Shown: one piece after another, positions 1-64,000 of the stretch
How the letters are laid out: each line of letters begins with the position of its first letter
How positions within the stretch are numbered: position 1 is the stretch's first letter
Source: Kineococcus siccus
Lineage (GTDB): Bacteria > Actinomycetota > Actinomycetes > Actinomycetales > Kineococcaceae
Assembly: GCF_009906795.1 (NCBI RefSeq)
Contig: NZ_JAAALN010000004.1
Location: 1 to 64,000 of the forward strand
DNA length: 64,000 nt
Reading direction: 5' to 3'
Program-made: the position numbers and the translations under genes
Notes under the pieces: model-generated
The model's input: only the letters and a program-made list of their open reading frames with translations
The model's database searches: none
What the model was told of the DNA's origin: nothing

Positions 1-56
1 TCCCCCGACGACGGCTGTTCCGTCCGCCCGTCCATCGGCACCCCCACCCCCTGGCT

Positions 57-71
57 TGAGCCGCCGGCTCA
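57..71 (-). terminator. Possible terminator after dprE1
   Basis: A short perfect hairpin (TGAGCC, 3-nt loop, GGCTCA) lies about 45 nt downstream of the dprE1 stop. No T-tract follows, as is usual in such GC-rich genomes. The rest of positions 1-114 shows no gene. Confidence 0.4.
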
Positions 72-114
72 GCGCGGCCCGGCACCCCCGCGGGGAGCGG
101 ACGGGCGCCGCGGC

Positions 115-1536
115 TCACCCCGTGACCAGCGACAGCCGGCGCGCCTGGTCCGAGGCGAACGTGCGCTCCGGGTCCACGGCGTCGCGGACCCGTCGCCACT
201 CCTCCAGGCGCGGGTACATGCGGGCGAAGCGCTCGGCCGTCGTCCGCGAGTCCTTGGCCAGGTACAGCCGCCCACCCGCGTCGAGGACCATCTCGTCGAG
301 GGTGTCGCACAGCCGGTCCAGCCCCTCGCGCACCGGCAGGTCGACGGCCAGCGTCCAGCCCTCCGTCGGGAAGGACAGCGGCGCGTCGTTGCCCGGGCCG
401 AAGCGCTTGAGGACGTTCAGCGCCGAGATGTGACCGGACTGCACGATCGCCTCCATGCTCGCGCGCAGGACGTCCTCGCGGCCGAAGGGGACGACGAACT
501 GGTACTGCAGGAACCCGTTCGGTCCGTAGGCGCGGTTCCAGTCCGCGAACAGGTCGAGCAGGTGGTAGAACTGCGTGATGTTCTGCACCACACCGTCTTC
601 GGTGTGCGCCTTGCGGTAGTAGAACTCGTTCAGCGCCTTCGCGGTGAGCCGGTTGAGCATCCCCGACGGGAACAGGTCCGGGAACGTCGCGAGCTGCGGG
701 GCGTCGAACTTCAGCGGGTCCTTGCGCAGCTTCTTCGGCAGGTCCTCGAGCTTCGCGCTGGAACCGCGCAGCAGGAAGCCGCGGCCCATGTGCTCGCCCT
801 GGGTGACGGAGTCGAACCACGTCTTGGAGTACGTGTACTTCTCGTCGTTGCGCTGCAGCCGCTCGAGCAGCTCGTCGAAGTTCGGCGCCTGCTCGACGTC
901 GGCGATGAAGTAGGACGTCTCGACGCGGTCGAGGCGGATCGTCGCGCGCAGCACGACGCCCGTCAGGCCCATGCCGCCCGTGGTGGCCAGGAAGAGCTCG
1001 CGCTCGGGGCCGTCGGGGGTCAGCGTGCGGATCGTCCCGTCGGCGGTCAGCAGGTCCAGCGACAGGACGTGGTTGCTGAAGCTGCCCTGCGTGTGGTGGT
1101 TGCCGCCGTGGATGTCGGCGCCGATGGCTCCGCCGACGGTCACCTGGCGGGTGCCGGGCAGCACGGGAACCCAGAGCCCGTGCGGGACGACGGTCCGCAG
1201 CAGCGTGTCCAGCGACACCCCGGCGTCGACCTCGACGAGGGCCGCGTCGACGTCGATGCGGTGGATGCGGTCCAGCGCCGTCATGTCGATGACCAGGCCG
1301 CCCGCGTTCTGCGCCGAGTCGCCGTAGCTGCGGCCCAGGCCGCGGGCGATGACGCCCCGCGGGCCCGCCGTGCGCACGGCCTCGGCGAGCACGTCGAGGT
1401 CGGCCGTGCGCAGCACCGTCGCGGTCGTCGGGGCCGTGCGGCCCCACCCCGTCAGGCGCACCGGGCGCGGGGAGGGGAGGGTCTCCGCACCGCTGCTGCG
1501 GTCGAGGACGTTCTTCAGACCAGGGAGGCTCACCAC
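115..1536 (-). CDS. dprE1: Decaprenylphospho-beta-D-ribofuranose 2-oxidase-like FAD oxidoreductase (DprE1)
   Basis: 473 residues, the usual DprE1 length. DprE1 is an FAD enzyme that oxidises the 2'-OH of polyprenylphosphoryl-ribose on the way to the arabinose donor of the actinobacterial envelope. The N-terminal FAD-binding half has GLGRSYGDS (residues 66-74) and the glycine/histidine-rich VGGAIGADIHGGNHH stretch near 134-148. The C-terminal half keeps YLAKDSR with Lys428, matching the catalytic-site Lys418 of the mycobacterial enzyme. The position equivalent to benzothiazinone-target Cys387 is Ala397 (GWTLAVDLP). The GTG start is 7 nt from a TAGGCT hexamer with no ribosome site, so a leaderless mRNA is likely; that hexamer begins with the stop codon of the upstream XdhC gene. 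The usual partner dprE2 is not adjacent. Confidence 0.9.
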   Translation of the reverse strand: MVSLPGLKNVLDRSSGAETLPSPRPVRLTGWGRTAPTTATVLRTADLDVLAEAVRTAGPRGVIARGLGRSYGDSAQNAGGLVIDMTALDRIHRIDVDAALVEVDAGVSLDTLLRTVVPHGLWVPVLPGTRQVTVGGAIGADIHGGNHHTQGSFSNHVLSLDLLTADGTIRTLTPDGPERELFLATTGGMGLTGVVLRATIRLDRVETSYFIADVEQAPNFDELLERLQRNDEKYTYSKTWFDSVTQGEHMGRGFLLRGSSAKLEDLPKKLRKDPLKFDAPQLATFPDLFPSGMLNRLTAKALNEFYYRKAHTEDGVVQNITQFYHLLDLFADWNRAYGPNGFLQYQFVVPFGREDVLRASMEAIVQSGHISALNVLKRFGPGNDAPLSFPTEGWTLAVDLPVREGLDRLCDTLDEMVLDAGGRLYLAKDSRTTAERFARMYPRLEEWRRVRDAVDPERTFASDQARRLSLVTG

Positions 1537-1546
1537 GGCGAGGAGC

Positions 1547-2791
1547 CTAACCGCCGGCCGCCGCCTCGACGGGTCCGGACGGCGCGGGTGGCGCCCCCGC
1601 CGCGGCGGCGTGCACGGGGCCGGCGACCTCGGACAGCCGTCGTCCGCTGCCGCCCCACCGGCGCGCGACGACCTCCGCGGCGATGGACACCGCGGTCTCC
1701 TCGGGAGTGCGCCCGCCGAGGTCGAGGCCGATCGGCGAGGACAGCCGGGCCAGCTCGGCGTCGGTCAGCCCCGCCGCCCGCAGCGCGGCCAGGCGCGTCT
1801 CGTGCGTGCGGCGGCTGCCCATCGCCCCCACGTACGCGGCCGGGGTCCGCAGCGCCACCTCGAGCAGCGGCACGTCGAACTTCGGGTCGTGGGTCAGGAC
1901 GCAGACGACCGTGCGGTCGTCGACGGGGGCCGTGGCGAGCCACCGGTGCGGCCAGGCCACGACGACCTCGTCGGCGTCCGGGAACCGTGCCGCCGTGGCG
2001 AACAGCGGGCGCGCGTCGCACACCGTCACGCGGAAGCCGAGGAACCGGCCCATCCGCACGAGCGCCGCGGCGAAGTCGATGGCGCCGAAGACGAGCAGGC
2101 GCGGCGGGGGCGCGCACGACTCGACGAACACCGCGAGCTCGTCTCCGCGGCGCTCGCCGTCGGGGCCGAGGTGCACGACGCCCGCGCGCCCCGCCGCGAG
2201 CACCCCGCGGGCGGCGTCCGCGACCGCGGCGTCGAGGCGCGCCGTGCCGAGCGAACCGCGCACGGGGCCGTCCGCGGGGCCCACGAGCACGCGGGACCCG
2301 GGCCGGGCGGGGCCCGGCGACGCCTCGGCACCAGTCGCCTCCTCGGCGCCGGTCGCCTCCCCGGCGGGAGGCGGGGCCGCCGCACCGGGCGGGCCCGCCG
2401 GGCCCACGACCGTGACGAGGGCCACGGGCCGCTCGTCGCGCAGGTCCCCGGCCATCGCCGCGAGCAGGGCGACGTCCCCGGCCGTCACGGGCGCCACGAG
2501 CAGCTCGAGCACCCCGCCGCAGGTCAGGCCCACCGCGAAGGCCTCGTCGTCGGAGACGCCGTAGGTGACGCGGCGGGCCGTCCCCGACGCGAGGACCTCC
2601 AGGGCGACCCCGTGCACGGCACCCTCCACGCAGCCCCCCGAGACGCTGCCGGCCACCTCGCCGTCTGCCGCCACGGCCATCGACGCCCCCGCGGGGCGCG
2701 GCGCGCTGTCCCAGGTGCGGACCACGGTCGCCACGGCGCAGGCCTGACCCTGCCCGGCCCAGCGCAGGACCGCGGGCAGCACGTCTCTCAC
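1547..2791 (-). CDS. XdhC/CoxI family molybdoenzyme maturation factor
   Basis: 414 residues. XdhC-type proteins bind molybdenum cofactor and help its sulfuration or insertion into xanthine dehydrogenase or CO dehydrogenase. The N-terminal CoxI-like part carries the conserved [12 protein letters not shown] (residues 48-59). The C-terminal Rossmann part has [27 protein letters not shown] and YVGAMGSRR, all typical of XdhC_C. A Gly/Ala/Pro/Glu-rich linker separates the halves. The GTG at 2791 was chosen because a GGAGGA site sits 7 nt upstream; longer open sequence upstream is non-coding. No xanthine dehydrogenase or CO dehydrogenase genes are in the window, although a molybdate importer lies about 20 kb away. 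Confidence 0.88.
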
Positions 2792-2915
2792 GGCGCGTCC
2801 TCCAGTCGGCGGTCGGGACGCCGACGCTAGCCCCCGCTCCACCGCGACGCCTCGCCCGCCGGCGGGGACCTCCGCCGGGAGGGCGGGCCCCGCGGTCGGT
2901 GGCAGACTCCCGCCC

Positions 2916-3584
2916 GTGACCGCCCCCTCCCCCCGCACGGCCGCCGACGTCGCCCGCCTCGTCGACCACACCCTGCTCAAGCCCGAGGCCACGGCGGCCG
3001 ACGTCGCCGCGCTGTGCGCCGAGGCGCGCGAGCTGGGGGTCCTCGCGGTGTGCGTCTCGCCGTCGATGCTGCCGGTCGCAGGCGTCGGTCTCGTCGTGGC
3101 CACCGTGTGCGGCTTCCCCTCCGGCAAGCACACGAGCGCGACCAAGGCCGCCGAGGCGGCCGCCGCCGTCGCGGCCGGGGCGGACGAGGTCGACATGGTC
3201 ATCGACGTGGGCGCCGCGCTGGCCGGCGAGGTCGCCGCGGTGCAGGCGGACATCGCCGCCGTGCGCACCGCCGCCCCGGCCCCGACCGTGCTGAAGGTCA
3301 TCGTCGAGTCCGCGGCCCTGCCCGACGCGGTCCTCGTCGCGGTGTGCCGCGCGGCCGAGGCCGCGGGCGCGGACTTCGTCAAGACGTCGACGGGCTTCCA
3401 CCCCAGCGGCGGGGCGAGCACGCACGCCGTCGCGCTCATGGCGCAGACGGTCGGAGGCCGGCTCGGCGTCAAGGCCAGCGGCGGCATCCGGACCACCGAG
3501 GCCGCCCTCGCCATGCTCGACGCGGGGGCCACCCGGCTGGGACTGTCGGGCACCGCGGCCGTCCTGGCGGGGCTGCCCGGCTGA
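2916..3584 (+). CDS. deoC: Deoxyribose-phosphate aldolase
   Basis: 222 residues, the normal class I DeoC TIM barrel. It cleaves 2-deoxyribose-5-phosphate to glyceraldehyde-3-phosphate and acetaldehyde in deoxynucleoside catabolism. Conserved segments: [10 protein letters not shown] at the N-terminus, VDMVIDVGA (catalytic Asp97), FVKTSTGF (Schiff-base Lys156) and VKASGGIRT (Lys186). The start is GTG with CAGACT 7 nt upstream and no ribosome site, so it is probably leaderless. It is divergent from XdhC. The downstream HAD phosphatase begins 60 nt later with its own strong ribosome site. Confidence 0.95.
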
Positions 3585-3644
3585 CCGGCTCGACGTCGGG
3601 CCCGACGACGGGCCCGCCCGCGGACGACACGGAGGGGTGACGGC

Positions 3645-4424
3645 GTGCAGGACGAGATCGACATCGAGTGCTGGCTGACGGACATGGACGGGGTCCTCGT
3701 CCACGAGGAGCGCGCGCTGCCCGGGGCCGCGGACTTCCTCGCCCGGCTGGTGGACTCCGGCCGCCGGTTCCTGGTGCTGACGAACAACTCGATCTTCACG
3801 CCGCGCGACCTCGCGGCCCGGCTCGCGCGCACGGGCCTGCACGTGCCCGAGGAGTCCATCTGGACCTCGGCCATGGCGACGGCGGACTTCCTGGCGCGGC
3901 AGATGCCGCAGGGTTCCGCGTACGTCATCGGGGAGTCGGGGCTGACGACGGCGCTGCACGAGGCGGGTTTCGTCCTGACCGACACCGACCCCGACTACGT
4001 CGTGCTGGGTGAGACCCGCACCTACTCCTTCGAGGCGATCACCCGGGCGATCCGGCTGGTGGAGAAGGGTGCGCGGTTCATCGCGACGAACCCCGACGCC
4101 ACCGGCCCCTCGGCCGAGGGGTCGCTGCCGGCGACGGGGTCCGTCGCGGCGCTCATCACGCGCGCGACGGGCGCGGAACCCTACTTCGTCGGGAAGCCGA
4201 ACCCGATGATGTTCCGCTCCGCCATGAACCGCATCGAGGCGCACTCCGAGACGACCGCGATGATCGGCGACCGGATGGACACCGACGTCGTCGCGGGCAT
4301 CGAGGCGGGCCTTCGCACCTTCCTCGTCCTCACCGGGTCGACCAAGGCGGACCAGGTCGAGAGGTTCCCGTTCCGCCCGCACCGCGTCGTCGACTCGATC
4401 GGCTCGCTGATCGACCTCGTCTGA
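3645..4424 (+). CDS. HAD-IIA family sugar-phosphate/nucleotide phosphatase (NagD-like)
   Basis: 259 residues with all four HAD motifs: LTDMDGVL (nucleophile Asp13, acid/base Asp15), LVLTNNS (46-48), GKPNP (Lys184) and MIGDRMDTDV (Asp209, Asp212, Asp214). The TNN and GKP signatures place it in the NagD/C2-cap group, which dephosphorylates nucleotides or sugar phosphates; the real substrate cannot be told from sequence. The GTG start has GGAGGGG about 8 nt upstream. It may be co-transcribed with deoC, which would fit a clean-up role in deoxyribose phosphate metabolism, but that is inference. It converges with the TPR gene across a perfect palindrome. Confidence 0.88.
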   Translation: MQDEIDIECWLTDMDGVLVHEERALPGAADFLARLVDSGRRFLVLTNNSIFTPRDLAARLARTGLHVPEESIWTSAMATADFLARQMPQGSAYVIGESGLTTALHEAGFVLTDTDPDYVVLGETRTYSFEAITRAIRLVEKGARFIATNPDATGPSAEGSLPATGSVAALITRATGAEPYFVGKPNPMMFRSAMNRIEAHSETTAMIGDRMDTDVVAGIEAGLRTFLVLTGSTKADQVERFPFRPHRVVDSIGSLIDLV

Positions 4425-4425
4425 C

Positions 4426-4441
4426 GACGCGGCGCCGCGTC
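4426..4441. terminator. Bidirectional terminator palindrome between convergent genes
   Basis: GACGCGGCGCCGCGTC is a perfect 16-bp palindrome filling the 15-nt gap between the HAD gene and the convergent TPR gene and overlapping the latter's stop codon. It can fold with a 6-bp stem on either strand and so could end both transcripts. Confidence 0.6.
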
Positions 4442-4823
4442 AGTCGGCGCCGAGGACGTGCGCCATCACGCGGTGCCCCCGGGCCTCGTCGGGGCGCGAC
4501 TGGCGCTCCAGGCAGCGCGAGAGCAGCAGGTGGGCGTAGGCGTCGGACGGGCTGCGGCGCACCAGGTCCCGCGCCTGGACCTCCGCCTTGGCGAGCATCG
4601 CCGCCGAGAAGTAGCTGCGCGCCAGCAGCTCGCGCGCAGCGCGGTCACCCGGGTGACGGACCACGAGGGGTTCCAGCGCCGCGACGGCGTCGGTGAAGCG
4701 GCGGTCGTCGAACGCCGAGCGCGCGAGGGCGAACTGCAGCGCGTCGACGGACAGGTCCCCCAGGCCCTGCGGGAGGGACACGGGCGGCTGGGTGACCCCG
4801 CCCCGGGTCGTGATCTCGGTCAT
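4440..4823 (-). CDS. Small tetratricopeptide-repeat protein
   Basis: 127 residues, mostly helical TPR repeats. Residues 28-60 (ALQFALARSAFDDRRFTDAV), 61-95 and 96-125 each show the W/L-G-Y-A-like spacing of TPR units. It is likely a cytoplasmic protein-protein interaction module of unknown partner. ATG start with only a weak GAGCGG upstream. Another actinobacterial TPR protein (50472-51020) occurs in the window but differs in sequence. Confidence 0.75.
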   Translation of the reverse strand: MTEITTRGGVTQPPVSLPQGLGDLSVDALQFALARSAFDDRRFTDAVAALEPLVVRHPGDRAARELLARSYFSAAMLAKAEVQARDLVRRSPSDAYAHLLLSRCLERQSRPDEARGHRVMAHVLGAD

Positions 4824-4902
4824 ACCCGCTCAACGGCTCCCGGGGCGCGGCGATTCCGCACCCGCCGGGGGCCCGGTGGGTGCCGGACCCCGGCGCGGTC
4901 CG

Positions 4903-5259
4903 TCAGGCCCAGCCCAGCTCGTGCAGCCGGTCGTCGTCGATGCCGAAGTGGTGGGCGATCTCGTGGACGACGGTGATCCGCACCTCCGCCACGACCTCGT
5001 CGCGGTCCGCGCAGACGGCCAGCGTGGGGTTGCGGAAGATGGAGATCCGGTCCGGCAGCGACCCGGCCGCCCACCAGGTCCCCCGCTCGGTCAGCGGGGT
5101 GCCCTCGTAGAGGCCGAGCAGGTCCGGCGGGGCGTCGTCGGGCGGGTCGTCGACGACGAGGACAACGACGTTGTCCATCGCCCGCGCCAGGTCCTCCGGG
5201 ACCTCGTCGAGCGCGTCGGCGACGGCCTCCTCGAACTCCTCGACGCTCATCTCGACCAC
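4903..5259 (-). CDS. Minimal zinc metallopeptidase family protein (zincin-like, DUF1025 type)
   Basis: 118 residues, the typical length of this short actinobacterial zincin family. The single HExxH motif is VVHEIAHHFGID (His99, Glu100, His103), followed by an acidic stretch that supplies further ligands. The N-terminal acidic helix (VEEFEEAVADALDEVPEDL) and the LGLYEGTPLTERG segment are also family hallmarks. It has no signal peptide, so it is cytosolic; the substrate is unknown. GTG start with CATGAT 6 nt upstream; an in-frame ATG three codons later is an alternative. Confidence 0.85.
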   Translation of the reverse strand: MVEMSVEEFEEAVADALDEVPEDLARAMDNVVVLVVDDPPDDAPPDLLGLYEGTPLTERGTWWAAGSLPDRISIFRNPTLAVCADRDEVVAEVRITVVHEIAHHFGIDDDRLHELGWA

Positions 5260-5286
5260 CCGCCGATCATGCCCGACCGGGCGCGC

Positions 5287-5338
5287 CGGCAGCAGCGGGC
5301 GCGTCAGCAGCAGCGGGCACGTCAGCAGCAGCGGGCGC
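5287..5338. repeat. 18-bp tandem repeat, about three copies
   Basis: Two full 18-bp units, GTCAGCAGCAGCGGGC(A/G)C, at 5303-5320 and 5321-5338 follow a partial copy at 5287-5302. The last unit includes the final codons and stop of the YbdD-like gene, and each full unit carries a TGA on that strand. Confidence 0.8.
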
Positions 5339-5498
5339 CGGGCGACCCGGCCCGCGCGTCCGCCCGCGCCCGCTCGAACTCCCCCCGCGACACGGGGGCG
5401 TGGCCGTGCTCGGCGCAGGACGCGAGGTAGGCGTCCCAGCGGGCGGAGCCGCCGATCTCCCGCAGGTACCAGCGCACCCCCCGCAGCAGGGCCCTCAC
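5322..5498 (-). CDS. YbdD/YjiX family small protein (DUF466)
   Basis: 58 residues. It belongs to the small YbdD/YjiX family encoded next to CstA/BtsT transporters; the conserved core here is WYLREIGGSARWDAYLA and the family's R-x-E-F-x-R (SRGEFERARADAR). Its GTG start overlaps the cstA stop by four bases (GTGA), so the two are translationally coupled. The last residues (GARCC) are encoded inside an 18-bp tandem repeat, suggesting the C-terminus has been reshaped by repeat slippage. It is thought to be an accessory of the transporter; its biochemical role is not known. Confidence 0.85.
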   Translation of the reverse strand: MRALLRGVRWYLREIGGSARWDAYLASCAEHGHAPVSRGEFERARADARAGSPGARCC

Positions 5499-7693
5499 CG
5501 CCGCACCTCCGCCGCGCTCCCGGTCCCGGAGCTCCCCGCCGCGGCGACCGCGGCCTTCTCCCCGGCCGAGGCGAACAGGCCCGCGGGTTCGACCAGCTGC
5601 GAGGCGACGGCCGGGACCTCGGTCGTCGGCAGCGACCCGGCGCGCACGGCCCGCACCACGACGACGGCGGCGTTGGCGACCACGACGAGGACGAGGACGG
5701 CGAAGACGGACTGCAGCACGCCGTTGACGGTCGAGTTCGTGACGATCTGCTGCATCTCGTCGGGAGCCTTGGCGGGCGCCAGCAGCTGCCCCGCGTCGAG
5801 GGCGTCCGCGTAGCGGGCCCGCTGGGCGAAGTAGCCGATCGCGGGGTTGTCGGAGAACACCTTCTGGTAGCTCGCGGTCATCGTCGTCACGAGGTCCCAG
5901 GCCAGCGGGACGCCCGTCACCCACGCGTAGCGCAGCCGTCCGTGCTTGATGAGCAGCGTCGTCGCCAGCGTCAGCGCGATCGCCGCGAGCAGCTGGTTGG
6001 CGATGCCGAACAGCGGGAACAGCTGGTTGATGCCGCCGAGCGGGTCGGTGACGCCGACGTAGAGGAAGTACCCCCACGCCGCCACGACGGCCGCGCTGGC
6101 CAGGAGGTTGCCCGGGCGCCACGACAGGTCGCCGAACTTCTTCCAGACGTTGCCGACGGTGTCCTGCAGCATGAACCGGCCGACGCGCGTGCCGGCGTCC
6201 ACGGCGGTGAGGATGAACAGCGCCTCGAACATGATCGCGAAGTGGTACCAGAAGGCCTGCAGGCCGCCGCCGAAGGCGGAGTGGAACACCTGGGAGATGC
6301 CCAGCGCGAGCGCCGGGGCGCCACCGGTCCGGGAGACCAGGCTCGGCTCCTCGACGGCGGCGGCCGCCGCGGTGAGCGTCTCGGGGCTCGTCGGGAAGCC
6401 CAGCCCGGTCACGAACTGCGCCGCGCCGGCGGCGTCGCCACCGGTCGCACCCGCCGGGGAGTTCATGGCGAAGTAGATGCCCTGGTCGATCACCGAGGCC
6501 GCGATGAGCGCGCTGATGGCGACGAAGCTCTCCATGAGCATGCCGCCGTAGCCGATGAGGCGGACCTGACGCTCCTTGGCCACCATCTTCGGCGTCGTGC
6601 CCGAGGCGATGAGGGCGTGGAACCCCGACAGCGCGCCGCACGCGATGGTGATGAAGACGAAGGGGAACAGCGACCCCGCGAACACCGGGCCGTTCCCCTC
6701 CCGCGCGAAGCTCGTCACGGCCTCGTTGGCGAGCACGGGCCGCGCGACCAGCAGGCTCGCCGCGAGCAGGACGATGACGCCGATCTTCATGAACGTCGAG
6801 AGGTAGTCGCGGGGGGTCAGGAGCAGCCACACCGGCAGCACCGAGGCGACGAACCCGTACACGACGAGGGCCAGGACCAGCGTCTCCTTGCTGAGCGTCA
6901 GGTCCGCGGCCAGCCCGAGCTGCTCGACGTAGCCCCCGCCGACGATGGCGGCCAGCAGCAGGACGACGCCGATGCCGGTCGCCTCCAGCACGCGCCCGGG
7001 CCGCAGGTAGCGCAGGTAGACGCCCATGAACAGGGCGATCGGGATCGTCAGGGCGATGGAGAACACGCCCCACGGCGACTCCGCGAGCGCGTTCACGACG
7101 ATGAGCGCGAGCACCGCCAGGATGATGATCATGATGGCGAAGACGGCGATCAGCGCGGCGATCCCGCCGACGAGGCCGATCTCCTCTCGGACCATCTGCC
7201 CCAGGCTCTTGCCGTCGCGGCGCATCGAGAAGAACAGGATCGTGAGGTCCTGCACCGCACCCGCGAAGACGACGCCGACGACGATCCAGATCGTGCCGGG
7301 CAGGTAGCCCATCTGGGCCGCGAGGACGGGGCCGACCAGCGGGCCTGCCCCGGCGATCGCCGCGAAGTGGTGGCCGAACAGCACGCGCCGGTCGGTGACC
7401 TCGAAGTCGACGCCGTTGTGCAGCCGCTCCGCCGGGGTCGCGCGCGCGTCGTCGGCGCGCAGCACCCGGTAGGTGATGAACCGCGCGTAGAAGCGGTAGG
7501 CGATCGCGTACGACGCGAGCGCGGCGAACAGCACCCAGAGCGCGTTGACGGACTCGCCGCGGGACAGCGCGAGCACCGTCCAGGCCGTCGCCCCGACGAG
7601 CGCGACGAGCGTCCAGACGACGATCGAGCGGGTGCGGGACCGCGGTGGGCGGGCTGCGCCCGGGTGGTCCTGGGTGGGGATCCTGCTGGACAC
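5495..7693 (-). CDS. cstA: CstA/BtsT family carbon-starvation pyruvate/peptide transporter
   Basis: 732 residues with many hydrophobic segments, matching CstA. Members are proton-coupled pyruvate importers (BtsT/CstA in E. coli) or were linked to peptide use in starvation. Recognisable features are FGHHFAAIAGAGPLVGPVLA near residue 100, GFHALIASGTTPK in the middle, and the N-terminal variable helix. I chose the GTG at 7693 because GAGGAGG lies 5-6 nt upstream; an upstream in-frame GTG at 7720 lacks such a site. It is followed without a gap by the YbdD-like gene, the usual pairing. No LytS/LytTR-type sensor operon is nearby. Confidence 0.93.
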   Translation of the reverse strand: MSSRIPTQDHPGAARPPRSRTRSIVVWTLVALVGATAWTVLALSRGESVNALWVLFAALASYAIAYRFYARFITYRVLRADDARATPAERLHNGVDFEVTDRRVLFGHHFAAIAGAGPLVGPVLAAQMGYLPGTIWIVVGVVFAGAVQDLTILFFSMRRDGKSLGQMVREEIGLVGGIAALIAVFAIMIIILAVLALIVVNALAESPWGVFSIALTIPIALFMGVYLRYLRPGRVLEATGIGVVLLLAAIVGGGYVEQLGLAADLTLSKETLVLALVVYGFVASVLPVWLLLTPRDYLSTFMKIGVIVLLAASLLVARPVLANEAVTSFAREGNGPVFAGSLFPFVFITIACGALSGFHALIASGTTPKMVAKERQVRLIGYGGMLMESFVAISALIAASVIDQGIYFAMNSPAGATGGDAAGAAQFVTGLGFPTSPETLTAAAAAVEEPSLVSRTGGAPALALGISQVFHSAFGGGLQAFWYHFAIMFEALFILTAVDAGTRVGRFMLQDTVGNVWKKFGDLSWRPGNLLASAAVVAAWGYFLYVGVTDPLGGINQLFPLFGIANQLLAAIALTLATTLLIKHGRLRYAWVTGVPLAWDLVTTMTASYQKVFSDNPAIGYFAQRARYADALDAGQLLAPAKAPDEMQQIVTNSTVNGVLQSVFAVLVLVVVANAAVVVVRAVRAGSLPTTEVPAVASQLVEPAGLFASAGEKAAVAAAGSSGTGSAAEVRR

Positions 7694-7801
7694 GCCGCCT
7701 CCTCGCGGTGGTTCCGTCACGGCTGGGCGCCGCGCGACCCCCCGATCCTTCCGAGCTGTGCGTCCGCTGTCACGCCGACTCCCCGCCGCGCGGTGCGGGG
7801 G

Positions 7802-8584
7802 TCAGCGCGCCAGGCCGCCGTAGAGCTCGGGACGGCGGTCGGCGAGGTACGGGTTCGCCCGCTGCTGCTCGCCGACCAGGGCCGGGTCGACCGTCGCGTA
7901 GAGCAGGACGTCGCCGTGGCCGGCGGCCGCGAGCACCTCCCCCGACGGCGCCACGACGCTGCTGCTGCCCACGTACTCCAGCGACCCCTCGCGGCCGTCG
8001 TGGTTGACGTAGGCCACGTAGACCTGGTTCTCCCACGCCCGCACGCGGATGAGCTCCTCGGCGATCCAGCCGAACGGCTCCATCTGCGCGGTCGGCACGA
8101 GCACCAGGTGGGCGCCCGCGGTGGCCGCGGCCCGCACCGACTCGGGGAACTCGACGTCGTAGCAGATGAGCAGGGCGATCCGGACGCCCGCGTGGTCGAC
8201 CACGGTCACCAGGTCGTCGCCCGCGGTGAAGACGGCCCGGTCCAGGGCCCCGAACAGGTGCGCCTTGCGGTGCCGGGCCAGCAGGGCGCCGTCGGGACCC
8301 ACGAGGGCGGCCGTATTGTAGCAGGCGCCGCCCGCCAGCTCGGGCAGGCCGGCCACCACCGCGATGCCGTGCCGGCGCGCGAGGTCCTGCACCCGCGCGA
8401 GCAGGTCCTGCCGCGCGAGCTCGTGCACGCGCTCGCCGATGTCGTAGCCCGTCACGTACATCTCGTCGGTGACCAGGAGGTCCGCGCCGTGGGCCGCGGC
8501 CTCGGCGCAGGCCGCGTCCAGGGCCGCGAGGTTGGCCTCGACGTCGCCGGGCGTCCCGGCGGCCTGCAGGCAGGCGATCTCCAC
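7802..8584 (-). CDS. Carbon-nitrogen hydrolase (nitrilase superfamily)
   Basis: 260 residues. The Glu-Lys-Cys triad is clear: Glu41 (TDEMYVTGYDIG), Lys107 (HRKAHLFG) and Cys141 (LLICYDVEFPE). The family hydrolyses amides or nitriles such as omega-amides or N-carbamoyl amines; the substrate here is unresolved. GTG start with GAGGAG 6 nt upstream. A TACGCT hexamer at 8628-8633 (minus strand) is a candidate -10 for a short leader. It is divergent from the acyl reductase gene. Confidence 0.9.
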   Translation of the reverse strand: MEIACLQAAGTPGDVEANLAALDAACAEAAAHGADLLVTDEMYVTGYDIGERVHELARQDLLARVQDLARRHGIAVVAGLPELAGGACYNTAALVGPDGALLARHRKAHLFGALDRAVFTAGDDLVTVVDHAGVRIALLICYDVEFPESVRAAATAGAHLVLVPTAQMEPFGWIAEELIRVRAWENQVYVAYVNHDGREGSLEYVGSSSVVAPSGEVLAAAGHGDVLLYATVDPALVGEQQRANPYLADRRPELYGGLAR

Positions 8585-8683
8585 GTGCGGCTCCTCTCAC
8601 CCTCCGGGCCGCGGCGGCCCCCGGCGCAGCGTAGGACGCTCGGGCGCACGGCGGGGGCCGCCGGTCGTGGTTGGATTCCTCGC

Positions 8684-10978
8684 GTGCGATTGGCTGACGA
8701 GCTCGACGGCAAGCGTCTCCTGCTGACGGGGGTGACCGGCTTCGTCGGCGAGGCGCTGCTCCAGCGCCTGCTCGTCGACCTGCCGGGGACCCGGGTGGTG
8801 GCCCTGGTGCGCCCCAAGCCGGGGCAGAGCGGCACCGACCGCGTGCGCGGCCTGCTGCGCAAGCCGATCTTCCGCGCCGCGGGCGACGTCGACACCCTGC
8901 TCGCCGAGCGGGTCGACGTCCTCGAGGGCGACCTCTCCGCCGTGCCCGCGCTGCCCGACGACGTCGACGTCGTCGTGCACTGCGCGGGCGACGTGTCCTT
9001 CGACCCGCTGATCCAGGAGGCGTTCGGCACCAACGTGCTGGGCACCCGCAGCCTGGTGGAGCGCACGCTGGAGGCGAGCGCCCGCACCGGCACCGCCATC
9101 CACTACGTCCACATCTCCACGGCCTACGTGGGCGGCCGCCGGCGCGGGGCCGTGCCCGAGCGGGCCGTCGAGCACGCCGTGGACTGGCGGGCCGAGACCG
9201 AGGCCGGCCTGCGCACCGCCGTGCGCATCGAGGAGGACTCCCGCCTCGAGGTCAACCTGCGGCGCTTCCTGCGCGAGGCCGAGCGCGACCACGGCCGCGC
9301 GGGGCCGCTGAGCGTCGCCGCGGGGGCGGAGAGCCGCCGGCTGGAGTGGATCACGGCGCAGCAGAAGTCCGCGGGCAAGGAGCGCGCCCGCACGCTGGGC
9401 TGGACGGACGTCTACACGTTCACCAAGGCCATGGGCGAGCGGCTCGTCGAGGAGGTCGCGGCGCCCGTCGTCCCCACGTCCATCGTGCGGCCCAGCATCA
9501 TCGAGTCCGCGCTCGTGCACCCCTACCCGGGGTGGATCGAGGGCTTCAAGATGGCCGAGCCGATCATCATGGCCTACGGCCGGGGGGAGCTGACCGAGTT
9601 CCCCGCGGCCCCGGACTCCGTCGTCGACATCGTCCCGATCGACCACGTCGTCAACGCGATCCTCAAGGTCGCCGCGACCCCGCCGCCGCTGTCGCAGCCC
9701 GCCTACTTCCACGTGTCGTCGGGGTCGCGCAACCCCGTCACGTTCCGCGGGCTCTACGAGCGGGTGCGGCTGTTCTTCAGCGAGTTCCCCTTCGACTCCA
9801 CGCCCGAGGTCCTGCCCACGTGGGACTTCCCCGGCGTCCGCCAGGTCGAGCGCCAGGTCGCGATGGGCGAGCGCCTGACCCGGATCGCCGACCGCGCGCT
9901 GGCCTTCGCGCCCCGGTCCGAGCGCGTGCGCCAGGCCTCGCGCTCGCTGGACAAGGCCCGCGACCGCGTCGACTTCGCCCGCCGCTACATGGACCTGTAC
10001 AAGGCGTACACCGAGGCCGAGCTGCGCTTCGTCGACGACCGGACGCTCGCGCTGCACGAGACGCTCGACCCGGCCGACCGCGAGCTGTTCGCCTTCGACA
10101 CGGCGGTCATCGACTGGGACGAGTACTTCCGCAAGATCCACTGCCCGAGCGTCACGCAGCAGATGCGCAAGTACGAGGAGATCCGCCGGCGCCGCAAGGC
10201 GACCGAGGTAGCAGGCCCCCGCGCGCTGGTGCCGGTCGCCGAGGGCGCGGCGCCCGTGCTCGCGGTCTTCGACCTGGCCGGCACGCTGGTGCAAGGCACG
10301 GTCGTCGACACGTACCTGGCGCTGCGGCTGTCCGAGCTGGACGCGCCGGCCCGGGTGCGCGAGTTCGCGCGCATCGTGCGGCACCTGCCGTCGTGGATCG
10401 CGGCCGAGCGGCGCGACCGGGGCAGCTTCCTGCGGGCCCTCTTCCGCGGCTACGCGGGTGCCGACCTCGACGCGCTGGAGCGCTTCGTGGACGACGTGCT
10501 GGCCCCGACGTTCCTGACCCAGGTCAGCTCGGACGCCCTGCGGCGCATCCAGGCCCACCGCGACGCGGGTCACCGCACCGTGCTCATGACGGGCGACGTG
10601 CGGGCCGTCACGCGGCCGCTGTCCGGGCTGTTCGACGAGGTCGTCTGCACCGACCTCGAGGAGGAGCGGGACTCCGCCGGGGTCCGGCGCGCCACGGGGT
10701 TCCTCACCTCCCCGCCGCTGGTCGGCGAGGCCCGCGCGGCCTGGCTGCGCCGCTACGCGGAGGTCGAGGGGGCCGACCTCGGCGCCAGCTACGCCTACGC
10801 CGACTCCCACTCGGACCTGCCGCTGCTGAAGTCGGTCGGCAACCCCACGGCCGTCTCCCCCGACGTGCCGCTGTTCCGCGCCGCGCGCACGTCGCGCTGG
10901 CCGGTGGCGGACTGGGCGGCCACGTCGGCCACCTTCCGGCTCCGCCTGCCGCAGCAGGTCCTGGCCGGGACCGACTGA
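8684..10978 (+). CDS. Fatty acyl-CoA/thioester reductase (extended SDR) fused to a HAD-IB domain
   Basis: 764 residues. Residues 1-500 form an extended SDR acyl reductase: Rossmann motif LLLTGVTGFVGEALL (12-26) and catalytic Tyr244/Lys248 in VYTFTKAMGE; such enzymes reduce acyl-CoA or acyl-ACP to aldehyde or alcohol. Residues 525-764 are a HAD-IB domain with LMTGDV (635-640) and DSHSDLP (707-713). HAD motif I reads VFDLAGTL: nucleophile Asp530 is present but the usual acid/base Asp is Ala532. The GTG start follows TGGATT by 6 nt, with no ribosome site. It lies upstream of a PlsC-like acyltransferase, suggesting a lipid modification or storage function; the exact substrate is inference. Confidence 0.85.
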   Translation: MRLADELDGKRLLLTGVTGFVGEALLQRLLVDLPGTRVVALVRPKPGQSGTDRVRGLLRKPIFRAAGDVDTLLAERVDVLEGDLSAVPALPDDVDVVVHCAGDVSFDPLIQEAFGTNVLGTRSLVERTLEASARTGTAIHYVHISTAYVGGRRRGAVPERAVEHAVDWRAETEAGLRTAVRIEEDSRLEVNLRRFLREAERDHGRAGPLSVAAGAESRRLEWITAQQKSAGKERARTLGWTDVYTFTKAMGERLVEEVAAPVVPTSIVRPSIIESALVHPYPGWIEGFKMAEPIIMAYGRGELTEFPAAPDSVVDIVPIDHVVNAILKVAATPPPLSQPAYFHVSSGSRNPVTFRGLYERVRLFFSEFPFDSTPEVLPTWDFPGVRQVERQVAMGERLTRIADRALAFAPRSERVRQASRSLDKARDRVDFARRYMDLYKAYTEAELRFVDDRTLALHETLDPADRELFAFDTAVIDWDEYFRKIHCPSVTQQMRKYEEIRRRRKATEVAGPRALVPVAEGAAPVLAVFDLAGTLVQGTVVDTYLALRLSELDAPARVREFARIVRHLPSWIAAERRDRGSFLRALFRGYAGADLDALERFVDDVLAPTFLTQVSSDALRRIQAHRDAGHRTVLMTGDVRAVTRPLSGLFDEVVCTDLEEERDSAGVRRATGFLTSPPLVGEARAAWLRRYAEVEGADLGASYAYADSHSDLPLLKSVGNPTAVSPDVPLFRAARTSRWPVADWAATSATFRLRLPQQVLAGTD

Positions 10979-11033
10979 CCCGCCGCGCGCGTGCCCGGCG
11001 GGCGCGCCGCGGCGGCCGTGGAAGGATGCCTGC

Positions 11034-11090
11034 GTGCTCCCGTCACCGTTGCTGAACGCGCCCGGAGCCGTGCGCGAGGAGGTCCGCTGA
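11034..11090 (+). CDS. 18-codon small ORF coupled to the acyltransferase
   Basis: GTG start with GAAGGA 7 nt upstream, 18 sense codons (MLPSPLLNAPGAVREEVR) and a TGA that overlaps the ATG of the next gene (TGATG). The arrangement is typical of a translationally coupled leader or small protein. I see no family resemblance. It could be chance, since GAGGAGG for the next gene lies inside its last codons. Confidence 0.4.
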   Translation: MLPSPLLNAPGAVREEVR

Positions 11091-11854
11091 TGACGATGCT
11101 CATGGCCGTGCCGCGGGGCGGCCGGGGCCGCCGGGCCCTGCCCCTGCTGCGCGGGCGCGCCGGGACGCCCCGGCCCGACGGCGGCGACGACCAGCACAAG
11201 GTGCACCGCAACGACTGGGTGCGCTCGCGCCCGGCGACGCTCGTGCGCTCGGGCCTGCAGCGTGCGCTGCTGAGCCCGCTCATGCGCGCCGAGCTGCGCA
11301 TCAGCGTGCACGGCGCGGAGAAGCTGGACGCCATCGGCGGGCCCGCCGTCCTGGTCGCGAACCACTCCTCGCACCTGGACGCCCCCGTCATCCTCGAGGC
11401 CCTCGGCGCCCGCCGTCGTCGCCGGGTGGCCATCGCCGCCGCGGCGGACTACTTCTTCGACGTCTGGTGGCGGGCGGCGCCGTCCGGGCTCGTCATCGGC
11501 ACCTTCCCGCTCGAGCGTCGCGGGGGGCGCGGCCCGAACACCTCGGCGCAGCTGCTGCACGACGGCTGGAGCCTGGTCATCTTCGCCGAGGGCGGGCGCA
11601 GCTACACCGGGGAGATGCGCCCGTTCAAGAAGGGCGCCGCCTACCTGGCGCTGGACGCGGGCGTCCCCGTCGTCCCGATGGCCCTGCGCGGCACGTACGA
11701 GGCGATGCCGCCCCGCAGGAACTGGCCCGCCAAGGGCCGCCCGCACGTCACCGTCACCTTCGGGGACCCGCTGCACGGGCTCCCCGGGGAGCGCGCGGCC
11801 GACTTCACGCCGCGCATCCAGGACGCCGTCGCGAAGCTGCTCGCCGACAGCTGA
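11090..11854 (+). CDS. PlsC-type 1-acylglycerol-3-phosphate O-acyltransferase
   Basis: 254 residues. The acyltransferase motifs are NHSSHLDAP (the NHX4D catalytic motif) and FAEGGRSYTGEM (variant of FPEGTRS), followed by VPVVPMALRGTYEAMP. These enzymes transfer an acyl chain to a lysophospholipid at the membrane face. The ATG has GAGGAGG 7 nt upstream and overlaps the stop of an 18-codon ORF. The Gly-Gly in place of Gly-Thr in the second motif is a modest deviation. Position directly after the acyl reductase/HAD fusion suggests the two act in one lipid pathway, since actinobacteria often pair such domains. Confidence 0.85.
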   Translation: MTMLMAVPRGGRGRRALPLLRGRAGTPRPDGGDDQHKVHRNDWVRSRPATLVRSGLQRALLSPLMRAELRISVHGAEKLDAIGGPAVLVANHSSHLDAPVILEALGARRRRRVAIAAAADYFFDVWWRAAPSGLVIGTFPLERRGGRGPNTSAQLLHDGWSLVIFAEGGRSYTGEMRPFKKGAAYLALDAGVPVVPMALRGTYEAMPPRRNWPAKGRPHVTVTFGDPLHGLPGERAADFTPRIQDAVAKLLADS

Positions 11855-12020
11855 GCCCCGCGGCGGGCGTGGGACGCACGGGACCGACGAGGCGGACGAG
11901 GTCGGGGCAGGCGCCCGCGACGTGAGACGTTGACCACACCGGGCCACCGATCCGCGCAGCGCCGCAGCCCCCGGATCACGGGACGGCCACGAGACGGTGT
12001 ACGCGAGGGCTCCGGCTTGT

Positions 12021-12034
12021 TACGGTTCGACCGT
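12021..12034 (+). promoter_or_regulatory. Candidate promoter/operator of the rpf transcript
   Basis: TACGGT (12021-12026) is a plausible -10 about 35 nt before the riboswitch. It lies in the small palindrome ACGGT-TCG-ACCGT (12022-12034). No good -35 is visible. Confidence 0.3.
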
Positions 12035-12061
12035 TCCTGGCACTGCCGGGAGCACGGCCGC

Positions 12062-12921
<860 letters not shown>

Positions 12922-12993
12922 CCCCCGCACCCGTGACGGCCGCACCCGTGACGGGACGGCCGTGACCGGCTGAGCGTCGCCCCTGCGCACCGG

Positions 12994-13021
12994 GAGCCCC
13001 GGACCACCAGGTCCGGGGCTC
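12994..13021 (+). terminator. Terminator after rpf
   Basis: Perfect 12-bp stem GAGCCCCGGACC, loop ACCA, GGTCCGGGGCTC. It lies 72 nt downstream of the rpf stop and before the convergent kinase gene, so it may serve both. Confidence 0.8.
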
Positions 13022-13049
13022 TCGTGCGTCCAGGACGGCGGCCCCGACG

Positions 13050-13808
13050 TCAGGGGCACGACCGCAGCACGTCGACCTCGCAGCCCGGCGCGGCGGGGTC
13101 GAAGCCGTGCCGGGTCAGCCAGCGCACCGCCAGGAGGCAGCGCACCGACCACCACGCGAGCACGACGTCGGTGTCGACGTCGGTGCCGTACCCGTCGACG
13201 ACGTCGCCGAGGTGCTCGGCGTGCCCGAGCGTGAGGACGGCGAGGTCGAACAGGGCGTCGCCGCGCGCGGCCTCGGACCAGTCGACGACGCCCGTGACCT
13301 CGTCGCCGTCGACGAAGACGTGGTCGGCCTGGAGGTCGCCGTGGGTGAAGACCGGCGCCCAGGGGCGCAGCGCCGCCTGCGCCGCCCGGCGGTTGCGGTC
13401 GACCACCTCGGGGGCCACCACACCGTCCGCGACGAGCCACGCGCACTCGCGGTCCAGCTCGGCGGCGATCTCGGCGGGACCGCGGGCCGACCGTGGCGGC
13501 GCGTCGCGCAGGGGGGCCTCGTGGAGCGCGCGCAGCGCCGCGCCCGCCGCCGCCCACGCCACGGGCGAGGCCGTCGAGGGTGTGCCGAGGTGGCCGAGCG
13601 CCGTGCCGGGCAGCGCGGCGAGCGCCAGCACGGGTGGCCGGCGCCACAGGACCTGCGGCGTCGGCACGGGAGCGGCGGCCATCGCCGCGACCTCCACGTC
13701 GCCGCGGGCCCGGTCCGGGTCCACCTTCAGGAACACGTCGCCGACGCGCAGGGTCGCGCGCTCGTCGTGCGCGACGACGACCTGGACCGCCGGCAGGGGC
13801 GCCTCCAC
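13050..13808 (-). CDS. Aminoglycoside/macrolide phosphotransferase-family kinase
   Basis: About 252 residues with an APH fold. The Brenner-type motif is FTHGDLQADHVFVDGD and the metal-binding motif is GVVDWSEA. The His in place of the usual Asn (HGDxxxxH) and the VTGVVDWSEA string resemble macrolide 2'-phosphotransferases more than aminoglycoside kinases, but many such proteins phosphorylate unrelated metabolites, so no resistance is claimed. Two adjacent GTG codons can start it; the second (13808) is 6 nt after CATGAT and is preferred. It converges with rpf. Confidence 0.75.
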   Translation of the reverse strand: MEAPLPAVQVVVAHDERATLRVGDVFLKVDPDRARGDVEVAAMAAAPVPTPQVLWRRPPVLALAALPGTALGHLGTPSTASPVAWAAAGAALRALHEAPLRDAPPRSARGPAEIAAELDRECAWLVADGVVAPEVVDRNRRAAQAALRPWAPVFTHGDLQADHVFVDGDEVTGVVDWSEAARGDALFDLAVLTLGHAEHLGDVVDGYGTDVDTDVVLAWWSVRCLLAVRWLTRHGFDPAAPGCEVDVLRSCP

Positions 13809-13865
13809 CACGCCATCATGCTCGGCGCCGCGGCCCGCGTCACGGCACCGCGCGCGCCCGCGGGG

Positions 13866-15527
13866 TCAGCGCGCGGTGCGCTGCGGCGCCGGGACCGCGT
13901 GCAGCCGCTCGATCCGCGCGACCACCGCGGGCACGTCCCGGGCGGGGACGGGCCGCGACATCCAGAACCCCTGCGCCTCGTCGCACCCCAGGGCCGTGAG
14001 CGCCTGCCAGGTGGCGGCGTCCTCGACGCCCTCGGCCACCACCGTCATCCCGAGCCGGTGCGCCATCTCGACGGTGCTGACGACGATGGCCGTGTCCCGG
14101 ACGCTGCCCGGCAGCCCCGAGACGAACTGCCGGTCGACCTTGAGCGTCGTGGCGGGCAGGTCCCGAAGGTAGGCCAGGCCGGCGTGCCCCGTGCCGAAGT
14201 CGTCGATCGAGACGGGGTGCCCCGCGCGGCGGAGCTCGTGCAGGACGGCGGCGGTCGTCCCGGCGTCGGTGAGGGCCGCGGTCTCCGTCAGCTCCAGCTC
14301 CAGGCGCGTGGCCGTCACCCGGCTGTGCCGCAGCCGTTCGGCCAGCAGGCCGGGCAGGTCGGCGTCCAGGACGCGGGCGGACAGGTTCACCGCGACGCCG
14401 AGGTCGGTGCCCGCGGCCGCCCAGCGGGCGACGTCGGCGAGCGCGGCGTCGAGGACCGCGACGGTCAGGGGACGGATGAGGGAGGACTGCTCGGCGATCT
14501 CGAGGAAGTCCGCGGGCGGGAGCAGGCCGAGGTCCGGGTGCTGCCAGCGCACGAGCGCCTCGACGCCCGTGACCCGTCCGCTGCCGCACGCCACCTTCGG
14601 CTGGTAGTGCGCGATGAGCTCGCCGTTCGCGATCGCCTGCCGCAGCTGCCCCTGCAGCAGCAGCTGCCGGCTGGAGCGCCGCTGCAGGACGTCGTCGTAG
14701 GAGCGCACGGGCGAGCCGTCGCGCCGCCCCGCGGCCCGGGCGGCGTCGGCGCGGCGCAGCAGCGTGAGCGCACCGCTGCCCGCCCCCAGCGCGACCCCGG
14801 CGTGCGCCTCGACCTGCAGGTGCACGCCCCCCGCGTCCAGCGGGTGCTCCAGCTCCGCCAGCAGGTGGCGGGCCAGGGCGTGGGCGGCGGCGTCGTCGAC
14901 CGACGGGGCGCCGTCACCGTCCCCCGCGAGCAGGAGCCCGAAGGTGTCGTCGCCGACGCGGGCCACGCACACGACCGGCCAGGGGTGTCGCGAGGCCGCG
15001 GCGGGACCGTCGGTGCGGGGACCCACGGCCGTGAGCAGCCGCTGCCCCACGGCGGCGAGGACCGCGTCGCCCACGTCGTGCCCGAGCGTCTCGTTGACGT
15101 CGGCGAACCCCTCGAGGTCGACGAGGAGGACCCCGACGACCGCGGACGGATCGGCGCAGGCCGCCTCGACCAGCTCCAGGAAGCGGGGGCGGTTGGCCAG
15201 ACCGGTCACCCGGTCCTCGCGGGCCCGCCGCTCCAGCTCCGTCTCCGCGCCGCGACGGCCGGCGTGCTCCCGCTTCAGCTGCCGGCCGCGCCGGGCGCCG
15301 AACGCGAACATCGGCAGGTGCGACACGGCCAGGAAGAGCCCGAGGTGCGGCAGCAGGCCGGGCGGGCCGGCCGACCCCGGCGGCAGGAAGCGGTCGAGGG
15401 CGCCGAGCCGGACCAGCAGCGCCGTCGCGAGCGCGCTGCCCAGGAGCACCAGGAACGCCTCGAGCGCCACCCCGGTCCCCAGGGGCAGCGCGGGCAGGCG
15501 CCGGCGGGCGCCGGCCGACGAGGTCAC
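13866..15527 (-). CDS. Membrane GGDEF-EAL protein, probable c-di-GMP phosphodiesterase
   Basis: 553 residues. Two N-terminal membrane segments (about 17-44 and 60-78) precede a GGDEF domain (about 95-255) and an EAL domain (about 290-540). The cyclase signature is degenerate: ARVGDDTF instead of GG(D/E)EF, so cyclase activity is unlikely. The EAL side looks intact: VEALVRWQHP, NLSARVL, LELTETAAL, IDDFGTGHAGLAYL, KVDRQFV and VVAEGVED. It therefore most likely hydrolyses c-di-GMP, with the GGDEF part perhaps sensing GTP. The start codon is GTG with no strong ribosome site. Confidence 0.88.
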   Translation of the reverse strand: MTSSAGARRRLPALPLGTGVALEAFLVLLGSALATALLVRLGALDRFLPPGSAGPPGLLPHLGLFLAVSHLPMFAFGARRGRQLKREHAGRRGAETELERRAREDRVTGLANRPRFLELVEAACADPSAVVGVLLVDLEGFADVNETLGHDVGDAVLAAVGQRLLTAVGPRTDGPAAASRHPWPVVCVARVGDDTFGLLLAGDGDGAPSVDDAAAHALARHLLAELEHPLDAGGVHLQVEAHAGVALGAGSGALTLLRRADAARAAGRRDGSPVRSYDDVLQRRSSRQLLLQGQLRQAIANGELIAHYQPKVACGSGRVTGVEALVRWQHPDLGLLPPADFLEIAEQSSLIRPLTVAVLDAALADVARWAAAGTDLGVAVNLSARVLDADLPGLLAERLRHSRVTATRLELELTETAALTDAGTTAAVLHELRRAGHPVSIDDFGTGHAGLAYLRDLPATTLKVDRQFVSGLPGSVRDTAIVVSTVEMAHRLGMTVVAEGVEDAATWQALTALGCDEAQGFWMSRPVPARDVPAVVARIERLHAVPAPQRTAR

Positions 15528-15595
15528 GCCTGGGCATCGGCCGCTGCGCCGCGGCGCTGGACGTCCGGAGCCCAGGTCCAGCCGGACGGGCCAAC

Positions 15596-15620
15596 CCGGC
15601 GCCGCCTCGGGGCGCCGGGC
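15596..15620 (-). terminator. Terminator after the Gfo/Idh gene
   Basis: CCCGGCGCC and GGCGCCGGG form a perfect 9-bp stem with a 7-nt loop, 10 nt beyond the oxidoreductase stop and before the GGDEF-EAL gene on the same strand. Confidence 0.7.
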
Positions 15621-15629
15621 TCCGGCAGG

Positions 15630-16859
15630 TCAGGCGGTGACGTCCCCGGGCCGCCGGGCGGCCGTCCAGCCCGCGGGGGCGTCGCCGTGGTCCGGGATCG
15701 GCAGGCGCTCGCCGCCGCGGCGCATGGACTCGTGCGCCACGATGCCCGGCAGGGTGAACCGCGCGGCCACCCACGCGTTGACCGGCGGCAGCGTGCCGCC
15801 CAGCACCGAGGTGACGAAGTCGTCGACGAGGAAGTGGTGGGCCCCCTCGTGGCCGTTCGGCGCCCCCTCGAGGCTCTCCGGCAGCCGGCTGCGGTCGTGC
15901 ACGGGGGCCGTGCCGGAGACGAAGGCGGCCCGCAGGGTGGGCGAGACGTGCGCGAGCGACGGGTCGTCCTCGGACAGGCTGGGCCGGGCGTGCAGGTGGT
16001 CGGTGACGTCGGTGACGCCCTGCTTGTCCTGCCAGAGGCTGTGCAGGGCGGTCTGCTCGAAGCTGGCCTCGGTGCCGAAGAACCGGAAGCGCGACTCCTT
16101 GATGTGCGAGGGGTAGCCGACGCGGCGGAACTCGTTGGTCCGCAGGGAACCGCCCCCGGCGAGCTCGAACAGCGCGGTGGCGTTCGAGACGTCGTTGTCG
16201 AACATGCTGACCTCGCGGTCGAAGACGCCGTCGCCCCGCCGGTCGGGGACGCCGACGCAGCTGACGCTCACGGCGTGCGTCGGCAGCGCGCCGAGCACGC
16301 CCCCGGTCGCGTGCGTCGGGTACAGCATGGGCGGGTAGCTGGCGGTCGCCTTCCAGTCCTCGCCGCCGGAGTAGCGGTAGGCGTCGTAGAAGCCGAGGTC
16401 CATGTCGTGGACGTAGTCGCCCTCGGCGTAGAACACCTGGCCCAGCTCCGCCAGCCGCTGGCGGACGTAGACCGTCGCGGGGTTGTAGTAGCTCGTCTCA
16501 CCCATCATGTAGACGAGCCCGAGCCGCTCGACGCGCTCGATGACCGCTGCGATCTCGTCGGCCGTGACGGCCAGCGGCACGGCCGAGTAGACGTGCTTGC
16601 CCGCGTCGAGCGCGGCCGTCACGAGGGGGCCGTGCGTCCAGCGCTGGGTGAACAGGGCCACGGCGTCGACGTCGGAGGCGAGCATCTCCTCGACCGAGGC
16701 GAACGTGCCCGCGAGCCCCTGCTCCTCGACCAGCGCCTGCGCGCGCTCCGGCAGGAGGTCGGTGACGTGGATGTCGCCGACACCCGGGTGCAGGGAGAAG
16801 AGCTTGGCGAAGGAGCCGGCGAACTGGCCGGCTCCGATGATGCCCAGGCTGAAGGTCAT
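15630..16859 (-). CDS. Gfo/Idh/MocA family oxidoreductase
   Basis: 409 residues. The N-terminal NAD(P)-binding fold begins LGIIGAGQFAGSF. The usual EKP is replaced by VYSAVPLAVT, in which Lys is absent, so catalytic detail may differ. The C-terminal half has the family's long beta-sheet domain including TGGVLGALPTHAVSV and EGAHHFLVDDFV. Family members oxidise or reduce sugars and inositols. ATG start with AGGA about 6 nt upstream. A good promoter (16915-16944) drives it alone, and a hairpin ends it, so it is a single-gene unit. Substrate unknown. Confidence 0.85.
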   Translation of the reverse strand: MTFSLGIIGAGQFAGSFAKLFSLHPGVGDIHVTDLLPERAQALVEEQGLAGTFASVEEMLASDVDAVALFTQRWTHGPLVTAALDAGKHVYSAVPLAVTADEIAAVIERVERLGLVYMMGETSYYNPATVYVRQRLAELGQVFYAEGDYVHDMDLGFYDAYRYSGGEDWKATASYPPMLYPTHATGGVLGALPTHAVSVSCVGVPDRRGDGVFDREVSMFDNDVSNATALFELAGGGSLRTNEFRRVGYPSHIKESRFRFFGTEASFEQTALHSLWQDKQGVTDVTDHLHARPSLSEDDPSLAHVSPTLRAAFVSGTAPVHDRSRLPESLEGAPNGHEGAHHFLVDDFVTSVLGGTLPPVNAWVAARFTLPGIVAHESMRRGGERLPIPDHGDAPAGWTAARRPGDVTA

Positions 16860-16914
16860 GGCGGTCCTGGAGGCCTTCCTCGTCGTCGAGGGAGGCGCGT
16901 CCCCCCTGGTGAGA

Positions 16915-16944
16915 GTTCTACGAGCAAAGCCTGGGGGCCGTCAA
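16915..16944 (-). promoter_or_regulatory. Sigma-70-type promoter for the Gfo/Idh gene
   Basis: On the minus strand, TTGACG (16944-16939), an 18-nt spacer and TAGAAC (16920-16915) lie about 55 nt before the start codon. This is one of the few promoters in the window with a near-consensus -35. Confidence 0.55.
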
Positions 16945-17006
16945 GCGCTCGGTACGGCGCCTGGTCCGGCGAGGGACGGCGGAGTGGCTTCCGCGTCGGA
17001 AGCCTC

Positions 17007-17696
17007 TCAGCGCGGACGCTGACCGAAGACGTGCTGCCGCACCCACGCGTGCTGCGCGACGGCCGCCGCGGCCCCGACGTTGAGGGAGCGCGTCGACCCG
17101 AACTGGGCGATGGCGAGCACGTCGGTGCACCGCGCGAGCGCCTCGGCGCTGAGGCCGGGCCCCTCCTGCCCGAAGAGGAGCACGCACGCGCGGGGCAGGT
17201 CGTACGTCTCCAGCGGCAGCGCCGCGTCGACGTTGTCGATGCCCACCAGCGGCAGGTCCCGCTCGGCCGCCCACGCGGCCAGGGCCGCGACGTCGGGATG
17301 GTGGTGCACGCTCAGGTAGCGGTCGGTGACCATGGCGCCCCGGCGGTTCCAGCGGCGCCGGCCGACGACGTGCACGCCCGCCGCGTTGACCGCGTTCGCC
17401 GTCCGCACGACCGAGCCGATGTTCGCGTCGTGCTGCCAGTTCTCCACGGCCACGTGCAGCGGGTGCCGCCGGGCGTCGAGCTCCGCCACGATCGCCTCGT
17501 GGCGCAGGTAGCGGAACTCGTCGGTGACGTTGCGCCGGTCGCCCTCCCGCAGCAGCTCCGGGTCGTAGCGCGCGTCGTCGGGCCACGGCCCCACCCACGG
17601 CCCCACGCCGACGACCCGCGCCTCCCCGTCCTCGGGGCCGGGCTCCGGCGTCGGGGCGGGCGGTGGCGAGGGCGGTGGGGCGGCGGGCGGCTGCAC
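17007..17696 (-). CDS. TrmH/SpoU family RNA 2'-O-methyltransferase
   Basis: 229 residues. A Pro-rich N-terminal tail (about 1-25) precedes a SpoU-type SPOUT domain: ENWQHDANIGSVVRTANAV (motif 1, with the catalytic-type Asn-Arg), LLFGQEGPGLS (motif 2) and RSLNVGAAAAVAQHAW (motif 3, knot). It uses S-adenosylmethionine to methylate ribose in tRNA or rRNA; the target is not determined. GTG start with GAGGA about 8 nt upstream. It is downstream of, and on the same strand as, the APC permease. Confidence 0.88.
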   Translation of the reverse strand: MQPPAAPPPSPPPAPTPEPGPEDGEARVVGVGPWVGPWPDDARYDPELLREGDRRNVTDEFRYLRHEAIVAELDARRHPLHVAVENWQHDANIGSVVRTANAVNAAGVHVVGRRRWNRRGAMVTDRYLSVHHHPDVAALAAWAAERDLPLVGIDNVDAALPLETYDLPRACVLLFGQEGPGLSAEALARCTDVLAIAQFGSTRSLNVGAAAAVAQHAWVRQHVFGQRPR

Positions 17697-17733
17697 CCGT
17701 GCATCCTCGCGCAGGGCCCGCGCCGCTCCCGCC

Positions 17734-19278
17734 TCAGCGCGGCGGCGCCGGGCGGCGGGCCGCGGCCCCCCGCGTCTCGCGCCGGCCGACGGCCCAGAAC
17801 CAGGCGGCGATGCCGGTGAACACGACCAGCGGCACGAGCTCCGTCCCGAGGTAGAGCCAGCGCTCCGACGCCTCCCACCCCTCGGGCGCGTAGTCCTCCG
17901 AGAACCAGCCGTCACCCAGGCCGGGGAAGAGGATCTGCACGGTGCAGAAGGCGATCCACGCCATCGCGAGCACGGTCGTGGCGGCGATGGCCGGTGCGCG
18001 GTAGGGGCGGTGGCGGTCCGGGTCCTTGCGCCGCAGCCGCCAGGCCGCGGGGAAGATGCCGAGGTAGGAGATGAGCGTCGTCGAGATGGCGAGGGCCAGC
18101 ACCACCCCGAAGAACTTGCCCGCGTCGCCCTCGGTGATCTCGGTGGCGGCGACGAAGACGACGCTGGACACGACGCCGGAGAGGACGTTGACGCGCACGG
18201 GGGTGCCGAAGCGGCTGGAGAACCGGCCGAGGGCGCGGGGACCGGCGCCGTCGTAGCAGGACACCGCGAGGGTGCGGTCCGAGCCCATGATCCACGTGAG
18301 GCCCGACGTGAACGCGACGATCGCCACGAGGACGCCCATCGCGTACCCGACCGTCGTGGCCGGCCCGCTCAGGGTCGTCACCGCCGTGCCGTCGGCGGCC
18401 GTCGTCACCGTGCCGCCGAAGACGGACAGCGACTGGCGGATCGCGTCGGGGAACCCCGTGAGGCCCGTGGCCTGGCTGGTCGGCAGGACCACCAGGATGC
18501 CCAGCACCGGGACGCCGTAGAGCAGCCCCGTGGCCACGACGGACTTCGCGATGCCGGCGGGCACGTCCTTCTGCGCGTCCGTCATCTCCTCCCCCGCCGC
18601 GCTGGGCAGCTCGAAGCCGACGAGGCTGAACAGCACGAGCGGGACCAGGGCGACGAAGCCGGAGAACGACGGCACGTACTCCCCCGCCGGCGGGCCGCTG
18701 AAGCCGTTCTCGACGCCGTAGGCGATGACGAGGACGCTGAACAGGCCGAGCAGGACGAAGCGGGCGATCGCCCCGATCGTGGCGATCCACTTGCCGACCC
18801 GGAACGACAGCACGGCGAACAGGACCCCGGCCCAGATGAACACGGTCGCGACGGCGTAGTTGACCGCGCGCGGGTAGTCCTCGCCGTCGTGGAAGAAGGT
18901 GATGAACCCGCCGAGGGCCGTGCCGACCAGCGTCCCGCCCATCCACACCGGGTTCGTCACCCAGTAGAAGAAGTTGTTCACCGCACCGGCGAGGTGCCCG
19001 AACGCCATCCGGACCCAGACGTAGGGCCCGCCCTCGTCGGGGTAGGCCGCGCCCAGCTCGGCCAGCAGCATCGCGGACGGGACCGCGAACAGGAGCACGC
19101 ACACCAGGAGCCACGTGAAGCCCTCGCCGCCCTCGGTGGCGAGCGTCCCCAGCCCGTCGACGCCCACGAGGGTGCAGACGAGGAAGAAGAAGATGTCGAG
19201 GCGGCCGAAGTGCTTGCGCAGCTTCGACTTCTCCTCCAGCGCCGCCGCGCTCACGTCCGGTCCGCCCTCGAGGGCCAT
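17734..19278 (-). CDS. APC family amino acid permease
   Basis: 514 residues with about 12 hydrophobic segments. The N-terminal signature is FFLVCTLVGVDGLGTLATEGG, and the GPYVWVRMAFG stretch is typical of the APC superfamily. It should be an inner-membrane amino acid/proton symporter or antiporter; specificity is not evident. The ATG at 19278 has GGGAGC about 8 nt upstream. It ends 37 nt before the TrmH gene begins, so the two may share a transcript. Confidence 0.88.
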   Translation of the reverse strand: MALEGGPDVSAAALEEKSKLRKHFGRLDIFFFLVCTLVGVDGLGTLATEGGEGFTWLLVCVLLFAVPSAMLLAELGAAYPDEGGPYVWVRMAFGHLAGAVNNFFYWVTNPVWMGGTLVGTALGGFITFFHDGEDYPRAVNYAVATVFIWAGVLFAVLSFRVGKWIATIGAIARFVLLGLFSVLVIAYGVENGFSGPPAGEYVPSFSGFVALVPLVLFSLVGFELPSAAGEEMTDAQKDVPAGIAKSVVATGLLYGVPVLGILVVLPTSQATGLTGFPDAIRQSLSVFGGTVTTAADGTAVTTLSGPATTVGYAMGVLVAIVAFTSGLTWIMGSDRTLAVSCYDGAGPRALGRFSSRFGTPVRVNVLSGVVSSVVFVAATEITEGDAGKFFGVVLALAISTTLISYLGIFPAAWRLRRKDPDRHRPYRAPAIAATTVLAMAWIAFCTVQILFPGLGDGWFSEDYAPEGWEASERWLYLGTELVPLVVFTGIAAWFWAVGRRETRGAAARRPAPPR

Positions 19279-19419
19279 CCGCTGCTCCCACCGTCTCGTC
19301 GCCGCGCCCCCGGGCCCGGGGGCACCCGATGGTGGCACCACCGGTGATCGCGGGGAGGGAGATCGGCGCGGCGGGCGCCGGGGCGCCCAGCCGGCGCCCG
19401 GGCGTCCCCCGGGCCGCGC

Positions 19420-20628
19420 TCAGGCGGCGCGGCGCCAGGCGGCCCGCAGCGACAGGCTGCGGCTGGTCTGCAGCAGCGAGTTCTCGTAGAGCCGGCGGGC
19501 GACCGCGACCAGCACGAGGGCCGTCGCCGCGATGACGAGCAGGGACAGCAGCGGTTCCCACAGCGCGACGTCACCCGCGAGCACGCGCCGCGGCATCACC
19601 ATGGGCGAGGACAGCGGCACGTAGGACAGGACGGTCTGGACCGTGCCGGGATCGTTGGCGAAGAACGACGCGAAGAACGGCAGCATGACGAGCATCTGCA
19701 CGGGCGTCGCCGTGGACTGCAGGTCCTCCAGCCGGCTGGCCATGGCGCCGGCCGCGGCCCACAGGCAGGAGAGCATCGCGAAGCCCAGGACGAAGAACAC
19801 CACGAACCACAGGGCCGCGACGGGCACGCTGGGCAGCGACGCCAGCAGGTCGCGCTGGGCGATGAACAGCCCGGCGAACCCGGCCAGCACGAGCAGCGCG
19901 AGCTGGGCGAGGGCGAGCAGGCCGTTGCCCAGGATCTTGCCGATGAGCAGCTGGCGCACCGGCACGGTGGTGACGAGCAGCTCGATGACCCGGGTCTGCT
20001 TCTCCTGCACCACGCTCTGCGCGATGGCGTAGCCGAAGATGAGGACGATCTGGAAGAACAGCACGGAGAACGCCAGCCCCAGCAGCGTCACCGTCGTCGG
20101 GTCCACCGCGTCGGGGTCGAGCAGGCGCTGCGCGGGCGGCGGGGTGCCCAGGACGCGGGCCGCGTCGGCGCCGTCGACGCCGAGGGCCGAGAACCCCGCG
20201 AGCACCTGGGCGGACGTCGCGCGCGCGTCGAGCACCTCGGTGAGGCCGCCCGGGACGGACGACTCGCCGACCACCTGGAGGCGGCCGCCGGCGCCCGGCA
20301 GGACCGCGGCGTCGACGTCGCCCGAGCGCACGAGCGCCTCCGCGGCCGGCGCGTCCGCGACCGTCCGCAGGGTGACCTCCACGTCCTGCTCGGCCGGCTG
20401 GGCGGTGGCGACCAGGGGCGCGGTCTCGGCGGTGACCGCGACGGCGTAGCGGTCGGTGCCGCCGGACAGCAGCCCGGGCAGGAACGTCGCGGCGAGGACG
20501 ACGACGAGGAGGAAGACCGTGGAGAACACGAACCCCTTGTCGCGCAACCTCTCGGCGATCTCGCGCTGGGCGACGATCCACCACTGCCGCTGCACGCCGG
20601 CGCGGGCGGGAGCCTTCGTGGTGCTCAC
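19420..20628 (-). CDS. ABC transporter permease (NatB/ABC-2 exporter type)
   Basis: 402 residues. One N-terminal transmembrane helix (about 33-53) is followed by a large extracytoplasmic domain (about 60-190) and five to six C-terminal helices starting TLLGLAFSVLFFQIVLIFGYAI. The VVQEKQTRVIELLVTTV loop is the hallmark of NatB/YhaP-type ABC-2 permeases, which expel sodium or toxic compounds. GTG start with AGGAGG 8 nt upstream; it also overlaps the ATPase stop by four bases (GTGA), so the pair is coupled. Confidence 0.88.
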   Translation of the reverse strand: MSTTKAPARAGVQRQWWIVAQREIAERLRDKGFVFSTVFLLVVVLAATFLPGLLSGGTDRYAVAVTAETAPLVATAQPAEQDVEVTLRTVADAPAAEALVRSGDVDAAVLPGAGGRLQVVGESSVPGGLTEVLDARATSAQVLAGFSALGVDGADAARVLGTPPPAQRLLDPDAVDPTTVTLLGLAFSVLFFQIVLIFGYAIAQSVVQEKQTRVIELLVTTVPVRQLLIGKILGNGLLALAQLALLVLAGFAGLFIAQRDLLASLPSVPVAALWFVVFFVLGFAMLSCLWAAAGAMASRLEDLQSTATPVQMLVMLPFFASFFANDPGTVQTVLSYVPLSSPMVMPRRVLAGDVALWEPLLSLLVIAATALVLVAVARRLYENSLLQTSRSLSLRAAWRRAA

Positions 20629-21509
20629 CGGGACACCTCCTGGAAGAGTTCGGACAGGCTGGGCAGCAGCGGGGCGAAGGACCGCACGGCCCCGCGCCGC
20701 ACCGCCTCGGCGAGCACGCGCTGGTCGGCGCCGGCGGCGAGGAGTTCCAGCACCGCGCGGCCGCGGTCGAGCTCGACGACGCGGACGCCGGCGACGTCGC
20801 GCACCCAGTCGGCGTCGCCGTCCACCTCGAGGACGTACCGCGAGCCGCCGCGCGAGCGGCGCAGCTCCTGGGGTTCGCCCGCGGCCACGACCCGGCCGGC
20901 GTGCAGGATGACGAGCTCGTCGCACAGCCGGTCGACGAGGTCGAGCTGGTGGCTGGAGAACAGCACGCCGACCCCCGCCCGCGTGCGTTCGCGCAGGAGT
21001 TCCGCCATGGCGTCGACCGCGAGGGGGTCCAGGCCCGAGAAGGGTTCGTCGAGGACGAGCAGCTCGGGGTCGTGGACGAGGGCCGCCGCGACCTGGACGC
21101 GCTGCTGGTTGCCGAGCGAGAGCGACTCGAGCTTCTCCTTCAGCCGGTCCCCCAGGCCGAGACGCTCGAGCAGGTCGGTGCCGCGCCGGCGGGCCGTCGC
21201 CGTGTCGACCCCGTGCAGGCGGGCGAGGAACACGAGCTGGTCCAGCAGCTGGCCCTTGGGGTAGAGGCCGCGCTCCTCGGGCATGTACCCGAAGCGCCGC
21301 CGGACGGCGAGGTCGGGTTCGCGGCCCCGGAACGTCACCGTCCCGCTGTCGGCGGCCAGCACCCCGAGGGCGATGCGCATCGTGGTCGTCTTGCCGGCGC
21401 CGTTGGCCCCGACGAAGCCGACCATGCGGCCGTCGGGCACCGCGAGGCTCACGCCGTCGAGGGCAGTCCGGTCGCCGAAGCGCCGGGTGATCGCGTCGAG
21501 GACGAGCAT
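20625..21509 (-). CDS. ABC transporter ATP-binding protein (NatA-like)
   Basis: 294 residues. Walker A is GANGAGKTT (about 34-42), the signature is LSLGNQQRVQ and Walker B is LLVLDEPFSGLD; the C-terminal DUF4162-like tail follows. LSLGNQQ rather than LSGGQQ is normal in this NatA subgroup. It powers the ABC-2 permease encoded immediately downstream with a GTGA overlap. Start ATG; upstream spacing to the mod operon stop is about 50 nt in the opposite direction of transcription order, so it is a separate unit. Confidence 0.9.
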   Translation of the reverse strand: MLVLDAITRRFGDRTALDGVSLAVPDGRMVGFVGANGAGKTTTMRIALGVLAADSGTVTFRGREPDLAVRRRFGYMPEERGLYPKGQLLDQLVFLARLHGVDTATARRRGTDLLERLGLGDRLKEKLESLSLGNQQRVQVAAALVHDPELLVLDEPFSGLDPLAVDAMAELLRERTRAGVGVLFSSHQLDLVDRLCDELVILHAGRVVAAGEPQELRRSRGGSRYVLEVDGDADWVRDVAGVRVVELDRGRAVLELLAAGADQRVLAEAVRRGAVRSFAPLLPSLSELFQEVSR

Positions 21510-21563
21510 GGGGGCGAACCTAGCGAGGAGCTGTGAGCGGCGACGTCCGCCGATCGTCGGACG

Positions 21564-22688
21564 TCACCGGGTTCCTCCGGCCCCTCCTCCCGCCCGGGGG
21601 GCGGGGCGGCCGACGGCGTGCACGGCCACCGCCGTGGCCTTCACGACGAGGTGCACGGGCGAGCCCGGGACGAGGTCGAGGTCCGCCACCGACGACGCCG
21701 TGACGTCGGCCAGCACCTCCTCACCACCGGGCCGCAGCCGGGCCCGCAGCCGGACGAGATCCCCGCGGGGGGCGAGCTCGTCGACGGCGGCGGCCCAGCG
21801 GTTGCGGGGGCTGCCGCCGGGGTCGTCGCGGTGGACGGCGACGGCGGCCGGGCTGAACGTGGCGACGGCCGCCGACCCGGGCGGGCAGTCGTCGTCGCGC
21901 AGCCCCGCCAGCAGCGTGCCGCCGCCGGTCCGCAGGCCGTCCGCCGTGGCCGTCCCCGCGAGCAGGACCAGCCCCGCGATGCGGGCCCCGAAGGCGCTGC
22001 GGGGCCGCGACAGCACGTCCGCCACGGCTCCCTCCTCCGCGACCCTGCCGCCGTCGAGCACGACGACGCGGTCGGCCAGGGCCAGCGCGTCCAGCAGGTC
22101 GTGCGTGACGAGGACGGCGCTGCGGCGCGGCGTGCCCCGCAGGACCTGCCGCAGGACGCGCCGCACCTCGGGCGCGGCCCCCACGTCGAGCGCCGCGAGC
22201 GGCTCGTCGAGGAGCAGCAGGCGAGGGTCCGCGGCGAGCGCGCGCGCCACCGCGACGCGCTGGGCCTGCCCGCCGGACACCTCGTGCGGCCGGCGGTGCG
22301 CCAGGTCCGTCGTGCCGGTGACGTCCAGCCAGTGGCGCGCGACGTCGCGCGCGGCCCGCCGCGAGGCCCCCGCGCTGCGCGACCCGAACGCCACGTTGGC
22401 CTCGACGCTCAGGTGCGGGAACAGCAGCGCGTCCTGCGCGAGCAGGGCGGTGCCGCGGCGGTGGGGGGCGACGAAGCGGCCGTCCTCGCCGGCGAGCACC
22501 TCCCCGTCCAGGACGATGCGGCCGCCCGTCGGCCGCAGCAGCCCCGCGAGCAGCGACAGCAGGGTCGACTTGCCGGACCCGTTGGGCCCCAGCACGGCGA
22601 GCACCTCCCCGGGGGCGAGGTGCACGTCGGCCACGAGGCCGCGCGGCGCGAACCGCAGCTGCGCGTCGAGCCCGCCCGGGCCCGTCAC
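21564..22688 (-). CDS. modC: Molybdate ABC transporter ATP-binding protein
   Basis: 374 residues. Walker [10 protein letters not shown], signature [16 protein letters not shown] and Walker [13 protein letters not shown] are intact. The C-terminal 100 residues form a TOBE/Mop-like domain ([32 protein letters not shown]) as in ModC, which senses oxyanion. Fourth gene of the operon; its GTG start overlaps the modB stop (GTGA). Confidence 0.9.
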
Positions 22689-23497
22689 CGGGTGCCCGGC
22701 CCGGCGCCGCGACGGCCGTGGACGCCCACCACGACGACCGCCGCGACCACGACGAGGACGAGGGACAGGGCGACGGCGGCGTCGGGGTCGGTCTCGCGCT
22801 GCAGGTAGATCTCCAGCGGCAGCGTGCGGGTCACGCCCTGCAGGCTGCCCGCGACGGTGAGGGTCGCGCCGAACTCCCCCAGCGAGCGGGCGAACGCCAG
22901 CACCACCCCGGCCGCCAGCCCGGGCAGCACGAGCGGCAGCGTGACCCGCAGCAGCACGCGCGACGGCGCCGCGCCGAGCGACGCCGCGACGGCCTCGTAG
23001 CGCCGGCCCGCCGTGCGCAGGGCGCCCTCGACGCTCACGACGAGGAACGGCAGCGACACGAAGGTCTGCGCGAGGACGACCGCGGCCGTCGTGAACGCCA
23101 CCCGGATCCCGAGCGCCTCGAGCGGTGGCCCGAGGACGCCCTGCCGCCCGACCGCGTAGAGCAGCGCCAGACCGCCGACGACGGGCGGCAGGACGAGCGG
23201 CAGCAGGACGACGGCGCGCAGCGCACGCAGCCCGGGCAGCGACGACCGCGCGAGCACGAGCGCCAGCGGGACGCCGAGCACGACGCACGCGACGGTGCTC
23301 GCCGTGGCGGTGCGCAGGCTGAGGCGCAGCGCGGCCACGGAGGACTCCGACGTCACCAGCGCGACGAAGTCCGGCCAGTCGACGCGCAGGACCACCGCGA
23401 CCAGCGGCACCACGACGAGCAGCGCGCCCAGCGCGGCCGGCGCGAAGACCCACCGCGGGAGGGCGCTGCCCTCCGCGCCGCGGGGCGCGGACCTCAC
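22685..23497 (-). CDS. modB: Molybdate ABC transporter permease
   Basis: 270 residues with five to six membrane helices. The conserved cytoplasmic EAA loop reads [23 protein letters not shown], followed by [17 protein letters not shown], which is characteristic of ModB. It forms the membrane channel for molybdate uptake with ModA and ModC. Both ends of the gene are GTGA overlaps with its neighbours. Confidence 0.92.
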
Positions 23498-24282
23498 GAG
23501 CCCGGCGCGCCGAACCCCGCGGCGGCGAGGGTGGCCCGGCCCTCCGGGGAGGTCACGAAGTCCCGGAACGCCGCCGCGGCCCCGGGGTGGGCGGACCCCG
23601 ACAGCGCGGCGACGGGGTAGGTGTTCACGGCGCCCGCGGACTCGGGGAACGTCACGCCCGTCACGGCGTCGCCCGCGCCCGCCACGTCGGTGGCGTACAC
23701 GAGCCCCGCGTCGGCCTCCCCGGACGTGACCTTGCCCAGGACGTCGGTCACGGAGGACTCCTCGCTGACCGGCCGGAGGTCCACCCCGGCCGCGGCCTCG
23801 ACCGTGGAAGCGGCTGCCCCGCATGGCACCTGCGGAGCGCAGACCACGACGTCGAGCCCCGGGCGCGCCAGGTCGGCGAGCGAGGTGATCCGCGCGGGGT
23901 TCCCCGGCGGGGTCGCGATCTCGAGGACGTTGGTCGCGAAGTCCACGGGGCGGCCGGCGGTCAGCTCCGCGACCTTCGCCATGTTCGCCTGGTCGGCCGA
24001 GGCGAACACGTCCGCGGGGGCGCCGGCGAGGACCTGCGAGGCCAGGTCGGAGGAGCCCGCGAAGCTGAACGTCACGCGGACGCCCGGGGTGCGCGCCTCG
24101 AACTGCTCGCCGAGCCGGGTGAAGGTCCCGGTCAGCGACGCCGCCGCGAAGACGGTGATCGTCACGGGCGCGGCCGACGGGGGCGCCGGGACGGAGGCCG
24201 CCGGGTCGCCCGAGCCGCCGCCGCACGCGGCGAGCAGGAGGGTGCCCACGAGCAGGCCCGCGGCGGCGGCCGGGCGCCTCAC
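23494..24282 (-). CDS. modA: Molybdate-binding lipoprotein
   Basis: 262 residues. A lipoprotein signal peptide ends in LLLAACGGG, so the mature protein is tethered outside the membrane. The oxyanion-binding segments [11 protein letters not shown] near the start and [22 protein letters not shown] are those of ModA. It delivers molybdate to ModBC. The GTG start (24282) overlaps the regulator gene stop; upstream in-frame ATG options would fall inside that regulator. Confidence 0.92.
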
Positions 24283-24689
24283 GCGCGGGCCCCGTCGGGC
24301 GTCTCGACGATGACGGTCGTCGCCTTGACGACGGCCACGGCGCGGCTGCCGGGCGCCAGGCCGAGCTCGGCGGCCGCCTCGCTGCTCATGAGGGACACGA
24401 CGCGGTGCGGCCCGCACTGCATCTCGACCTGCGCCATGACGCCGTCCGCGACGACCCGCGTCACCAGCCCGACGAAGCGGTTGCGGGCCGAGCGGCCGAC
24501 GCCGGAGGGGTCCGGGGCCGCGCCGGCCGCGTGCTCGACGGCGAAGACCGCCAGGTCGGCGCCGTCGACGACGAGTCGGCCCGCGTCGTCCTTCGCGGTG
24601 GGCAGCGCCCCCGCGTCGGTCCAGCGGCGGACGGTGTCGTCCGAGACGCCGAGCAGCTCGGCGGCCTCACGGATGCGGTAGGCGGGCAC
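24279..24689 (-). CDS. HTH-Mop molybdate-responsive regulator, first gene of the mod operon
   Basis: 136 residues. An excisionase/MerR-like helix-turn-helix ([22 protein letters not shown], residues 3-24) is fused to a single Mop/TOBE domain ([20 protein letters not shown] to the C-terminus) that binds molybdate. Such proteins are thought to tune expression of the transporter, and some may store molybdate. Start GTG at 24689 is exactly 6 nt after TACAGT, so the mRNA is probably leaderless; GTG at 24692 is the alternative. The gene is followed by modA, modB and modC, each through a GTGA overlap. Confidence 0.85.
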
Positions 24690-24695
24690 CACCGC

Positions 24696-24750
24696 ACTGT
24701 AGCCCCGCACCTGCGGTCGCGGACCCGTTCGCGCAGGCGCACCTGCGGTC
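24696..24750 (-). promoter_or_regulatory. mod operon promoter with paired 13-bp operator repeats
   Basis: TACAGT (24701-24696, minus strand) is the -10. CGCACCTGCGGTC occurs twice as a direct repeat, at 24706-24718 and 24738-24750, 32 bp apart. The first copy fills the -10/-35 spacer; the second lies upstream of the -35 and forms part of the inverted repeat CGCAGG-CGCA-CCTGCG (24732-24747). This looks like a repressor operator for the HTH-Mop protein. Confidence 0.6.
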
Positions 24751-25054
24751 AGCCGATCCCCGCGGCTCGCAGTCCCGCGGCCGTCGCGGCCCCCAGCAGC
24801 ACCACGACCACGAACGGCGCCCGCAGCAGCAGGGCGACGGCCGCGACCAGCAGCGCCGCCACGCGGGCGTCCAGCGCCGGCCCGGCGTCCCCGCCGACGG
24901 TCTGCACGACGACGAGCGCGGCCAGGCAGCCCGCGGTGACGAGGTCGGTGGTCCGCCCGACCCGCGGGTCCGCCAGGACGGCGGTCGGCAGCAGGTAGCC
25001 GGCGAGCTTCAGGAGCAGGCACGCGAGCGCCGACGCGACGAGCCAGCCCGTCAC
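24749..25054 (-). CDS. azlD: AzlD-type branched-chain amino acid export subunit
   Basis: 101 residues, the standard AzlD size, with about four hydrophobic segments (VASALACLLLKLAGYLLP, LVTAGCLAALVVVQ, and two more). It is the small partner of AzlC in an exporter of branched-chain amino acids or analogues. Its GTG start overlaps the azlC stop by four bases (GTGA). The 3' end runs into the upstream mod operator repeat. Confidence 0.85.
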   Translation of the reverse strand: MTGWLVASALACLLLKLAGYLLPTAVLADPRVGRTTDLVTAGCLAALVVVQTVGGDAGPALDARVAALLVAAVALLLRAPFVVVVLLGAATAAGLRAAGIG

Positions 25055-25728
25055 GGCGCGTCCCGCCGGGCCGGCCGGGTCCGCCACCAGCCGAGGGCCG
25101 CGGCCACCAGGGCCGCCGCGAGGACCGGGACCCCGGCCGGGGCCACGGGGAGCGTCAGGACGGCGACGAGGGCGGCGGCCGCCGCGACGGCGGCCGTCTC
25201 CCGGCGCCGCAGCCGCGGCCACAGCAGGGCGAGGAACGCGGCCGCGGCCGCCCCGTCGAGCCCCCACCGGCGCGGGTCGCCGAGGGCGTCGCCGAGCACG
25301 GCCCCGCCGAGGGTCGTCGCGTTCCAGCACACGAAGACCCCGAGGCCCGCGGCCCAGAACCCCCACCGCGCCTCGTCGGCGTCGTCCTGGGCGGCGGACA
25401 CCGCGGCGGACTCGTCGATGGTCAGGTGCGCGGCGAGCAGGCGCCGCCAGCCCCGCGGCCGCAGCCGCGGCGCGAGCTGCAGGCCGTAGACGGCGTTGCG
25501 CAGGCCCAGCAGCGTGGCGGACGCGAACCCCGCGACGGGCGCACCCCCCGCGGCGAGGACACCCACGACCGCGAACTGCGAACCACCCGTGAACATCACG
25601 GCGCTGAGCAGGCAGGCCTGCCACACGCTCAGCCCGGCCGCCGTGGCCAGCGCGCCGAAGGAGATGCCGTAGAGGCCGGTGGCGACGCCGACCGAGAGGC
25701 CCTGCCGCACGGCGGGCGAGCGCAGCAC
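25051..25728 (-). CDS. azlC: AzlC-type branched-chain amino acid exporter subunit
   Basis: 225 residues with several membrane helices. The family signature is VGVATGLYGISFGALATAAGLS near the N-terminus, then MFTGGSQFAVVG and AHLTIDESAAVS. With AzlD it forms an exporter for branched-chain amino acids. GTG start is 7 nt after TACCCT with no ribosome site, so a leaderless transcript is likely. Confidence 0.88.
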   Translation of the reverse strand: MLRSPAVRQGLSVGVATGLYGISFGALATAAGLSVWQACLLSAVMFTGGSQFAVVGVLAAGGAPVAGFASATLLGLRNAVYGLQLAPRLRPRGWRRLLAAHLTIDESAAVSAAQDDADEARWGFWAAGLGVFVCWNATTLGGAVLGDALGDPRRWGLDGAAAAAFLALLWPRLRRRETAAVAAAAALVAVLTLPVAPAGVPVLAAALVAAALGWWRTRPARRDAP

Positions 25729-25797
25729 GACGGCGAGGGTAGCGGCGGCGGGGGTGGCCGCGGTGAGGGCTGGTGGAGCGGCCCGCGGAGCCCCTAC

Positions 25798-25817
25798 GGT
25801 TCACTTAACCGGTTCGG
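25798..25817. promoter_or_regulatory. LacI-type operator candidate
   Basis: Overlapping inverted repeats GGTT-N5-AACC (25798-25810) and the perfect 8-bp palindrome AACCGGTT (25807-25814) with its central CG, as in LacI-family sites. It sits about 90 nt upstream of the isomerase/dehydrogenase pair. No LacI gene is in the window. Confidence 0.4.
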
Positions 25818-25902
25818 TGCCGACGACGGCGGACGTCGTGGGTGACACGATCGGGTCGGGGCGTCCACCGAGGGGCGCCCCGCAGCGGACCGAGAGGACG
25901 AC

Positions 25903-26655
25903 GTGCTCGACAACGACAAGATCTCCGTGCAGCTCTACACGGTGCGGGAGGCGCTCGCCGCCGACCTGGACGGCACCCTCGCGCGGCTGGCCGCGATGGG
26001 CCTGCGCCAGGTGGAGCCCTTCGGCCTGACCGACGTGGCGGACGCGCTCGCGGCCGCGCTCCCCGCGCACGGGCTGACCGCGCCCAGCACCCACGCCCGC
26101 ATCGTGGGCGGGGACGTCGACGCGGTCCTGGCGGCCGCGGCCAAGACCGGCACCACGCTCGTCATCGAGCCCCACGTGGACCGCTCCCGCTGGACCACCG
26201 AGGCCGACGTCGCCGCGATCGCCGCCGAGCTCAACGCGGCCGCCGCCAAGGCCGCCGACGCGGGCGTCACCATCGGCTACCACAACCACGAGTTCGAGCT
26301 CGAGCAGAAGATCGGCGGCCGCGCCGCGCTCGAGGTGCTCGCCGACCACCTCGACGCGTCGGTCGCGCTGGAGGTCGACACCTACTGGGCGGTCGTCGGC
26401 GGCGTGGACGTCCCCGAGCTGCTGGGCCGCCTCGGCTCGCGGGTCAAGGCCGTGCACCTCAAGGACGGCGACGGCACGCGCGACACCAAGAAGCAGGTGG
26501 CGCTCGGCGAGGGCGTCCTGGACATCCCCGCCATCCTGGCCGCCAGCAGCGGCGTCGAGCTGGGCGTCATCGAGCTGGACGACACCTCGGGCGACGTCTT
26601 CGAGGCCGTCGCGGGCGGCGTCCGCTACCTCACCGCCGCCGGGACCGGCGCGTGA
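25903..26655 (+). CDS. Sugar phosphate isomerase/epimerase (AP endonuclease-2 fold TIM barrel)
   Basis: 250 residues. ISVQLYTVREAL, GYHNHEFELE (metal-ligand His/Glu), VALEVDTYWAVVGGVD and VKAVHLKDGDG are the conserved blocks of xylose-isomerase-like TIM barrels of inositol and related sugar catabolism. GTG start with GAGAGGA about 6 nt upstream. It overlaps the Gfo/Idh gene by four bases (GTGA), a common pairing in polyol or keto-sugar breakdown. Substrate not determined. Confidence 0.85.
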   Translation: MLDNDKISVQLYTVREALAADLDGTLARLAAMGLRQVEPFGLTDVADALAAALPAHGLTAPSTHARIVGGDVDAVLAAAAKTGTTLVIEPHVDRSRWTTEADVAAIAAELNAAAAKAADAGVTIGYHNHEFELEQKIGGRAALEVLADHLDASVALEVDTYWAVVGGVDVPELLGRLGSRVKAVHLKDGDGTRDTKKQVALGEGVLDIPAILAASSGVELGVIELDDTSGDVFEAVAGGVRYLTAAGTGA

Positions 26656-27782
26656 GCGCCCCCGAGCCCCGCACGGGCCCCGTCGGCATCGGCGTCGTCG
26701 GCGCCGGCGTCATCAGCGACACGTACCTCGCGAACCTCACGTCCTTCCCCGACGTCGTCGTGCACGCGATCGGCGACCTGTTCCCGGCGGCGGCGAAGAC
26801 CCGCGCCGAGCAGCACGGCATCGCCACGCACGGCGCGATCGACGCGGTGCTGGGGCACCCGGACGTCGAGATCGTCGTGAACCTGACGATCCCCGCCGCC
26901 CACGTCGAGGTGTCCTCGGCCGCCATCGCGGCGGGCAAGCACGTCTGGAGCGAGAAGCCGCTGACGCTGGACCGGGCGGGCGGCGAGACGCTGCTGCGCG
27001 AGGCCGAGGCGGCCGGCGTCCGGCTCGGCTGCGCGCCCGACACGTTCCTGGGCACGGGCCTGCAGACGGCGCTGAAGGCGATCGCGCGCGGTGACATCGG
27101 CACGCCGCTGTCGGCGCTGACCCTCATGCAGTCCCCCGGCCCCGAGTCCTGGCACCCGAACCCGGCGTTCCTGTTCCAGCACGGCGCCGGCCCGCTGTTC
27201 GACATCGGGCCGTACTACTGGACGACGCTGGTCCAGGCGTTCGGGCCCGTCGCCTCGGTCGCGGCCATCGCGTCGAAGGCGCAGGAGCGGCGGACCATCG
27301 GCTCGGGCCCGAAGGCGGGCGAGGTGTTCGACGTGACCGTCCCCACGCACGTCAACGCGATCGCGCAGTTCCAGGGCGGCCAGACCTCCCAGAGCATCTT
27401 CAGCTTCGACACCGCGGTGACGCGGACGCCGTTCCTGCAGATCAACGGCACCGAGGGCGTCCTCGAACTGCCCGACCCCAACATGTTCGACGGCGACCTC
27501 GTCCTGCTGCGACCGGGCGGGCACCGCTCGGAGCTGGTCACCACGACGACCAGCACGCGCGCGCAGTCCACGCGCGGCACGGGCGTCCTGGAGATGGCGC
27601 GCGCCATCCGCGAGGGCCGCCCGCACCGCGTGCAGGGGGCGCTCGCGCACCACGTCGTCGACATCCTCGTGTCGCTGGAGGAGGCCGGGGCGTCGAAGCA
27701 GTTCGTCGACGTCACGAGCACCGTCGAGGCCGCCCCGCCGCTGCCGGACGACTGGGACCCGACGGCCCGCACGGTCGACTGA
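26652..27782 (+). CDS. Gfo/Idh/MocA family dehydrogenase
   Basis: 376 residues. Rossmann start GIGVVGAGVISDTYL and the catalytic EKP motif in HVWSEKPLTLD (Lys present, unlike the relative at 15630-16859) are intact; the C-terminal domain contains the HGAGPLFDIGPYYWTTLVQ helix typical of the family. It probably oxidises a sugar or polyol with NAD(P). It is coupled to the isomerase gene by GTGA and ends at a strong hairpin. The candidate LacI-type site upstream suggests sugar control. Confidence 0.88.
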   Translation: MSAPEPRTGPVGIGVVGAGVISDTYLANLTSFPDVVVHAIGDLFPAAAKTRAEQHGIATHGAIDAVLGHPDVEIVVNLTIPAAHVEVSSAAIAAGKHVWSEKPLTLDRAGGETLLREAEAAGVRLGCAPDTFLGTGLQTALKAIARGDIGTPLSALTLMQSPGPESWHPNPAFLFQHGAGPLFDIGPYYWTTLVQAFGPVASVAAIASKAQERRTIGSGPKAGEVFDVTVPTHVNAIAQFQGGQTSQSIFSFDTAVTRTPFLQINGTEGVLELPDPNMFDGDLVLLRPGGHRSELVTTTTSTRAQSTRGTGVLEMARAIREGRPHRVQGALAHHVVDILVSLEEAGASKQFVDVTSTVEAAPPLPDDWDPTARTVD

Positions 27783-27790
27783 CCCCATCC

Positions 27791-27836
27791 ACCCGCGGTG
27801 ATCGTGCAGGTCCTTCCCTGCCCGGTCACCGCGGGT
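27791..27836 (+). terminator. Terminator after the isomerase/dehydrogenase operon
   Basis: ACCCGCGGTGA (27791-27801) pairs perfectly with TCACCGCGGGT (27826-27836), and GCAGG/CCTGC pair inside the loop. It lies 9 nt after the stop. Confidence 0.75.
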
Positions 27837-27978
27837 GCGGAGGTTCGGTGACGGCGGGTAGTTGATCGTGAACAACTGGTGGCGGGCCTCGGGCGACCGG
27901 ACGACGCGGGGTCATCCTCTCGGTTGATCCTCGGTACGCAGCGTCTCCGGGTCGCCCGGGGAGACTTACGCTGGCAGG

Positions 27979-28710
27979 GTGCCCCTCCTCGCCGAGCTCT
28001 CGGCTGCCCTGCCCGCCGCTGCGCCCGCGCTCCTCCCGGAGTGGCTCGAACCCTCGACGCTGCTGCAGACGCTGGGCGGCTGGTCGCTGTGGGGAGCCGC
28101 GGCCATCGTCTTCGCCGAGTGCGGTCTGCTGATCGGCTTCTTCCTGCCGGGTGACTCGCTGCTCTTCACGGTGGGGCTCTTCACCCACCAGGGCCTGGTC
28201 CCGCACTCCCTGTGGTTCGTGTGCCTGGTCCTGTCGGCGTGCGCCCTCGCCGGCAACATCTGCGGCTACGAGATCGGCCGCAAGGCGGGGCCCGCCATCT
28301 TCGACCGGCCGAACTCCCGGATCCTGCGCCGCAGCCACGTCGAGAAGACGCAGCAGTTCTTCCTCGTCCACGGCCCCCGCGCGATCATCCTGGCGCGCTT
28401 CGTCCCCATCGTGCGGACCTTCATCACCGTCGCGGCGGGCGCGGGGAAGATGCCGCGCCGCACGTTCTTCCTGTTCTCCGCCATCGGCGCTGTCGCGTGG
28501 GGCACGGGCGTCACGGTCCTGGGCTACGTCCTGGGCGGCATCCCGCTGATCCGGGACAACATCGAGCTGGGACTGCTGCTGCTCGTCGTCCTGTCCGTCG
28601 TGCCCGTCGGCATCGAGGTGCTCCGCGGACGCGCCAAGCAGCGCCGCGGCCAGGCCACCCTGCCGGCGCAGGAGCGCTCCACGACCGTGCGGGACGACGT
28701 CCGCCCCTGA
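27979..28710 (+). CDS. DedA family membrane protein
   Basis: 243 residues. The DedA/SNARE-associated domain shows FAECGLLIGFFLPGDSLLF, GYEIGRKAG and the conserved ARFVPIVRTF followed by AGAGKM. DedA proteins are thought to be lipid or undecaprenyl-phosphate flippases that maintain envelope lipids and the proton gradient. GTG start is 6 nt after TACGCT (27967-27972) with no ribosome site, so it is probably leaderless. A second DedA protein lies at 46989-47657, with only family-level similarity. Confidence 0.88.
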   Translation: MPLLAELSAALPAAAPALLPEWLEPSTLLQTLGGWSLWGAAAIVFAECGLLIGFFLPGDSLLFTVGLFTHQGLVPHSLWFVCLVLSACALAGNICGYEIGRKAGPAIFDRPNSRILRRSHVEKTQQFFLVHGPRAIILARFVPIVRTFITVAAGAGKMPRRTFFLFSAIGAVAWGTGVTVLGYVLGGIPLIRDNIELGLLLLVVLSVVPVGIEVLRGRAKQRRGQATLPAQERSTTVRDDVRP

Positions 28711-28747
28711 CGTCCGCGTGCGGCGGCCTCACCCGACCCCGCCACGG

Positions 28748-29377
28748 TCACCCGGTGCGCAGGAGCGTCACGAGGGACCGGGTCACCACCTCGCGCGGGT
28801 CCGGCTCGTCCGAGGTGGCCCACCAGATCAGGGCGGCTGACACCGCCGCCAGGACGGCGTGCCCGACGCTGTGAGCGATCGCCGGGTCTGCGTTCCCGTC
28901 CTGGTGCGCCGTGACGAAGTCCGCGACGGCCTGCACCGCCGCGCCCTGCTCGACGAGCAGGTGGGCGTGCAGCGCGGGCGTGCTGCCGATCACCTCCAGT
29001 CGACGACGCAGCAGGTCGACGTCGTCGTCGGGGTAGCGCAGCGACCGCGGGAGGGTCTGCACGAGCGCCTCCCGCCAGCCCACCTCGGGCGCCACGTCCG
29101 CCAGGGCGGTCCGGACCGCGTCGGTGGCCTCCACCTCCCCGTCCCAGACGATGGCGTTCTTGGAGCGGTAGTAGCTGAAGAGGGTGCGCCGGGCGACCCC
29201 GGCGGCCCGGGCGACGTCGTCCATCGTGGTCGCCTCGAACCCCCGCTCGGCGAACAGCCGCAGCGCTGCGGAGGCGATCGCGGCGGCCGACGTCGCCGGC
29301 GGCCGGCCCGGGGCGCGTCCGGTCGGGGGACGGTCCTCCCCCGTTTGATGCACCGAGTGCTTCAATGGCCCCACCAT
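28748..29377 (-). CDS. TetR family transcriptional regulator
   Basis: About 209 residues. The HTH is ALRLFAERGFEATTMDDVARAAGVARRTLFSYYRSKN; the RRTLFxYYxSKNxIxW pattern resembles MftR-like regulators, but no mycofactocin genes are present. The C-terminal domain would bind an unknown ligand. The gene is divergent from the SDR and separated from it by a palindrome. The start is uncertain: ATG at 29377 (used) or GTG at 29353 inside the palindrome; neither has a strong ribosome site. Confidence 0.8.
   Translation of the reverse strand: MVGPLKHSVHQTGEDRPPTGRAPGRPPATSAAAIASAALRLFAERGFEATTMDDVARAAGVARRTLFSYYRSKNAIVWDGEVEATDAVRTALADVAPEVGWREALVQTLPRSLRYPDDDVDLLRRRLEVIGSTPALHAHLLVEQGAAVQAVADFVTAHQDGNADPAIAHSVGHAVLAAVSAALIWWATSDEPDPREVVTRSLVTLLRTG
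29345..29365. promoter_or_regulatory. Palindromic operator between TetR and SDR genes
   Basis: TTGATGCAC-N3-GTGCTTCAA, 8 of 9 positions symmetric, lies between or at the starts of the divergent genes and 36 nt before the SDR start. It is the expected binding site for the adjacent TetR. Confidence 0.55.
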
Positions 29378-29400
29378 TTCCGATCGTCGAGGAGGACGTC

Positions 29401-30228
29401 GTGTCCACCACCCCCACCGCCAGCGCCGCTGCGACTCCGGAGTTCCCGGAGCAGTCTGCCGCGCCGGGCTCACCCGCTCACCTCCCCGGCCGCTTCGCGG
29501 GCCGGACGGCCGTCGTCACCGGCGCCGGCTCCGGCATCGGGCGCGCCACCGCGCTCCGCCTGGCCCGGGAGGGTGCGCGGGTCGTCGCCGCCGACGTCGT
29601 CGCCGACCGCCTCGACGCCCTGGTCGCCGCGCACCCCGACCTGCCCCTGGTCCCCGTCGTGGGCGACATCACCGGGGAGGACGGCGTGCGGGCCGTCGTC
29701 GAGGCCGCCGAGGGCCGGGTCGACGCCCTGGCCAACGTCGCCGGGATCATGGACGCCTTCCTGCCGCCCGCCGAGGTGGACGACGCCACCTGGGACCGGG
29801 TGCTCGCCGTGAACCTCACGGCCCCCATGCGCCTGATCCGGGCGGTACTGCCGCTCATGCTGCAGGCCGGCGGGGGCGCCATCGTCAACGTGTCGTCCGA
29901 GGCCTCGCTGCGCGCCTCCGCCTCGGGGGTGGCCTACACCGCGTCCAAGCACGCGGTGAACGGCCTGACCAAGAGCGTCGCCGTCTTCTACGGCGGGCAG
30001 GGCATCCGGGCCAACGCCGTCGCCCCGGGCGCGGTCGCCACGAACATCGAGGCACCGATGCGGTCCGAGCACGCCGCGCGGGTCGTCGGCCCGATCATGC
30101 AGGCGACCGTGCCCGCCCCCGCCACCGCGGACCAGCTCGCGGCCAGCATCACCTGGTTGCTGAGCGACGACGCCGCCAACGTCAACGGCGTCGTCCTGCC
30201 CTCCGACGGCGGCTGGTCCGCCATCTGA
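29401..30228 (+). CDS. Short-chain dehydrogenase/reductase
   Basis: 275 residues with a 30-residue N-terminal extension. Classical SDR motifs: TGAGSGIG (40-47), ANVAG (111-115), Ser166, Tyr179 and Lys183 (YTASK). The C-terminus ends in the usual VVLPSDGGWSAI. It reduces or oxidises an alcohol/ketone with NAD(P); substrate unknown. GTG start with GAGGAGG 7 nt upstream; an ATG at 29365 is in frame but falls in the palindrome and lacks a ribosome site. The neighbouring TetR probably controls it. Confidence 0.88.
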   Translation: MSTTPTASAAATPEFPEQSAAPGSPAHLPGRFAGRTAVVTGAGSGIGRATALRLAREGARVVAADVVADRLDALVAAHPDLPLVPVVGDITGEDGVRAVVEAAEGRVDALANVAGIMDAFLPPAEVDDATWDRVLAVNLTAPMRLIRAVLPLMLQAGGGAIVNVSSEASLRASASGVAYTASKHAVNGLTKSVAVFYGGQGIRANAVAPGAVATNIEAPMRSEHAARVVGPIMQATVPAPATADQLAASITWLLSDDAANVNGVVLPSDGGWSAI

Positions 30229-30494
30229 CGGGTGGTGGTCAGGCGCTCCCGGCGTCGGCGATGAGCCAGGGTTCCGCACCGCTGTCCCGGATGGCGGCGG
30301 AGGACGCCTGACGTCTGGCGGAGGCGCTGCAGGCGGTCCGGAGGGGCGAGGGGCCACGCTGATCCGCTGACCCGGCCAGGTGTCGTCCGTCCAGCGGCAC
30401 CGGTCACGGGTCTCCTGCCGGCGCTCCGCCTGCCGTCATCGACCTCGTCGTCGACGACCTGCTGAGCTCGATTCGTGGCGGGCGCCCCCGTCCG

Positions 30495-30800
30495 TCAGCC
30501 AGCAGCCGACGCAGGGACGCCAGGTGTTCCCCCGTCACCGAGCGAGGGGTCCTCGCCGTACAGGCGCAGCAGACCTCGCGCACCACCATCGCCGGCTTCG
30601 GCGTAGACGACGAAGACGCGTCCCTCCGCGTGGTGGTGCGCCCACGTCAAGACCTCGCCGACGTCGTCGGCGTGGGTGATCCGCCGCTCGTCGCAGGCCT
30701 GGGCAGCGCTCGGCCCCGGGAGGCCCCAGAAGTAGACGCGGTAGACCGGCTGCACGATCTCCCAGCTGATGTCGCGGGGATCTACGCCGTGGACGTCCAC
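30495..30800 (-). CDS. Actinobacterial hypothetical protein
   Basis: About 101 residues. The core VYRVYFWGLPGPSAAQACDERRI with VGEVLTWAHHHAEGRVFVVYAEA and GLLRLYGEDP resembles a family of short uncharacterised actinobacterial proteins. It is acidic and has no signal peptide or membrane segment. The GTG start at 30800 is chosen because the sequence before it loses protein-like character. Start of the accessory region; 30229-30494 holds nothing I can recognise. Confidence 0.6.
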   Translation of the reverse strand: MDVHGVDPRDISWEIVQPVYRVYFWGLPGPSAAQACDERRITHADDVGEVLTWAHHHAEGRVFVVYAEAGDGGARGLLRLYGEDPSLGDGGTPGVPASAAG

Positions 30801-31216
30801 CTCACCATGGTGGCAGGGGGCACGCTCGCCCGAGGCAGGACGTCCGGCACGCCGTCGGCCGCACGACGGCGCGCACAGGCCGCCGCAGCCTGGCGTCCGC
30901 GACGTCAGCGGCTGCTCCACGAGCAGCTGCGCGCCCCTGACCATCGTGGCGGACCTGGCCGGGGCTCGCGTCGCCACCCGGCACGTCCACGGCCGGAACG
31001 ACCGCGACGACACCGCAGTGGGCGGACCGTCGCGGCGATCAAGGCGTCACGTCAGCCGAGCAACGACAGCAGGTACCGCGGGAAGGGATCAATCCCCCTG
31101 CTGCTCGTCCGGCGTTCACTCGCGAGCGGCGGCAGCTCCGCACGAGGCACGATGATGTCCTCACAGCGTCCTCACCGGCCGTTGCCAGCCACCCTCACAC
31201 CTCTCCAGGAGCCGTT
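30801..31216. other. Gene-poor stretch before the 5'-nucleotidase
   Basis: About 420 nt with no convincing gene on either strand. It contains only a candidate PHO-box-like repeat near its end. Confidence 0.5.
31159..31180 (+). promoter_or_regulatory. PHO-box-like 11-nt direct repeat
   Basis: Two adjacent 11-nt units beginning CCTCAC (31159-31169, 31170-31180) resemble the TCAC-core direct repeats bound by PhoP in actinobacteria. The position, 40 nt before a 5'-nucleotidase gene, fits phosphate control; the match to consensus is only partial. Confidence 0.35.
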
Positions 31217-31219
31217 GTG

Positions 31220-32992
31220 ATGACCTCCCCCTTGCGCCGCCTGGCTCTGGCCGGCGTCGTGACCTTGGCCGCCGGCGCCTTGACGGCCGCCGCGGACCCC
31301 GATCCCAGCACCGCCGGTCGCAGCAGCGGTGGGTCGAAGTCGGTGCAGGTCCAGCTGCTCGCCCTCAACGACTTCCACGGCAACCTCGAAGCACCCACCG
31401 GTTCCGGGGGTCGCATCCAGACCGGGGTCAACCCCGACGGCAGCGCCGTGAACGTCGACGCGGGGGGTGTGGAGTACCTGTCGACCCAGCTGCGTCAGCT
31501 CGCTGCCGAGCAGAAGAAGCAGAACACCATCACCGTGGCCGCCGGGGACCTCATCGGTGCCTCACCGCTGCTGTCGGCCGCCTTCCACGACGAGCCGAGC
31601 ATCGAGGCCCTGGGCCTGGCCGGCCTGGACTACGCCAGCGTCGGCAACCACGAGTTCGACGAGGGTGCTGATGAGCTGCTGCGCATCCAGAACGGCGGCT
31701 GTCACCCCGTCGACGGCTGCGCCGACGGCACCCCCTACGACGGCGCGGACTTCCAGTACCTCTCGGCCAACGCCTTCGTCACCGAGACCGGGGAGCCGCT
31801 GCTGGCCCCCTACGCCATCCACAAGGTGCAAGGCGTCGAGGTCGGCTTCATCGGCATGACCCTGGAAGGCACCGAGGACATCGTCAGCCAGCAGGGCGTG
31901 GCCGGTCTCGACTTCGCCGACGAGGTCGAGACCGCGAACCGCTACGCGGCCGAACTGCGCGGCCAGGGTGTGGAGTCCATCGTGGTGCTGCTGCACCAAG
32001 GTGGTCAGCAGAGCGGACCCGACGCCTGGGACGTCAACGGCTGCAACGGGTTGACCGGACCGATCGTGGACATCGCGAACGGGATGAGCGACGCCGTCGA
32101 CGTCGTCGTCAGCGGGCACACCCACCAGGCCTACAACTGCGTGATCGACGGCAAGCTCGTCACCAGTGCCAGCTCCGCCGGCCGCCTGGTCACCGACATC
32201 GACCTGACCATCGACCGGCGCAGCGGCGACGTCACCTCGGCGGCGGCGGACAACGTCGTGGTCACCCGCGACGTCCCCGAGGACCCCACGCAGAGCGCGC
32301 TGATCGAGCGCTACCGCACCGCACTCGGCCCGATCGCCACCGAGCAGGTCGGCGTCGCCGCCCAGGACCTGACCCGCACCCAGGAGCAGCTGTTCCCCAG
32401 CGGCACCTCTTCCACCGGCGCCCCGCTGTTCGCCCTGGGCGAGTCGGCACTGGGCAACGTCATCGCCGATGCCCAGCTCGCCGCCACCGACGACGAGACC
32501 GGCGCCGTGGCGGCACTGATGAACCCCGGTGGGGTCCGCGCCGACGTGGCCGTCGGCCCGGTGACCTACGAAGAAGCGTTCACCGTGCAGCCCTTCGCCA
32601 ACAACCTCGTCACCCTCGACGTCACCGGCGCTCAGCTGCAGTGCCTGCTCGAGCAGCAGTTCCAGGTGGGGCGGACCCTCTACCCCTCGGCCACCCTCAC
32701 CTACACCGTCGACGCCACCGGCACGAGCGCTGCGACCGGCACCGACCCGTGCACCGGCAGCCGGGTGATCGACCAGAGCGTTGCCATCGCCGGGCAGCCG
32801 GTCACCCCTGACGCCACCTACCGCATCACCGTGAACAACTTCCTGGCCGGCGGTGGTGACGGGTTCAGCGTCCTGACCGGAGCCACCGGCGCGGTGACCG
32901 GACCCATCGACCTCGACGCCTTCACCGCCTACCTGGGCGCCACGTCCCCGGTCAGCGCCCCCGCACTGGAGCGCATCAGCGTCCAGAACTGA
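31220..32992 (+). CDS. Secreted bifunctional metallophosphatase/5'-nucleotidase (UshA/YfkN type)
   Basis: 590 residues. A signal peptide (about 1-27) is followed by a metallophosphatase domain: LLALNDFHGNLE, VAAGDLIGASPLL, VGNHEFDEGADELL and VVSGHTHQAYN supply the two-metal site. The C-terminal 5'-nucleotidase domain has LGESALGNVIADAQL, NPGGVRADV, YEEAFTVQPFANNLV and NFLAGGGDGF. It hydrolyses extracellular nucleotides or UDP-sugars for phosphate and nucleoside salvage. The ATG has AGGAG 8 nt upstream; GTG at 31217 is an alternative. A double hairpin follows. Confidence 0.9.
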   Translation: MTSPLRRLALAGVVTLAAGALTAAADPDPSTAGRSSGGSKSVQVQLLALNDFHGNLEAPTGSGGRIQTGVNPDGSAVNVDAGGVEYLSTQLRQLAAEQKKQNTITVAAGDLIGASPLLSAAFHDEPSIEALGLAGLDYASVGNHEFDEGADELLRIQNGGCHPVDGCADGTPYDGADFQYLSANAFVTETGEPLLAPYAIHKVQGVEVGFIGMTLEGTEDIVSQQGVAGLDFADEVETANRYAAELRGQGVESIVVLLHQGGQQSGPDAWDVNGCNGLTGPIVDIANGMSDAVDVVVSGHTHQAYNCVIDGKLVTSASSAGRLVTDIDLTIDRRSGDVTSAAADNVVVTRDVPEDPTQSALIERYRTALGPIATEQVGVAAQDLTRTQEQLFPSGTSSTGAPLFALGESALGNVIADAQLAATDDETGAVAALMNPGGVRADVAVGPVTYEEAFTVQPFANNLVTLDVTGAQLQCLLEQQFQVGRTLYPSATLTYTVDATGTSAATGTDPCTGSRVIDQSVAIAGQPVTPDATYRITVNNFLAGGGDGFSVLTGATGAVTGPIDLDAFTAYLGATSPVSAPALERISVQN

Positions 32993-32999
32993 TCACCGC

Positions 33000-33060
33000 A
33001 CGAGCTCCGGCTCGTCGACGGTGGACCTGGTGGCCGGGCGCAGACGGTTGCGCCCGGCCA
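33000..33060 (+). terminator. Two tandem hairpins after the 5'-nucleotidase
   Basis: The first is ACGAGC-TCCG-GCTCGT (33000-33015). The second has a perfect 12-bp stem, TGGCCGGGCGCA and TGCGCCCGGCCA, with a 6-nt loop (33031-33060). Both lie within 70 nt of the stop. Confidence 0.75.
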
Positions 33061-33718
33061 TCCTCGATCCTCCCTGTCCACGTCCAGGGTGAACGGTGAG
33101 CCTCTTGGCCCTTGATGGTCGAGTCATGGCACCGAGCGTGCGACGCGCGGTCGGGCCGCGCTGCGAGCCGTGCCCGGTCGTGAGGCGATCTACCTCACCC
33201 ACAGCCCCGACGTGCCACCGTGCCGGGTGGTCGCCCCGCAACACAGGGGAAGGCACCGGGGTGCGGTCGGCGACCACGTCGCATGGTGCGGGACCTGCGG
33301 CAGGTCGTGGGCCCGTCCGGCTCGCCAGTCCGGCGCCGGCCATCGATGGTGACTTCACCGCCCGAGGCAGCGCGCACGAGATCGCGCTCGTGATCGACCG
33401 ACGGCCAGAACGAGAACTCGACACACCCACCCGGGGTGGACGATGCGGCGGTCCGCCTGCCTTCTGCATGAGCCGCGTCAGCCACCGTCAGCCCACGCCG
33501 CACGCCGATCGAGCACTGTCAGCTGTGCAGGACTGCGGAGGACAGTCAGCAGCACCTGCGCGGCCGAGTCGGGGCGGTCAGGCATGCCGTTCCGCAGGGC
33601 GGACGAGTTAGTGTCCCCGACTCCCTGTGCGACGACTGGATCCCGTGAGGGCGTCGAGATCGACGAGGACGTCGGATCCACGGCGGTTGGAGTCACGTGC
33701 GTGCGGCCGGCACGGCCA
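33061..33718. other. Gene-poor stretch
   Basis: About 660 nt with open frames on both strands but none with convincing coding character or family resemblance. A short protein-like patch on the minus strand near 33350-33430 may be a decayed gene. Confidence 0.5.
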
Positions 33719-34219
33719 TCAGACGTGCAGAGCCGCCGGCCAGACCTCGGCAAGCAGCCTGTTGAGCATCGGATCGTTGCTGTCGTCCAGGTACGGCGTC
33801 TGGTCCGGATCGCGGACGACGGCAACGCCTCGTGCATCCAGCGCTTGCCCCGGCGGGATGTCGTTGGCCAGGCGACCTTCTAGGCGCAGCTGGGAGTACT
33901 GCGGGCCAGTCCAGGCCAGAAAGGCTCGGTGCATGTCATGGAGTTCGACGCGGAACCACACGCTGTAGGTGATGGTGCTCAGGTCATCGAGCCGGATCGG
34001 CAACAGCACGCGCACGAAGGCCGCCTCTGACGTCTGCATCATCACTGATGACTCCACCGTGTCGTGGCTCAACCACAACTCCTCGATCCTCAAACCGTGC
34101 TGAGCGGCCTCGAGAAGCGCGTCGGGCCACGAGAAGCGCACGTGACGGTCCGTCGCTGAGGCTGGCCGCCCGCACAGCTGGCAGGCTTCGCCGTCCACGT
34201 GGTCGTGATCCCAAGACAC
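33719..34219 (-). CDS. DUF2199 domain-containing protein
   Basis: 166 residues. The N-terminal CQLCGRPASATDRHVRF zinc-finger-like pair of cysteines, then LWLSHDTVESS, RVLLPIRLDDL, YSVWFRVELHDM and GRLANDIPPG follow the DUF2199 pattern. It is a cytoplasmic protein of unknown function, found scattered in actinobacteria and proteobacteria. GTG at 34219 is the best start before the first Cys pair; no good ribosome site is visible. Confidence 0.75.
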   Translation of the reverse strand: MSWDHDHVDGEACQLCGRPASATDRHVRFSWPDALLEAAQHGLRIEELWLSHDTVESSVMMQTSEAAFVRVLLPIRLDDLSTITYSVWFRVELHDMHRAFLAWTGPQYSQLRLEGRLANDIPPGQALDARGVAVVRDPDQTPYLDDSNDPMLNRLLAEVWPAALHV

Positions 34220-34279
34220 GAACTCAGGATCACAGCCCTCGGTAGGTGCACGCAGGCGAACGGCAGTTGCCAGGCCACG

Positions 34280-34507
34280 ATGGCGGTGCGGGCCGTCGAT
34301 GTCACCGTCGACGGCCAGGAGGTGCAGGCCCAGCGGTACCGTCATGACGGGAACGAGTGGTGGGTTGTCGGCGCCGATCTGCGCGACCTGGGTGTCTGCG
34401 TGGTGAGCCACGGTTGGCAGGTGGCGGACCACGGGCTCGTCGCTCTCGCCCCTGACCTTTCGGGCTGCACCGCGAGGCCACCTCACCTCCGAGTCGGCGA
34501 CGCCTGA
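34280..34507 (+). CDS. Small hypothetical protein
   Basis: 75 residues. Residues 3-60 (VRAVDVTVDGQEVQAQRY, then WWVVGADLRDL and VSHGWQVADHGLVAL) look like a short beta-rich protein, while the last dozen residues look unlike coding sequence, so a frameshift near the end is possible. Divergent from the DUF2199 gene. Family unknown. Confidence 0.45.
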   Translation: MAVRAVDVTVDGQEVQAQRYRHDGNEWWVVGADLRDLGVCVVSHGWQVADHGLVALAPDLSGCTARPPHLRVGDA

Positions 34508-34594
34508 GCAGCCGCCTGAGGATGCGCTCGGTCATCCCTCCGCCGAGTTCCGCAAGTCCTGGCCACCCTCGCCCCCGGCGGTCATCCTGATCGC

Positions 34595-34978
34595 ATGCCC
34601 GAGCTCAGCGGTCCGCCCTACCAGGACTACCTGCCACCAGAGCTGCGGGCCCAGACCGCCGAAGACCGTGCCCGACTCCTGGAACAGGCGAGCCGACCCG
34701 ACACGTACCCGCCACCCCGGCCCGGGCACGGCACCGTGTGGGTCACGCCACCCCACGACGACGACGTCTGGAGCGGTAGCTGGCAGGACGGCGGCAACCG
34801 CATGAGCGAGGTCGCGGGCTCCTACCGCCAGGTCCGCGACTGGGTCGAGAACCAGCCGGCGGCGACCAAGGTCATCTTCATCGCCTCCCTCGGTGATCAC
34901 GCCGAGATCGACGACGACGCCTGGGAGCGAGCTCGCCGGCGTGGCTCGGGCCCGACTCCCATCCGCTTCGACGGGTGA
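34595..34978 (+). CDS. Hypothetical protein
   Basis: 127 residues, hydrophilic. Segments PELSGPPYQDYLPPELRAQ, GTVWVTPPHDDDVWSGSW and QVRDWVENQPAATKVIFI suggest a compact alpha/beta protein. No motif that I recognise. ATG start with CATCCT 6 nt upstream and no ribosome site. Confidence 0.6.
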   Translation: MPELSGPPYQDYLPPELRAQTAEDRARLLEQASRPDTYPPPRPGHGTVWVTPPHDDDVWSGSWQDGGNRMSEVAGSYRQVRDWVENQPAATKVIFIASLGDHAEIDDDAWERARRRGSGPTPIRFDG

Positions 34979-35057
34979 TCGTGATCTGATGACGACACCG
35001 TCATCACGCTTCTCGACCGATGACGGACGACGCCCTGCGGCCGAACACCTTCTCCTC

Positions 35058-35546
35058 TCAGGGCTGACGCAGCCGTGCGAGGGCGACGGTCAAGCGCTGC
35101 ACACCCTCATCCGGCATCCCCCGCAGCGACCGCCGACGCAGATGCCCTTCCAGCGGCAACCGGATCGAGGGCTCGTCGTCCCAACGTCCCCGGACCTTCA
35201 CGTCCGCCACCTCGGACCACGCCACCAGCGGCCCGAACCGCACAAAGGTGCGCAACCGCACACCGTGTCCCAGCAACGCGATGGCGGGGGGCCGGAACAC
35301 GAGCAGGCCCACGAGGACGGCACCGAAGAGGGCAGGAACCAAGTCCACCACGACCTCGGCGACCACAGGCCAGTCGTCGAGGATCCGAGGGATGGAAGAG
35401 CCGGTGACGGCGACGAAGCAGCCGATGACCACTCGCCGGAGACTGCTCGACGTCTGGAGGACGTAGATCGGCTTCAGCCCGCTCAAGTCCAGCCCAGGAG
35501 CGGATGACTCGTGGCTGAGGGCAGGTTCTCGGTGATCGTCGCGCAC
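35058..35546 (-). CDS. Membrane-anchored bacterial PH-domain protein (paralogue of 45407-45853)
   Basis: 162 residues. Two hydrophobic segments (about 40-60 and 68-92) precede a PH-like beta domain (VRLRTFVRFGPLVAWSEVADVKV). The start VRDDHREPA...LDLSGLKPIY aligns with VDDHRGGTPDLTGLEPRY of the gene at 45407, and both share W(S/A)(E/Q)V and GMP(D/A)(E/D) near the end. GTG start is 6 nt after CAGAGT, as in the paralogue (CACCGT). Function unknown. Confidence 0.65.
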   Translation of the reverse strand: MRDDHREPALSHESSAPGLDLSGLKPIYVLQTSSSLRRVVIGCFVAVTGSSIPRILDDWPVVAEVVVDLVPALFGAVLVGLLVFRPPAIALLGHGVRLRTFVRFGPLVAWSEVADVKVRGRWDDEPSIRLPLEGHLRRRSLRGMPDEGVQRLTVALARLRQP

Positions 35547-36000
35547 TCCAACACTCTGCCACCGAGCCGACCGGCTGAAGGGTCGCCGAGAGCGCAGCAG
35601 TGCGAGACCCCAGCGCCCACCACAGCACCACACGAGCAGCTCTCACCCCAGCCACCGCTGAGCAGCCCGCCGCCAGCGGTGACGACGTCGACGAGCGAGT
35701 CTGTTGTCGCGCCAAGCTAGAGATCACATCGCAGACGTCCTCAGCGAAGTCCTGATCGTGACCTGGCCACGGATCGAGGACCTACCTGGCGATGACGTCG
35801 GCGCCGCACCTGGCTCTGCACGCCTGCCCGCAACACTCTGGCCAACCATCACTTCAGCCGCCGCGCCGACAACCCGACCGCGCGTGACCTGCCCGGTGGG
35901 TGTTGTCGCGGTCACGTCGATCTGCGTGACGTCGACAAGCACGCCCGAACCCGACCGCAGGGAAGCCAACGCGCGTGCCCGGGCCTGTCACCATCCCCTT
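35547..36000. other. Gene-poor stretch between PH and GNAT genes
   Basis: About 450 nt between divergent genes. No convincing gene seen; it should hold the two promoters. Confidence 0.45.
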
Positions 36001-36474
36001 GTGCCTTTCCCCCACACCCCCACGAGCACCTTGCAGCGCCGTGTGCGGATCGTTCACCTGACCGGACCCACCTTCGACGCCCTGGCTGCCGGCGACCTGT
36101 CCACGGCCAACACCACCAGCCCCGTGCCGATGAGCGACTACTTCGCTGGCCTGGACTGGCGCAGCGTGTGGCGCATGCGCACCGAGCAGGTCCGCCAGGA
36201 CCCCGACGACGCCGCCTGGGTCACCGGCGTCATCTGGGATGACGACCGACAGCTCGCCGTGGGCCGCGCCGGCTACCACGGCCCACCGGACGCCGAAGGC
36301 ATGGTGGAGATCGGTTACGCCGTCGACCCCGCCCACCGCCGCCGCGGCTATGCCCGCGCCGCACTGGAGGCACTGCTGCAACGCGCCCGCGATGAAGTGG
36401 CCGTCCGCACGATCCGGGTCACCATCAGCCCCGACAACACCGCTTCCTACGCCCTAGCCCGGATCTTCCAGTAA
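36001..36474 (+). pseudogene. GNAT acetyltransferase, 5' fragment split by an IS element
   Basis: 157 residues up to the insertion, containing most of a GNAT fold: VGRAGYHGPPDAEGMVEIGYAVDP and the acetyl-CoA loop HRRRGYARAALEALL. It ends in NTASYALARIFQ followed by a TAA formed by the gene's TA and the first base of the IS. The missing C-terminal strand is found on the far side of the element at 38200-38284 in the right frame; joined across one CCAGTA copy, the gene is 558 nt and 185 codons. The native enzyme would acetylate an unknown substrate; the split protein is probably inactive. Confidence 0.85.
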
Positions 36475-38193
36475 CCCCTCGTCACTGAGGGCGCCGAACG
36501 CACGGAAGTGCCTGTCTCGCATGGGATCATGGGCTTGTCTAAGGTCCGTATCCGCCACACGTGAGAGGCACTCCGCAGGTGCACAGTACAAGACCGTCCG
36601 TCGCCTCGACCAGCCAGCTGCCGAGGGTTACCGTGGCCACGGGTGGGGTCGGGGTCGTCTCCCACGCCGGGTCACGGCTGCTGGCCGACGTGGCCGCGGT
36701 GACCGGTCTGAGTGGCGGCTTCAGTGACGTCCTGGCCGAGACCCGGACCCGGCGGGCCGGTCACGACCCGGGCCGGGTCCTGAGCGATCTCGCGGTCCTG
36801 CTCGCCGAGGGCGGGGAAGCGATCAGCGACCTCGCGGTCCTGCGTCAGCAGCCGCAGCTGTTCGGGGCGGTGGCCTCGACCCCCACGGCGTGGCGGGTCC
36901 TGGACTCCATCGGGTCCGCCCGCCTCGCCGGCCTGCGGACGGCGCGGGCCGCCGCGCGGGAGCGGGCCTGGTTGGCGCGGGCCGAGCTGGGCCGGCACCT
37001 GCCCGTCATGCGCGCTGGAGGCCGGGAGTGGGCAGGGCTGGTGATCGACCTCGACGCGACCCTGGTGACGGCACACTCGGAGAAGGAGGGTGCGGCGGCC
37101 ACGTTCAAGGGCGGCTTCGGCTACCACCCGTTGCTGGCGTTTCTGGATAACACCAACGAGGCCCTGGCCGGAGTCCTGCGTGCGGGCAACGCCGGTTCGA
37201 ACACCACCGCCGACCACATCGAGGTCAGCGACCTCGCGCTCGCGCAGATCCCCGACGACATCCGGTACGGCACCCCGATCCTGATCCGTGCGGACGGGGC
37301 CGGCGCCACGAAGGGTTGGTTGCAGCACCTGCACGTCCTGCGCGGCAACGACAACCGCACCGGACTCGTTACCGGGTTGGATGTGGAGTTCTCCGTCGGG
37401 TTCACCATGACCGCTGCCGTTCAAGACGCCATCCGGGCCCTGCCCAAGACGGCGTGGGTGCCGGCCGTGCAGGTCGACGGATCGCTGCGCGAGGGAGCGG
37501 ACGTCGCCGAGCTCACCGGGCTGCTGCCGGAGCTGACCGCGTCCGGCTGGCCACCCGGGATGCGAGTCCTGGTCCGTCGAGAGCGACCGCACCCGGGCGC
37601 GCAGCTGACCTTCACCGATGTCGACGGGTGGCGGTTCCAGACCTTCGCCACCAGCACGGCGGTGGGGCAGCTCGCGCAGCTCGAAGCCCGTCACCGCGCC
37701 CATGCGAGGGTTGAAGACCGCATCCGCACCGGCAAGGACACCGGCTTCGGCCGGTTCCCGTCGCGGATGTTCGCGATCAACGCGGCCTGGTTGGAGTTGG
37801 CCCTGGCCGGGATCGACCTGCTCGCCTGGACCCAGACGATGCTCCTGGACGGTGACCTCGCCATCTGCGAACCGAAGGCGTTGCGTTACCGGCTGCTGCA
37901 CACCGCTGCCCGCATCACCCGCAACGGGCGACGGGCGGTCGTGAAGATCGCCGCCGGCTGGCCCTGGGCGCGAGACCTCGTCGCCGCGTTCACCCGCCTT
38001 GCGCTGATCCCGCCACCGCTGCGGACCTGACCCAGGCGAGCAGACGACCACCCTCATCAGGACCCGCAGTGGACACCCCGGATGCGACGCCGGCTCCGCC
38101 GGCGACCCCACCCAGCCGGTCCAACCCGGGGGCCGGGGAGCCCACCCCTCAGACCATGATCAAAGCCGTTGGTGAAACGCCAGGGCTAGTGGT
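36474..38193 (+). mobile_element. IS1380-family insertion sequence with 6-bp target duplication
   Basis: 1720 bp bounded by CCAGTA at 36468-36473 and 38194-38199. The ends are imperfect inverted repeats, ACCCCTCGTC against ACCACTAGCC. It holds one transposase gene. Insertion was into a GNAT gene whose two halves still join in frame, so it is recent. Confidence 0.85.
36579..38030 (+). CDS. IS1380-family transposase
   Basis: 483 residues. The DDE core includes GLVIDLDATLVTAHSEKEG (first Asp), PILIRADGAGATKGWLQHL (second Asp) and, at the C-terminus, a Glu-containing stretch typical of IS1380 (FGRFPSRMFAINAAWLELAL). The length and sequence style are right for a complete transposase. GTG at 36579 has GAGAGG about 10 nt upstream; GTG at 36561 is an alternative. 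It looks intact, so the element may still be active. Confidence 0.9.
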   Translation: MHSTRPSVASTSQLPRVTVATGGVGVVSHAGSRLLADVAAVTGLSGGFSDVLAETRTRRAGHDPGRVLSDLAVLLAEGGEAISDLAVLRQQPQLFGAVASTPTAWRVLDSIGSARLAGLRTARAAARERAWLARAELGRHLPVMRAGGREWAGLVIDLDATLVTAHSEKEGAAATFKGGFGYHPLLAFLDNTNEALAGVLRAGNAGSNTTADHIEVSDLALAQIPDDIRYGTPILIRADGAGATKGWLQHLHVLRGNDNRTGLVTGLDVEFSVGFTMTAAVQDAIRALPKTAWVPAVQVDGSLREGADVAELTGLLPELTASGWPPGMRVLVRRERPHPGAQLTFTDVDGWRFQTFATSTAVGQLAQLEARHRAHARVEDRIRTGKDTGFGRFPSRMFAINAAWLELALAGIDLLAWTQTMLLDGDLAICEPKALRYRLLHTAARITRNGRRAVVKIAAGWPWARDLVAAFTRLALIPPPLRT

Positions 38194-38199
38194 CCAGTA

Positions 38200-38284
38200 C
38201 GGGTTCACCGCGGTCGGTGAGCAGTGGGATGACGAAGACGGCCTGGAGGTCATCTACGAGATCGGCGCCGACCCCGCCCGCTGA
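38200..38284 (+). pseudogene. GNAT acetyltransferase, 3' fragment
   Basis: The 85 nt after the right target repeat encode YGFTAVGEQWDDEDGLEVIY and eight more residues ending at TGA, the normal C-terminal strand of a GNAT domain. It completes the fragment at 36001-36474 without frameshift. No start of its own is likely. Confidence 0.85.
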
Positions 38285-38416
38285 CCACTGACTTCCAGCC
38301 CCACCTCTCAGCCGAGACACCACGCGCCCGCGACCGCAGCCGGTCGACGACTTCACGGTCTTGCCGATCCGCACGAGGTCCCGGGCCCGCTCCGAGACGC
38401 AGCTGAGAGCCGGGCA

Positions 38417-38923
38417 CTACTCAGGAGCGAGGTAGATCCGCACTCGGTGACGATGACCGTCTGGAGCCAGCCAGTCAGCATCGCGCCGGATCACCAACCG
38501 CCACCCCAACCGCTCGTACAGGTCGACCGCCGGCGCGCCGTCGTCAACCACGTCGAGCATGGGCTGCAGCCCCCGCTGCTCACTCCAGCGCTGAACCCGA
38601 GCAAGCAGCGCAGCACCGAGGCCGAGACCGCGGCCCCGCGCAGCCGGAGACACGAACAAGCGCGAGACGCTGACCAGACGCTCGACCGGGACCCCGGCCA
38701 GTGCAGCCACCACCGGGTCATCGACGTCACCCACCACGCAGACGTGTCCCAGCACGGTCTCGTCGTCGTCGAGCCCCACCCACGCAGCAGCCAGTCCGGC
38801 AGGACTGAGCCAGCCGGCGGGATCGTGCGGCCAGCACGTCGGGTACCCGTCGGCGACGTGCACCGCCTGGAGTGCGTCGACGCAAGTGGGCAAGTCCTCG
38901 GCGGCACGCTCACGAACGATCAC
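38417..38923 (-). CDS. GNAT family N-acetyltransferase
   Basis: 168 residues. Motif A is SRLFVSPAARGRGLGLGAALL (acetyl-CoA pyrophosphate loop R-G-x-G-x-G), followed by LDVVDDGAPAVDLYERLGWRLV. The N-terminus IVRERAAEDLPTCVDAL is the usual GNAT first strand and helix. It acetylates an unknown small molecule or peptide. GTG start; upstream there is only a 210-nt gap before an unknown gene on the other strand. Confidence 0.85.
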   Translation of the reverse strand: MIVRERAAEDLPTCVDALQAVHVADGYPTCWPHDPAGWLSPAGLAAAWVGLDDDETVLGHVCVVGDVDDPVVAALAGVPVERLVSVSRLFVSPAARGRGLGLGAALLARVQRWSEQRGLQPMLDVVDDGAPAVDLYERLGWRLVIRRDADWLAPDGHRHRVRIYLAPE

Positions 38924-39136
38924 CAGACCAGGATGATGGACGCCCCGATGCGGTGCCCCCGGCTGTCGACTTCACGCACATGCCGACGAGCGCGCGGTGG
39001 GCTGCCCCCGAGCTGGCGTTCACGGCAGGAGAGGCTGCCGTGGTGTAGCGCTTCAGGCGGTCGCCGGACGAGACCCACGTCTGCGTGCGATGGTCGAGAA
39101 GGAGGCGCGAGGGCGCCTGCACCGCCTGCTCACCTC

Positions 39137-40336
39137 GTGACGGAGATCGCCGACATGACGCTCGTGCGCCTGCAGCTGACCCACCTGCAGTGCCTCATCA
39201 TCGACGGGACCCTTGACAACGAAGCCGACACGCAGCGAGTACACGGCAATGACCGAGCCGCCGACTGGGCCGCGGAGATCCGCGTGGCCATCGCCCCGCA
39301 GCTACGTCCGCATCACGTCGACCCGACGCTCACGACGGCCCCTGACCAGCGGATGCACCTCGAGCTTCAGCAGGAACACTGGAGCTTCGTCCGCGCGGTG
39401 CTGCACAAGTGGTCCGCCTACGCCCGGACACCCGAGGACATCACCGTGCGGCACGAACTCCTGCAACGACTCGAGCAGGAGCTTCCGGGCTTGGCGGAGC
39501 TGCCCGCGGATGTCCTGCAGCCCGCTGTTGCAGAGGCTTTCGAGGAAGAGCTGTCCGATGAGGAGGCAATCGCTCGACTCAAGGCGTCGCACGAGCTTCG
39601 GGTGGAGTCCGAAGAGTTCAGCTCGTACGCGGACGACATCGACGAGCAGCCGTCCTCTCCAGCAGGACCGGCCACTGGCTCCGTCTTGATCGGCTACGCC
39701 GACGATGGGCCGGGCGAGTCCGCTGCTGATGCCCTTGGAGCGTTGCAGGCCTGGGTGCTGACCGAAGACGCTTACGAACGCGGCGGAGTGCCTGACGAGG
39801 TGCTCTCCTACCTGCAGGACCACATCGGTCGCCTCCTGGGTCCGCACGCCGTGTTCGCCGCTGGTGACCACCTGCGTCAGCACGTCGAGGCTGGCGGGAG
39901 CCTGACCGACCTGGCCCGGGACCGTACCGCTCTACGGGACCTGTTGGAGGTGATCGAGGGCAGGCGGCGCCGCGGGTTCGAGCTGGAGTGGCGCGCGGAA
40001 CGCTCAGTGGACCAGGACGGGTCATGGCGTCCGGAGGCGTTGCTGGTGATGGCCGAGCACTGCGTCGAGGACCCGGTCTGGGACCGACCACGCGGCACCG
40101 GCGAGCTCGTACCACTGCTCGAGCTCGGGGTCGCGGAGTCGCTGGTGCACCGCTTGCGGGCGTGGAACGAGAGCTGGGAACGCTCAGCTCTGGACGATGA
40201 CTGGTCGGGCTCTGGGGCGCAGGCTGCGTGGGTGCAGCAGGGCTTGCTCCTGGCGCAGGAGCTGCAGCGGGAGCTGCCGGAGGTGGACGTCCGCTACTTC
40301 CACGCCGACGACGACCGCCCGTTGCGCAGCTTCTGA
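39137..40336 (+). CDS. Unknown 399-residue protein beside vapBC
   Basis: 399 residues from GTG 39137, or 393 from ATG 39155; the start is uncertain. The N-terminal third is helical and acidic (HLELQQEHWSFVRAVLHKW, LLQRLEQELPGLAEL), then an acidic linker (YADDIDEQPSSPAG), then LIGYADDGPGESAADALGAL and a C-terminal region with several Trp residues (AQAAWVQQGLLLAQELQREL). No signal peptide or membrane helix. Residues 1-170 and 171-399 could be two fused modules. I recognise no family. A hairpin follows it at 40351. Confidence 0.65.
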   Translation: MTEIADMTLVRLQLTHLQCLIIDGTLDNEADTQRVHGNDRAADWAAEIRVAIAPQLRPHHVDPTLTTAPDQRMHLELQQEHWSFVRAVLHKWSAYARTPEDITVRHELLQRLEQELPGLAELPADVLQPAVAEAFEEELSDEEAIARLKASHELRVESEEFSSYADDIDEQPSSPAGPATGSVLIGYADDGPGESAADALGALQAWVLTEDAYERGGVPDEVLSYLQDHIGRLLGPHAVFAAGDHLRQHVEAGGSLTDLARDRTALRDLLEVIEGRRRRGFELEWRAERSVDQDGSWRPEALLVMAEHCVEDPVWDRPRGTGELVPLLELGVAESLVHRLRAWNESWERSALDDDWSGSGAQAAWVQQGLLLAQELQRELPEVDVRYFHADDDRPLRSF

Positions 40337-40350
40337 CTCCCCGCGACGCC

Positions 40351-40367
40351 CTCGCGGTCATCCCGCG
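40351..40367 (+). terminator. Hairpin after the 399-residue gene
   Basis: TCGCGG, loop TCATC, CCGCGA, 15 nt after the stop. It shares the GGTCATCCC string with other 3' ends nearby. Confidence 0.55.
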
Positions 40368-40409
40368 ACCAGGGGCGCCGGCGACGTCCTCACGCCGATG
40401 ACCACTCGA

Positions 40410-40445
40410 TTGCACATCGGCGCCAGTAGCGCCACAATGGCGCCA
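40410..40445 (+). promoter_or_regulatory. vapBC leaderless promoter with three phased operator half-sites
   Basis: TTGCAC (40410-40415), 17 nt, CACAAT (40433-40438), 6 nt, ATG. The heptamers (G/A)GCGCCA at 40419-40425, 40428-40434 and 40439-40445 are spaced 9 and 11 bp, about one helical turn; the last includes the first base of the start codon. This fits autorepression by the RHH antitoxin. Confidence 0.75.
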
Positions 40446-40675
40446 TGCCCAGCGTGCAGATCAAGGACGTTCCCGACGAGACGCACACCGTCCTGCGCCG
40501 CCGCGCCGCCCTGGCCCACCAGTCCCTGCAGGAGTACCTCCTCACCAAGCTCATCGAGGAGGCCAACACGCCCTCCCTCGAGGAGGTGCTCGAACGAGCC
40601 GGCGGACGAGCCGGCGGCACCCTGTCCTTCCGCGACGCCGTGACGGCGGTGCACGACGACCGTGATCGTCGTTGA
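40445..40675 (+). CDS. vapB: VapB/FitA-type ribbon-helix-helix antitoxin
   Basis: 76 residues. The N-terminal PSVQIKDVPDETHTVLRRRAALAHQSLQEYLL is a ribbon-helix-helix DNA-binding domain of the FitA/VapB kind; the C-terminal LSFRDAVTAVHDDRD should wrap the toxin. The ATG is the probable first base of the mRNA. It overlaps the toxin gene by 14 nt, so the pair is coupled, and it should repress the phased sites in its promoter. Confidence 0.88.
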   Translation: MPSVQIKDVPDETHTVLRRRAALAHQSLQEYLLTKLIEEANTPSLEEVLERAGGRAGGTLSFRDAVTAVHDDRDRR

Positions 40676-41054
40676 CGCGAGCGTCCTGGCCCCCGCCCTG
40701 GCCGATGACGGACCCGACGGGGACCGAGCCCGGGACCGGCTGCGCGGCGAGGTGCTCACGGCCCCAGAGGTCATCGACCTCGAAGTGGCCTCAGTCCTGC
40801 GACGAGCAGCGATCGGCGGTCGTCTGCCTGGGCGCCGCGCCGACCTGGCGATGGGCGACCTCGTCGATCTGCCTCTGCGCCGGGCCGCTCACCGACCCTT
40901 GCTGCGTCGTTGTTGGGAACTGCGCCACACCGCCACCAGCTACGACGCCGCCTACGTAGCACTGGCCGAGATCCTGAACATCGTCCTGGTCACCGCCGAC
41001 GCCCGCCTGTCCCGTGCGCCGGGCATCACCTGCGAGGTGGAAGTTCTGCAGTGA
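40662..41054 (+). CDS. vapC: VapC family PIN-domain ribonuclease toxin
   Basis: 130 residues with the four PIN acidic residues: Asp5 (IVVDASVL), Glu41 (DLEVASVLRR), Asp95 (SYDAAYVALAE) and Asp113 (VTADARL). VapC toxins cut tRNA or rRNA when freed from the antitoxin. GTG start inside the antitoxin coding sequence. A hairpin at 41057 lies 3 nt after the stop. Target RNA unknown. Confidence 0.9.
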   Translation: MIVVDASVLAPALADDGPDGDRARDRLRGEVLTAPEVIDLEVASVLRRAAIGGRLPGRRADLAMGDLVDLPLRRAAHRPLLRRCWELRHTATSYDAAYVALAEILNIVLVTADARLSRAPGITCEVEVLQ

Positions 41055-41056
41055 GA

Positions 41057-41093
41057 CTCCACGGTCATCCCCCGTCCGCGCGCGATCGTGGAG
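41057..41093 (+). terminator. Hairpin after vapC, copy of a dispersed 3'-end repeat
   Basis: CTCCACG (41057-41063) pairs with CGTGGAG (41087-41093). The interior contains CACGGTCATCCC-CCGTCCGCGCGC, nearly the same as at 41338-41362. Confidence 0.6.
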
Positions 41094-41162
41094 TGCTCGC
41101 GACACCCGGTCGTGTCGAGAAGTGCGAGACCACGGCGGTCACTGCCTCAGTAGGCTCCGAGC

Positions 41163-41261
41163 ATGTCCGGGAGCAGTGCGTGGGCAATCATCGTGGGACT
41201 GAGCGCCGTGGCAGGCCTGGTCGCCTAGCTGAAGTCGCTGTTCCGGCCACGCAGGCGGTGA
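41163..41261 (+). pseudogene. Small one-helix membrane peptide with an in-frame amber codon
   Basis: ATG 6 nt after TAGGCT encodes MSGSSAWAIIVGLSAVAGLV-Ala and a TAG, then, in the same frame, LKSLFRPRRR and TGA. Together it looks like a 32-codon single-transmembrane protein with a basic tail, interrupted by one stop (a Tyr or Trp codon would need one change). Either a pseudogene or a 21-residue peptide. Confidence 0.4.
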
Positions 41262-41340
41262 GGTCGCACCCTCAGTCATCGACCGTGCTGCGAGGCGCCA
41301 GCGTCTCGACGCGCGCACAGCGGCAGTGCGCGCGACCTCA

Positions 41341-41401
41341 CGGTCATCCCGCCGTCCGCGCGCCTGCGCCGAAGGCACTGGGGCGCGCGGTTCGATGACC
41401 G
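41341..41401 (-). terminator. Large hairpin after the PHP gene, same dispersed repeat
   Basis: CGGTCATC (41341-41348) pairs with GATGACCG (41394-41401), and CCGCGCGCC (41356-41364) with GGCGCGCGG (41382-41390). It abuts the PHP stop. Confidence 0.7.
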
Positions 41402-42235
41402 TCAGGTCCCGAGCAGCCAGGCGGCGCCTGGGTGGGTGTCCGGCTCGAACCCCTCAGCCGCGGCGAGACGGCCGGCTGCGGCCAGACCGTCACCGACCAG
41501 GTCGGGGCGGTGGGCGTCGCTGCCGAAGGTGACCAGCCGCCCGCCCTCCTGCCGCCACCACTGCACGATCACCGCCTCCAGTGGCCGGCGCGTGTTGATC
41601 TCCAACGCCCGTTCCCCCTCGGCCAGTGCCCGCAGCGCCGCCCGCAGCTCGTCCTCGTAGTCGAGAGGATCGAAGGGGGCCGCGTCCTGCGGCCAGCTGC
41701 GCACTGGGTAGTCGATGTGCGCGAAAGCGGTGAACGCCTCAGACCCGGTCACCATCCGGGGGATCTCGGCGAGGTAGGCGCGGAAGACGTCGGCCGCAGG
41801 GTGGTGCGGGTACAGCTCCCACGGCTCGGCGAACTCGGCCCCATCGGGCAGGCAGTGCAGGGAGCCCAGCACCCGCTCGAACGAACCACGGGCCATCAGG
41901 TCGGCCACCTGATCGGCGTGCCGGTGCGGCTGGCCCACTTCCATGCCGGCCAGGATCGTCAGCTCGGGATAGGTGGCGCGGCACCGCTCGATGCACTCGA
42001 AGTACCCGTCCACGTCCAGCTGCTGCGCGGTCAAGATTCCGTCGTCGTCGACGAGGTCGGGGTAGTCGGGAGCCAGGAAGCCGGCGCGGAACGGGGTGAA
42101 GTCGACGTGCTCGGTGAAGGAGACCGCCGGCAGTCCTACGGCGACCGCGCGGGCGCAGGTGTCGGCCATCGCGCCGACGTCGCGGGCGTCCCAGGACCAC
42201 TGGCTGTGTACGTGACCGTCAGGAGGAAGGTCCAT
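41402..42235 (-). CDS. PHP-domain histidinol-phosphatase-like phosphoesterase
   Basis: 277 residues. DGHVHSQWSWD (His-x-His near the N-terminus), PAVSFTEHVDF, MEVGQPH, VLGSLHCLPDG, FAHIDYPVR and VTFGSDAHRP supply the metal ligands of a PHP trinuclear site. HisK-type enzymes dephosphorylate histidinol phosphate, but standalone copies have other substrates. ATG 42235 begins right at the domain. It is divergent from a truncated paralogue 76 nt away. Confidence 0.85.
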   Translation of the reverse strand: MDLPPDGHVHSQWSWDARDVGAMADTCARAVAVGLPAVSFTEHVDFTPFRAGFLAPDYPDLVDDDGILTAQQLDVDGYFECIERCRATYPELTILAGMEVGQPHRHADQVADLMARGSFERVLGSLHCLPDGAEFAEPWELYPHHPAADVFRAYLAEIPRMVTGSEAFTAFAHIDYPVRSWPQDAAPFDPLDYEDELRAALRALAEGERALEINTRRPLEAVIVQWWRQEGGRLVTFGSDAHRPDLVGDGLAAAGRLAAAEGFEPDTHPGAAWLLGT

Positions 42236-42311
42236 CGGCTGCAGTGTGCCCCCATCGTTGATGAGCCGCCTCTCTGGCGTGTGGATGTCGCCTCTGCGAG
42301 CCTGCCTGGTC

Positions 42312-42545
42312 ATGACAGAGCCGTCGACTACGCCAGATGCCACTGTCCCTGCGAGCGGGCCACTGCCATCCGATGATCACACGCACAGCCAATTCTCCTG
42401 GGACTCCGCCCACGGCAACATGGAAGCCAGCTGCCAGCACGCCCTTACCGCCGGCTTGCCGGCCATCTCCTTCACCGAGCACGTCGACTTCACCCGCTGG
42501 AACGCCCCACCCGGTGGCTGGGCCTGGAACGAAGGGATCCGCGGC
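42312..42545 (+). pseudogene. Truncated PHP-phosphatase paralogue
   Basis: 78 codons with DDHTHSQFSWDSAHGNMEAS and LPAISFTEHVDFTRWNAPPG, closely matching the start of the divergent PHP protein, then similarity ends at WNEGIRG near 42545. The rest of the domain, including four metal-ligand blocks, is missing, so it is a remnant. ATG at 42312. Confidence 0.7.
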
Positions 42546-42939
42546 AGTGTCCCAGGCCGTCGCGACGATCGGCTTCCGACCCAACTCAGGACCCGACAGC
42601 CTTCTGGGGACGGGCGTAGACAGCCGCGTCAACTTCACCGTCATCCCGCGTCGTGTGCGCCCGTCCCCGATCGACCGCGCGCTCTCGTCGGGAAGCGGAG
42701 TGAGATCGACGACTGCTGGTCAGCCGAGCGACGACATGGTCTCGGTCGTGACCACGTGGGGGCGAGAGTTGCCGTCGAGTGGGACGAGGACCAGCAGGCG
42801 AAGGTCCACCGGCATCGAACGACACCGTCCCGACGCGGGACACGACGTGACCGGCTGCGTGATCAGCGGGCTCCGGTGCCGCACAACGGCCTGATCGCGA
42901 CCAACCGTCCCCTTCGGCGTCTCGCCTACAGTCGGTGCG
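42546..42939. other. Remnant-rich stretch
   Basis: About 390 nt without a convincing full gene. A 31-codon frame on the minus strand (42720-42815, MPVDLRLLVLVPLDGNSRP onward) looks protein-like and may be the start of a lost gene. One copy of the GTCATCCCGCG motif is at about 42640. Confidence 0.45.
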
Positions 42940-43710
42940 GTGTTCACGACCGACGAGCGAACGCGCCTGCGCCGGCACCTCGTCGCCCGCGCAGAAGCCG
43001 ATCCTCAGGTCCTCGCTGCCGCCGTGGTCGGCTCGGCCGCTCGCGACCGCGAGGACCGCTGGTCGGACATCGATCTCGCCTTCAGCGTCGGCCCCGGGCG
43101 TCGACCCGAGGACGTCGCCGACGACTGGACCGGACACCTGTACGCCGACCACCACGCCGTGGCGCACGTCGACGTCTGGAGTGGCGCTGCGCTGTACCGG
43201 GTGTTCCTCCTGCAGAACACCCTGCAGGTGGACCTCTCCTTCTGGCCGGCGGAAGCCTTTTCCCCCGTCGGTGGACCGTTCCGTCTGCTCTTCGGCGACG
43301 CCGGGCCCGCCGTACCCGCGACGCCGCGGGACACCGGGGCTCTGCTGGGCACCACCTGGCTGTACGCCCTCCACGCGCGCTCCAGCATCGCCCGGGGGCG
43401 CGCCCTGCAGGCGCTGCACATGCTGAACGGGATGCGTGACCAGCTGGTCGTCCTCGCCTGCGTGCGTGCCGGGCTGCCGGCCGACCAGGGCCGCGGCGTC
43501 GACGACCTCCCCGCGGATCTCCGCCGACGCCTCACCAGCACCGTCGCGAGACGTCTGGACGCCCCTGAACTGACGCGATCGTTCCGGGAGCTGGCGGACC
43601 TCCTCGTGGAGGAGGCGGCGATCGCCGACCCCGGTGCCGCGGCAGTCCTCGCTCCTGTCGTCACCGAGATGGTCCGCAGCGCGGAGGACGAACCGACCGA
43701 GGAGGGGTGA
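42940..43710 (+). CDS. Nucleotidyltransferase-fold protein
   Basis: 256 residues. The catalytic signature is AAVVGSAARDREDRWSDIDL (Gly31-Ser32, Asp43, Asp45), with a likely third Asp in LQVDLSFW. The C-terminal helical half resembles the DUF4111/KNTase-like partners of antibiotic nucleotidyltransferases, but no drug target can be named. GTG start is 7 nt after TACAGT (42927-42932) with no ribosome site, so it is probably leaderless. Confidence 0.8.
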   Translation: MFTTDERTRLRRHLVARAEADPQVLAAAVVGSAARDREDRWSDIDLAFSVGPGRRPEDVADDWTGHLYADHHAVAHVDVWSGAALYRVFLLQNTLQVDLSFWPAEAFSPVGGPFRLLFGDAGPAVPATPRDTGALLGTTWLYALHARSSIARGRALQALHMLNGMRDQLVVLACVRAGLPADQGRGVDDLPADLRRRLTSTVARRLDAPELTRSFRELADLLVEEAAIADPGAAAVLAPVVTEMVRSAEDEPTEEG

Positions 43711-43861
43711 CCCGTTGACGTGCGACCAGCGACGAGGTCCAGCCAGCGACGGCATCACCCCGGAGGCCACGTGCGGAGGGACCCGGAGTGGTGCCGTTCC
43801 ACCTGCAGAACCCTCCCCTTCCCGGGTGCGACGCCGAGCCGGTGCCGTCACGGCGGGATAC

Positions 43862-44923
43862 TCAGACGGGAACCTCGACGCGGGTCGTGCCGTCTCGCAG
43901 CACGAGCAGTGGGACGAACAACACCACCGCGATCAGCACCCCGCCCCCGATCACCGGGAACCCGTCGTAGTTGACGTAGGCACCGGCCGGCATCGTCACC
44001 ACCAGGCCGAGCATCCCGCCGACGACGATCGGCAGCGCCAGGAGCTGGGGAACCGCCGCAAACAACCCACCCAGCGCGGCCAGCACGACGCCCGCGACGA
44101 CGCGACGACGCGCCGCGGTCCGCGCCTCCGTGCTCGGCGTCGCTGCGGCCACCACGAACGGGGCGTACGCCAGCACCAGCACCACCCCCATGACCCACGC
44201 CGCATCACGCACCTGCCACGACGAACCAGACCGTCCCAGCAGCACCACCAACGCCGCAGCGGGCAGCACGACCCCCAGGACGACGTCCGACGTGGTGCGG
44301 GCCACCAGGACCGCCGCCACGGCCACCACCGCGGCCAGCCCCAGAGCCGTCACCCAGTTCGCCGTCGCCAGGTCCCCCGGCACCCACGGCCGGTACCGCG
44401 GCGAACCCGTGCCCTGCGCCACCAGCACCGGCAGAGTGCCCGCGGCCACGACACCCGCCCCCACCAGCGACCACTCCCCGCGAGCGCCGGCTCCCTCGTC
44501 CCCGCGTCGCCGGGCACTCACACGGTGAGCACCCGCGCCTCCCGCAGCGACCACCAGCACCAGCGCACCCGCCGCGAGCAGCACCGAGCCCCCGTCCACG
44601 ACCGGCCCGAGAGCCGCGTTGGCGATCACCATCGCCAGGACCCCCCCGAGCCACGCGGACGCCGCTGCCCGCCGAGGGACGGCGGAGAGCGTCAGCGCGA
44701 GCCCCGCAGCCATGAGGACGATCGCGGCGAGTCGTGCGTCGTGCGCCAGCAACGCCAGCTCGTCCTCACCCGGCATCTCGGGGGTGTGCCCAGGTCCCAG
44801 CGCGCGAGCTTCAGCGTCCTGGACCGCCGTCATGGACGTCGCGGCCAGCGCCCAGGCCCCTGCCCCCACCAGGACGATCCCCGCTCCGACGCAGGCGGTG
44901 GCACGACGGTGACGAGTGACCAT
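43862..44923 (-). CDS. Multi-pass membrane protein of unknown function
   Basis: 353 residues with about nine to ten hydrophobic segments, beginning VGAGIVLVGAGAWALAATSM and including AAAVALVVLLGRS-type helices; a periplasmic loop near residues 30-50 is acidic (DAEARALGPGHTPEMPGEDE). No motif recognised. ATG at 44923 chosen because the region upstream has no membrane or protein-like character. GACACT lies 6 nt before it. Confidence 0.7.
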   Translation of the reverse strand: MVTRHRRATACVGAGIVLVGAGAWALAATSMTAVQDAEARALGPGHTPEMPGEDELALLAHDARLAAIVLMAAGLALTLSAVPRRAAASAWLGGVLAMVIANAALGPVVDGGSVLLAAGALVLVVAAGGAGAHRVSARRRGDEGAGARGEWSLVGAGVVAAGTLPVLVAQGTGSPRYRPWVPGDLATANWVTALGLAAVVAVAAVLVARTTSDVVLGVVLPAAALVVLLGRSGSSWQVRDAAWVMGVVLVLAYAPFVVAAATPSTEARTAARRRVVAGVVLAALGGLFAAVPQLLALPIVVGGMLGLVVTMPAGAYVNYDGFPVIGGGVLIAVVLFVPLLVLRDGTTRVEVPV

Positions 44924-45406
44924 GGCGGCAGTGTCCTGCACCCGGCGGAGGCCGCGAAGGGACTCCGAGAACATGCGCGTGGTGTTCACCGTGGCGTCGA
45001 CCCGTCGCGCGGTCCGGGAGCGCCCACCCGACGCGACGCCGGGGCGAAGAACTCGCTGAGGTCGTGACCGGCCCCACCGGCGACGACCGGGTGCGCGTCC
45101 CGCCGGGCACCCGGGCACCCGGGCACCCGGGCACAGCCTGGCCGGGCCGTTGCCGGTGCTCGACTGCGGCTCCCTCGAAGGCGTCGCCGCTGACCACGGC
45201 GTCTCCTACCTCCCGTCCGAGCCGGTCTGGACCGCACCATCGACGAGGTCCGAACGGTCGAGTCGGCTCCCACCGAACGTTCGTCGTGTGCGACTCGGGC
45301 GGCGGGAGACGCCACGCTCGTCACCGGGCTGAAGACCTTGGAGCATCCCGGTGACGCGGGTTCCCCTCACCCCCAGCGGACCGGCCGCCTGTGCCACCGT
45401 GCGCGG
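44924..45406. other. Gene-poor stretch with an 8-bp tandem repeat
   Basis: About 480 nt without a convincing gene. A protein-like fragment on the plus strand (near 45147-45235, PVLDCGSLEGVAADHGVSYL) may be a decayed gene. It includes the repeat at 45105-45134. Confidence 0.45.
45105..45134. repeat. GGGCACCC tandem repeat
   Basis: Three full 8-bp units and a 6-nt partial unit, perfectly repeated, in an otherwise gene-free stretch. Confidence 0.9.
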
Positions 45407-45853
45407 GTGGACGATCACCGCGGCGGCACTCCCGACCTGACGGGGTTGGAGCCTCGCTACACCTGGAGCACCGGCCGCGGTGTCCGCAGGCTGCTCTTCG
45501 GCGCCATGAGCGTGCAAGCGTTCCTGGCCGTGACCCGGCTCGTCGGCGAGGTGGACACCTTCGACGTCGTCTTGTCGATCATCCAGCTGCTGTTCTTCGT
45601 CGCCTTCCTCGGCGCGTACTTCGTCTGGACCCCCTCGACCACTCTCGACGCCGACGGCGTCCGCCTGCAGAACGGCTTCCCCCGAGCCCGGGTCGTCCGA
45701 TGGGCGCAGGTGCGCGACGTGCAGGTTCAGGACCGTCGGCAAGACGTCAGTCAGTTGCTCCTCGAGGACGGTCGAAGCGCACGTCTGATCGGCATGCCCG
45801 CCGACGACGCCCAGCGTCTGGCCGACGCCCTGGCTGCCCGGACGGAGCGCTGA
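45407..45853 (+). CDS. Membrane-anchored bacterial PH-domain protein (paralogue of 35058-35546)
   Basis: 148 residues. Two hydrophobic segments (about 30-52, 57-77) precede a PH-like domain (STTLDADGVRLQNGF, RVVRWAQVRDVQVQ, GMPADDAQRLADAL). The N-terminus (DLTGLEPRYTWSTGRGVRRLLFG) aligns with the protein at 35058. GTG start 6 nt after CACCGT, so leaderless. Function unknown. Confidence 0.7.
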   Translation: MDDHRGGTPDLTGLEPRYTWSTGRGVRRLLFGAMSVQAFLAVTRLVGEVDTFDVVLSIIQLLFFVAFLGAYFVWTPSTTLDADGVRLQNGFPRARVVRWAQVRDVQVQDRRQDVSQLLLEDGRSARLIGMPADDAQRLADALAARTER

Positions 45854-46065
45854 CCCAGGACGTTCCCACCAGCCCTCGACCCTCGAACGACGCGCCGCAG
45901 ACCTCTGGCTGACGTCACGGATCCCGAGACCGCCCCGTCACGGGGTGCCACACAGCGGCCCCACCGGCGACGACCTGCCGTCGCGAGGACGCCGAGCGAC
46001 AAGAGCACCGGTCGGGCAGGTCGCCTCGCGGCCCGCTCCGGCGGCTCGAGGAGCGGCCGCGCTGC

Positions 46066-46323
46066 TCAGGGCACCCAGTACTTGTGGGTCCAGAAGGTGC
46101 GGGGGAACTGGCTCTTGCTGTTCGGGTCGAACGCCGTGTAGCTCCAGCACCCCGTGACCGGGTATCCCGACGCGAGGTGGATGGCGCGCGAGTTCAGGCA
46201 GGCCTGCTGCCCGAAGCTCGCTCCGCCGCTGCGCCACGTGGCCGACGCGGGCCCCGCGCCGGCGACGAGCGCCGCTCCCACCACCAGTCCGACCAAGCCC
46301 GTCCGCACCGCTGTGTGCCGCAT
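46066..46323 (-). CDS. Small secreted protein
   Basis: 85 residues. Signal peptide MRHTAVRTGLVGLVVGAALV ending near GPASA, then a short mature part with two cysteines (QQACLNSRAIHLASGY, TGCWSYTAF) and aromatic C-terminus. A disulfide-linked exported protein, family not recognised. ATG start with GAGGAG about 6 nt upstream. Last gene of the accessory region. Confidence 0.7.
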   Translation of the reverse strand: MRHTAVRTGLVGLVVGAALVAGAGPASATWRSGGASFGQQACLNSRAIHLASGYPVTGCWSYTAFDPNSKSQFPRTFWTHKYWVP

Positions 46324-46473
46324 GCCGCTCCTCGGGTCGCCCCGGCACGGCCACCTCCTGGTGCGGCCGCGCCCCGGGTCTCCGACGCTACCGATCCCGG
46401 CCGCGACCGGCGAGGCACGTCCCCCGTCCGGGCCCTGGCCGGGCCGCGAGCCGTGCCCGGGCAGGATGGGCGC

Positions 46474-46944
46474 GTGCCTCGACAACGACACCTCCTCGGC
46501 CTGCGGTGGGGCGACATGGACGCCTACCGCCACGTCAACAACGTCGAGCTGATGCGGCTCCTCGAGGAGGCCCGCGTGCGGGCGTTCGGCTCCGCCTCGG
46601 GTGACGGTGGCGACCCCATGATCACCACGGGGATGGTCGTCGCCCGGCACGAGGTCGACTACGTCGCCCCGCTCGACTACCGCACCGCTCCGGTCGCGGT
46701 GGACCTGTGGGTGGACCGGGTGGGCGGGGCGAGCTTCCGGGTGGGCTACGAGGTGTGCGAGCCGGAGCCGTCCGCCGTCGGGGAGCCGCGCACGTACGCC
46801 CGGGCGACGTCGACGATGGTCACCTACGACTTCGCCGCCCGCCGGCCGCGCCGCCTGGGCGACGGCGAGCGCGCGCACCTCGCGGCGCTGCACGACACCC
46901 CGCCCGCCGCCACGCCCCCGGCGCCGGAGGGCGCGGCCGGCTGA
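46474..46944 (+). CDS. 4-hydroxybenzoyl-CoA-thioesterase-like hotdog acyl-CoA thioesterase
   Basis: 156 residues. RWGDMDAYRHVNNVELMRLL is the conserved 4HBT motif with the catalytic Asp in GDMD, and RVGYEVCEP / TYARATSTMVTYD follow. It cleaves acyl-CoA thioesters in the cytosol; chain preference unknown. GTG at 46474 has AGGA about 8 nt upstream. Followed after 44 nt by a DedA gene on the same strand. Confidence 0.88.
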   Translation: MPRQRHLLGLRWGDMDAYRHVNNVELMRLLEEARVRAFGSASGDGGDPMITTGMVVARHEVDYVAPLDYRTAPVAVDLWVDRVGGASFRVGYEVCEPEPSAVGEPRTYARATSTMVTYDFAARRPRRLGDGERAHLAALHDTPPAATPPAPEGAAG

Positions 46945-46988
46945 GGTCCGCCTCACCCGCCGCCGGGACCGCCTGCGAGGATCAGGCG

Positions 46989-47657
46989 GTGTCCGACTGG
47001 CTCGCGCAGCTCACCGACCCGAACCTGGAGAGCTTCGGCGCGCTCGGCCTGTACGCGTTCGTCTTCGGCATCGTCTTCGCCGAGACGGGCACGCTCGTGG
47101 GGTTCTGGCTCCCGGGCAGCAGCGTCCTGTTCACCGCCGGCCTGGTGGCCGCCCGCGACGACAGCCCGGTCTCCCTCCCCGTCCTCGTCGTCGGCGTGGT
47201 CGTCGCGGCGGTCGCGGGCGACACCGTCGGCTACTGGTCGGGGCGCCGCCTGGGCCGGCCCTGGCTGATCCGCCGAGCGGGCAAGGCCGCCGCCCACCTG
47301 CCGCGCGCGGAGGCGTTCTACGAGAAGTACGGCTGGTTCGCGGTGGTGGCCTGCCGCTACATCCCGTGGCTGCGCGCCTTCACCCCGATCATCGCGGGCA
47401 CCGCGGCGATGTCCTACCCGCGCTTCCTGTCCGCCAACGTCGTCGGCGCGCTGAGCTGGGGGGCGCTGCTGGTCCTCGCCGGCTACGCCGCGGACTCCGT
47501 GCCCTGGGTCCGCTCGGTCGCCTACACGATCGCGGGCGTGGCCATCCTCGCCTCGGTCGTCGCGCCCGTGGTCGGCTGGGTCCGCCGCCGCCGCGCCAAG
47601 GCCGCCGTCACCGACGGGCCCACCACCGGTGGCCCGGGCGGTCAGGACAGCGCGTAG
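46989..47657 (+). CDS. DedA family membrane protein
   Basis: 222 residues. FAETGTLVGFWLPGSSVLF, GDTVGYWSGRRLG and CRYIPWLRAFTPIIAG are the DedA blocks. Predicted lipid or carrier flippase. GTG start with GAGGA about 8 nt upstream. Its 3' end overlaps the convergent methyltransferase gene by 16 nt. Confidence 0.88.
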   Translation: MSDWLAQLTDPNLESFGALGLYAFVFGIVFAETGTLVGFWLPGSSVLFTAGLVAARDDSPVSLPVLVVGVVVAAVAGDTVGYWSGRRLGRPWLIRRAGKAAAHLPRAEAFYEKYGWFAVVACRYIPWLRAFTPIIAGTAAMSYPRFLSANVVGALSWGALLVLAGYAADSVPWVRSVAYTIAGVAILASVVAPVVGWVRRRRAKAAVTDGPTTGGPGGQDSA

Positions 47658-48502
47658 GTCGAGACCCGCACCGCCACGGTGACGGCCACCGTCGGCGGCA
47701 GGTCCGCGAGGCGCGCTTCGAGCTCCGCGGCCGGCACGTGGTGCGCGCTGGGACCCATCCCGACGAGGGCCCGCAGGGCGGGGTGGTCGAGCTCGACCGT
47801 GACCGCCAGGTCGGTGCTCGCGGTGCGTTCGAAGTCCGCGAGGTCCGCCGCCAGCCGGTCGTCCTTGCGCGCGTCCACGGTCAGCATCCCCAGCGGCCCG
47901 ACGAGCTCGCGCAGGTGCTCCGGCCGGGGCGTGACGACGACCCAGCGGCCAGCGGGGCCCAGCACCCGGGCGACCTCGGCGGGGTTGCGGGGCGCGAACA
48001 CCGACAGCACGGCGGACGCGCAGCCGTCGGCCAGGGGCAGCCCCCGCCACACGTCGACCCCGAGCGCGGCGACCCGGGGGTGGACGCGGGCCGCGCGCCG
48101 CAGGGCCGCGCTGGAGGAGTCCAGGCACAGGCCGTCGCGCACGCCCAGCGCGGGCGGGAGCCGGTCGAGCACCTGCGCGAGGTACCAGCCCGTCCCGCCA
48201 CCGACGTCGACGACCGGTCCGGGGGGCAGTTCGCCCTCCCCCAGCGCGTCCGCGACGGCCTGCGCGATCGGGACGTAGTGGCCCGCTCCCAGGAAGGCGT
48301 CGCGCGCCGCGACCATCGCGGCGGTGTCGCCGGGGTGCGCGCGGCCCCCGACGGCGAGGTGCGCGTAGCCCTGCCGGGCGACGTCGACCGCGTGCCCCGC
48401 GGGGCAGCGCAGCACCCGCTCCTCGAGCGCCAGCGGCTGCCCGCAGACGGGGCAGCGCACGTGCTCCAGCGCGCCGAGGAGCGCGCCCGGGACGTCGGGC
48501 AC
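47642..48502 (-). CDS. RlmA-type 23S rRNA (guanine-N1) methyltransferase
   Basis: 286 residues. An N-terminal zinc module (Cys17, Cys20, Cys33, His37: VRCPVCGQPL, LRCPAGHAVD) and RQGYAHLAV precede a Rossmann methyltransferase fold with VVDVGGGTGWYL and VFAPRNPAEVARVL. This is the RlmA(I)/RlmA(II) layout, which methylates G745 or G748 of 23S rRNA; the latter can affect macrolide binding, but which base is targeted here is unknown. Start ATG. Convergent overlap with the DedA gene. Confidence 0.88.
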   Translation of the reverse strand: MPDVPGALLGALEHVRCPVCGQPLALEERVLRCPAGHAVDVARQGYAHLAVGGRAHPGDTAAMVAARDAFLGAGHYVPIAQAVADALGEGELPPGPVVDVGGGTGWYLAQVLDRLPPALGVRDGLCLDSSSAALRRAARVHPRVAALGVDVWRGLPLADGCASAVLSVFAPRNPAEVARVLGPAGRWVVVTPRPEHLRELVGPLGMLTVDARKDDRLAADLADFERTASTDLAVTVELDHPALRALVGMGPSAHHVPAAELEARLADLPPTVAVTVAVRVSTYALS

Positions 48503-48511
48503 GGGCGCGGC

Positions 48512-48889
48512 TCAGCCCTGGTGGTCGGCCGCGGCGCCGAGGGGGTGCATGCCCGTGAGCGCCGCGACCCACGACGTCGGCACCGAGGCGAGGCGCTGGT
48601 CGTAGGCGCGCACGGCCGCGGCGTGGAAGGCGATGTCGCCCGCGAGGCGCCGTTCGGCGTCCTCGACGGCCCGCCCGGCGGCGGTGGCGGACTCGGCGCC
48701 GGCGGTCGCGTCGACCCGGTTCAGCGCCAGGTCGGCCAGGCGCGAGCGCCGCTGCTCGGCCAGCGCGCCCGCCTCCACGGCCAGGTCGCGCAGCCGGACG
48801 AGGGCCCCGCGGGTGCTCGCGGCCCACGCGACGGCGAGCAGCACGAGGACCACCAGGACGACGAGCAGGACGGTGCCGGCGGTGCCCAC
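48512..48889 (-). CDS. LemA-like membrane-anchored protein
   Basis: 125 residues. One N-terminal helix (about 5-24) then a helical domain whose end, AVRAYDQRLASVPTSWVAAL, resembles the LemA pattern AxxxYNxxLxxFP. Shorter than typical LemA. Start ATG. Sits between rlmA and pyrE. Confidence 0.55.
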   Translation of the reverse strand: MGTAGTVLLVVLVVLVLLAVAWAASTRGALVRLRDLAVEAGALAEQRRSRLADLALNRVDATAGAESATAAGRAVEDAERRLAGDIAFHAAAVRAYDQRLASVPTSWVAALTGMHPLGAAADHQG

Positions 48890-48890
48890 G

Positions 48891-49475
48891 TCAGACCCCC
48901 AGCCCGATGTCGGACAGCCCGAAGGCGGCCCGGTACGGCAGCCCGGCGGCCTCGACGCGCTCGCGAGCGCCCGTGGCCCGGTCGACGATGACGACGACGC
49001 CGACCACCTCGGCGCCCGCCTCGCGCAGGGCCTGCACGGCCGTCAGGACGGACCCGCCCGTCGTGGACGTGTCCTCGACGGCGAGCACCTTGCGGCCGGT
49101 GACGTCCGGGCCCTCGATGCGGCGCTGCAGCCCGTGGGCCTTCTCCTCCTTGCGGACCACGAAGGCGTCGAGCGGGGCGCCGTGCTCCTGCGCCCAGCCG
49201 GCCGCGTTGGCGGCGTGGACCATCGCGAGGGCGACAGGGTCCGCGCCGAGCGTCAGCCCGCCCACGGCCTGGAAGTCCCAGTCGGCGACGAGGTCGAGCA
49301 GCACCGGGCCGATGAGCGCGGCGGCCTCCCCGTCCAGGCTCGTGCGCCGCAGGTCGACGTAGTGGTCGGCCTCCTTGCCGGACGACAGGGTCACGCGGCC
49401 GCGCACGACGGCCCGGGCGGCGATGAGGGCGGCGAGGCGGTCGCGGGTCTCCGGACCGGCGGCGGGGGGAGTCAC
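48891..49475 (-). CDS. pyrE: Orotate phosphoribosyltransferase
   Basis: 194 residues. SSGKEADHYVDLRR, GGLTLGADPVALA, FVVRKEEKAHG and the PRPP loop VLAVEDTSTTGGS are diagnostic. It makes orotidine 5'-phosphate in pyrimidine synthesis. GTG start lies 8 nt after TAGAGT with no ribosome site, so it is probably leaderless. Divergent from exonuclease III. Confidence 0.93.
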   Translation of the reverse strand: MTPPAAGPETRDRLAALIAARAVVRGRVTLSSGKEADHYVDLRRTSLDGEAAALIGPVLLDLVADWDFQAVGGLTLGADPVALAMVHAANAAGWAQEHGAPLDAFVVRKEEKAHGLQRRIEGPDVTGRKVLAVEDTSTTGGSVLTAVQALREAGAEVVGVVVIVDRATGARERVEAAGLPYRAAFGLSDIGLGV

Positions 49476-49560
49476 GAGGCCGAACTCTAGTTGCGCCCGC
49501 ACCCTCGCGGGCCCACCGCCGCCCCGCCACCGGCAGCGGGCCCGGGTAACCTCCACGCTC

Positions 49561-50355
49561 GTGCGCCTGGCGACCTGGAACGTGAACTCCGTCCGTGCCC
49601 GCCTCGACCGCGTCCTGGCGTGGGTGGACCGCAGCGACGTCGACGTCGTGGCGCTGCAGGAGACCAAGTGCAAGGACGAGCAGTTCCCGACGCAGGCGTT
49701 CGAGGACATCGGCTACCGGGTCGCCCACCACGGGCTCTCGCAGTGGAACGGTGTCGCGCTGCTGTCCCGCGTCGGCCTGGAGGACGTCAGCACGGCCTTC
49801 GCCGACGACGTCCCGCCCTTCGGCGACCCGGCGGTCGCGGAGGCCCGCGCGCTCGGCGCGACGTGCGGCGGGGTCCGGGTCTGGTCGCTGTACGTGCCGA
49901 ACGGCCGGACGCTGGGCGACCCGCACTACGACTACAAGCTGCTGTGGCTGGACCGGCTGCGCGCCGCCGGCGCGCGGTGGCTCGCCGACGACCCGGCCGC
50001 GCAGGTCGCGCTGGTCGGCGACTTCAACATCGCGCCGACCGACGACGACGTGTGGGACCCGGCCGTCTTCGAGGGCTCGACCCACGTCTCGGCCCCGGAG
50101 CGGGCCGCGTTCCAGGCGCTCGTGGACGCGGGCTTCGCCGACACGGTGCGCCCGCACACCCCGGGCCCGGGCGTCTTCACGTACTGGGACTACACGCAGC
50201 TGCGCTTCCCCAAGCGGCAGGGCATGCGGATCGACTTCGTGCTGGGCAGCCCGGCCCTGGCGGCCCGCGTCACGGGCGCCACGATCGACCGCCAGGAGCG
50301 CAAGGGCAAGGGCGCCTCCGACCACGCCCCCGTCATCGTCGAGCTCGCGGACTGA
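49561..50355 (+). CDS. xth: Exodeoxyribonuclease III
   Basis: 264 residues. LATWNVNSVRARLDRVL (Asn7), LQETKCKD (Glu34), YVPNG, GDFNIAP and SDHAPVIVEL are the exonuclease III/AP endonuclease motifs. It repairs abasic sites and removes 3' blocks. GTG start is 8 nt after TAACCT (49547-49552), so leaderless is likely. Confidence 0.95.
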   Translation: MRLATWNVNSVRARLDRVLAWVDRSDVDVVALQETKCKDEQFPTQAFEDIGYRVAHHGLSQWNGVALLSRVGLEDVSTAFADDVPPFGDPAVAEARALGATCGGVRVWSLYVPNGRTLGDPHYDYKLLWLDRLRAAGARWLADDPAAQVALVGDFNIAPTDDDVWDPAVFEGSTHVSAPERAAFQALVDAGFADTVRPHTPGPGVFTYWDYTQLRFPKRQGMRIDFVLGSPALAARVTGATIDRQERKGKGASDHAPVIVELAD

Positions 50356-50471
50356 CGCGGGGAGCCGTCCCCGAACGGCTTGGTGATCACCGCTGCGCCG
50401 AACGGTGGACTTGTGCCCGGACGCCGCCCGCGGAGGCGACGAGGGGCTCCCGTCTCACTAGATTCGCTGAG

Positions 50472-51020
50472 GTGCGAGCCCCCGTCACGACCCTGGACCT
50501 CGAGCGCGTCGAGCTGAGCGCCTCCACCGACGCGCGCGGTCAGCGCGCGGTGTCCGCCCTGCTGCAGTCGTGGGCGCGGCAGGTGGTGCCCGGCGACACG
50601 GTCTCCCGCGGCCGGCTGCTCGTCGCGGCCAGCGAGCACAGCGCCTTCGCGGGCGACGCCCGTCGGGCGCTGCGCCTGGCCCAGCAGGCCCTGGCCTCGG
50701 GCGACCACGTGGCCCCCGACACCCGCTGCTACGTCGTGTCGGCGCTGCTGCTGTGCGGCCGCACCCACGAGGCGGTGCTCCTCGCGCACGACGTGCTCGA
50801 CGAGCGCGGCGACGACGTCGAGGCGCACATCTTCCTGGGCGACGAGTTCGCGTGGCACCGCCACGACGACGAGGCCACGCGCATCTACACGCTGGGGCTG
50901 TTCCGCTGCGCGCACGACGACGAGGACACCGACGCGCTGCTCGGTGCCTGGCGGCGGGGACGCTCCCCGCACGGCGTCGTCGACGTCCGCCGCGGCCAGC
51001 CGGTCGCCGCGCGCGACTGA
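50472..51020 (+). CDS. TPR-like actinobacterial protein
   Basis: 182 residues of helical repeats (RRALRLAQQALASGDHVAP, THEAVLLAHDVLDERGDD, ATRIYTLGLFRC). Function unknown; probably a protein-interaction scaffold. GTG start 7 nt after TAGATT (50459-50464). Not a close relative of the TPR protein at 4440. Confidence 0.65.
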   Translation: MRAPVTTLDLERVELSASTDARGQRAVSALLQSWARQVVPGDTVSRGRLLVAASEHSAFAGDARRALRLAQQALASGDHVAPDTRCYVVSALLLCGRTHEAVLLAHDVLDERGDDVEAHIFLGDEFAWHRHDDEATRIYTLGLFRCAHDDEDTDALLGAWRRGRSPHGVVDVRRGQPVAARD

Positions 51021-51030
51021 CGCGGCGGCC

Positions 51031-51615
51031 TCAGGCGACGAGCTCCCCGGCCTCCACGGCCACGCCGACGGTGTTCCCCGGTGACGGCAGCGGGCAGGCC
51101 CACGCGGGGTCGTAGGCGCAGGAGGGCGGGTAGGCGAAGTTGAGGTCGATCACGAGGCGGCCGTCCTGCGCGCCGAGGTCCGCGCCCTTCACGGTGTCCA
51201 GGAGGTAGCGACCGCCGCCGTAGCCGCGGCCGGGGTCCTTCAGCGGCAGGAACAGCCCGCCGCCGTACTGGTCGAGCCACCAGACGTCGAGGGACCCGAC
51301 GCCCGGCAGGTCGACCCGGCCGATCCGCTCGAACGCGACGGTCCCGTCGGTGCCCGTCACGGACTCCCGGCGCTCGGGCGGCGCGTCCTGCACCGCGACG
51401 GCGAAGCGCAGGGCCGGGTCGTAGGCCGCGACGGTCAGGCCCGTGAAGCCCGCGCGGTCGGCGGGCAGCAGCGGCGAGGCCGGGTGGGTCGCGAACAGCT
51501 CGTCGCGGCCGGCCCGCCACCGGGCGTGCCCCGCGGCGGGGTCGGGTGCCGCCCGCACGTCGGCGTAGAGCGCACCCACGCGGCGGCGCCAGTCGAGGAC
51601 GTCCAGTCGGTTCAC
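51031..51615 (-). CDS. DUF1684 family protein
   Basis: 194 residues. RRRVGALYADVR, WRAGRDELFATHPASPL, YDPALRF, GGGLFLPLKDPGRGYGGGRYL and FAYPPSCAYDP are the conserved DUF1684 blocks. Cytosolic, unknown function; it may bind small molecules. GTG start; a sugar ABC transporter lies directly upstream on the same strand. Confidence 0.85.
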   Translation of the reverse strand: MNRLDVLDWRRRVGALYADVRAAPDPAAGHARWRAGRDELFATHPASPLLPADRAGFTGLTVAAYDPALRFAVAVQDAPPERRESVTGTDGTVAFERIGRVDLPGVGSLDVWWLDQYGGGLFLPLKDPGRGYGGGRYLLDTVKGADLGAQDGRLVIDLNFAYPPSCAYDPAWACPLPSPGNTVGVAVEAGELVA

Positions 51616-51662
51616 GTCCCCGAACCTCCCACCGTCGCCGCGCGGGTGCCCACGCGGGCCCC

Positions 51663-52586
51663 TCAGCCCTTGACGGAGCCCTCGGTCAGGCCGCCCCGCC
51701 AGAAGCGCTGCAGGACGATCATGAGGATGGCCAGCGGGATGATCGAGACGAGCACCCCACCCGTGGTCAGCTCGTAGAACTCGGGCAGCCGGTCCACCTG
51801 GGCGCGCCAGTTCACCAGCCCGAGCGTGATCGGGTAGAGGTTCTCGTCGGCCAGCATGATCAGCGGCAGGAAGTAGTTGTTCCAGATGCCGACGAACTGG
51901 AACAGGAACACCGTCACGAGCGCGGGCGCCATCATGCGCAGCCCGAAGGTGTGGAAGATGCGCAGCTCCCCCGCCCCGTCCAGGCGCGCGGACTCCACGA
52001 GCGACGTCGGGACGACCGAGCCCGCGTAGATGCGGCACAGGAAGAAGCCGAACGGCGACACGAACGACGGCAGCAGCACGCTCAGGTAGGTGTCGGTGAG
52101 CCCCAGCCGGCTGAACATGAGGAAGAGCGGCAGGGCGGTGGCGGTGCCGGGGACGAGGACGCCACCCAGGACGAGGCCGAAGACGGTGTTCTTGCCCTTG
52201 AAGTCGTACACCGCGAGCGCGTAGCCGCCGGCCGCCGCGAGGTAGGTCGCCACGAGTGCGCCGCCCCCGGCGTACAGGAGGCTGTTGCCGAACCAGCGGA
52301 CGAAGATGCCGCCGTCGTAGGCGAACACCGAGCGGACGTTCTCCAGCAGCTGGACGTTGGCGAACCAGAAGCCGTTGGTCGTGAACAGGTCCTCGGTCGA
52401 CTTCGTCGCCGCCACCACGACCCAGTAGACCGGCACGAGGAAGTAGACGGCGACGAGGACGAGGATCGCGGTGACGAGGATGCGCGTCGCCGCGGGCGGC
52501 CGGGTGACGCCGCGCTGGACGCCCGGCCGGTCGTGCTCGGGCGTGCCGGACGCGGGGCGGTCGAGGTCGGGGGGTGCGGTGCTCAC
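51663..52586 (-). CDS. Carbohydrate ABC transporter permease (MalG type)
   Basis: 307 residues, six helices, with the cytoplasmic loop ESARLDGAGELRIFHTFGLRM (EAA motif) and FGFFLCRIYA before it. Last transporter gene of the operon; GTG start overlaps the previous permease stop (GTGA). It forms one half of the membrane channel for an unknown sugar. Confidence 0.88.
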   Translation of the reverse strand: MSTAPPDLDRPASGTPEHDRPGVQRGVTRPPAATRILVTAILVLVAVYFLVPVYWVVVAATKSTEDLFTTNGFWFANVQLLENVRSVFAYDGGIFVRWFGNSLLYAGGGALVATYLAAAGGYALAVYDFKGKNTVFGLVLGGVLVPGTATALPLFLMFSRLGLTDTYLSVLLPSFVSPFGFFLCRIYAGSVVPTSLVESARLDGAGELRIFHTFGLRMMAPALVTVFLFQFVGIWNNYFLPLIMLADENLYPITLGLVNWRAQVDRLPEFYELTTGGVLVSIIPLAILMIVLQRFWRGGLTEGSVKG

Positions 52587-53467
52587 GAGTCCCTCCTCGA
52601 GACGACGCGCAGGAAGACGAAGGACAGGACGAAGGCGGCTACGGCGATGAGCACGGCCTGGGCCGCCGCCACCCCGAGGTCGTTGTAGGTGAACGCGCTG
52701 GTGAAGGCCGCGAAGTTCGGCGTGTAGCTCGCGTCGATGGCCGGGGAGACCGTGCGCAGCACCTGCGGCTCGGCGAACAGCTGCAGGGTGCCGATGATGG
52801 AGAACACCGTCGCCAGCACGAGCGCCGGGCGGATCAGGGGCAGCTGCACGGACCAGGCGAGCCGGAACGGCCCGGCCCCGTCCATCTTGGCGGCCTCGTA
52901 CACCTCGCCCGGGATGGACTTCAGCTGGGCGATGACGATGAGCATGTTGTACCCGGCGTAGGACCAGGTGACGATGTTGGCGATCGACCACAGGACGGTG
53001 CCCTCGCCCAGGAAGTCGACCGTGATGCCCAGCTTGCCGAGGCCCGCGACGATCGGCGAGAAGCCCGGCAGGTACAGGAAGGACCACAGGATGCTGGCGA
53101 TCACGCCCGGGATCCCGTAGGGCAGGAAGTACGCGGCCCGGAAGAAGCCCGGCCACCGGGCCGAGGCGGACTCCAGCAGCAGCGCGAGCACCGTGACCAG
53201 CACGATCATCACGGGGACCTGCACGACGCCGAAGAGCAGCACCCGGCCGATCGACGCCACGAACGTCGGGTCGTCCAGCGCCCGGGCGTAGTTGTCGAAC
53301 CCGGCGAACGAGGACGTGATCCCGCCCTCGCCGAACAGGCCCCGGCGGTCGACGGCCGTGAAGCTCTGCCCCACCGCGTACACGACGGGCAGCAGGAAGG
53401 TGAGCGCGAACAGCACGAGGAAGGGGCTCAGGAGGATCCAGGGTGCCCGGCGCTGCGCGCCCCTCAC
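52583..53467 (-). CDS. Carbohydrate ABC transporter permease (MalF type)
   Basis: 294 residues, six helices. The EAA loop is YEAAKMDGAGPFRLAWSVQL and the N-terminal helix begins WILLSPFLVLFALTFLLP. Overlaps the solute-binding gene stop by GTGA and the next permease likewise, so the three are one translationally coupled operon. No ATPase gene is in the cluster, so it probably shares a general MsiK-like ATPase. Confidence 0.88.
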   Translation of the reverse strand: MRGAQRRAPWILLSPFLVLFALTFLLPVVYAVGQSFTAVDRRGLFGEGGITSSFAGFDNYARALDDPTFVASIGRVLLFGVVQVPVMIVLVTVLALLLESASARWPGFFRAAYFLPYGIPGVIASILWSFLYLPGFSPIVAGLGKLGITVDFLGEGTVLWSIANIVTWSYAGYNMLIVIAQLKSIPGEVYEAAKMDGAGPFRLAWSVQLPLIRPALVLATVFSIIGTLQLFAEPQVLRTVSPAIDASYTPNFAAFTSAFTYNDLGVAAAQAVLIAVAAFVLSFVFLRVVSRRDS

Positions 53468-54807
53468 GACGCGCTCCGCACGCGCAGGCCCTTGTGCTGC
53501 ATGATGTCGATGACCCTGTCCTGGACGTCGGCCACGGCGTCGACCAGGGGGGTCCCGCCGCTGGTCGCCCCGCGCACGGCCGTGGACAGGGCGTCGTTGA
53601 GCTCGAGGTAGATGGGCGACCAGATCCAGCCGGGGTTCTGCTCCCCGGCCGCCGGCACGAACACCTCCTCGTTGTAGTTCTGACCGCTGAAGAAGGCCGA
53701 CGGCTGCTCGCGCTTGGTGCCGATGAAGTCCGGCGAGGGCGACCAGCCGATGCCCGAGTTGTCGATGAGGAGGTCGATGGCCGTGGGCGTGGTGGCCATC
53801 CAGAGGATGAAGTCCAGCGCCTCCTTGGGGTGCTTCGACGTCGACATGACCGCCGCCGTCGACCCGCCGAGGGTCGCGGAGGCGAAGCCCGTGTCGGGCC
53901 AGCGCGGCATGGGCGCCACGGCCCACTTGCCCTCGGTGCCGCCGACGCTCTCGACGAGCGCGTCGCCCCAGGAACCCGTGATGACCGAGGGGATCTGCCC
54001 CTTCGCGGTGGCCGCGTACCAGCCGGCAGTGAAGGCGCCGAGGGAGAGGTCGAACAGGTCCTCGCCGAACGCCTGGTCCATGAACTGGGCCACCATGCGC
54101 GTGGGCTCCCCCGTGAGGTCGACCAGCCACTCCTCGCCGTCGGTCTTGAACCACTCGGCGCCCGCCTGCATGCAGTACGACGTGAAGTTGCCGGGGTCGT
54201 TGACGTTGAAGCCCTCGAGGCGGCGCACCGGGTCGGACGCCTTGACGGCGCGGGCGACGTCCAGCCACTCGGCCCACGTCGCGGGCGGCGTGATCCCGAT
54301 CTCCTCGAAGACGTCGCGGCGGTAGAACAGGCCCATGGGGCCCGTGTCCTGCGGCACCCCGAACACCGAGTCGCCCACCGAGACGCGGGAGATGTCCGCG
54401 GGGCGGAAGCTGTCGAGGTGGTCGCGGAAGCCGTAGCGGGACAGGTCGACCAGGCCGTTCTGCAGCAGGAAGCTGGGCAGCAGCTGGAACTCGACCTGGG
54501 CGATGTCACCGCCGCCGCCCGCGGCGAGGGCGGCGAACATCTTCGCGTAGCCGCCGCTGTTCCCGGCCCCGATCCAGATCGCCTCGACCTGGACGTCGGG
54601 GTTGTCGACGTTCCAGGCGTCGCACACGGACTGCAGGTCCTTCAGCCACGTCCAGTACGTGAGCTTGACCGGCCCGGTGGCCGCGGGGATCGTGGGTTCG
54701 GCGTTCACCGGCTGGGCGGCCGTGCCGGCCCCGCAGCCCGTCAGCGCCGTCCCGAGCCCGGCCGCGGTGGCCGCCCCCAGGACGGCTCGTCGTGACGTGG
54801 TCGTCAC
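53464..54807 (-). CDS. Carbohydrate ABC transporter solute-binding lipoprotein
   Basis: 447 residues. Twin-Ser/Arg leader (MTTTSRRAVLGAATAAGLGT) ending in the lipobox LTGCG, so a lipoprotein. Core motifs PVKLTYWTWLKDLQ and VITGSWGDALVESVGG are family 1 solute-binding style. GTG start with GGAGG 6-7 nt upstream. It follows sufU after 15 nt but has its own ribosome site, so may be co-transcribed by readthrough. Confidence 0.88.
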   Translation of the reverse strand: MTTTSRRAVLGAATAAGLGTALTGCGAGTAAQPVNAEPTIPAATGPVKLTYWTWLKDLQSVCDAWNVDNPDVQVEAIWIGAGNSGGYAKMFAALAAGGGGDIAQVEFQLLPSFLLQNGLVDLSRYGFRDHLDSFRPADISRVSVGDSVFGVPQDTGPMGLFYRRDVFEEIGITPPATWAEWLDVARAVKASDPVRRLEGFNVNDPGNFTSYCMQAGAEWFKTDGEEWLVDLTGEPTRMVAQFMDQAFGEDLFDLSLGAFTAGWYAATAKGQIPSVITGSWGDALVESVGGTEGKWAVAPMPRWPDTGFASATLGGSTAAVMSTSKHPKEALDFILWMATTPTAIDLLIDNSGIGWSPSPDFIGTKREQPSAFFSGQNYNEEVFVPAAGEQNPGWIWSPIYLELNDALSTAVRGATSGGTPLVDAVADVQDRVIDIMQHKGLRVRSAS

Positions 54808-54822
54808 CGTTGCCTCCAGTCG

Positions 54823-55293
54823 TCAGCGAATGGTCGGGCCACCGTAGTCGACGTCGCTGGGCGTTCCGGAGGCCGCGCTGCGCCCGAGCGCATCGGTGAA
54901 CGCCATCCAGGGCAGGAGGGCGCACTTCACGCGCGCCGGGTACCGCGAGACCCCCGCGAGGGCGATGCCGTCGCCGAGCACGTCCTCGTCGCCCGCGTCG
55001 GTGCCGCGGCTCGTGAGCATGGTGCGCATAGCCGCCTGCACCGCGAGCCCGGTGGGCACCTCGCGGCCCACGACGAGCCCGTGCAGCACCGACGCGGAGG
55101 CGCGGGAGATCGAGCAGCCGAGCGCGTCGTAGGAGACGTCCCGGACCGTGTCGCCGTCGAGGTCGACCCGCAGCGTCACCTCGTCCCCGCACGTGGGGTT
55201 GACGTGGTGCACCTCGGCGTCGAAGGGCTCCCGCAGGCCGGCACCCTGGGGGCGCTTGGCGTGCTCGAGGATCAGCTCCGCGTACAGGTCCAC
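54823..55293 (-). CDS. sufU: Iron-sulfur cluster scaffold SufU
   Basis: 156 residues. Cys35 and Asp37 (NPTCGDE), Cys60 (LGCSIS) and Cys124 (RVKCALLPW) are the zinc/cluster ligands of SufU. It accepts sulfur from SufS and is essential for iron-sulfur assembly in Gram-positives. GTG start 12 nt after the sufS stop, so one operon. Confidence 0.92.
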   Translation of the reverse strand: MDLYAELILEHAKRPQGAGLREPFDAEVHHVNPTCGDEVTLRVDLDGDTVRDVSYDALGCSISRASASVLHGLVVGREVPTGLAVQAAMRTMLTSRGTDAGDEDVLGDGIALAGVSRYPARVKCALLPWMAFTDALGRSAASGTPSDVDYGGPTIR

Positions 55294-55305
55294 GTCAGGC
55301 GCTCC

Positions 55306-56715
<1,410 letters not shown>

Positions 56716-56753
56716 TCATCGCGGGACCGCGGGCGGCGGGTTAGCGTGACGCC

Positions 56754-57974
56754 GTGGCTCGCGACGTGGACATCGTGCTGTTCGGCGCCTCCGGCTTCGT
56801 GGGGCGGCTGGTGGCGGGGCACCTGGCGCGCAGCGCCCCCGCCGGCACGCGCATCGCCCTGGCCGGGCGCTCGCGCGAGCGGCTGGAGGCCGTGGCGCGG
56901 GACCTGGGGCCCGTGACCGCGGACTGGCCCGTCGTCGTGGCCGACGCCTCCGACCCCGCGTCGCTGCAGAGCCTCGCCGAGTCGGCCCAGGTCGTCGTCT
57001 CGACCGTGGGGCCGTACCTGCGCCACGGCCTGCCGCTCGTCGAGGCCTGCGCCCGGGCCGGGACCCACTACGCGGACCTCACGGGCGAGGTGCTCTTCGT
57101 CCGGCGCAGCATCGACACGGCGCACGCGCTCGCCGAGGCGAGCGGTGCCCGGATCGTGCACTCCTGCGGCTTCGACTCGGTGCCCTCCGACCTCGCGGTG
57201 CTGCTGGCCCACGAGTGGGCGACGCAGACGGGGGCGGGACCCCTCGCCAGCGCGACGCTCGAGCTGCTCTCCGCCCGGGGCGGCTTCAGCGGCGGCACCG
57301 TGGACTCGCTGCGCCTGCAGCTGGACACCGCGCGCGACGACCCGCAGGCGCAGCGGCTCCTGGCCGACCCGTACTCGCTGAGCCCCGACCCCTCCGCCGA
57401 ACCCGACCTGGGCCGGCAGTCCGACGTCTTCCGCCCGCACCGGCGCAGCGCGACGGGCGACTGGGTCGCGCCGTTCGTCATGGCCTCGCACAACACGCGG
57501 ATCGTGCGGCGCAGCAACGCGGTGCTCGGCCACGCCTACGGGCCGCGGCTGCGCTACGCGGAGGTCGTCGCGTTCCGCGGCCGCACCGCCGGGCTGCAGG
57601 CCGCGGCGGTCACGGGTGGGCTCGCGGCGCTCACGGGCCTGCTGTCCGTCCGCCCGGTGCGCCCGCTCGTCGACCGCGTCCTGCCCTCCCCCGGCTCGGG
57701 CCCGAGCGAGCGCACCCGCAGCACCGGCCACTTCCGGCTGCGGCTGGACGCGCGCACGGAGTCGGGGCGCCGCTGCGAGGTGCTCCTCGCCGCGCAGGGC
57801 GACCCGGGCTACGCCGCCACCGCGGTGATGATCGGCGAGAGCGCCCTGGCGCTCGCGCTCGACGGGGACCGGCTGCCGGACCGCGCGGGCGTCCTGACCC
57901 CCGCGACGGCGATCGGGTCGCCCCTCGTGGACCGGTTGCGCGCCAACGGGTTCGTGGTCGACCTCACCGCCTGA
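56754..57974 (+). CDS. Trans-acting enoyl reductase-like (saccharopine dehydrogenase NADP-binding fold)
   Basis: 406 residues. DIVLFGASGFVGRLVAGHLA is the NADP-binding start; VVVSTVGPYLRHGLPLVEACA, DLTGEVLFVRRSI and CGFDSVPSDLAVLL follow the mycobacterial Rv2449c/Rv2953 family, some of which reduce polyketide or lipid enoyl chains in trans. Here the substrate is unknown. GTG start is 6 nt after TAGCGT (56742-56747). Confidence 0.85.
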   Translation: MARDVDIVLFGASGFVGRLVAGHLARSAPAGTRIALAGRSRERLEAVARDLGPVTADWPVVVADASDPASLQSLAESAQVVVSTVGPYLRHGLPLVEACARAGTHYADLTGEVLFVRRSIDTAHALAEASGARIVHSCGFDSVPSDLAVLLAHEWATQTGAGPLASATLELLSARGGFSGGTVDSLRLQLDTARDDPQAQRLLADPYSLSPDPSAEPDLGRQSDVFRPHRRSATGDWVAPFVMASHNTRIVRRSNAVLGHAYGPRLRYAEVVAFRGRTAGLQAAAVTGGLAALTGLLSVRPVRPLVDRVLPSPGSGPSERTRSTGHFRLRLDARTESGRRCEVLLAAQGDPGYAATAVMIGESALALALDGDRLPDRAGVLTPATAIGSPLVDRLRANGFVVDLTA

Positions 57975-58097
57975 CCCCTCGCCGCGTCGCCGGGGCACGT
58001 CCGGGTGGGCTGCGGCCTCTGGCGCGGACGGACCCGCGCACGCCAGGATCGGGCCGCGAGCACCGCGGCACCGGCGTCGAGGCGAGGAGCACCGCAC

Positions 58098-58703
58098 ATG
58101 GGCGTAGAGACCGACTCCACCCACCAGGAGCACGGCCCGGTCTGGGCCGACCTCGCCGAGGACCACCTGCCCCGCACGGTCCCCGTCGACGTCGTCATCG
58201 GGCGCTCGGAGGCGGTGGTCGTCTTCCTCAGCGGGTTCCGCGTCGTCCCCACGGGCGTCTCCCTGCGCCTGAGCGTGCGCCTGCGCGACGGGCAGGACGC
58301 CGAGGCGCAGCAGCAGGTGGTGCGGGACGTGTTCGACGACGCCTGGACGCGGACCACCCCCGCGGGCACCGCGACGTCACGCCTGACGTGGTGGCTGGAG
58401 TTCTCCGACGGGCGCACGGCGTCCGGCGTGGACGCCGCGCTGCGGGAGGAGCTGCACGCCGTCGCCGCCCGGACGGGCGCACCGCGACCGGAACCCTCCC
58501 GACCGGTGCTGGTCGGTGGCGCCGGGGCGGGCGTCGGTGGGTCGCTGAGCGTGGACCGCGACTTCTGGTTGTGGCCGCTGCCGCCCGCGGGGACCCTGCG
58601 CGTGCACTGCGCCTGGCCGGCGCTCGGGGTGGCCCCGAGCACGGTCGACCTGGACGCCGACGTCCTGCGGGAAGCCGCGTCGCACGCCCGCCGCCTCTGG
58701 TGA
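58098..58703 (+). CDS. Hypothetical protein
   Basis: 201 residues. Beta-rich: VPVDVVIGRSEAVVVFLSGF, RLTWWLEFSDGR, DRDFWLWPLPPAGTLRVHC. Acidic, no membrane helix. I recognise no family. ATG with GAGGAGC about 9 nt upstream. Confidence 0.65.
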   Translation: MGVETDSTHQEHGPVWADLAEDHLPRTVPVDVVIGRSEAVVVFLSGFRVVPTGVSLRLSVRLRDGQDAEAQQQVVRDVFDDAWTRTTPAGTATSRLTWWLEFSDGRTASGVDAALREELHAVAARTGAPRPEPSRPVLVGGAGAGVGGSLSVDRDFWLWPLPPAGTLRVHCAWPALGVAPSTVDLDADVLREAASHARRLW

Positions 58704-58711
58704 GGGGCCGC

Positions 58712-59098
58712 TCATCCGGGAGCACCGGGCGGGCAGCCCTGGGTGACGGGCACGGACTCCGGCGTCGACAGGGGGCGCTGTCGACCGCGCTCGGCCCGGC
58801 AGGCACTCACCCACTCTGAGAGGAACAGCCGCCGACCGTCGGTCAGCCGGACCTCCTCGTACGTCGCCGCCGGGTTCCGGCGGGCGAAACCCTCGACGTC
58901 CCCGGCCGACCCCTCGTGCTCGTGACGATCGCGGCCGTCGGTCCACGTGGCGCGGTAGCGACCGTCCGCCAGCTCCTCGATGGCCAGGACCCCCGTCGGC
59001 TCGGTGAGGACGGACCTCGCTGTCCGCGTCGAGCGTCCGGGTCGTGGCTCGCCGTCCGGCGCGGGAGGAGGCGAGGCGTCACCCTCGTCGTCTCCCAT
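58712..59098 (-). CDS. Hypothetical protein
   Basis: 128 residues, hydrophilic, with an N-terminal low-complexity region. IEELADGRYRATWTDGRDRHE and EEVRLTDGRRLFLSEWV look ordered. Family not recognised. Convergent with the gene at 58098 after an 8-nt gap. Confidence 0.55.
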   Translation of the reverse strand: MGDDEGDASPPPAPDGEPRPGRSTRTARSVLTEPTGVLAIEELADGRYRATWTDGRDRHEHEGSAGDVEGFARRNPAATYEEVRLTDGRRLFLSEWVSACRAERGRQRPLSTPESVPVTQGCPPGAPG

Positions 59099-59169
59099 CC
59101 GCTCAGGGTGTCAGTGGACGGGCCTCGACCGCGACACCGCGGCCCGACCGCGACTGCCGGGCTCCCGGC

Positions 59170-59433
59170 TCAGCCGTCACGCACCGCGGTCACGCTCAGC
59201 AGGTCACCCGGCTGGCAGTCCAGCGCGTCGCACACCGCGGTCAAGGTCGAGAAGCGCACGGCCCGCGCGCGGTCGTTCTTCAGCACCGGGAGGTTCACGA
59301 CGGTCACGCCGGCGCGTTCGGCGAGCTGGGTCAGCGTCATGCCGCGCTGGGCCAGCAGGTCGTCCAGGTGGCACGTCACGCGGTGCGGCCGTTCGGCCTC
59401 GTCCACCGCGCCGGGTCGCGACGCTACCGTCAC
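59170..59433 (-). CDS. XRE/YozG-type transcriptional regulator
   Basis: 87 residues. HTH LTQLAERAGVTVVNLPVLKN and the C-terminal VCDALDCQPGDLLSV match YozG-like regulators that pair with DUF2975 membrane proteins. GTG start overlaps the DUF2975 gene stop by four bases (GTGA). It probably binds the nearby 17-bp palindrome. Confidence 0.88.
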   Translation of the reverse strand: MTVASRPGAVDEAERPHRVTCHLDDLLAQRGMTLTQLAERAGVTVVNLPVLKNDRARAVRFSTLTAVCDALDCQPGDLLSVTAVRDG

Positions 59434-60128
59434 ACCAGCCCGTCCAGGTCGCGGTGCTGGCGCTCCCCGTGGCGGAAGGCCTCGGCCAGCACGAGGAGGA
59501 CGAGGGCGACGAGGTCGAGGGAACCCGGCGCCAGCCAGGGCGCGACGCTCAGCGGGCTGTCGGCGCCGCCCAGCCCGACGCGTTCGAGCACCTGACCCGC
59601 GGCCGTCGCGGGCAGCAGCGGCGCCAGGTGCGCGCACAGCAGCGTGACGACGGCCGACTGCGCCAGGCGGCGCGCGTTGGCCGCCTGGAAGGGCCGCGCC
59701 GCCGCGATGGAGAGCAGCACAGGGCGCAGCAGCAGCGCGGCCAGACCGATCCCGAGGCCCGCCACGGCGACGTGACCGCGGGAGAGGAACTGCTCCGTGC
59801 GCGTGGAACCCCACGCGGACAGCTCCACCGGGTAGCCGCGGCCCGCCTGGGGAGTGACCAGGTCCACCGCGGTGAGCCGGACGTCGCCGGGCACCGGTGC
59901 GCCGTCCGTGGTGGCCGGCGCAGCGAGCCCGCGGACCTGGTGCAGCTGCCGGCCCTGCGGCGACGCGGAGTCGACCTGCACCTGCACGCGGACGGCCGCC
60001 GGGGCCTGGGTGGCCGCGTTGACCGCGTACGCCGGACCCGCGACCAGGGCCAGCACGCCGACGACGGCGAGGACCTGAGCGAGCAGGTGCACGACGCCTG
60101 GTCGGACGTAGCTCGTCGTTCGCGTCAC
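59430..60128 (-). CDS. DUF2975 membrane protein
   Basis: 232 residues, about four helices (LLAQVLAVVGVLALVAGPAYA, VAVAGLGIGLAALLLRPVLL, AQSAVVTLLCAHLAPLLP, LVALVLLVLAEAFRHG), with a large exported loop between the first two. Conserved RPFQAANARRL is typical of DUF2975. Unknown function; with the XRE protein it forms a two-gene unit seen in many Gram-positives. GTG start with GAAAGG 5-6 nt upstream. Confidence 0.88.
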   Translation of the reverse strand: MTRTTSYVRPGVVHLLAQVLAVVGVLALVAGPAYAVNAATQAPAAVRVQVQVDSASPQGRQLHQVRGLAAPATTDGAPVPGDVRLTAVDLVTPQAGRGYPVELSAWGSTRTEQFLSRGHVAVAGLGIGLAALLLRPVLLSIAAARPFQAANARRLAQSAVVTLLCAHLAPLLPATAAGQVLERVGLGGADSPLSVAPWLAPGSLDLVALVLLVLAEAFRHGERQHRDLDGLV

Positions 60129-60140
60129 GGTACCTTTCCC

Positions 60141-60157
60141 CCATCGATGATCGATGG
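60141..60157. promoter_or_regulatory. 17-bp perfect palindrome upstream of DUF2975/XRE
   Basis: CCATCGATGATCGATGG, symmetric about a central G, starts 12 nt before the DUF2975 start codon. Likely autoregulatory operator of the XRE protein. Confidence 0.6.
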
Positions 60158-60235
60158 GTCGAGTGTGGGGCACCACGGTCCCGGTGTCCACGGAACGGTC
60201 CGTCGGCCTCGGCCCGGATCGCTCGTGAGTGTGTT

Positions 60236-61135
60236 TCAGGAACCGCCGAGCAACCCCTCGAGGATCCGACGGTCGCCCGCGCTCGGTCCCCCCTGCTCCA
60301 GGTCCCCGGCGCAGGTCGCGAGGGTCTTCCAGAGAGCCCACCCCCGTCCCCGCGCCCACTCGGCCTCGCCGACGGGCAGCCGGTCCCGGAACGCCTCGCG
60401 GCCCGCGTCGCCGAGCAGCGTCCAGGCGGCCGCCAGGTCGCAGGCCGGATCGCCGACACCGCAGGTGCCGAAGTCGATGACGGCCGCCAGATCACCGTTG
60501 CGCAGCAACAGGTTGCCCGCGGCGACGTCACCGTGGAACCACGTGGGGACGCCGTCCCACCGGGCCGCGAGCGCCGTCCCCCAGACCGCACGCGCCCGCT
60601 CGACGTCGACGACGTCGCGCAGTGCGTCGAGCGCCGACGCGGTGGTGTCGTCGAAGGTGTGCAGCGTTCCCCCGCGGAACCAGTTGTGGGTTCCTGGAGG
60701 CGGCCCGCCGGTGGGGTCCACTCGTCGGAGGGCGGCCAGGAAGTCGGCGAGGGCGAACGCGAACTCCGTCGGATCGGCGATGCGGTCGGGCGTCACCGGG
60801 TCCCCGTCGAGCCACCCGTACACCGACCACGCGAAGGGGTAACCCCTGCCCGGCCTGCCCTGCGCGAGGGGCGTCGGGACGGGCAGCGGGAGCTGCGGGG
60901 CGAGCCGCGGCAGCCACCGCTGCTCCTTGTCCACGGCGAGCGCGTACTCGGCCGCGCTCGGCAGCCGGACGGACAGGTCCGGCCCGAGGTGGAACGTCCG
61001 GTTGTCCCAGCCGCCGGCGGCCACCGGCCGCACGGGGAGGTCGCCCCACTCCGGGAACTGGTCCCGGACGAGCTGCTGCACCAGGTCGGCGGTGACGTCG
61101 ATGCGCGCGGGAACCGGCCCCAGGTCGGACGTCAC
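60236..61135 (-). CDS. Aminoglycoside phosphotransferase-family kinase
   Basis: 299 residues. WDNRTFHLG, FAWSVYGWLDGD, WFHGDVAAGNLLL (HGDxxxxN) and VIDFGTCGVGDPACDLA match APH kinases of small molecules (often wrongly called aminoglycoside kinases). Substrate unknown. GTG start overlaps the GNAT stop (GTGA), so co-translated. Confidence 0.85.
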   Translation of the reverse strand: MTSDLGPVPARIDVTADLVQQLVRDQFPEWGDLPVRPVAAGGWDNRTFHLGPDLSVRLPSAAEYALAVDKEQRWLPRLAPQLPLPVPTPLAQGRPGRGYPFAWSVYGWLDGDPVTPDRIADPTEFAFALADFLAALRRVDPTGGPPPGTHNWFRGGTLHTFDDTTASALDALRDVVDVERARAVWGTALAARWDGVPTWFHGDVAAGNLLLRNGDLAAVIDFGTCGVGDPACDLAAAWTLLGDAGREAFRDRLPVGEAEWARGRGWALWKTLATCAGDLEQGGPSAGDRRILEGLLGGS

Positions 61136-61557
61136 GCGCGGCCGGTCCGGTCGACCACGGTCAGGTGGATGAGCCCGGCCTCGGTGCGGGCGAAACCACA
61201 GGCGTCGAGGTAGAAGGGGGCCAGCTCGGCGCGGAAGTCCACGAACAGCCACTCGCACCCGGCCGCGGCGGCGTAGGCCGCCGCCACCCGGACCAGCTCG
61301 CTGCCGATGCCACGGTGCTGGTGACTGCCCCTCGTCTTGGTGTCGAGGAGGAAGGCGTGGTCCCCGCCGTCCCAGGCGACGTTGACGAAACCGACGAGCA
61401 AGCCGTCGTGGTCGCGGGCGCCTACCCAGCCGAGGCTGTGCTCGCGGACCCGTGGCCACCACCCGCTGCTCGGGTGACCGCCGTGGGAGAGCACGAGGTC
61501 GAGCATCTCCTCGTCGGCGATGGGGTCTCGCCAGCGGTGGTCAGTCGAAGTCGGCAC
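61132..61557 (-). CDS. GNAT family N-acetyltransferase
   Basis: 141 residues from GTG 61557. LGWVGARDHDGLLVGFVNVA, the acetyl-CoA loop HQHRGIGSELVRVAA and CEWLFVDFRAELAPFYL are GNAT motifs. The upstream ATG (61662) would add 35 residues that look non-coding. The partner APH kinase gene overlaps it, a pairing reminiscent of antibiotic-modifying loci, but substrates are unknown. Confidence 0.82.
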   Translation of the reverse strand: MPTSTDHRWRDPIADEEMLDLVLSHGGHPSSGWWPRVREHSLGWVGARDHDGLLVGFVNVAWDGGDHAFLLDTKTRGSHQHRGIGSELVRVAAAYAAAAGCEWLFVDFRAELAPFYLDACGFARTEAGLIHLTVVDRTGRA

Positions 61558-61721
61558 GAACCCAATCTCGACCTCTGCGAACGCGACGGCCACTGCTTTC
61601 CGGGTCGATGCGGCCACAGGGCTGAGCGCCGGGACCTCTCGGTGACGCCCGCGCCGCTCCATCCGCGTGCCGTCGACGGGGACGACGAGGAACCACCGGG
61701 GACGCGACAGGTGGACTCGCC

Positions 61722-61735
61722 CACACTACTGTGTG
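61722..61735. promoter_or_regulatory. PadR promoter with dyad operator
   Basis: CACAC-TACT-GTGTG overlaps TACTGT (61727-61732), a -10 7 nt before the padR ATG. A PadR dimer bound there would block its own leaderless promoter. Confidence 0.5.
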
Positions 61736-61739
61736 ACGC

Positions 61740-62114
61740 ATGACAGCGCAGGACGCCGGTCACGGCAGCGAGCGGAGAGCGCAGCTCTTGCGAGGTTCTC
61801 TGGACCTGTGCGTCCTGGCTGCGGTGGACCAGCGCCCCGGCCACGCCTACGAGTTGGCCTCCCGCCTGGCCGACGCCGGACTCGGGGACGTCAGCTACGG
61901 CACCGTCTACCCGTTGATCACGCGGTTGCGGCGGGCCGGTCTCCTGCTCGAGCAGCAGGAACCGAGTCCGGTGGGACCGCCGCGCAAGGTGTTCTCCCTG
62001 ACCGACGCGGGGCGGGCAGCGTTGAGGGACTGGCTCGCGCAGTGGCGACGCAGCACCAGCGACGTCGAGTCGGTGCTGCGCGCGACGGGCGTGTGGGCGG
62101 CACGAACGCCGTGA
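61740..62114 (+). CDS. PadR family transcriptional regulator
   Basis: 124 residues. A winged-helix HTH with HAYELASRLADAGLGDVSYGTVYPLITRL and the wing RKVFSLTDAGRAALRDWL is typical PadR. ATG 7 nt after TACTGT, no ribosome site. It overlaps the membrane protein gene (GTGA), as is common for PadR/HAAS pairs, where the regulator controls an envelope stress response. Confidence 0.9.
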   Translation: MTAQDAGHGSERRAQLLRGSLDLCVLAAVDQRPGHAYELASRLADAGLGDVSYGTVYPLITRLRRAGLLLEQQEPSPVGPPRKVFSLTDAGRAALRDWLAQWRRSTSDVESVLRATGVWAARTP

Positions 62115-62830
62115 CCACCCCGTCTCGGGGTCGACAGGACGACGTGCCGGCGTCGGTGCGCTCGGTGGTCCGTGACCTGGACCGGCACTGGCGGCGGCAG
62201 GGCGTCCCCCGCGTCCTGCGGTCGTCGGTGGCCGACGACGTCACCGCTGACCTCGTCGCCGCTCAGCGGAGCGGGCGGAGCGTGGAGGTGGCGCTGGGCA
62301 TGGACGTGCTGCAGTTCGCTGAGCAGGTCGCCCGGGCGAACGGGTGGTCGGTGCCGTGGCCCCTGTACGGGCGCATGCTGGCCAGCGCCGCCGTGGGGGC
62401 GGCGGCCGCGATCGTGGTCGGCTTCGCACTCGTCCTCCCGTCGACCGTGCTGGCCCTGGACGGGGTCGGGTACGTGCTCCGGGCGCTCGGGGTCGAGTTC
62501 GGCCCGGCCGGTCCCGGCGCCTGGTACGCCCCGCTCGTCTACGCGGTGTACGTGCTCTTCGGCGTCGCCTTCGTGGTCGCCGTGCTGGGCGCGGTCCGGC
62601 GCGGCCTCCGGTACGGGCGGCGGGTGCGGGAGACGCTGCGGGCCGGGACGGTGCTCCTCCCGCTGTCTGCGGCGCTCTCCGTGCCTGCGGCGGTGGCGGT
62701 CGCTCACCTCAACCACTTCAGCGGTGCACCCCTGGTCGTGGCGAGCGAGTTCGGCCTGGTGCTCGGTGCGGCCGCCGCCGCCCTCGTCGCTGCGCGCTCG
62801 TGGGCGCTGCGTCAGCCTGCAGAGGGTTGA
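62111..62830 (+). CDS. HAAS/DUF1700-like membrane protein coupled to PadR
   Basis: 239 residues. A cytoplasmic N-terminal region (SVVRDLDRHWRRQGVPRVLR, then LGMDVLQFAEQVARANGW) is followed by about four helices. The layout matches the HAAS-type membrane partners of PadR regulators. Function unknown. GTG start inside the padR stop. Confidence 0.75.
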   Translation: MTTPSRGRQDDVPASVRSVVRDLDRHWRRQGVPRVLRSSVADDVTADLVAAQRSGRSVEVALGMDVLQFAEQVARANGWSVPWPLYGRMLASAAVGAAAAIVVGFALVLPSTVLALDGVGYVLRALGVEFGPAGPGAWYAPLVYAVYVLFGVAFVVAVLGAVRRGLRYGRRVRETLRAGTVLLPLSAALSVPAAVAVAHLNHFSGAPLVVASEFGLVLGAAAAALVAARSWALRQPAEG

Positions 62831-62885
62831 GCGACGAGCGACCTCCCCGCTCGCGCCACCGCCCGCGTCGGGCTCCGACCACGAC

Positions 62886-63938
62886 TCACCAGCGCAGGGA
62901 GAGGTACTCCTCGCCGCGGGCACGCACGAGGGCGGTGGTGACCCCGTCCTCGCCGGGCGGGCGCATCGCCGATTCCCAGCGGGCGTTGAAGGCCAGGATC
63001 CACGCCGCGGCGGCGGCCGCGGCCCGCTGCTCGGCCGCGTCGAAGGAACTCCCGCGGGCGTGTTCGTAGTCCTGCAGGAAGGCGCGCGCCTCCTCGGGCG
63101 TGGACAGCCCGGCCCCGCTCGTGGAGCTGGCGGCGAAGGCGGCGGCGGAGAACCCGGCGATGACCGCCTCGGTGTCGGCGACGAGTTCCCAGTCGAACGT
63201 GCCGACCAGCCGCCCGTCGGCGACCGCGACGTTCCCGGCGTACCAGTCGGCGTGGCCCACGACGACGTCGTCGCCGCGGTTGCCGGCGATCTGCTCGACG
63301 GCCCGCCGCGCGTACGCGTCGAGCCAGGCGCCGTCCTCGGGAGTGGTGGTGAAGTCCACGATCGGGTCGTGCGGGGTCGGCCAGGGCCCCTGCTGGTATC
63401 GGCACCACGACGGTCCGCGTCCCGCCCGCGCGGGCAGGGACTCGTCCTGGCGCAGCACGTCGACGTGCCGGGCCAGTCCCTCGGCGAGCAGCCGCCGAAC
63501 GGAGGGGTCGCGGCCGTCGGGGGCGCTCCCACCGCTCAGCAGCACCTCCAGGACGAGGACGTGGCCCGCCACCTCGTCGGGGCCCGACAGGGGCTGCGGG
63601 CAGGGGTGACCGGCCGCGACCAGCAGGGCCTGGGCCCGGGTCGCGGCGGCCACGGCCTCGAGGTCGACGGGCCGGCGGTGCGCCTTCACGACGACCGCGC
63701 GCCCGTCGTCGAGCTCGACCCCCCAGACCGCGTCGATGCGACCGGCCCGGAACCGCACGGAGGCGATCGCGGACCCGAGGCGGTCGTGGGTGTAGCGGCT
63801 GAGCAGCGCGAGCACCTGCGCGGCCGGGACGTCTCCGAGGACGGCGCGCTCGGTGCCCGAAAGCCGCGCCCCCGTGCCGTTCAGGACGGTCGCGGACGTG
63901 CGGTCGTCGGGTTCCGTCACGAGCGTGGAGCCTGCCAC
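62886..63938 (-). CDS. Phosphotransferase (APH) family protein
   Basis: 350 residues. VVGHADWYAGNVAV (HxDWxxxN) and VGTFDWELVADTEA are the catalytic and metal motifs, degenerate relative to HGD. The N-terminal extension is polar. A kinase-like protein of unknown substrate. GTG or ATG start at 63938; 63939-64000 holds no gene. Confidence 0.8.
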   Translation of the reverse strand: MAGSTLVTEPDDRTSATVLNGTGARLSGTERAVLGDVPAAQVLALLSRYTHDRLGSAIASVRFRAGRIDAVWGVELDDGRAVVVKAHRRPVDLEAVAAATRAQALLVAAGHPCPQPLSGPDEVAGHVLVLEVLLSGGSAPDGRDPSVRRLLAEGLARHVDVLRQDESLPARAGRGPSWCRYQQGPWPTPHDPIVDFTTTPEDGAWLDAYARRAVEQIAGNRGDDVVVGHADWYAGNVAVADGRLVGTFDWELVADTEAVIAGFSAAAFAASSTSGAGLSTPEEARAFLQDYEHARGSSFDAAEQRAAAAAAAWILAFNARWESAMRPPGEDGVTTALVRARGEEYLSLRW

Positions 63939-64000
63939 GAGCCCCCGACCCCGGGAAGACCGTGCCGCACCGGACCGCGGCGCGGTTCACCGCCCGTCCC

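Follow-up and report, generated by a model that had tools for sequence, protein, structure and literature searches.

The HAD phosphatase signature is taken to include the second Asp of motif I, which raises the question of whether a HAD domain with Ala at this place can still work and, if so, by what means. Such a domain is encoded in the window, i.e., the whole stretch of 64,000 nucleotides of Kineococcus siccus DNA analysed here (start of contig NZ_JAAALN010000004.1). The gene (8684..10978, + strand, stop codon within these coordinates) encodes a protein of 764 aa that combines, in order, a NAD_binding_4 fatty acyl reductase (FAR) domain (residues 14-326; 8723..9661, +; 171.7 bits against a Pfam cut-off of 20.1), a FAR C-terminal Sterile domain (residues 429-490; 9968..10153, +; 44.2 bits against a Pfam cut-off of 35.4) and a HAD-IB domain (residues 527-716; 10262..10831, +; PF12710, 116 bits against a cut-off of 27). 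The last was also recognized in a structural model and a fold search, and carries a C1-type cap in the form of a helical insertion behind motif I. Homologues match the fusion protein over most or all of its length. Judging from its domains, the TGVTGFVG motif and the retained catalytic Tyr/Lys pair (Y244 and K248, invariant in 247/247 distinct homologues), the N-terminal part belongs to the fatty acyl reductases. It matches the fold of the rice FAR DPW (7eoz; Z 38.5), with which it has the NAD_binding_4 and Sterile domains and the Y/K pair in common; unlike DPW, it is bacterial and is followed by an additional HAD domain.

All the HAD motifs lie on the + strand. Motif I reads DLAGT (10271..10285), with the nucleophile D530 (codon 10271-10273) and Ala532 (codon 10277-10279) where the acid/base Asp is expected. 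It is followed by Thr539 at motif I +9 (10298..10300), motif II T636-G637-D638 within LMTGDVR (10589..10597), motif III Arg684 (10733..10735) and motif IV D707-S-H-S-D711 within ADSHSD (10802..10816). Residues D530, R684, D707 and D711 are invariant in 247/247 distinct homologues. The preliminary description had stated that the domain keeps its nucleophile, motif II and DSxSD and differs from ordinary DxD phosphatases; the translation agrees on both counts, with D530, T636 and D707/D711 present and Ala532 in motif I.

The fold search with the whole protein matched mainly the reductase, and the HAD domain was therefore modelled and searched alone (pLDDT 93). Among the matches listed, the best was 3fvv (Z 23.4), with SerB enzymes mostly at Z 18-20, and the modelled fold is phosphoserine-phosphatase-like. 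With SerB-type phosphatases (3fvv, SerB2 5is2 and MjPSP 1f5s), the domain shares the fold, the helical cap after motif I, the order of the motifs, the nucleophile, the motif II Thr/Ser and motif IV. By alignment, Mycobacterium avium SerB2 has Gly at motif II +2, Lys in motif III and Glu at motif I +9, whereas the window protein has Asp638, Arg684 and Thr539, and Ala in place of the acid/base Asp. A weaker match (Z 15.7) was obtained with DsGPDH of Dunaliella (6iuy), in which a phosphatase is joined to a dehydrogenase, there a glycerol-3-phosphate dehydrogenase and not a FAR. The fold, D530 and D707/D711 place the domain in the HAD superfamily, while Ala532 departs from the DxD acid/base pattern of HAD-IB proteins. 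Scores for TIGR01490 (HAD-SF-IB-hyp1) were 88.7 bits for the whole protein and 92.1 for the domain against a cut-off of 98.3, and those for TIGR01488 were 41.9 and 45.1 against a cut-off of 45.

We then asked how widespread the Ala is. Motif I reads DLDGT in 41, DMDGT in 35 and DLAGT in 5 of the 81 loci read, the DLAGT carriers being the window and all four Kineococcus loci. In the family of the window, which comprises Kineococcus and its sister genus, Ala occupies motif I +2 in 12/12 distinct proteins from 12 genomes; near relatives outside this clade have Asp there, and across the FAR-HAD family the residue varies by clade (D, E, A, Q or H). The preliminary description had reported the D-to-A change and had proposed that a predominance of DxD among homologues would imply a random or erroneous change. 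Homologues outside the family do mostly carry DxD or DxE (212/247 overall), as an error or a neutral private mutation would predict, yet Ala is fixed in the clade. Its presence in 12/12 distinct family sequences rules out such an explanation, whose probability we put at practically nil.

The change in motif I is accompanied by another in motif II. In the Ala clade, TGA has become TGD at motif II +2, and D638 is present in 12/12 members. The main sample (310 loci, 292 with a hit, 273 kept) contained 247 distinct actinobacterial sequences. Asp or Glu is found at position 532 in 212 of these, none of which (0/212) has D, E, Q or N at 638, the residue there being small or hydrophobic; the remaining 35 have A, Q or H at 532, and 35/35 carry D, E or Q at 638, in the combinations A+D (12), Q+E (13) and H+Q (10). 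The 19 dropped loci were 8 truncated or broken ones (acidic +2 in 5/5 read, 3 unread), 10 HAD paralogues and 1 unrelated reductase hit. These patterns suggest that the acid used in catalysis may have shifted to a different place instead of being lost. Neither the change in motif II paired with Ala532 nor the variability at motif I +2 figured in the preliminary description.

A tree built from the reductase part only, with 163 representatives, points to two independent origins of the exchange, with the A+D proteins forming one clade (SH-aLRT 99) and the Q+E proteins grouping with the H+Q proteins in another (SH-aLRT 100). Both independent pairs agree with a link between positions 532 and 638; a sign test on two events gives p 0.5 and has no way of reaching significance. 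With just two losses on the tree, the association, striking as it is, falls short of statistical proof. Wider sampling, mostly of genomes already sampled, revealed no third loss event.

We also compared the constraint on the two parts of the protein. Among the A+D proteins, the HAD domain has a mean dN of 0.092 and the FAR part one of 0.131, at similar dS (0.416 and 0.396, respectively); the HAD domain is thus under purifying constraint at least as strong as that on the reductase. The low dN and the invariant active-site residues argue against decay of the HAD domain. The clade also carries changes at further sites (T539, D542, F587, V642 and R668). Position 539 is Asn in 75/75 distinct near homologues, although Thr also occurs in some distant relatives: in an earlier, smaller sample (247 loci gave a hit and 224 were kept, 213 of them distinct), Thr was found at motif I +9 in 38/213 relatives, 12 of them in the Ala clade. 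Among 126 relatives with at least 50% identity, including 9 E+A proteins, fixed shifts affected 1/25 fully conserved columns in HAD versus 0/66 in FAR (p 0.27), 2/43 versus 0/87 columns at 98% conservation (p 0.11) and 3/64 versus 0/123 at 95% (p 0.039). This concentration of fixed changes in HAD is weak and threshold-dependent, and was set aside as evidence.

The best reading of these sequences is that the HAD domain is active or phospho-trapping, with a catalytic carboxylate that has moved between motifs. The domain would form a phospho-Asp on D530 with the help of Mg2+ (bound through D707), T636 and R684. Before Kineococcus and its sister genus diverged, Ala would have replaced the motif I acid/base Asp, and a new Asp, D638, would have arisen two residues past the motif II Thr to protonate the leaving group and/or activate water in its stead. 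The domain could then still be a phosphatase of a lipid-pathway intermediate, encoded in the same locus as PlsC. We tentatively favour such a working lipid-pathway phosphatase, in which D638 stands in for the acid/base of motif I, at somewhat less than an even chance. A comparable exchange would have occurred again in another branch, as Q+E and H+Q, and it is possible, if doubtful, that the acid/base passed from motif I into motif II in at least two independent cases, one a D-to-A change accompanied by D638 and the other a replacement of the acidic residue by Q or H accompanied by E or Q, in parallel with the layout of P-type ATPases. In the H+Q proteins, position 638 carries Gln, not an acid, so that a moved carboxylate is an incomplete account unless the His serves as acid/base. 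Nor need the loss of a motif residue be made good elsewhere, the conserved HAD residues of one CARF-HAD protein being reported as non-essential for its toxicity (PMC12715507, in excerpt). We infer catalysis itself, the role and reach of D638, and a lipid phosphate as substrate. Motif II +2 probably matters in another HAD enzyme: T443 and R445 in motif II of yeast Pah1 are reported, in the available portion of the source, to be essential and are modelled in the active site (PMC12357310), and R445 would correspond by spacing to residue 638. We also considered the tungstate-responsive Arg269 of Tetrahymena Pah2 as a motif II +2 residue and did not equate the two, since in the excerpt of the source Arg269 follows Lys244 in the numbering.

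The parallel with P-type ATPases can be drawn within the genome of the window. Among five matches, the four loci over the cut-off (three genes) were read, a weak sub-cut-off match being left unread, and the three P-type ATPases combine DKTGT, with a non-acidic +2, and TGD. Their P domain shares with the window protein the HAD core, the nucleophilic Asp and a non-acidic +2 together with TGD, whereas motif I is DLAGT and not DKTGT, and the resemblance is one of layout only. The HAD model matches P-type ATPases at Z 13.5-13.8, and no P-type ATPase profile is among the listed profile matches of the window protein. The Asp of TGD is not known to be the hydrolytic base in P-type ATPases, and the parallel may therefore mean a stable phosphoenzyme. 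This resemblance, the retained nucleophile and motif IV Asps, and the fusion to a reductase would also suit a regulatory domain whose phospho-Asp, long-lived as in P-type ATPases for want of the motif I acid/base, would allow it to sense or transfer phosphate in place of hydrolysis and to gate the reductase or PlsC. We consider such a role unlikely, since no partner domain able to resolve a phosphoenzyme was seen and the close relatives that share this architecture have retained the ordinary hydrolase pattern, DxD or DxE.

In phosphoserine phosphatases, the Glu at motif I +9 has a substrate role, and T539 aligns with this Glu of SerB2, nine residues past the nucleophile. The domain could be an active hydrolase for a new substrate whose leaving group is good or whose head group is cationic; the acid at motif I +2 would then be dispensable, and D638 and T539 would serve in substrate binding, not in acid/base catalysis. 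The several substitutions fixed in the same clade would also fit a substrate change, and Pah1 R445 has been discussed with regard to the structure of the enzyme and/or its substrate specificity (PMC12357310, in part). This possibility deserves some weight but seems rather improbable: on its own it leaves unexplained the mutual exclusion at 532 and 638 in 247/247 homologues, arisen twice, and Thr539 is not specific for the clade. Retention of a dead HAD as a structural domain would agree with the general acid/base function ascribed to the missing residue (PMC8069645 and PMC12715507, in excerpt). A dead domain is nonetheless distinctly improbable: the nucleophile is invariant, as are the Arg of motif III and the Asps of motif IV, dN is lower for HAD than for FAR, and D638 was gained in 12/12 members.

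The preliminary description had likened the domain to phosphonatases, whose motif I reads DWAGT, and DxA would indeed fit a phosphonatase-like C-P hydrolase. The analogy fails at several points. Phosphonatases use a Schiff-base lysine in the cap (PMC11203657 and PMC10574752, in part), whereas residues 535-635 contain no Lys in 11/12 clade members and two unshared Lys in the twelfth, leaving no conserved cap lysine. TIGR01422 gave no match at E up to 0.001 with the whole protein or any of the 81 HAD domains, and the fold is SerB-type, which makes this reading highly implausible. No true phosphonatase exceeded the cut-off in 148 genomes of the class, and hence no comparator was at hand; the 50 fold matches listed include no phosphonatase structure, which is not evidence of absence.

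If true, the proposed exchange would mean that a catalytic residue has been relocated in nature, and more than once. The clade-wise D/E/A/Q/H at motif I +2, with the complementary motif II residue, provides natural pairs for testing catalytic-residue exchange. The actinobacterial DxD/DxE FAR-HAD fusions have the same whole architecture (~35-66% identity) but keep the acidic +2. The variation also bears on how P-type ATPases, likewise devoid of an acid at motif I +2, could have arisen. In the open-access literature surveyed, neither FAR-HAD fusions nor such a motif exchange is treated in the available text of the matches listed. AGPAT-HAD fusions likewise pair a PlsC-type acyltransferase with a PF12710 HAD domain; there the HAD is attached to the acyltransferase, whereas the window has it on the reductase and encodes PlsC separately. 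They have been proposed to act in the Kennedy pathway, their function being said to await elucidation (PMC10351704, in excerpt).

The FAR-HAD fusion, often with PlsC, draws attention to an actinobacterial lipid locus that has received little study. In the window, the PlsC-type acyltransferase gene (11090..11854, +; 254 aa from ATG; NHSSHLD motif) belongs to the ORF ending at 11854, which matches PF01553 with 93.9 bits against a cut-off of 23. Its start is likely the ATG at 11090, preceded by AGGAGGT, rather than the GTG at 10991; this start is compatible with the relatives compared and gives an intergenic gap of 111 bp to the fusion gene. Scans of the locus found no promoter-like site and one terminator-like site, within PlsC and near expectation. 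The linkage to PlsC noted in the preliminary description extends through the clade: PlsC lies downstream on the same strand in 11/12 A+D members, the available DNA of the twelfth stopping 205 bp on. The same arrangement occurs in 10/10 H+Q and 8/8 Q+E relatives, while in the available flanking DNA of DxD/DxE fusions, PlsC is found near 45/104 D+A, 2/26 D+V and 0/33 E+A loci.

The fusion gene at 8684-10978 of the window (forward strand) encodes a protein of 764 residues in which an NAD_binding_4 reductase domain is followed by a Sterile domain and, at the C-terminus, by a HAD domain. Its nearest named relatives are Kineococcus homologues (80-83% protein identity), the four sequences so titled being identical to those from 4 of the 11 genomes of the window's genus. 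AlphaFold2 gave a mean pLDDT of 92.4 for the whole protein and 93.4 for the HAD domain modelled alone. In the predicted models, the best fold match of the reductase part is rice DPW (7eoz; Z 38.5, rmsd 3.6, 437 aligned residues) and the best HAD match, among those listed, is 3fvv (Z 23.4, rmsd 2.4, 215 aligned), next to phosphoserine phosphatases with Z of about 17-20. The domain is HAD-IB-like, within a fatty acyl reductase (FAR) fusion. Past the strand that follows motif II, an insertion at about residue 660 (about 10661-10663) faces a gap in all 75 near homologues.

Motif I of this domain reads D530-L-A532-G-T. Among 81 loci (the window and 80 relatives), we counted DLDGT 41 times, DMDGT 35 times and DLAGT five times, the latter in the window and in four loci titled Kineococcus. 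The fusion protein is present in 11/11 genomes of the genus search and 12/12 of the family search, and all 12 distinct family sequences carry DLAGT, confirming the D-to-A exchange of the preliminary description; its analogy with phosphonatases (DxA) is rejected. Ten of the 11 genomes of the genus also encode another HAD of this kind, and in all ten it retains the canonical DLDNT and has TAA as its motif II. Other departures at motif I among 213 family-wide homologues are DLDGA (5), DIDRV (2), DLENT (12) and DLQ[K/R]T (8), the last within the group with Gln532 and Glu638 (Q+E; pairs are written as residue 532 + residue 638).

The point of greatest interest is a complementary pair formed by residues 532 and 638 across the FAR-HAD family. 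In the same sequences as DLAGT, motif II changes from TGA (TGV) to TGD, a change absent from the preliminary description; Asp638 occurs in 11/11 distinct genus sequences versus 0/75 near homologues, and also in the sister genus. Phylum-wide, the identity of residue 532 differs clade by clade. Among 247 distinct homologues, many of them closely related, so that the tallies count sequences and not events, those with an acid at 532 are D+A (131), E+A (33), D+V (26), E+S (9), D+S (6), E+T (4), D+C, D+G and D+T (1 each), and those without are Q+E (13), A+D (12) and H+Q (10). Of the 212 sequences with an acid at 532, none carries Asp, Glu, Gln or Asn at 638, and all 35 that lack it carry Asp, Glu or Gln at that position. 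D530, R684, D707 and D711 are invariant (247/247), and position 636 is occupied by Thr in 208 sequences and by Ser in the other 39. The motif III Arg684 (10733-10735) is Lys in SerB2.

In a tree of the reductase domain only (163 representatives), A+D forms a single clade inside D-type relatives (SH-aLRT 99), and Q+E with H+Q another (SH-aLRT 100), nested in a branch whose other members are E- or D-type. The HAD tree built without the motif columns again recovers A+D as a single clade. Each tree came from a quick search that raised warnings about long branches in other parts of it. The acid at 532 was therefore lost twice independently. Both losses are paired with a matching gain at 638, although two events of two (sign test, p 0.5) fall short of statistical proof of covariation.

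If anything, the altered HAD is under stronger constraint than the reductase. Mean dN in the A+D clade (66 pairs) is 0.092 for the HAD versus 0.131 for the reductase (dS 0.416 versus 0.396), and the order is the same in Q+E (0.076 versus 0.107) and H+Q (0.120 versus 0.143). The two values lie nearer in the D-type groups Nocardioides (0.157 versus 0.167), Quadrisphaera/Pseudokineococcus (0.163 versus 0.144) and Kribbella (0.039 versus 0.047). Since these values come from a simple counting method and very high GC distorts dS, only the domain-to-domain comparison is intended. This constraint disfavours decay of the altered domain, but not a constrained non-catalytic role.

In HAD phosphatases, the first Asp of motif I attacks phosphorus, and the second is the general acid/base that protonates the leaving group and then activates water (PMC8069645, PMC12657724, PMC12715507). 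Ala532 removes the latter function, leaving the nucleophile and both motif IV Asps. An acid at 638, two residues after the motif II Thr, might plausibly reach the reacting phosphate. Arg445 of yeast Pah1, two residues after Thr443 and equated with residue 638 by spacing, not alignment, is reported as essential and placed in the active site by modelling. The three P-type ATPases over the cut-off in the window's genome, members of a distant HAD group, have the same layout as the A+D type, pairing DKTGT with TGD. The TGD Asp of these ATPases is not known to be the water-activating base, so this parallel also serves the alternative of a long-lived phospho-Asp. Conserved HAD residues of a CARF-HAD protein are reportedly dispensable for its toxicity, a reminder that motif residues do not always determine function (PMC12715507). 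Residue 539 is Thr in the window protein, Asn in 75/75 near homologues and Glu in SerB2, which suggests that substrate preference of the A+D HAD may have shifted as well; Thr539, present in 38/213 homologues in all, is not confined to the clade.

A PlsC-type acyltransferase gene (PF01553) lies downstream of the fusion gene on the same strand. This linkage, also proposed in the preliminary description, holds for 11/12 A+D loci, and likewise for 10/10 H+Q and 8/8 Q+E loci. Within the DNA examined, PlsC was found in 45/104 D+A loci (37 on the same strand, 8 on the opposite one), in 2/26 D+V loci, though about 4 kb downstream were covered for many, in 0/33 E+A loci with about 1.5 kb covered, and in 4/20 loci of the remaining groups. 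An SDR gene separates FAR-HAD from PlsC in one Q+E locus. Such a make-up fits a lipid pathway, without naming its substrate. AGPAT-HAD fusions, a related pairing, have a proposed but unproven role in the Kennedy pathway (PMC10351704). In a Kribbella locus, the FAR-HAD and PlsC genes are separated by those of a zinc alcohol dehydrogenase and of a lactate-racemase-type (Lar_N) protein (L006:6304-9115). Elsewhere in the window, a carbon starvation transporter CstA and a carbon-nitrogen hydrolase are encoded upstream of FAR-HAD on the opposite strand (5495-8584), another HAD protein, matching Hydrolase_6 and Hydrolase_like and carrying the motif DMDGV, at 3645-4424, and a Transglycosylase-like and LysM protein beyond PlsC (12241-12921).

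Follow-up and report, generated by a model that had tools for sequence, protein, structure and literature searches.

Members of the IS1380 family have target duplications in the range of 4-5 bp. The element described here resembles the family as modelled in NF033539: it has one DDE transposase ORF of ~480 aa, a length of ~1.7 kb, ends that begin with CC and finish with GG, and a short target duplication (4 bp, CTAG) that falls within this range. IS1247 of Paracoccus, in contrast, is listed with a 5-bp duplication (PMC3281130). Our literature search found no paper that links an IS1380 element to CTAG or to a duplication of 4 bp. In the window (the whole 64-kb stretch of DNA that was analysed, from a high-GC actinobacterium), we place the element at positions 36458-38185, as a 1728-bp insertion sequence of the IS1380 family that is flanked by a duplicated CTAG and lies inside a GNAT acetyltransferase gene. 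From sequence comparison, we would give this reading a probability of about 97%. Coordinates are collected in Table 1.

Table 1. Predicted features of the insertion sequence and of the GNAT gene that it splits (window positions)
Feature	Position	Strand	Basis or remark
GNAT acetyltransferase gene, 5′ part, ~138 codons; last bases are the left CTAG	36043..36457	+	Similarity to G010 and G003 alleles; Pfam on joined protein
Target duplication, left copy, CTAG	36454..36457	.	
IS1380-family insertion sequence, 1728 bp	36458..38185	+	Terminal profile from relatives; G005 left end; gapless empty-site alignment
Left terminal inverted repeat, CCCGGATCTTCCAGTAAC	36458..36475	+	Contains the left CCAGTA and the TAA stop at 36472-36474
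Subterminal inverted repeat, GGAAGTGCCT ... AGGCACTCC	~36505..36573 (to 36581)	+	Candidate control element, just 5′ of the transposase start
IS1380 transposase, 483 aa, start GTG 36579 (mechanical ORF start 36561)	36579..38030	+	NF033539, PF13701, DDE alignment
Right terminal inverted repeat, outer end inward, CCCTGGCGTTTCACCAAC	38168..38185	-	Best profile match in the window
Target duplication, right copy, CTAG	38186..38189	.	
GNAT gene, 3′ part to the TGA stop; contains its own TCCAGTA (38193-38199)	38190..38284	+	In-register alignment to intact alleles

The transposase is an uninterrupted ORF, as the first-pass annotation had proposed, scoring 277.8 bits against the IS1380 equivalog model of NCBIfam (NF033539; curated cut-off 180, E=1.2e-82) and 196 bits against Pfam PF13701. 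In alignment with its relatives the DDE residues are conserved, D(LDATLV), D(RADGAG) and E(VEDRIR), and stops are absent, while solved structures gave no match by sequence. The transposase match, together with uninterrupted alleles of the gene in relatives, upholds the earlier view that an IS1380-family insertion splits a GNAT gene.

An ungapped search of the window alone, for direct repeats of 3-7 bp combined with terminal inverted repeats, gave no single solution (the CTAG pair fell outside the top three 4-bp rows), and the ends therefore had to be taken from relatives. Transposase relatives turned up within the host genus, within the wider order and class, and also on plasmids of actinobacteria; a terminal profile of 14 positions was derived from 42 distinct ends among them. 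The two best scores of this profile in 128 kb (both strands) are at 36458 (10.7) and 38185 (13.2), each of which adjoins CTAG. By this family-profile test, terminal inverted repeats of IS1380 type, beginning with CC, are present at both positions. The element termini read CCCGG...CCAGGG, with junctions (marked by a slash) of ...CGCCCTAG/CCCGGATCTTCCAGTAACCCCTCG... on the left and ...GAAACGCCAGGG/CTAGTGGTCCAGTACGGG on the right, and the two repeats are imperfect, agreeing at 11 of their first 18 positions in ungapped comparison. Relatives with clear termini have ends that read roughly CC[TC]CGATNTTTCA. Exact 4-bp flanking repeats were seen in about 30 relatives, being CTAG at 14 loci, CTAA at 7, TTAG at 7 and a few others elsewhere, though some of these loci hold one and the same element inserted at separate places, which leaves the ends less independent than the locus number suggests. 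Automatic end-finding returned false pairs at two loci (L055 and L062), which were disregarded, and about a dozen loci were without a usable pair. In a Kribbella relative (L060) the ends are of the right type, their two flanks differ (CTAG and TTAG), and the transposase carries a stop or frameshift. Within the window CTAG occurs 9 times against 147 expected from base composition, two of the nine being the flanks of the element. This strong depletion makes CTAG a rare target across the window, and CTAG-like (YTAR) sites are rare there too; IS1380 relatives still use CTAG-like sites most often.

The left end can also be read from a related element in a genome of the same genus (G005). This fragment (L073, G005:C5, 2956-3405, minus strand of the locus) is a truncated IS1380 relative of which the left end and ~450 bp only are present, adjoining CTAG. 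It aligns to window positions 36454-36861 with 75% identity, and CTAG precedes this copy too (...GCCTGCTAG/CCCGGATCTTCCAGTAACCCTTCGTCACTGAGGG...). The first-pass annotation had begun the element at 36474 and had named copies with different ends as evidence against itself. The fragment is such a copy: its similarity starts at window position 36454, extending 16 bp beyond the 36474 border, through CCCGGATCTTCCAGTA, and ending at CTAG. Support from the G005 fragment is limited to the left end; the right end is placed from the family profile, the adjoining CTAG and the empty-site comparison. No second copy of the element was found in its own genome; as it is single-copy, there is no second identical copy to confirm both ends. 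A scan of contigs from one genome per species gave only three relatives, none identical.

Uninterrupted GNAT alleles, which had been suggested as a check, were found in five genomes (G010, G003, G009, G036 and G042), the best match being G010 with 82.8% amino acid identity. Homology with these alleles begins at GTG 36043 (36040 in G003) and in G010 reaches 36455; the gene so delimited encodes about 169 residues, in place of the 186 codons reported earlier. Joining the two parts through CTAG gives NTASYALVVQYGFTAVGEQWDDEDG, and the resulting protein aligns with all five alleles with no gap. The DNA alignment to G010 crosses the insertion site ungapped as well. Pfam found the acetyltransferase domains Acetyltransf_3 and Acetyltransf_1 (PF13302 and PF00583) above cut-off in the joined protein, the query being joined through CCAGTA, which differs from the CTAG-joined protein only around residues 139-143, outside the acetyl-CoA motif (RRRGYA) present in the joined alignment. 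One locus in the comparison (L025) was in the wrong orientation and uninformative. Elsewhere in the genome, no intact copy of this particular gene was found at E<=1e-12. Directly downstream, on the opposite strand, lies a second GNAT-domain gene (38417-38923, minus strand; PF00583). An ORF at 38069-38284 begins in the right part of the element and continues in the same frame into the 3′ part of the GNAT gene, giving a 71-aa fusion that is probably non-functional.

The 1728-bp element transposed into a CTAG site at codons 138-139 of the GNAT gene, in an allele that under CTAG joining would have read ...TACGCCCTAGTGGTCCAGTACGGG..., and the CTAG target was duplicated; in the mechanism that we propose, this would have occurred through DDE-type cutting and strand transfer with a 4-bp stagger. 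The interrupted frame enters the element for five codons, ARIFQ, of which the first spans the junction, and then meets a TAA. This stop, previously described as a product of the junction, falls entirely within the left inverted repeat of the element. The truncated protein retains the acetyl-CoA motif and is without its last C-terminal strands, a truncation that makes loss of function likely; the interrupted enzyme is probably inactive.

The ends given by the first-pass annotation, 36474-38193 (1720 bp, claimed to the single base) with a 6-bp CCAGTA duplication, call for comparison with these results. CCAGTA is indeed present on both sides (36468-36473 and 38194-38199) with the intact transposase between, and removing 36474-38193 with one CCAGTA leaves the GNAT frame open, as was stated; the uninterrupted allele would then read ...CTAGCCCGGATCTTCCAGTACGGG..., with the joining giving NTASYALARIFQYGF.... 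The left CCAGTA, however, belongs to the terminal repeat of the element and sits inside the conserved left end of the related G005 element, where its bases are also present, and the right copy is native to the gene (GTC CAG TAC GGG). On the terminal profile the ends so defined score -11.2 and -28.9, the duplications of relatives are 4 bp and not 6, and joining through CCAGTA inserts two codons that no close homologue has, seen as a two-residue gap against each of the five alleles and a lower score. Sharing of a 6-mer is moreover expected by chance in this window, where random 40-bp pairs have one in common in 51% of draws (a 7-mer in 21%). The CCAGTA repeat is a chance match and reflects no target duplication, and we assign the ends built on it a negligible probability. 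Both joinings keep the frame, since the difference between them is exactly 6 bp, and this misled the earlier reading.

For the element bounded by CTAG at 36458-38185, a recent insertion is plausible from sequence: the CTAG repeats are perfect, the transposase is intact, neither GNAT fragment contains a frameshift, and differences in codons between the gene and the G010 allele are of purifying type (dN 0.10, dS 0.41, dN/dS about 0.24), which together are compatible with a recent event. With the same ends, the insertion may instead be older and no longer mobile, in a gene that was already dispensable, as could be argued from the single copy of the element, from the lack of an identical copy in the collections searched and from several genomes of the same genus in which the GNAT gene was not found. 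The perfect CTAG repeats, the intact transposase with its DDE residues, the lack of frameshifts and the purifying-type dN/dS count against such an age, and we consider it unlikely.

Between the left end and the transposase gene lies a subterminal inverted repeat with arms AGTGCCT...AGGCACT and a loop of ~50 nt containing a conserved TTGTC, which ends right before the transposase GTG. Relatives of many genera have the same layout, their transposase start comes after the same motif as GTG 36579, and an in-register count finds compensatory changes in the arms at several positions. RNAalifold, run on the automatic subterminal alignment, did not recover the arms, probably through misalignment of some rows, and Rfam gave no match within 36000-38700. 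On read-in transcripts the repeat could fold into an RNA hairpin that covers the ribosome site; alternatively, it could be a paired protein-binding site. It is possible, if on balance somewhat improbable, that the IS1380 elements of actinobacteria are a group with CTAG-like (YTAR) sites as targets and with a conserved pre-transposase hairpin, which may mask the ribosome site on read-in transcripts and so keep the element quiet in an active gene such as GNAT.

The corrected ends keep a false 6-bp duplication out of the annotation or an IS database entry, and the locus illustrates how a chance repeat of 6-7 bp can pass for a target duplication when the joining also stays in frame. For actinobacterial IS1380 elements, two modest but testable points are the preference for CTAG and the conservation of the subterminal inverted repeat. 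The IS1380 family is already known, and the element itself is a new member: our search found no DNA close enough for an isoform, the nearest being the 450-bp G005 fragment at 75%, and the nearest relative cited at the protein level is from Kribbella sp., at about 72% amino acid identity. Compared with IS1380 elements of Streptomyces and Kitasatospora plasmids (e.g. L075-L082), whose ends read CCT(G/C)CGCGTTTC and whose duplications are CTAG, CTAA or TTAG, the element differs in terminal and internal DNA sequence, but its transposase is 58-63% identical in amino acids and the same subterminal inverted repeat stands before the transposase start.
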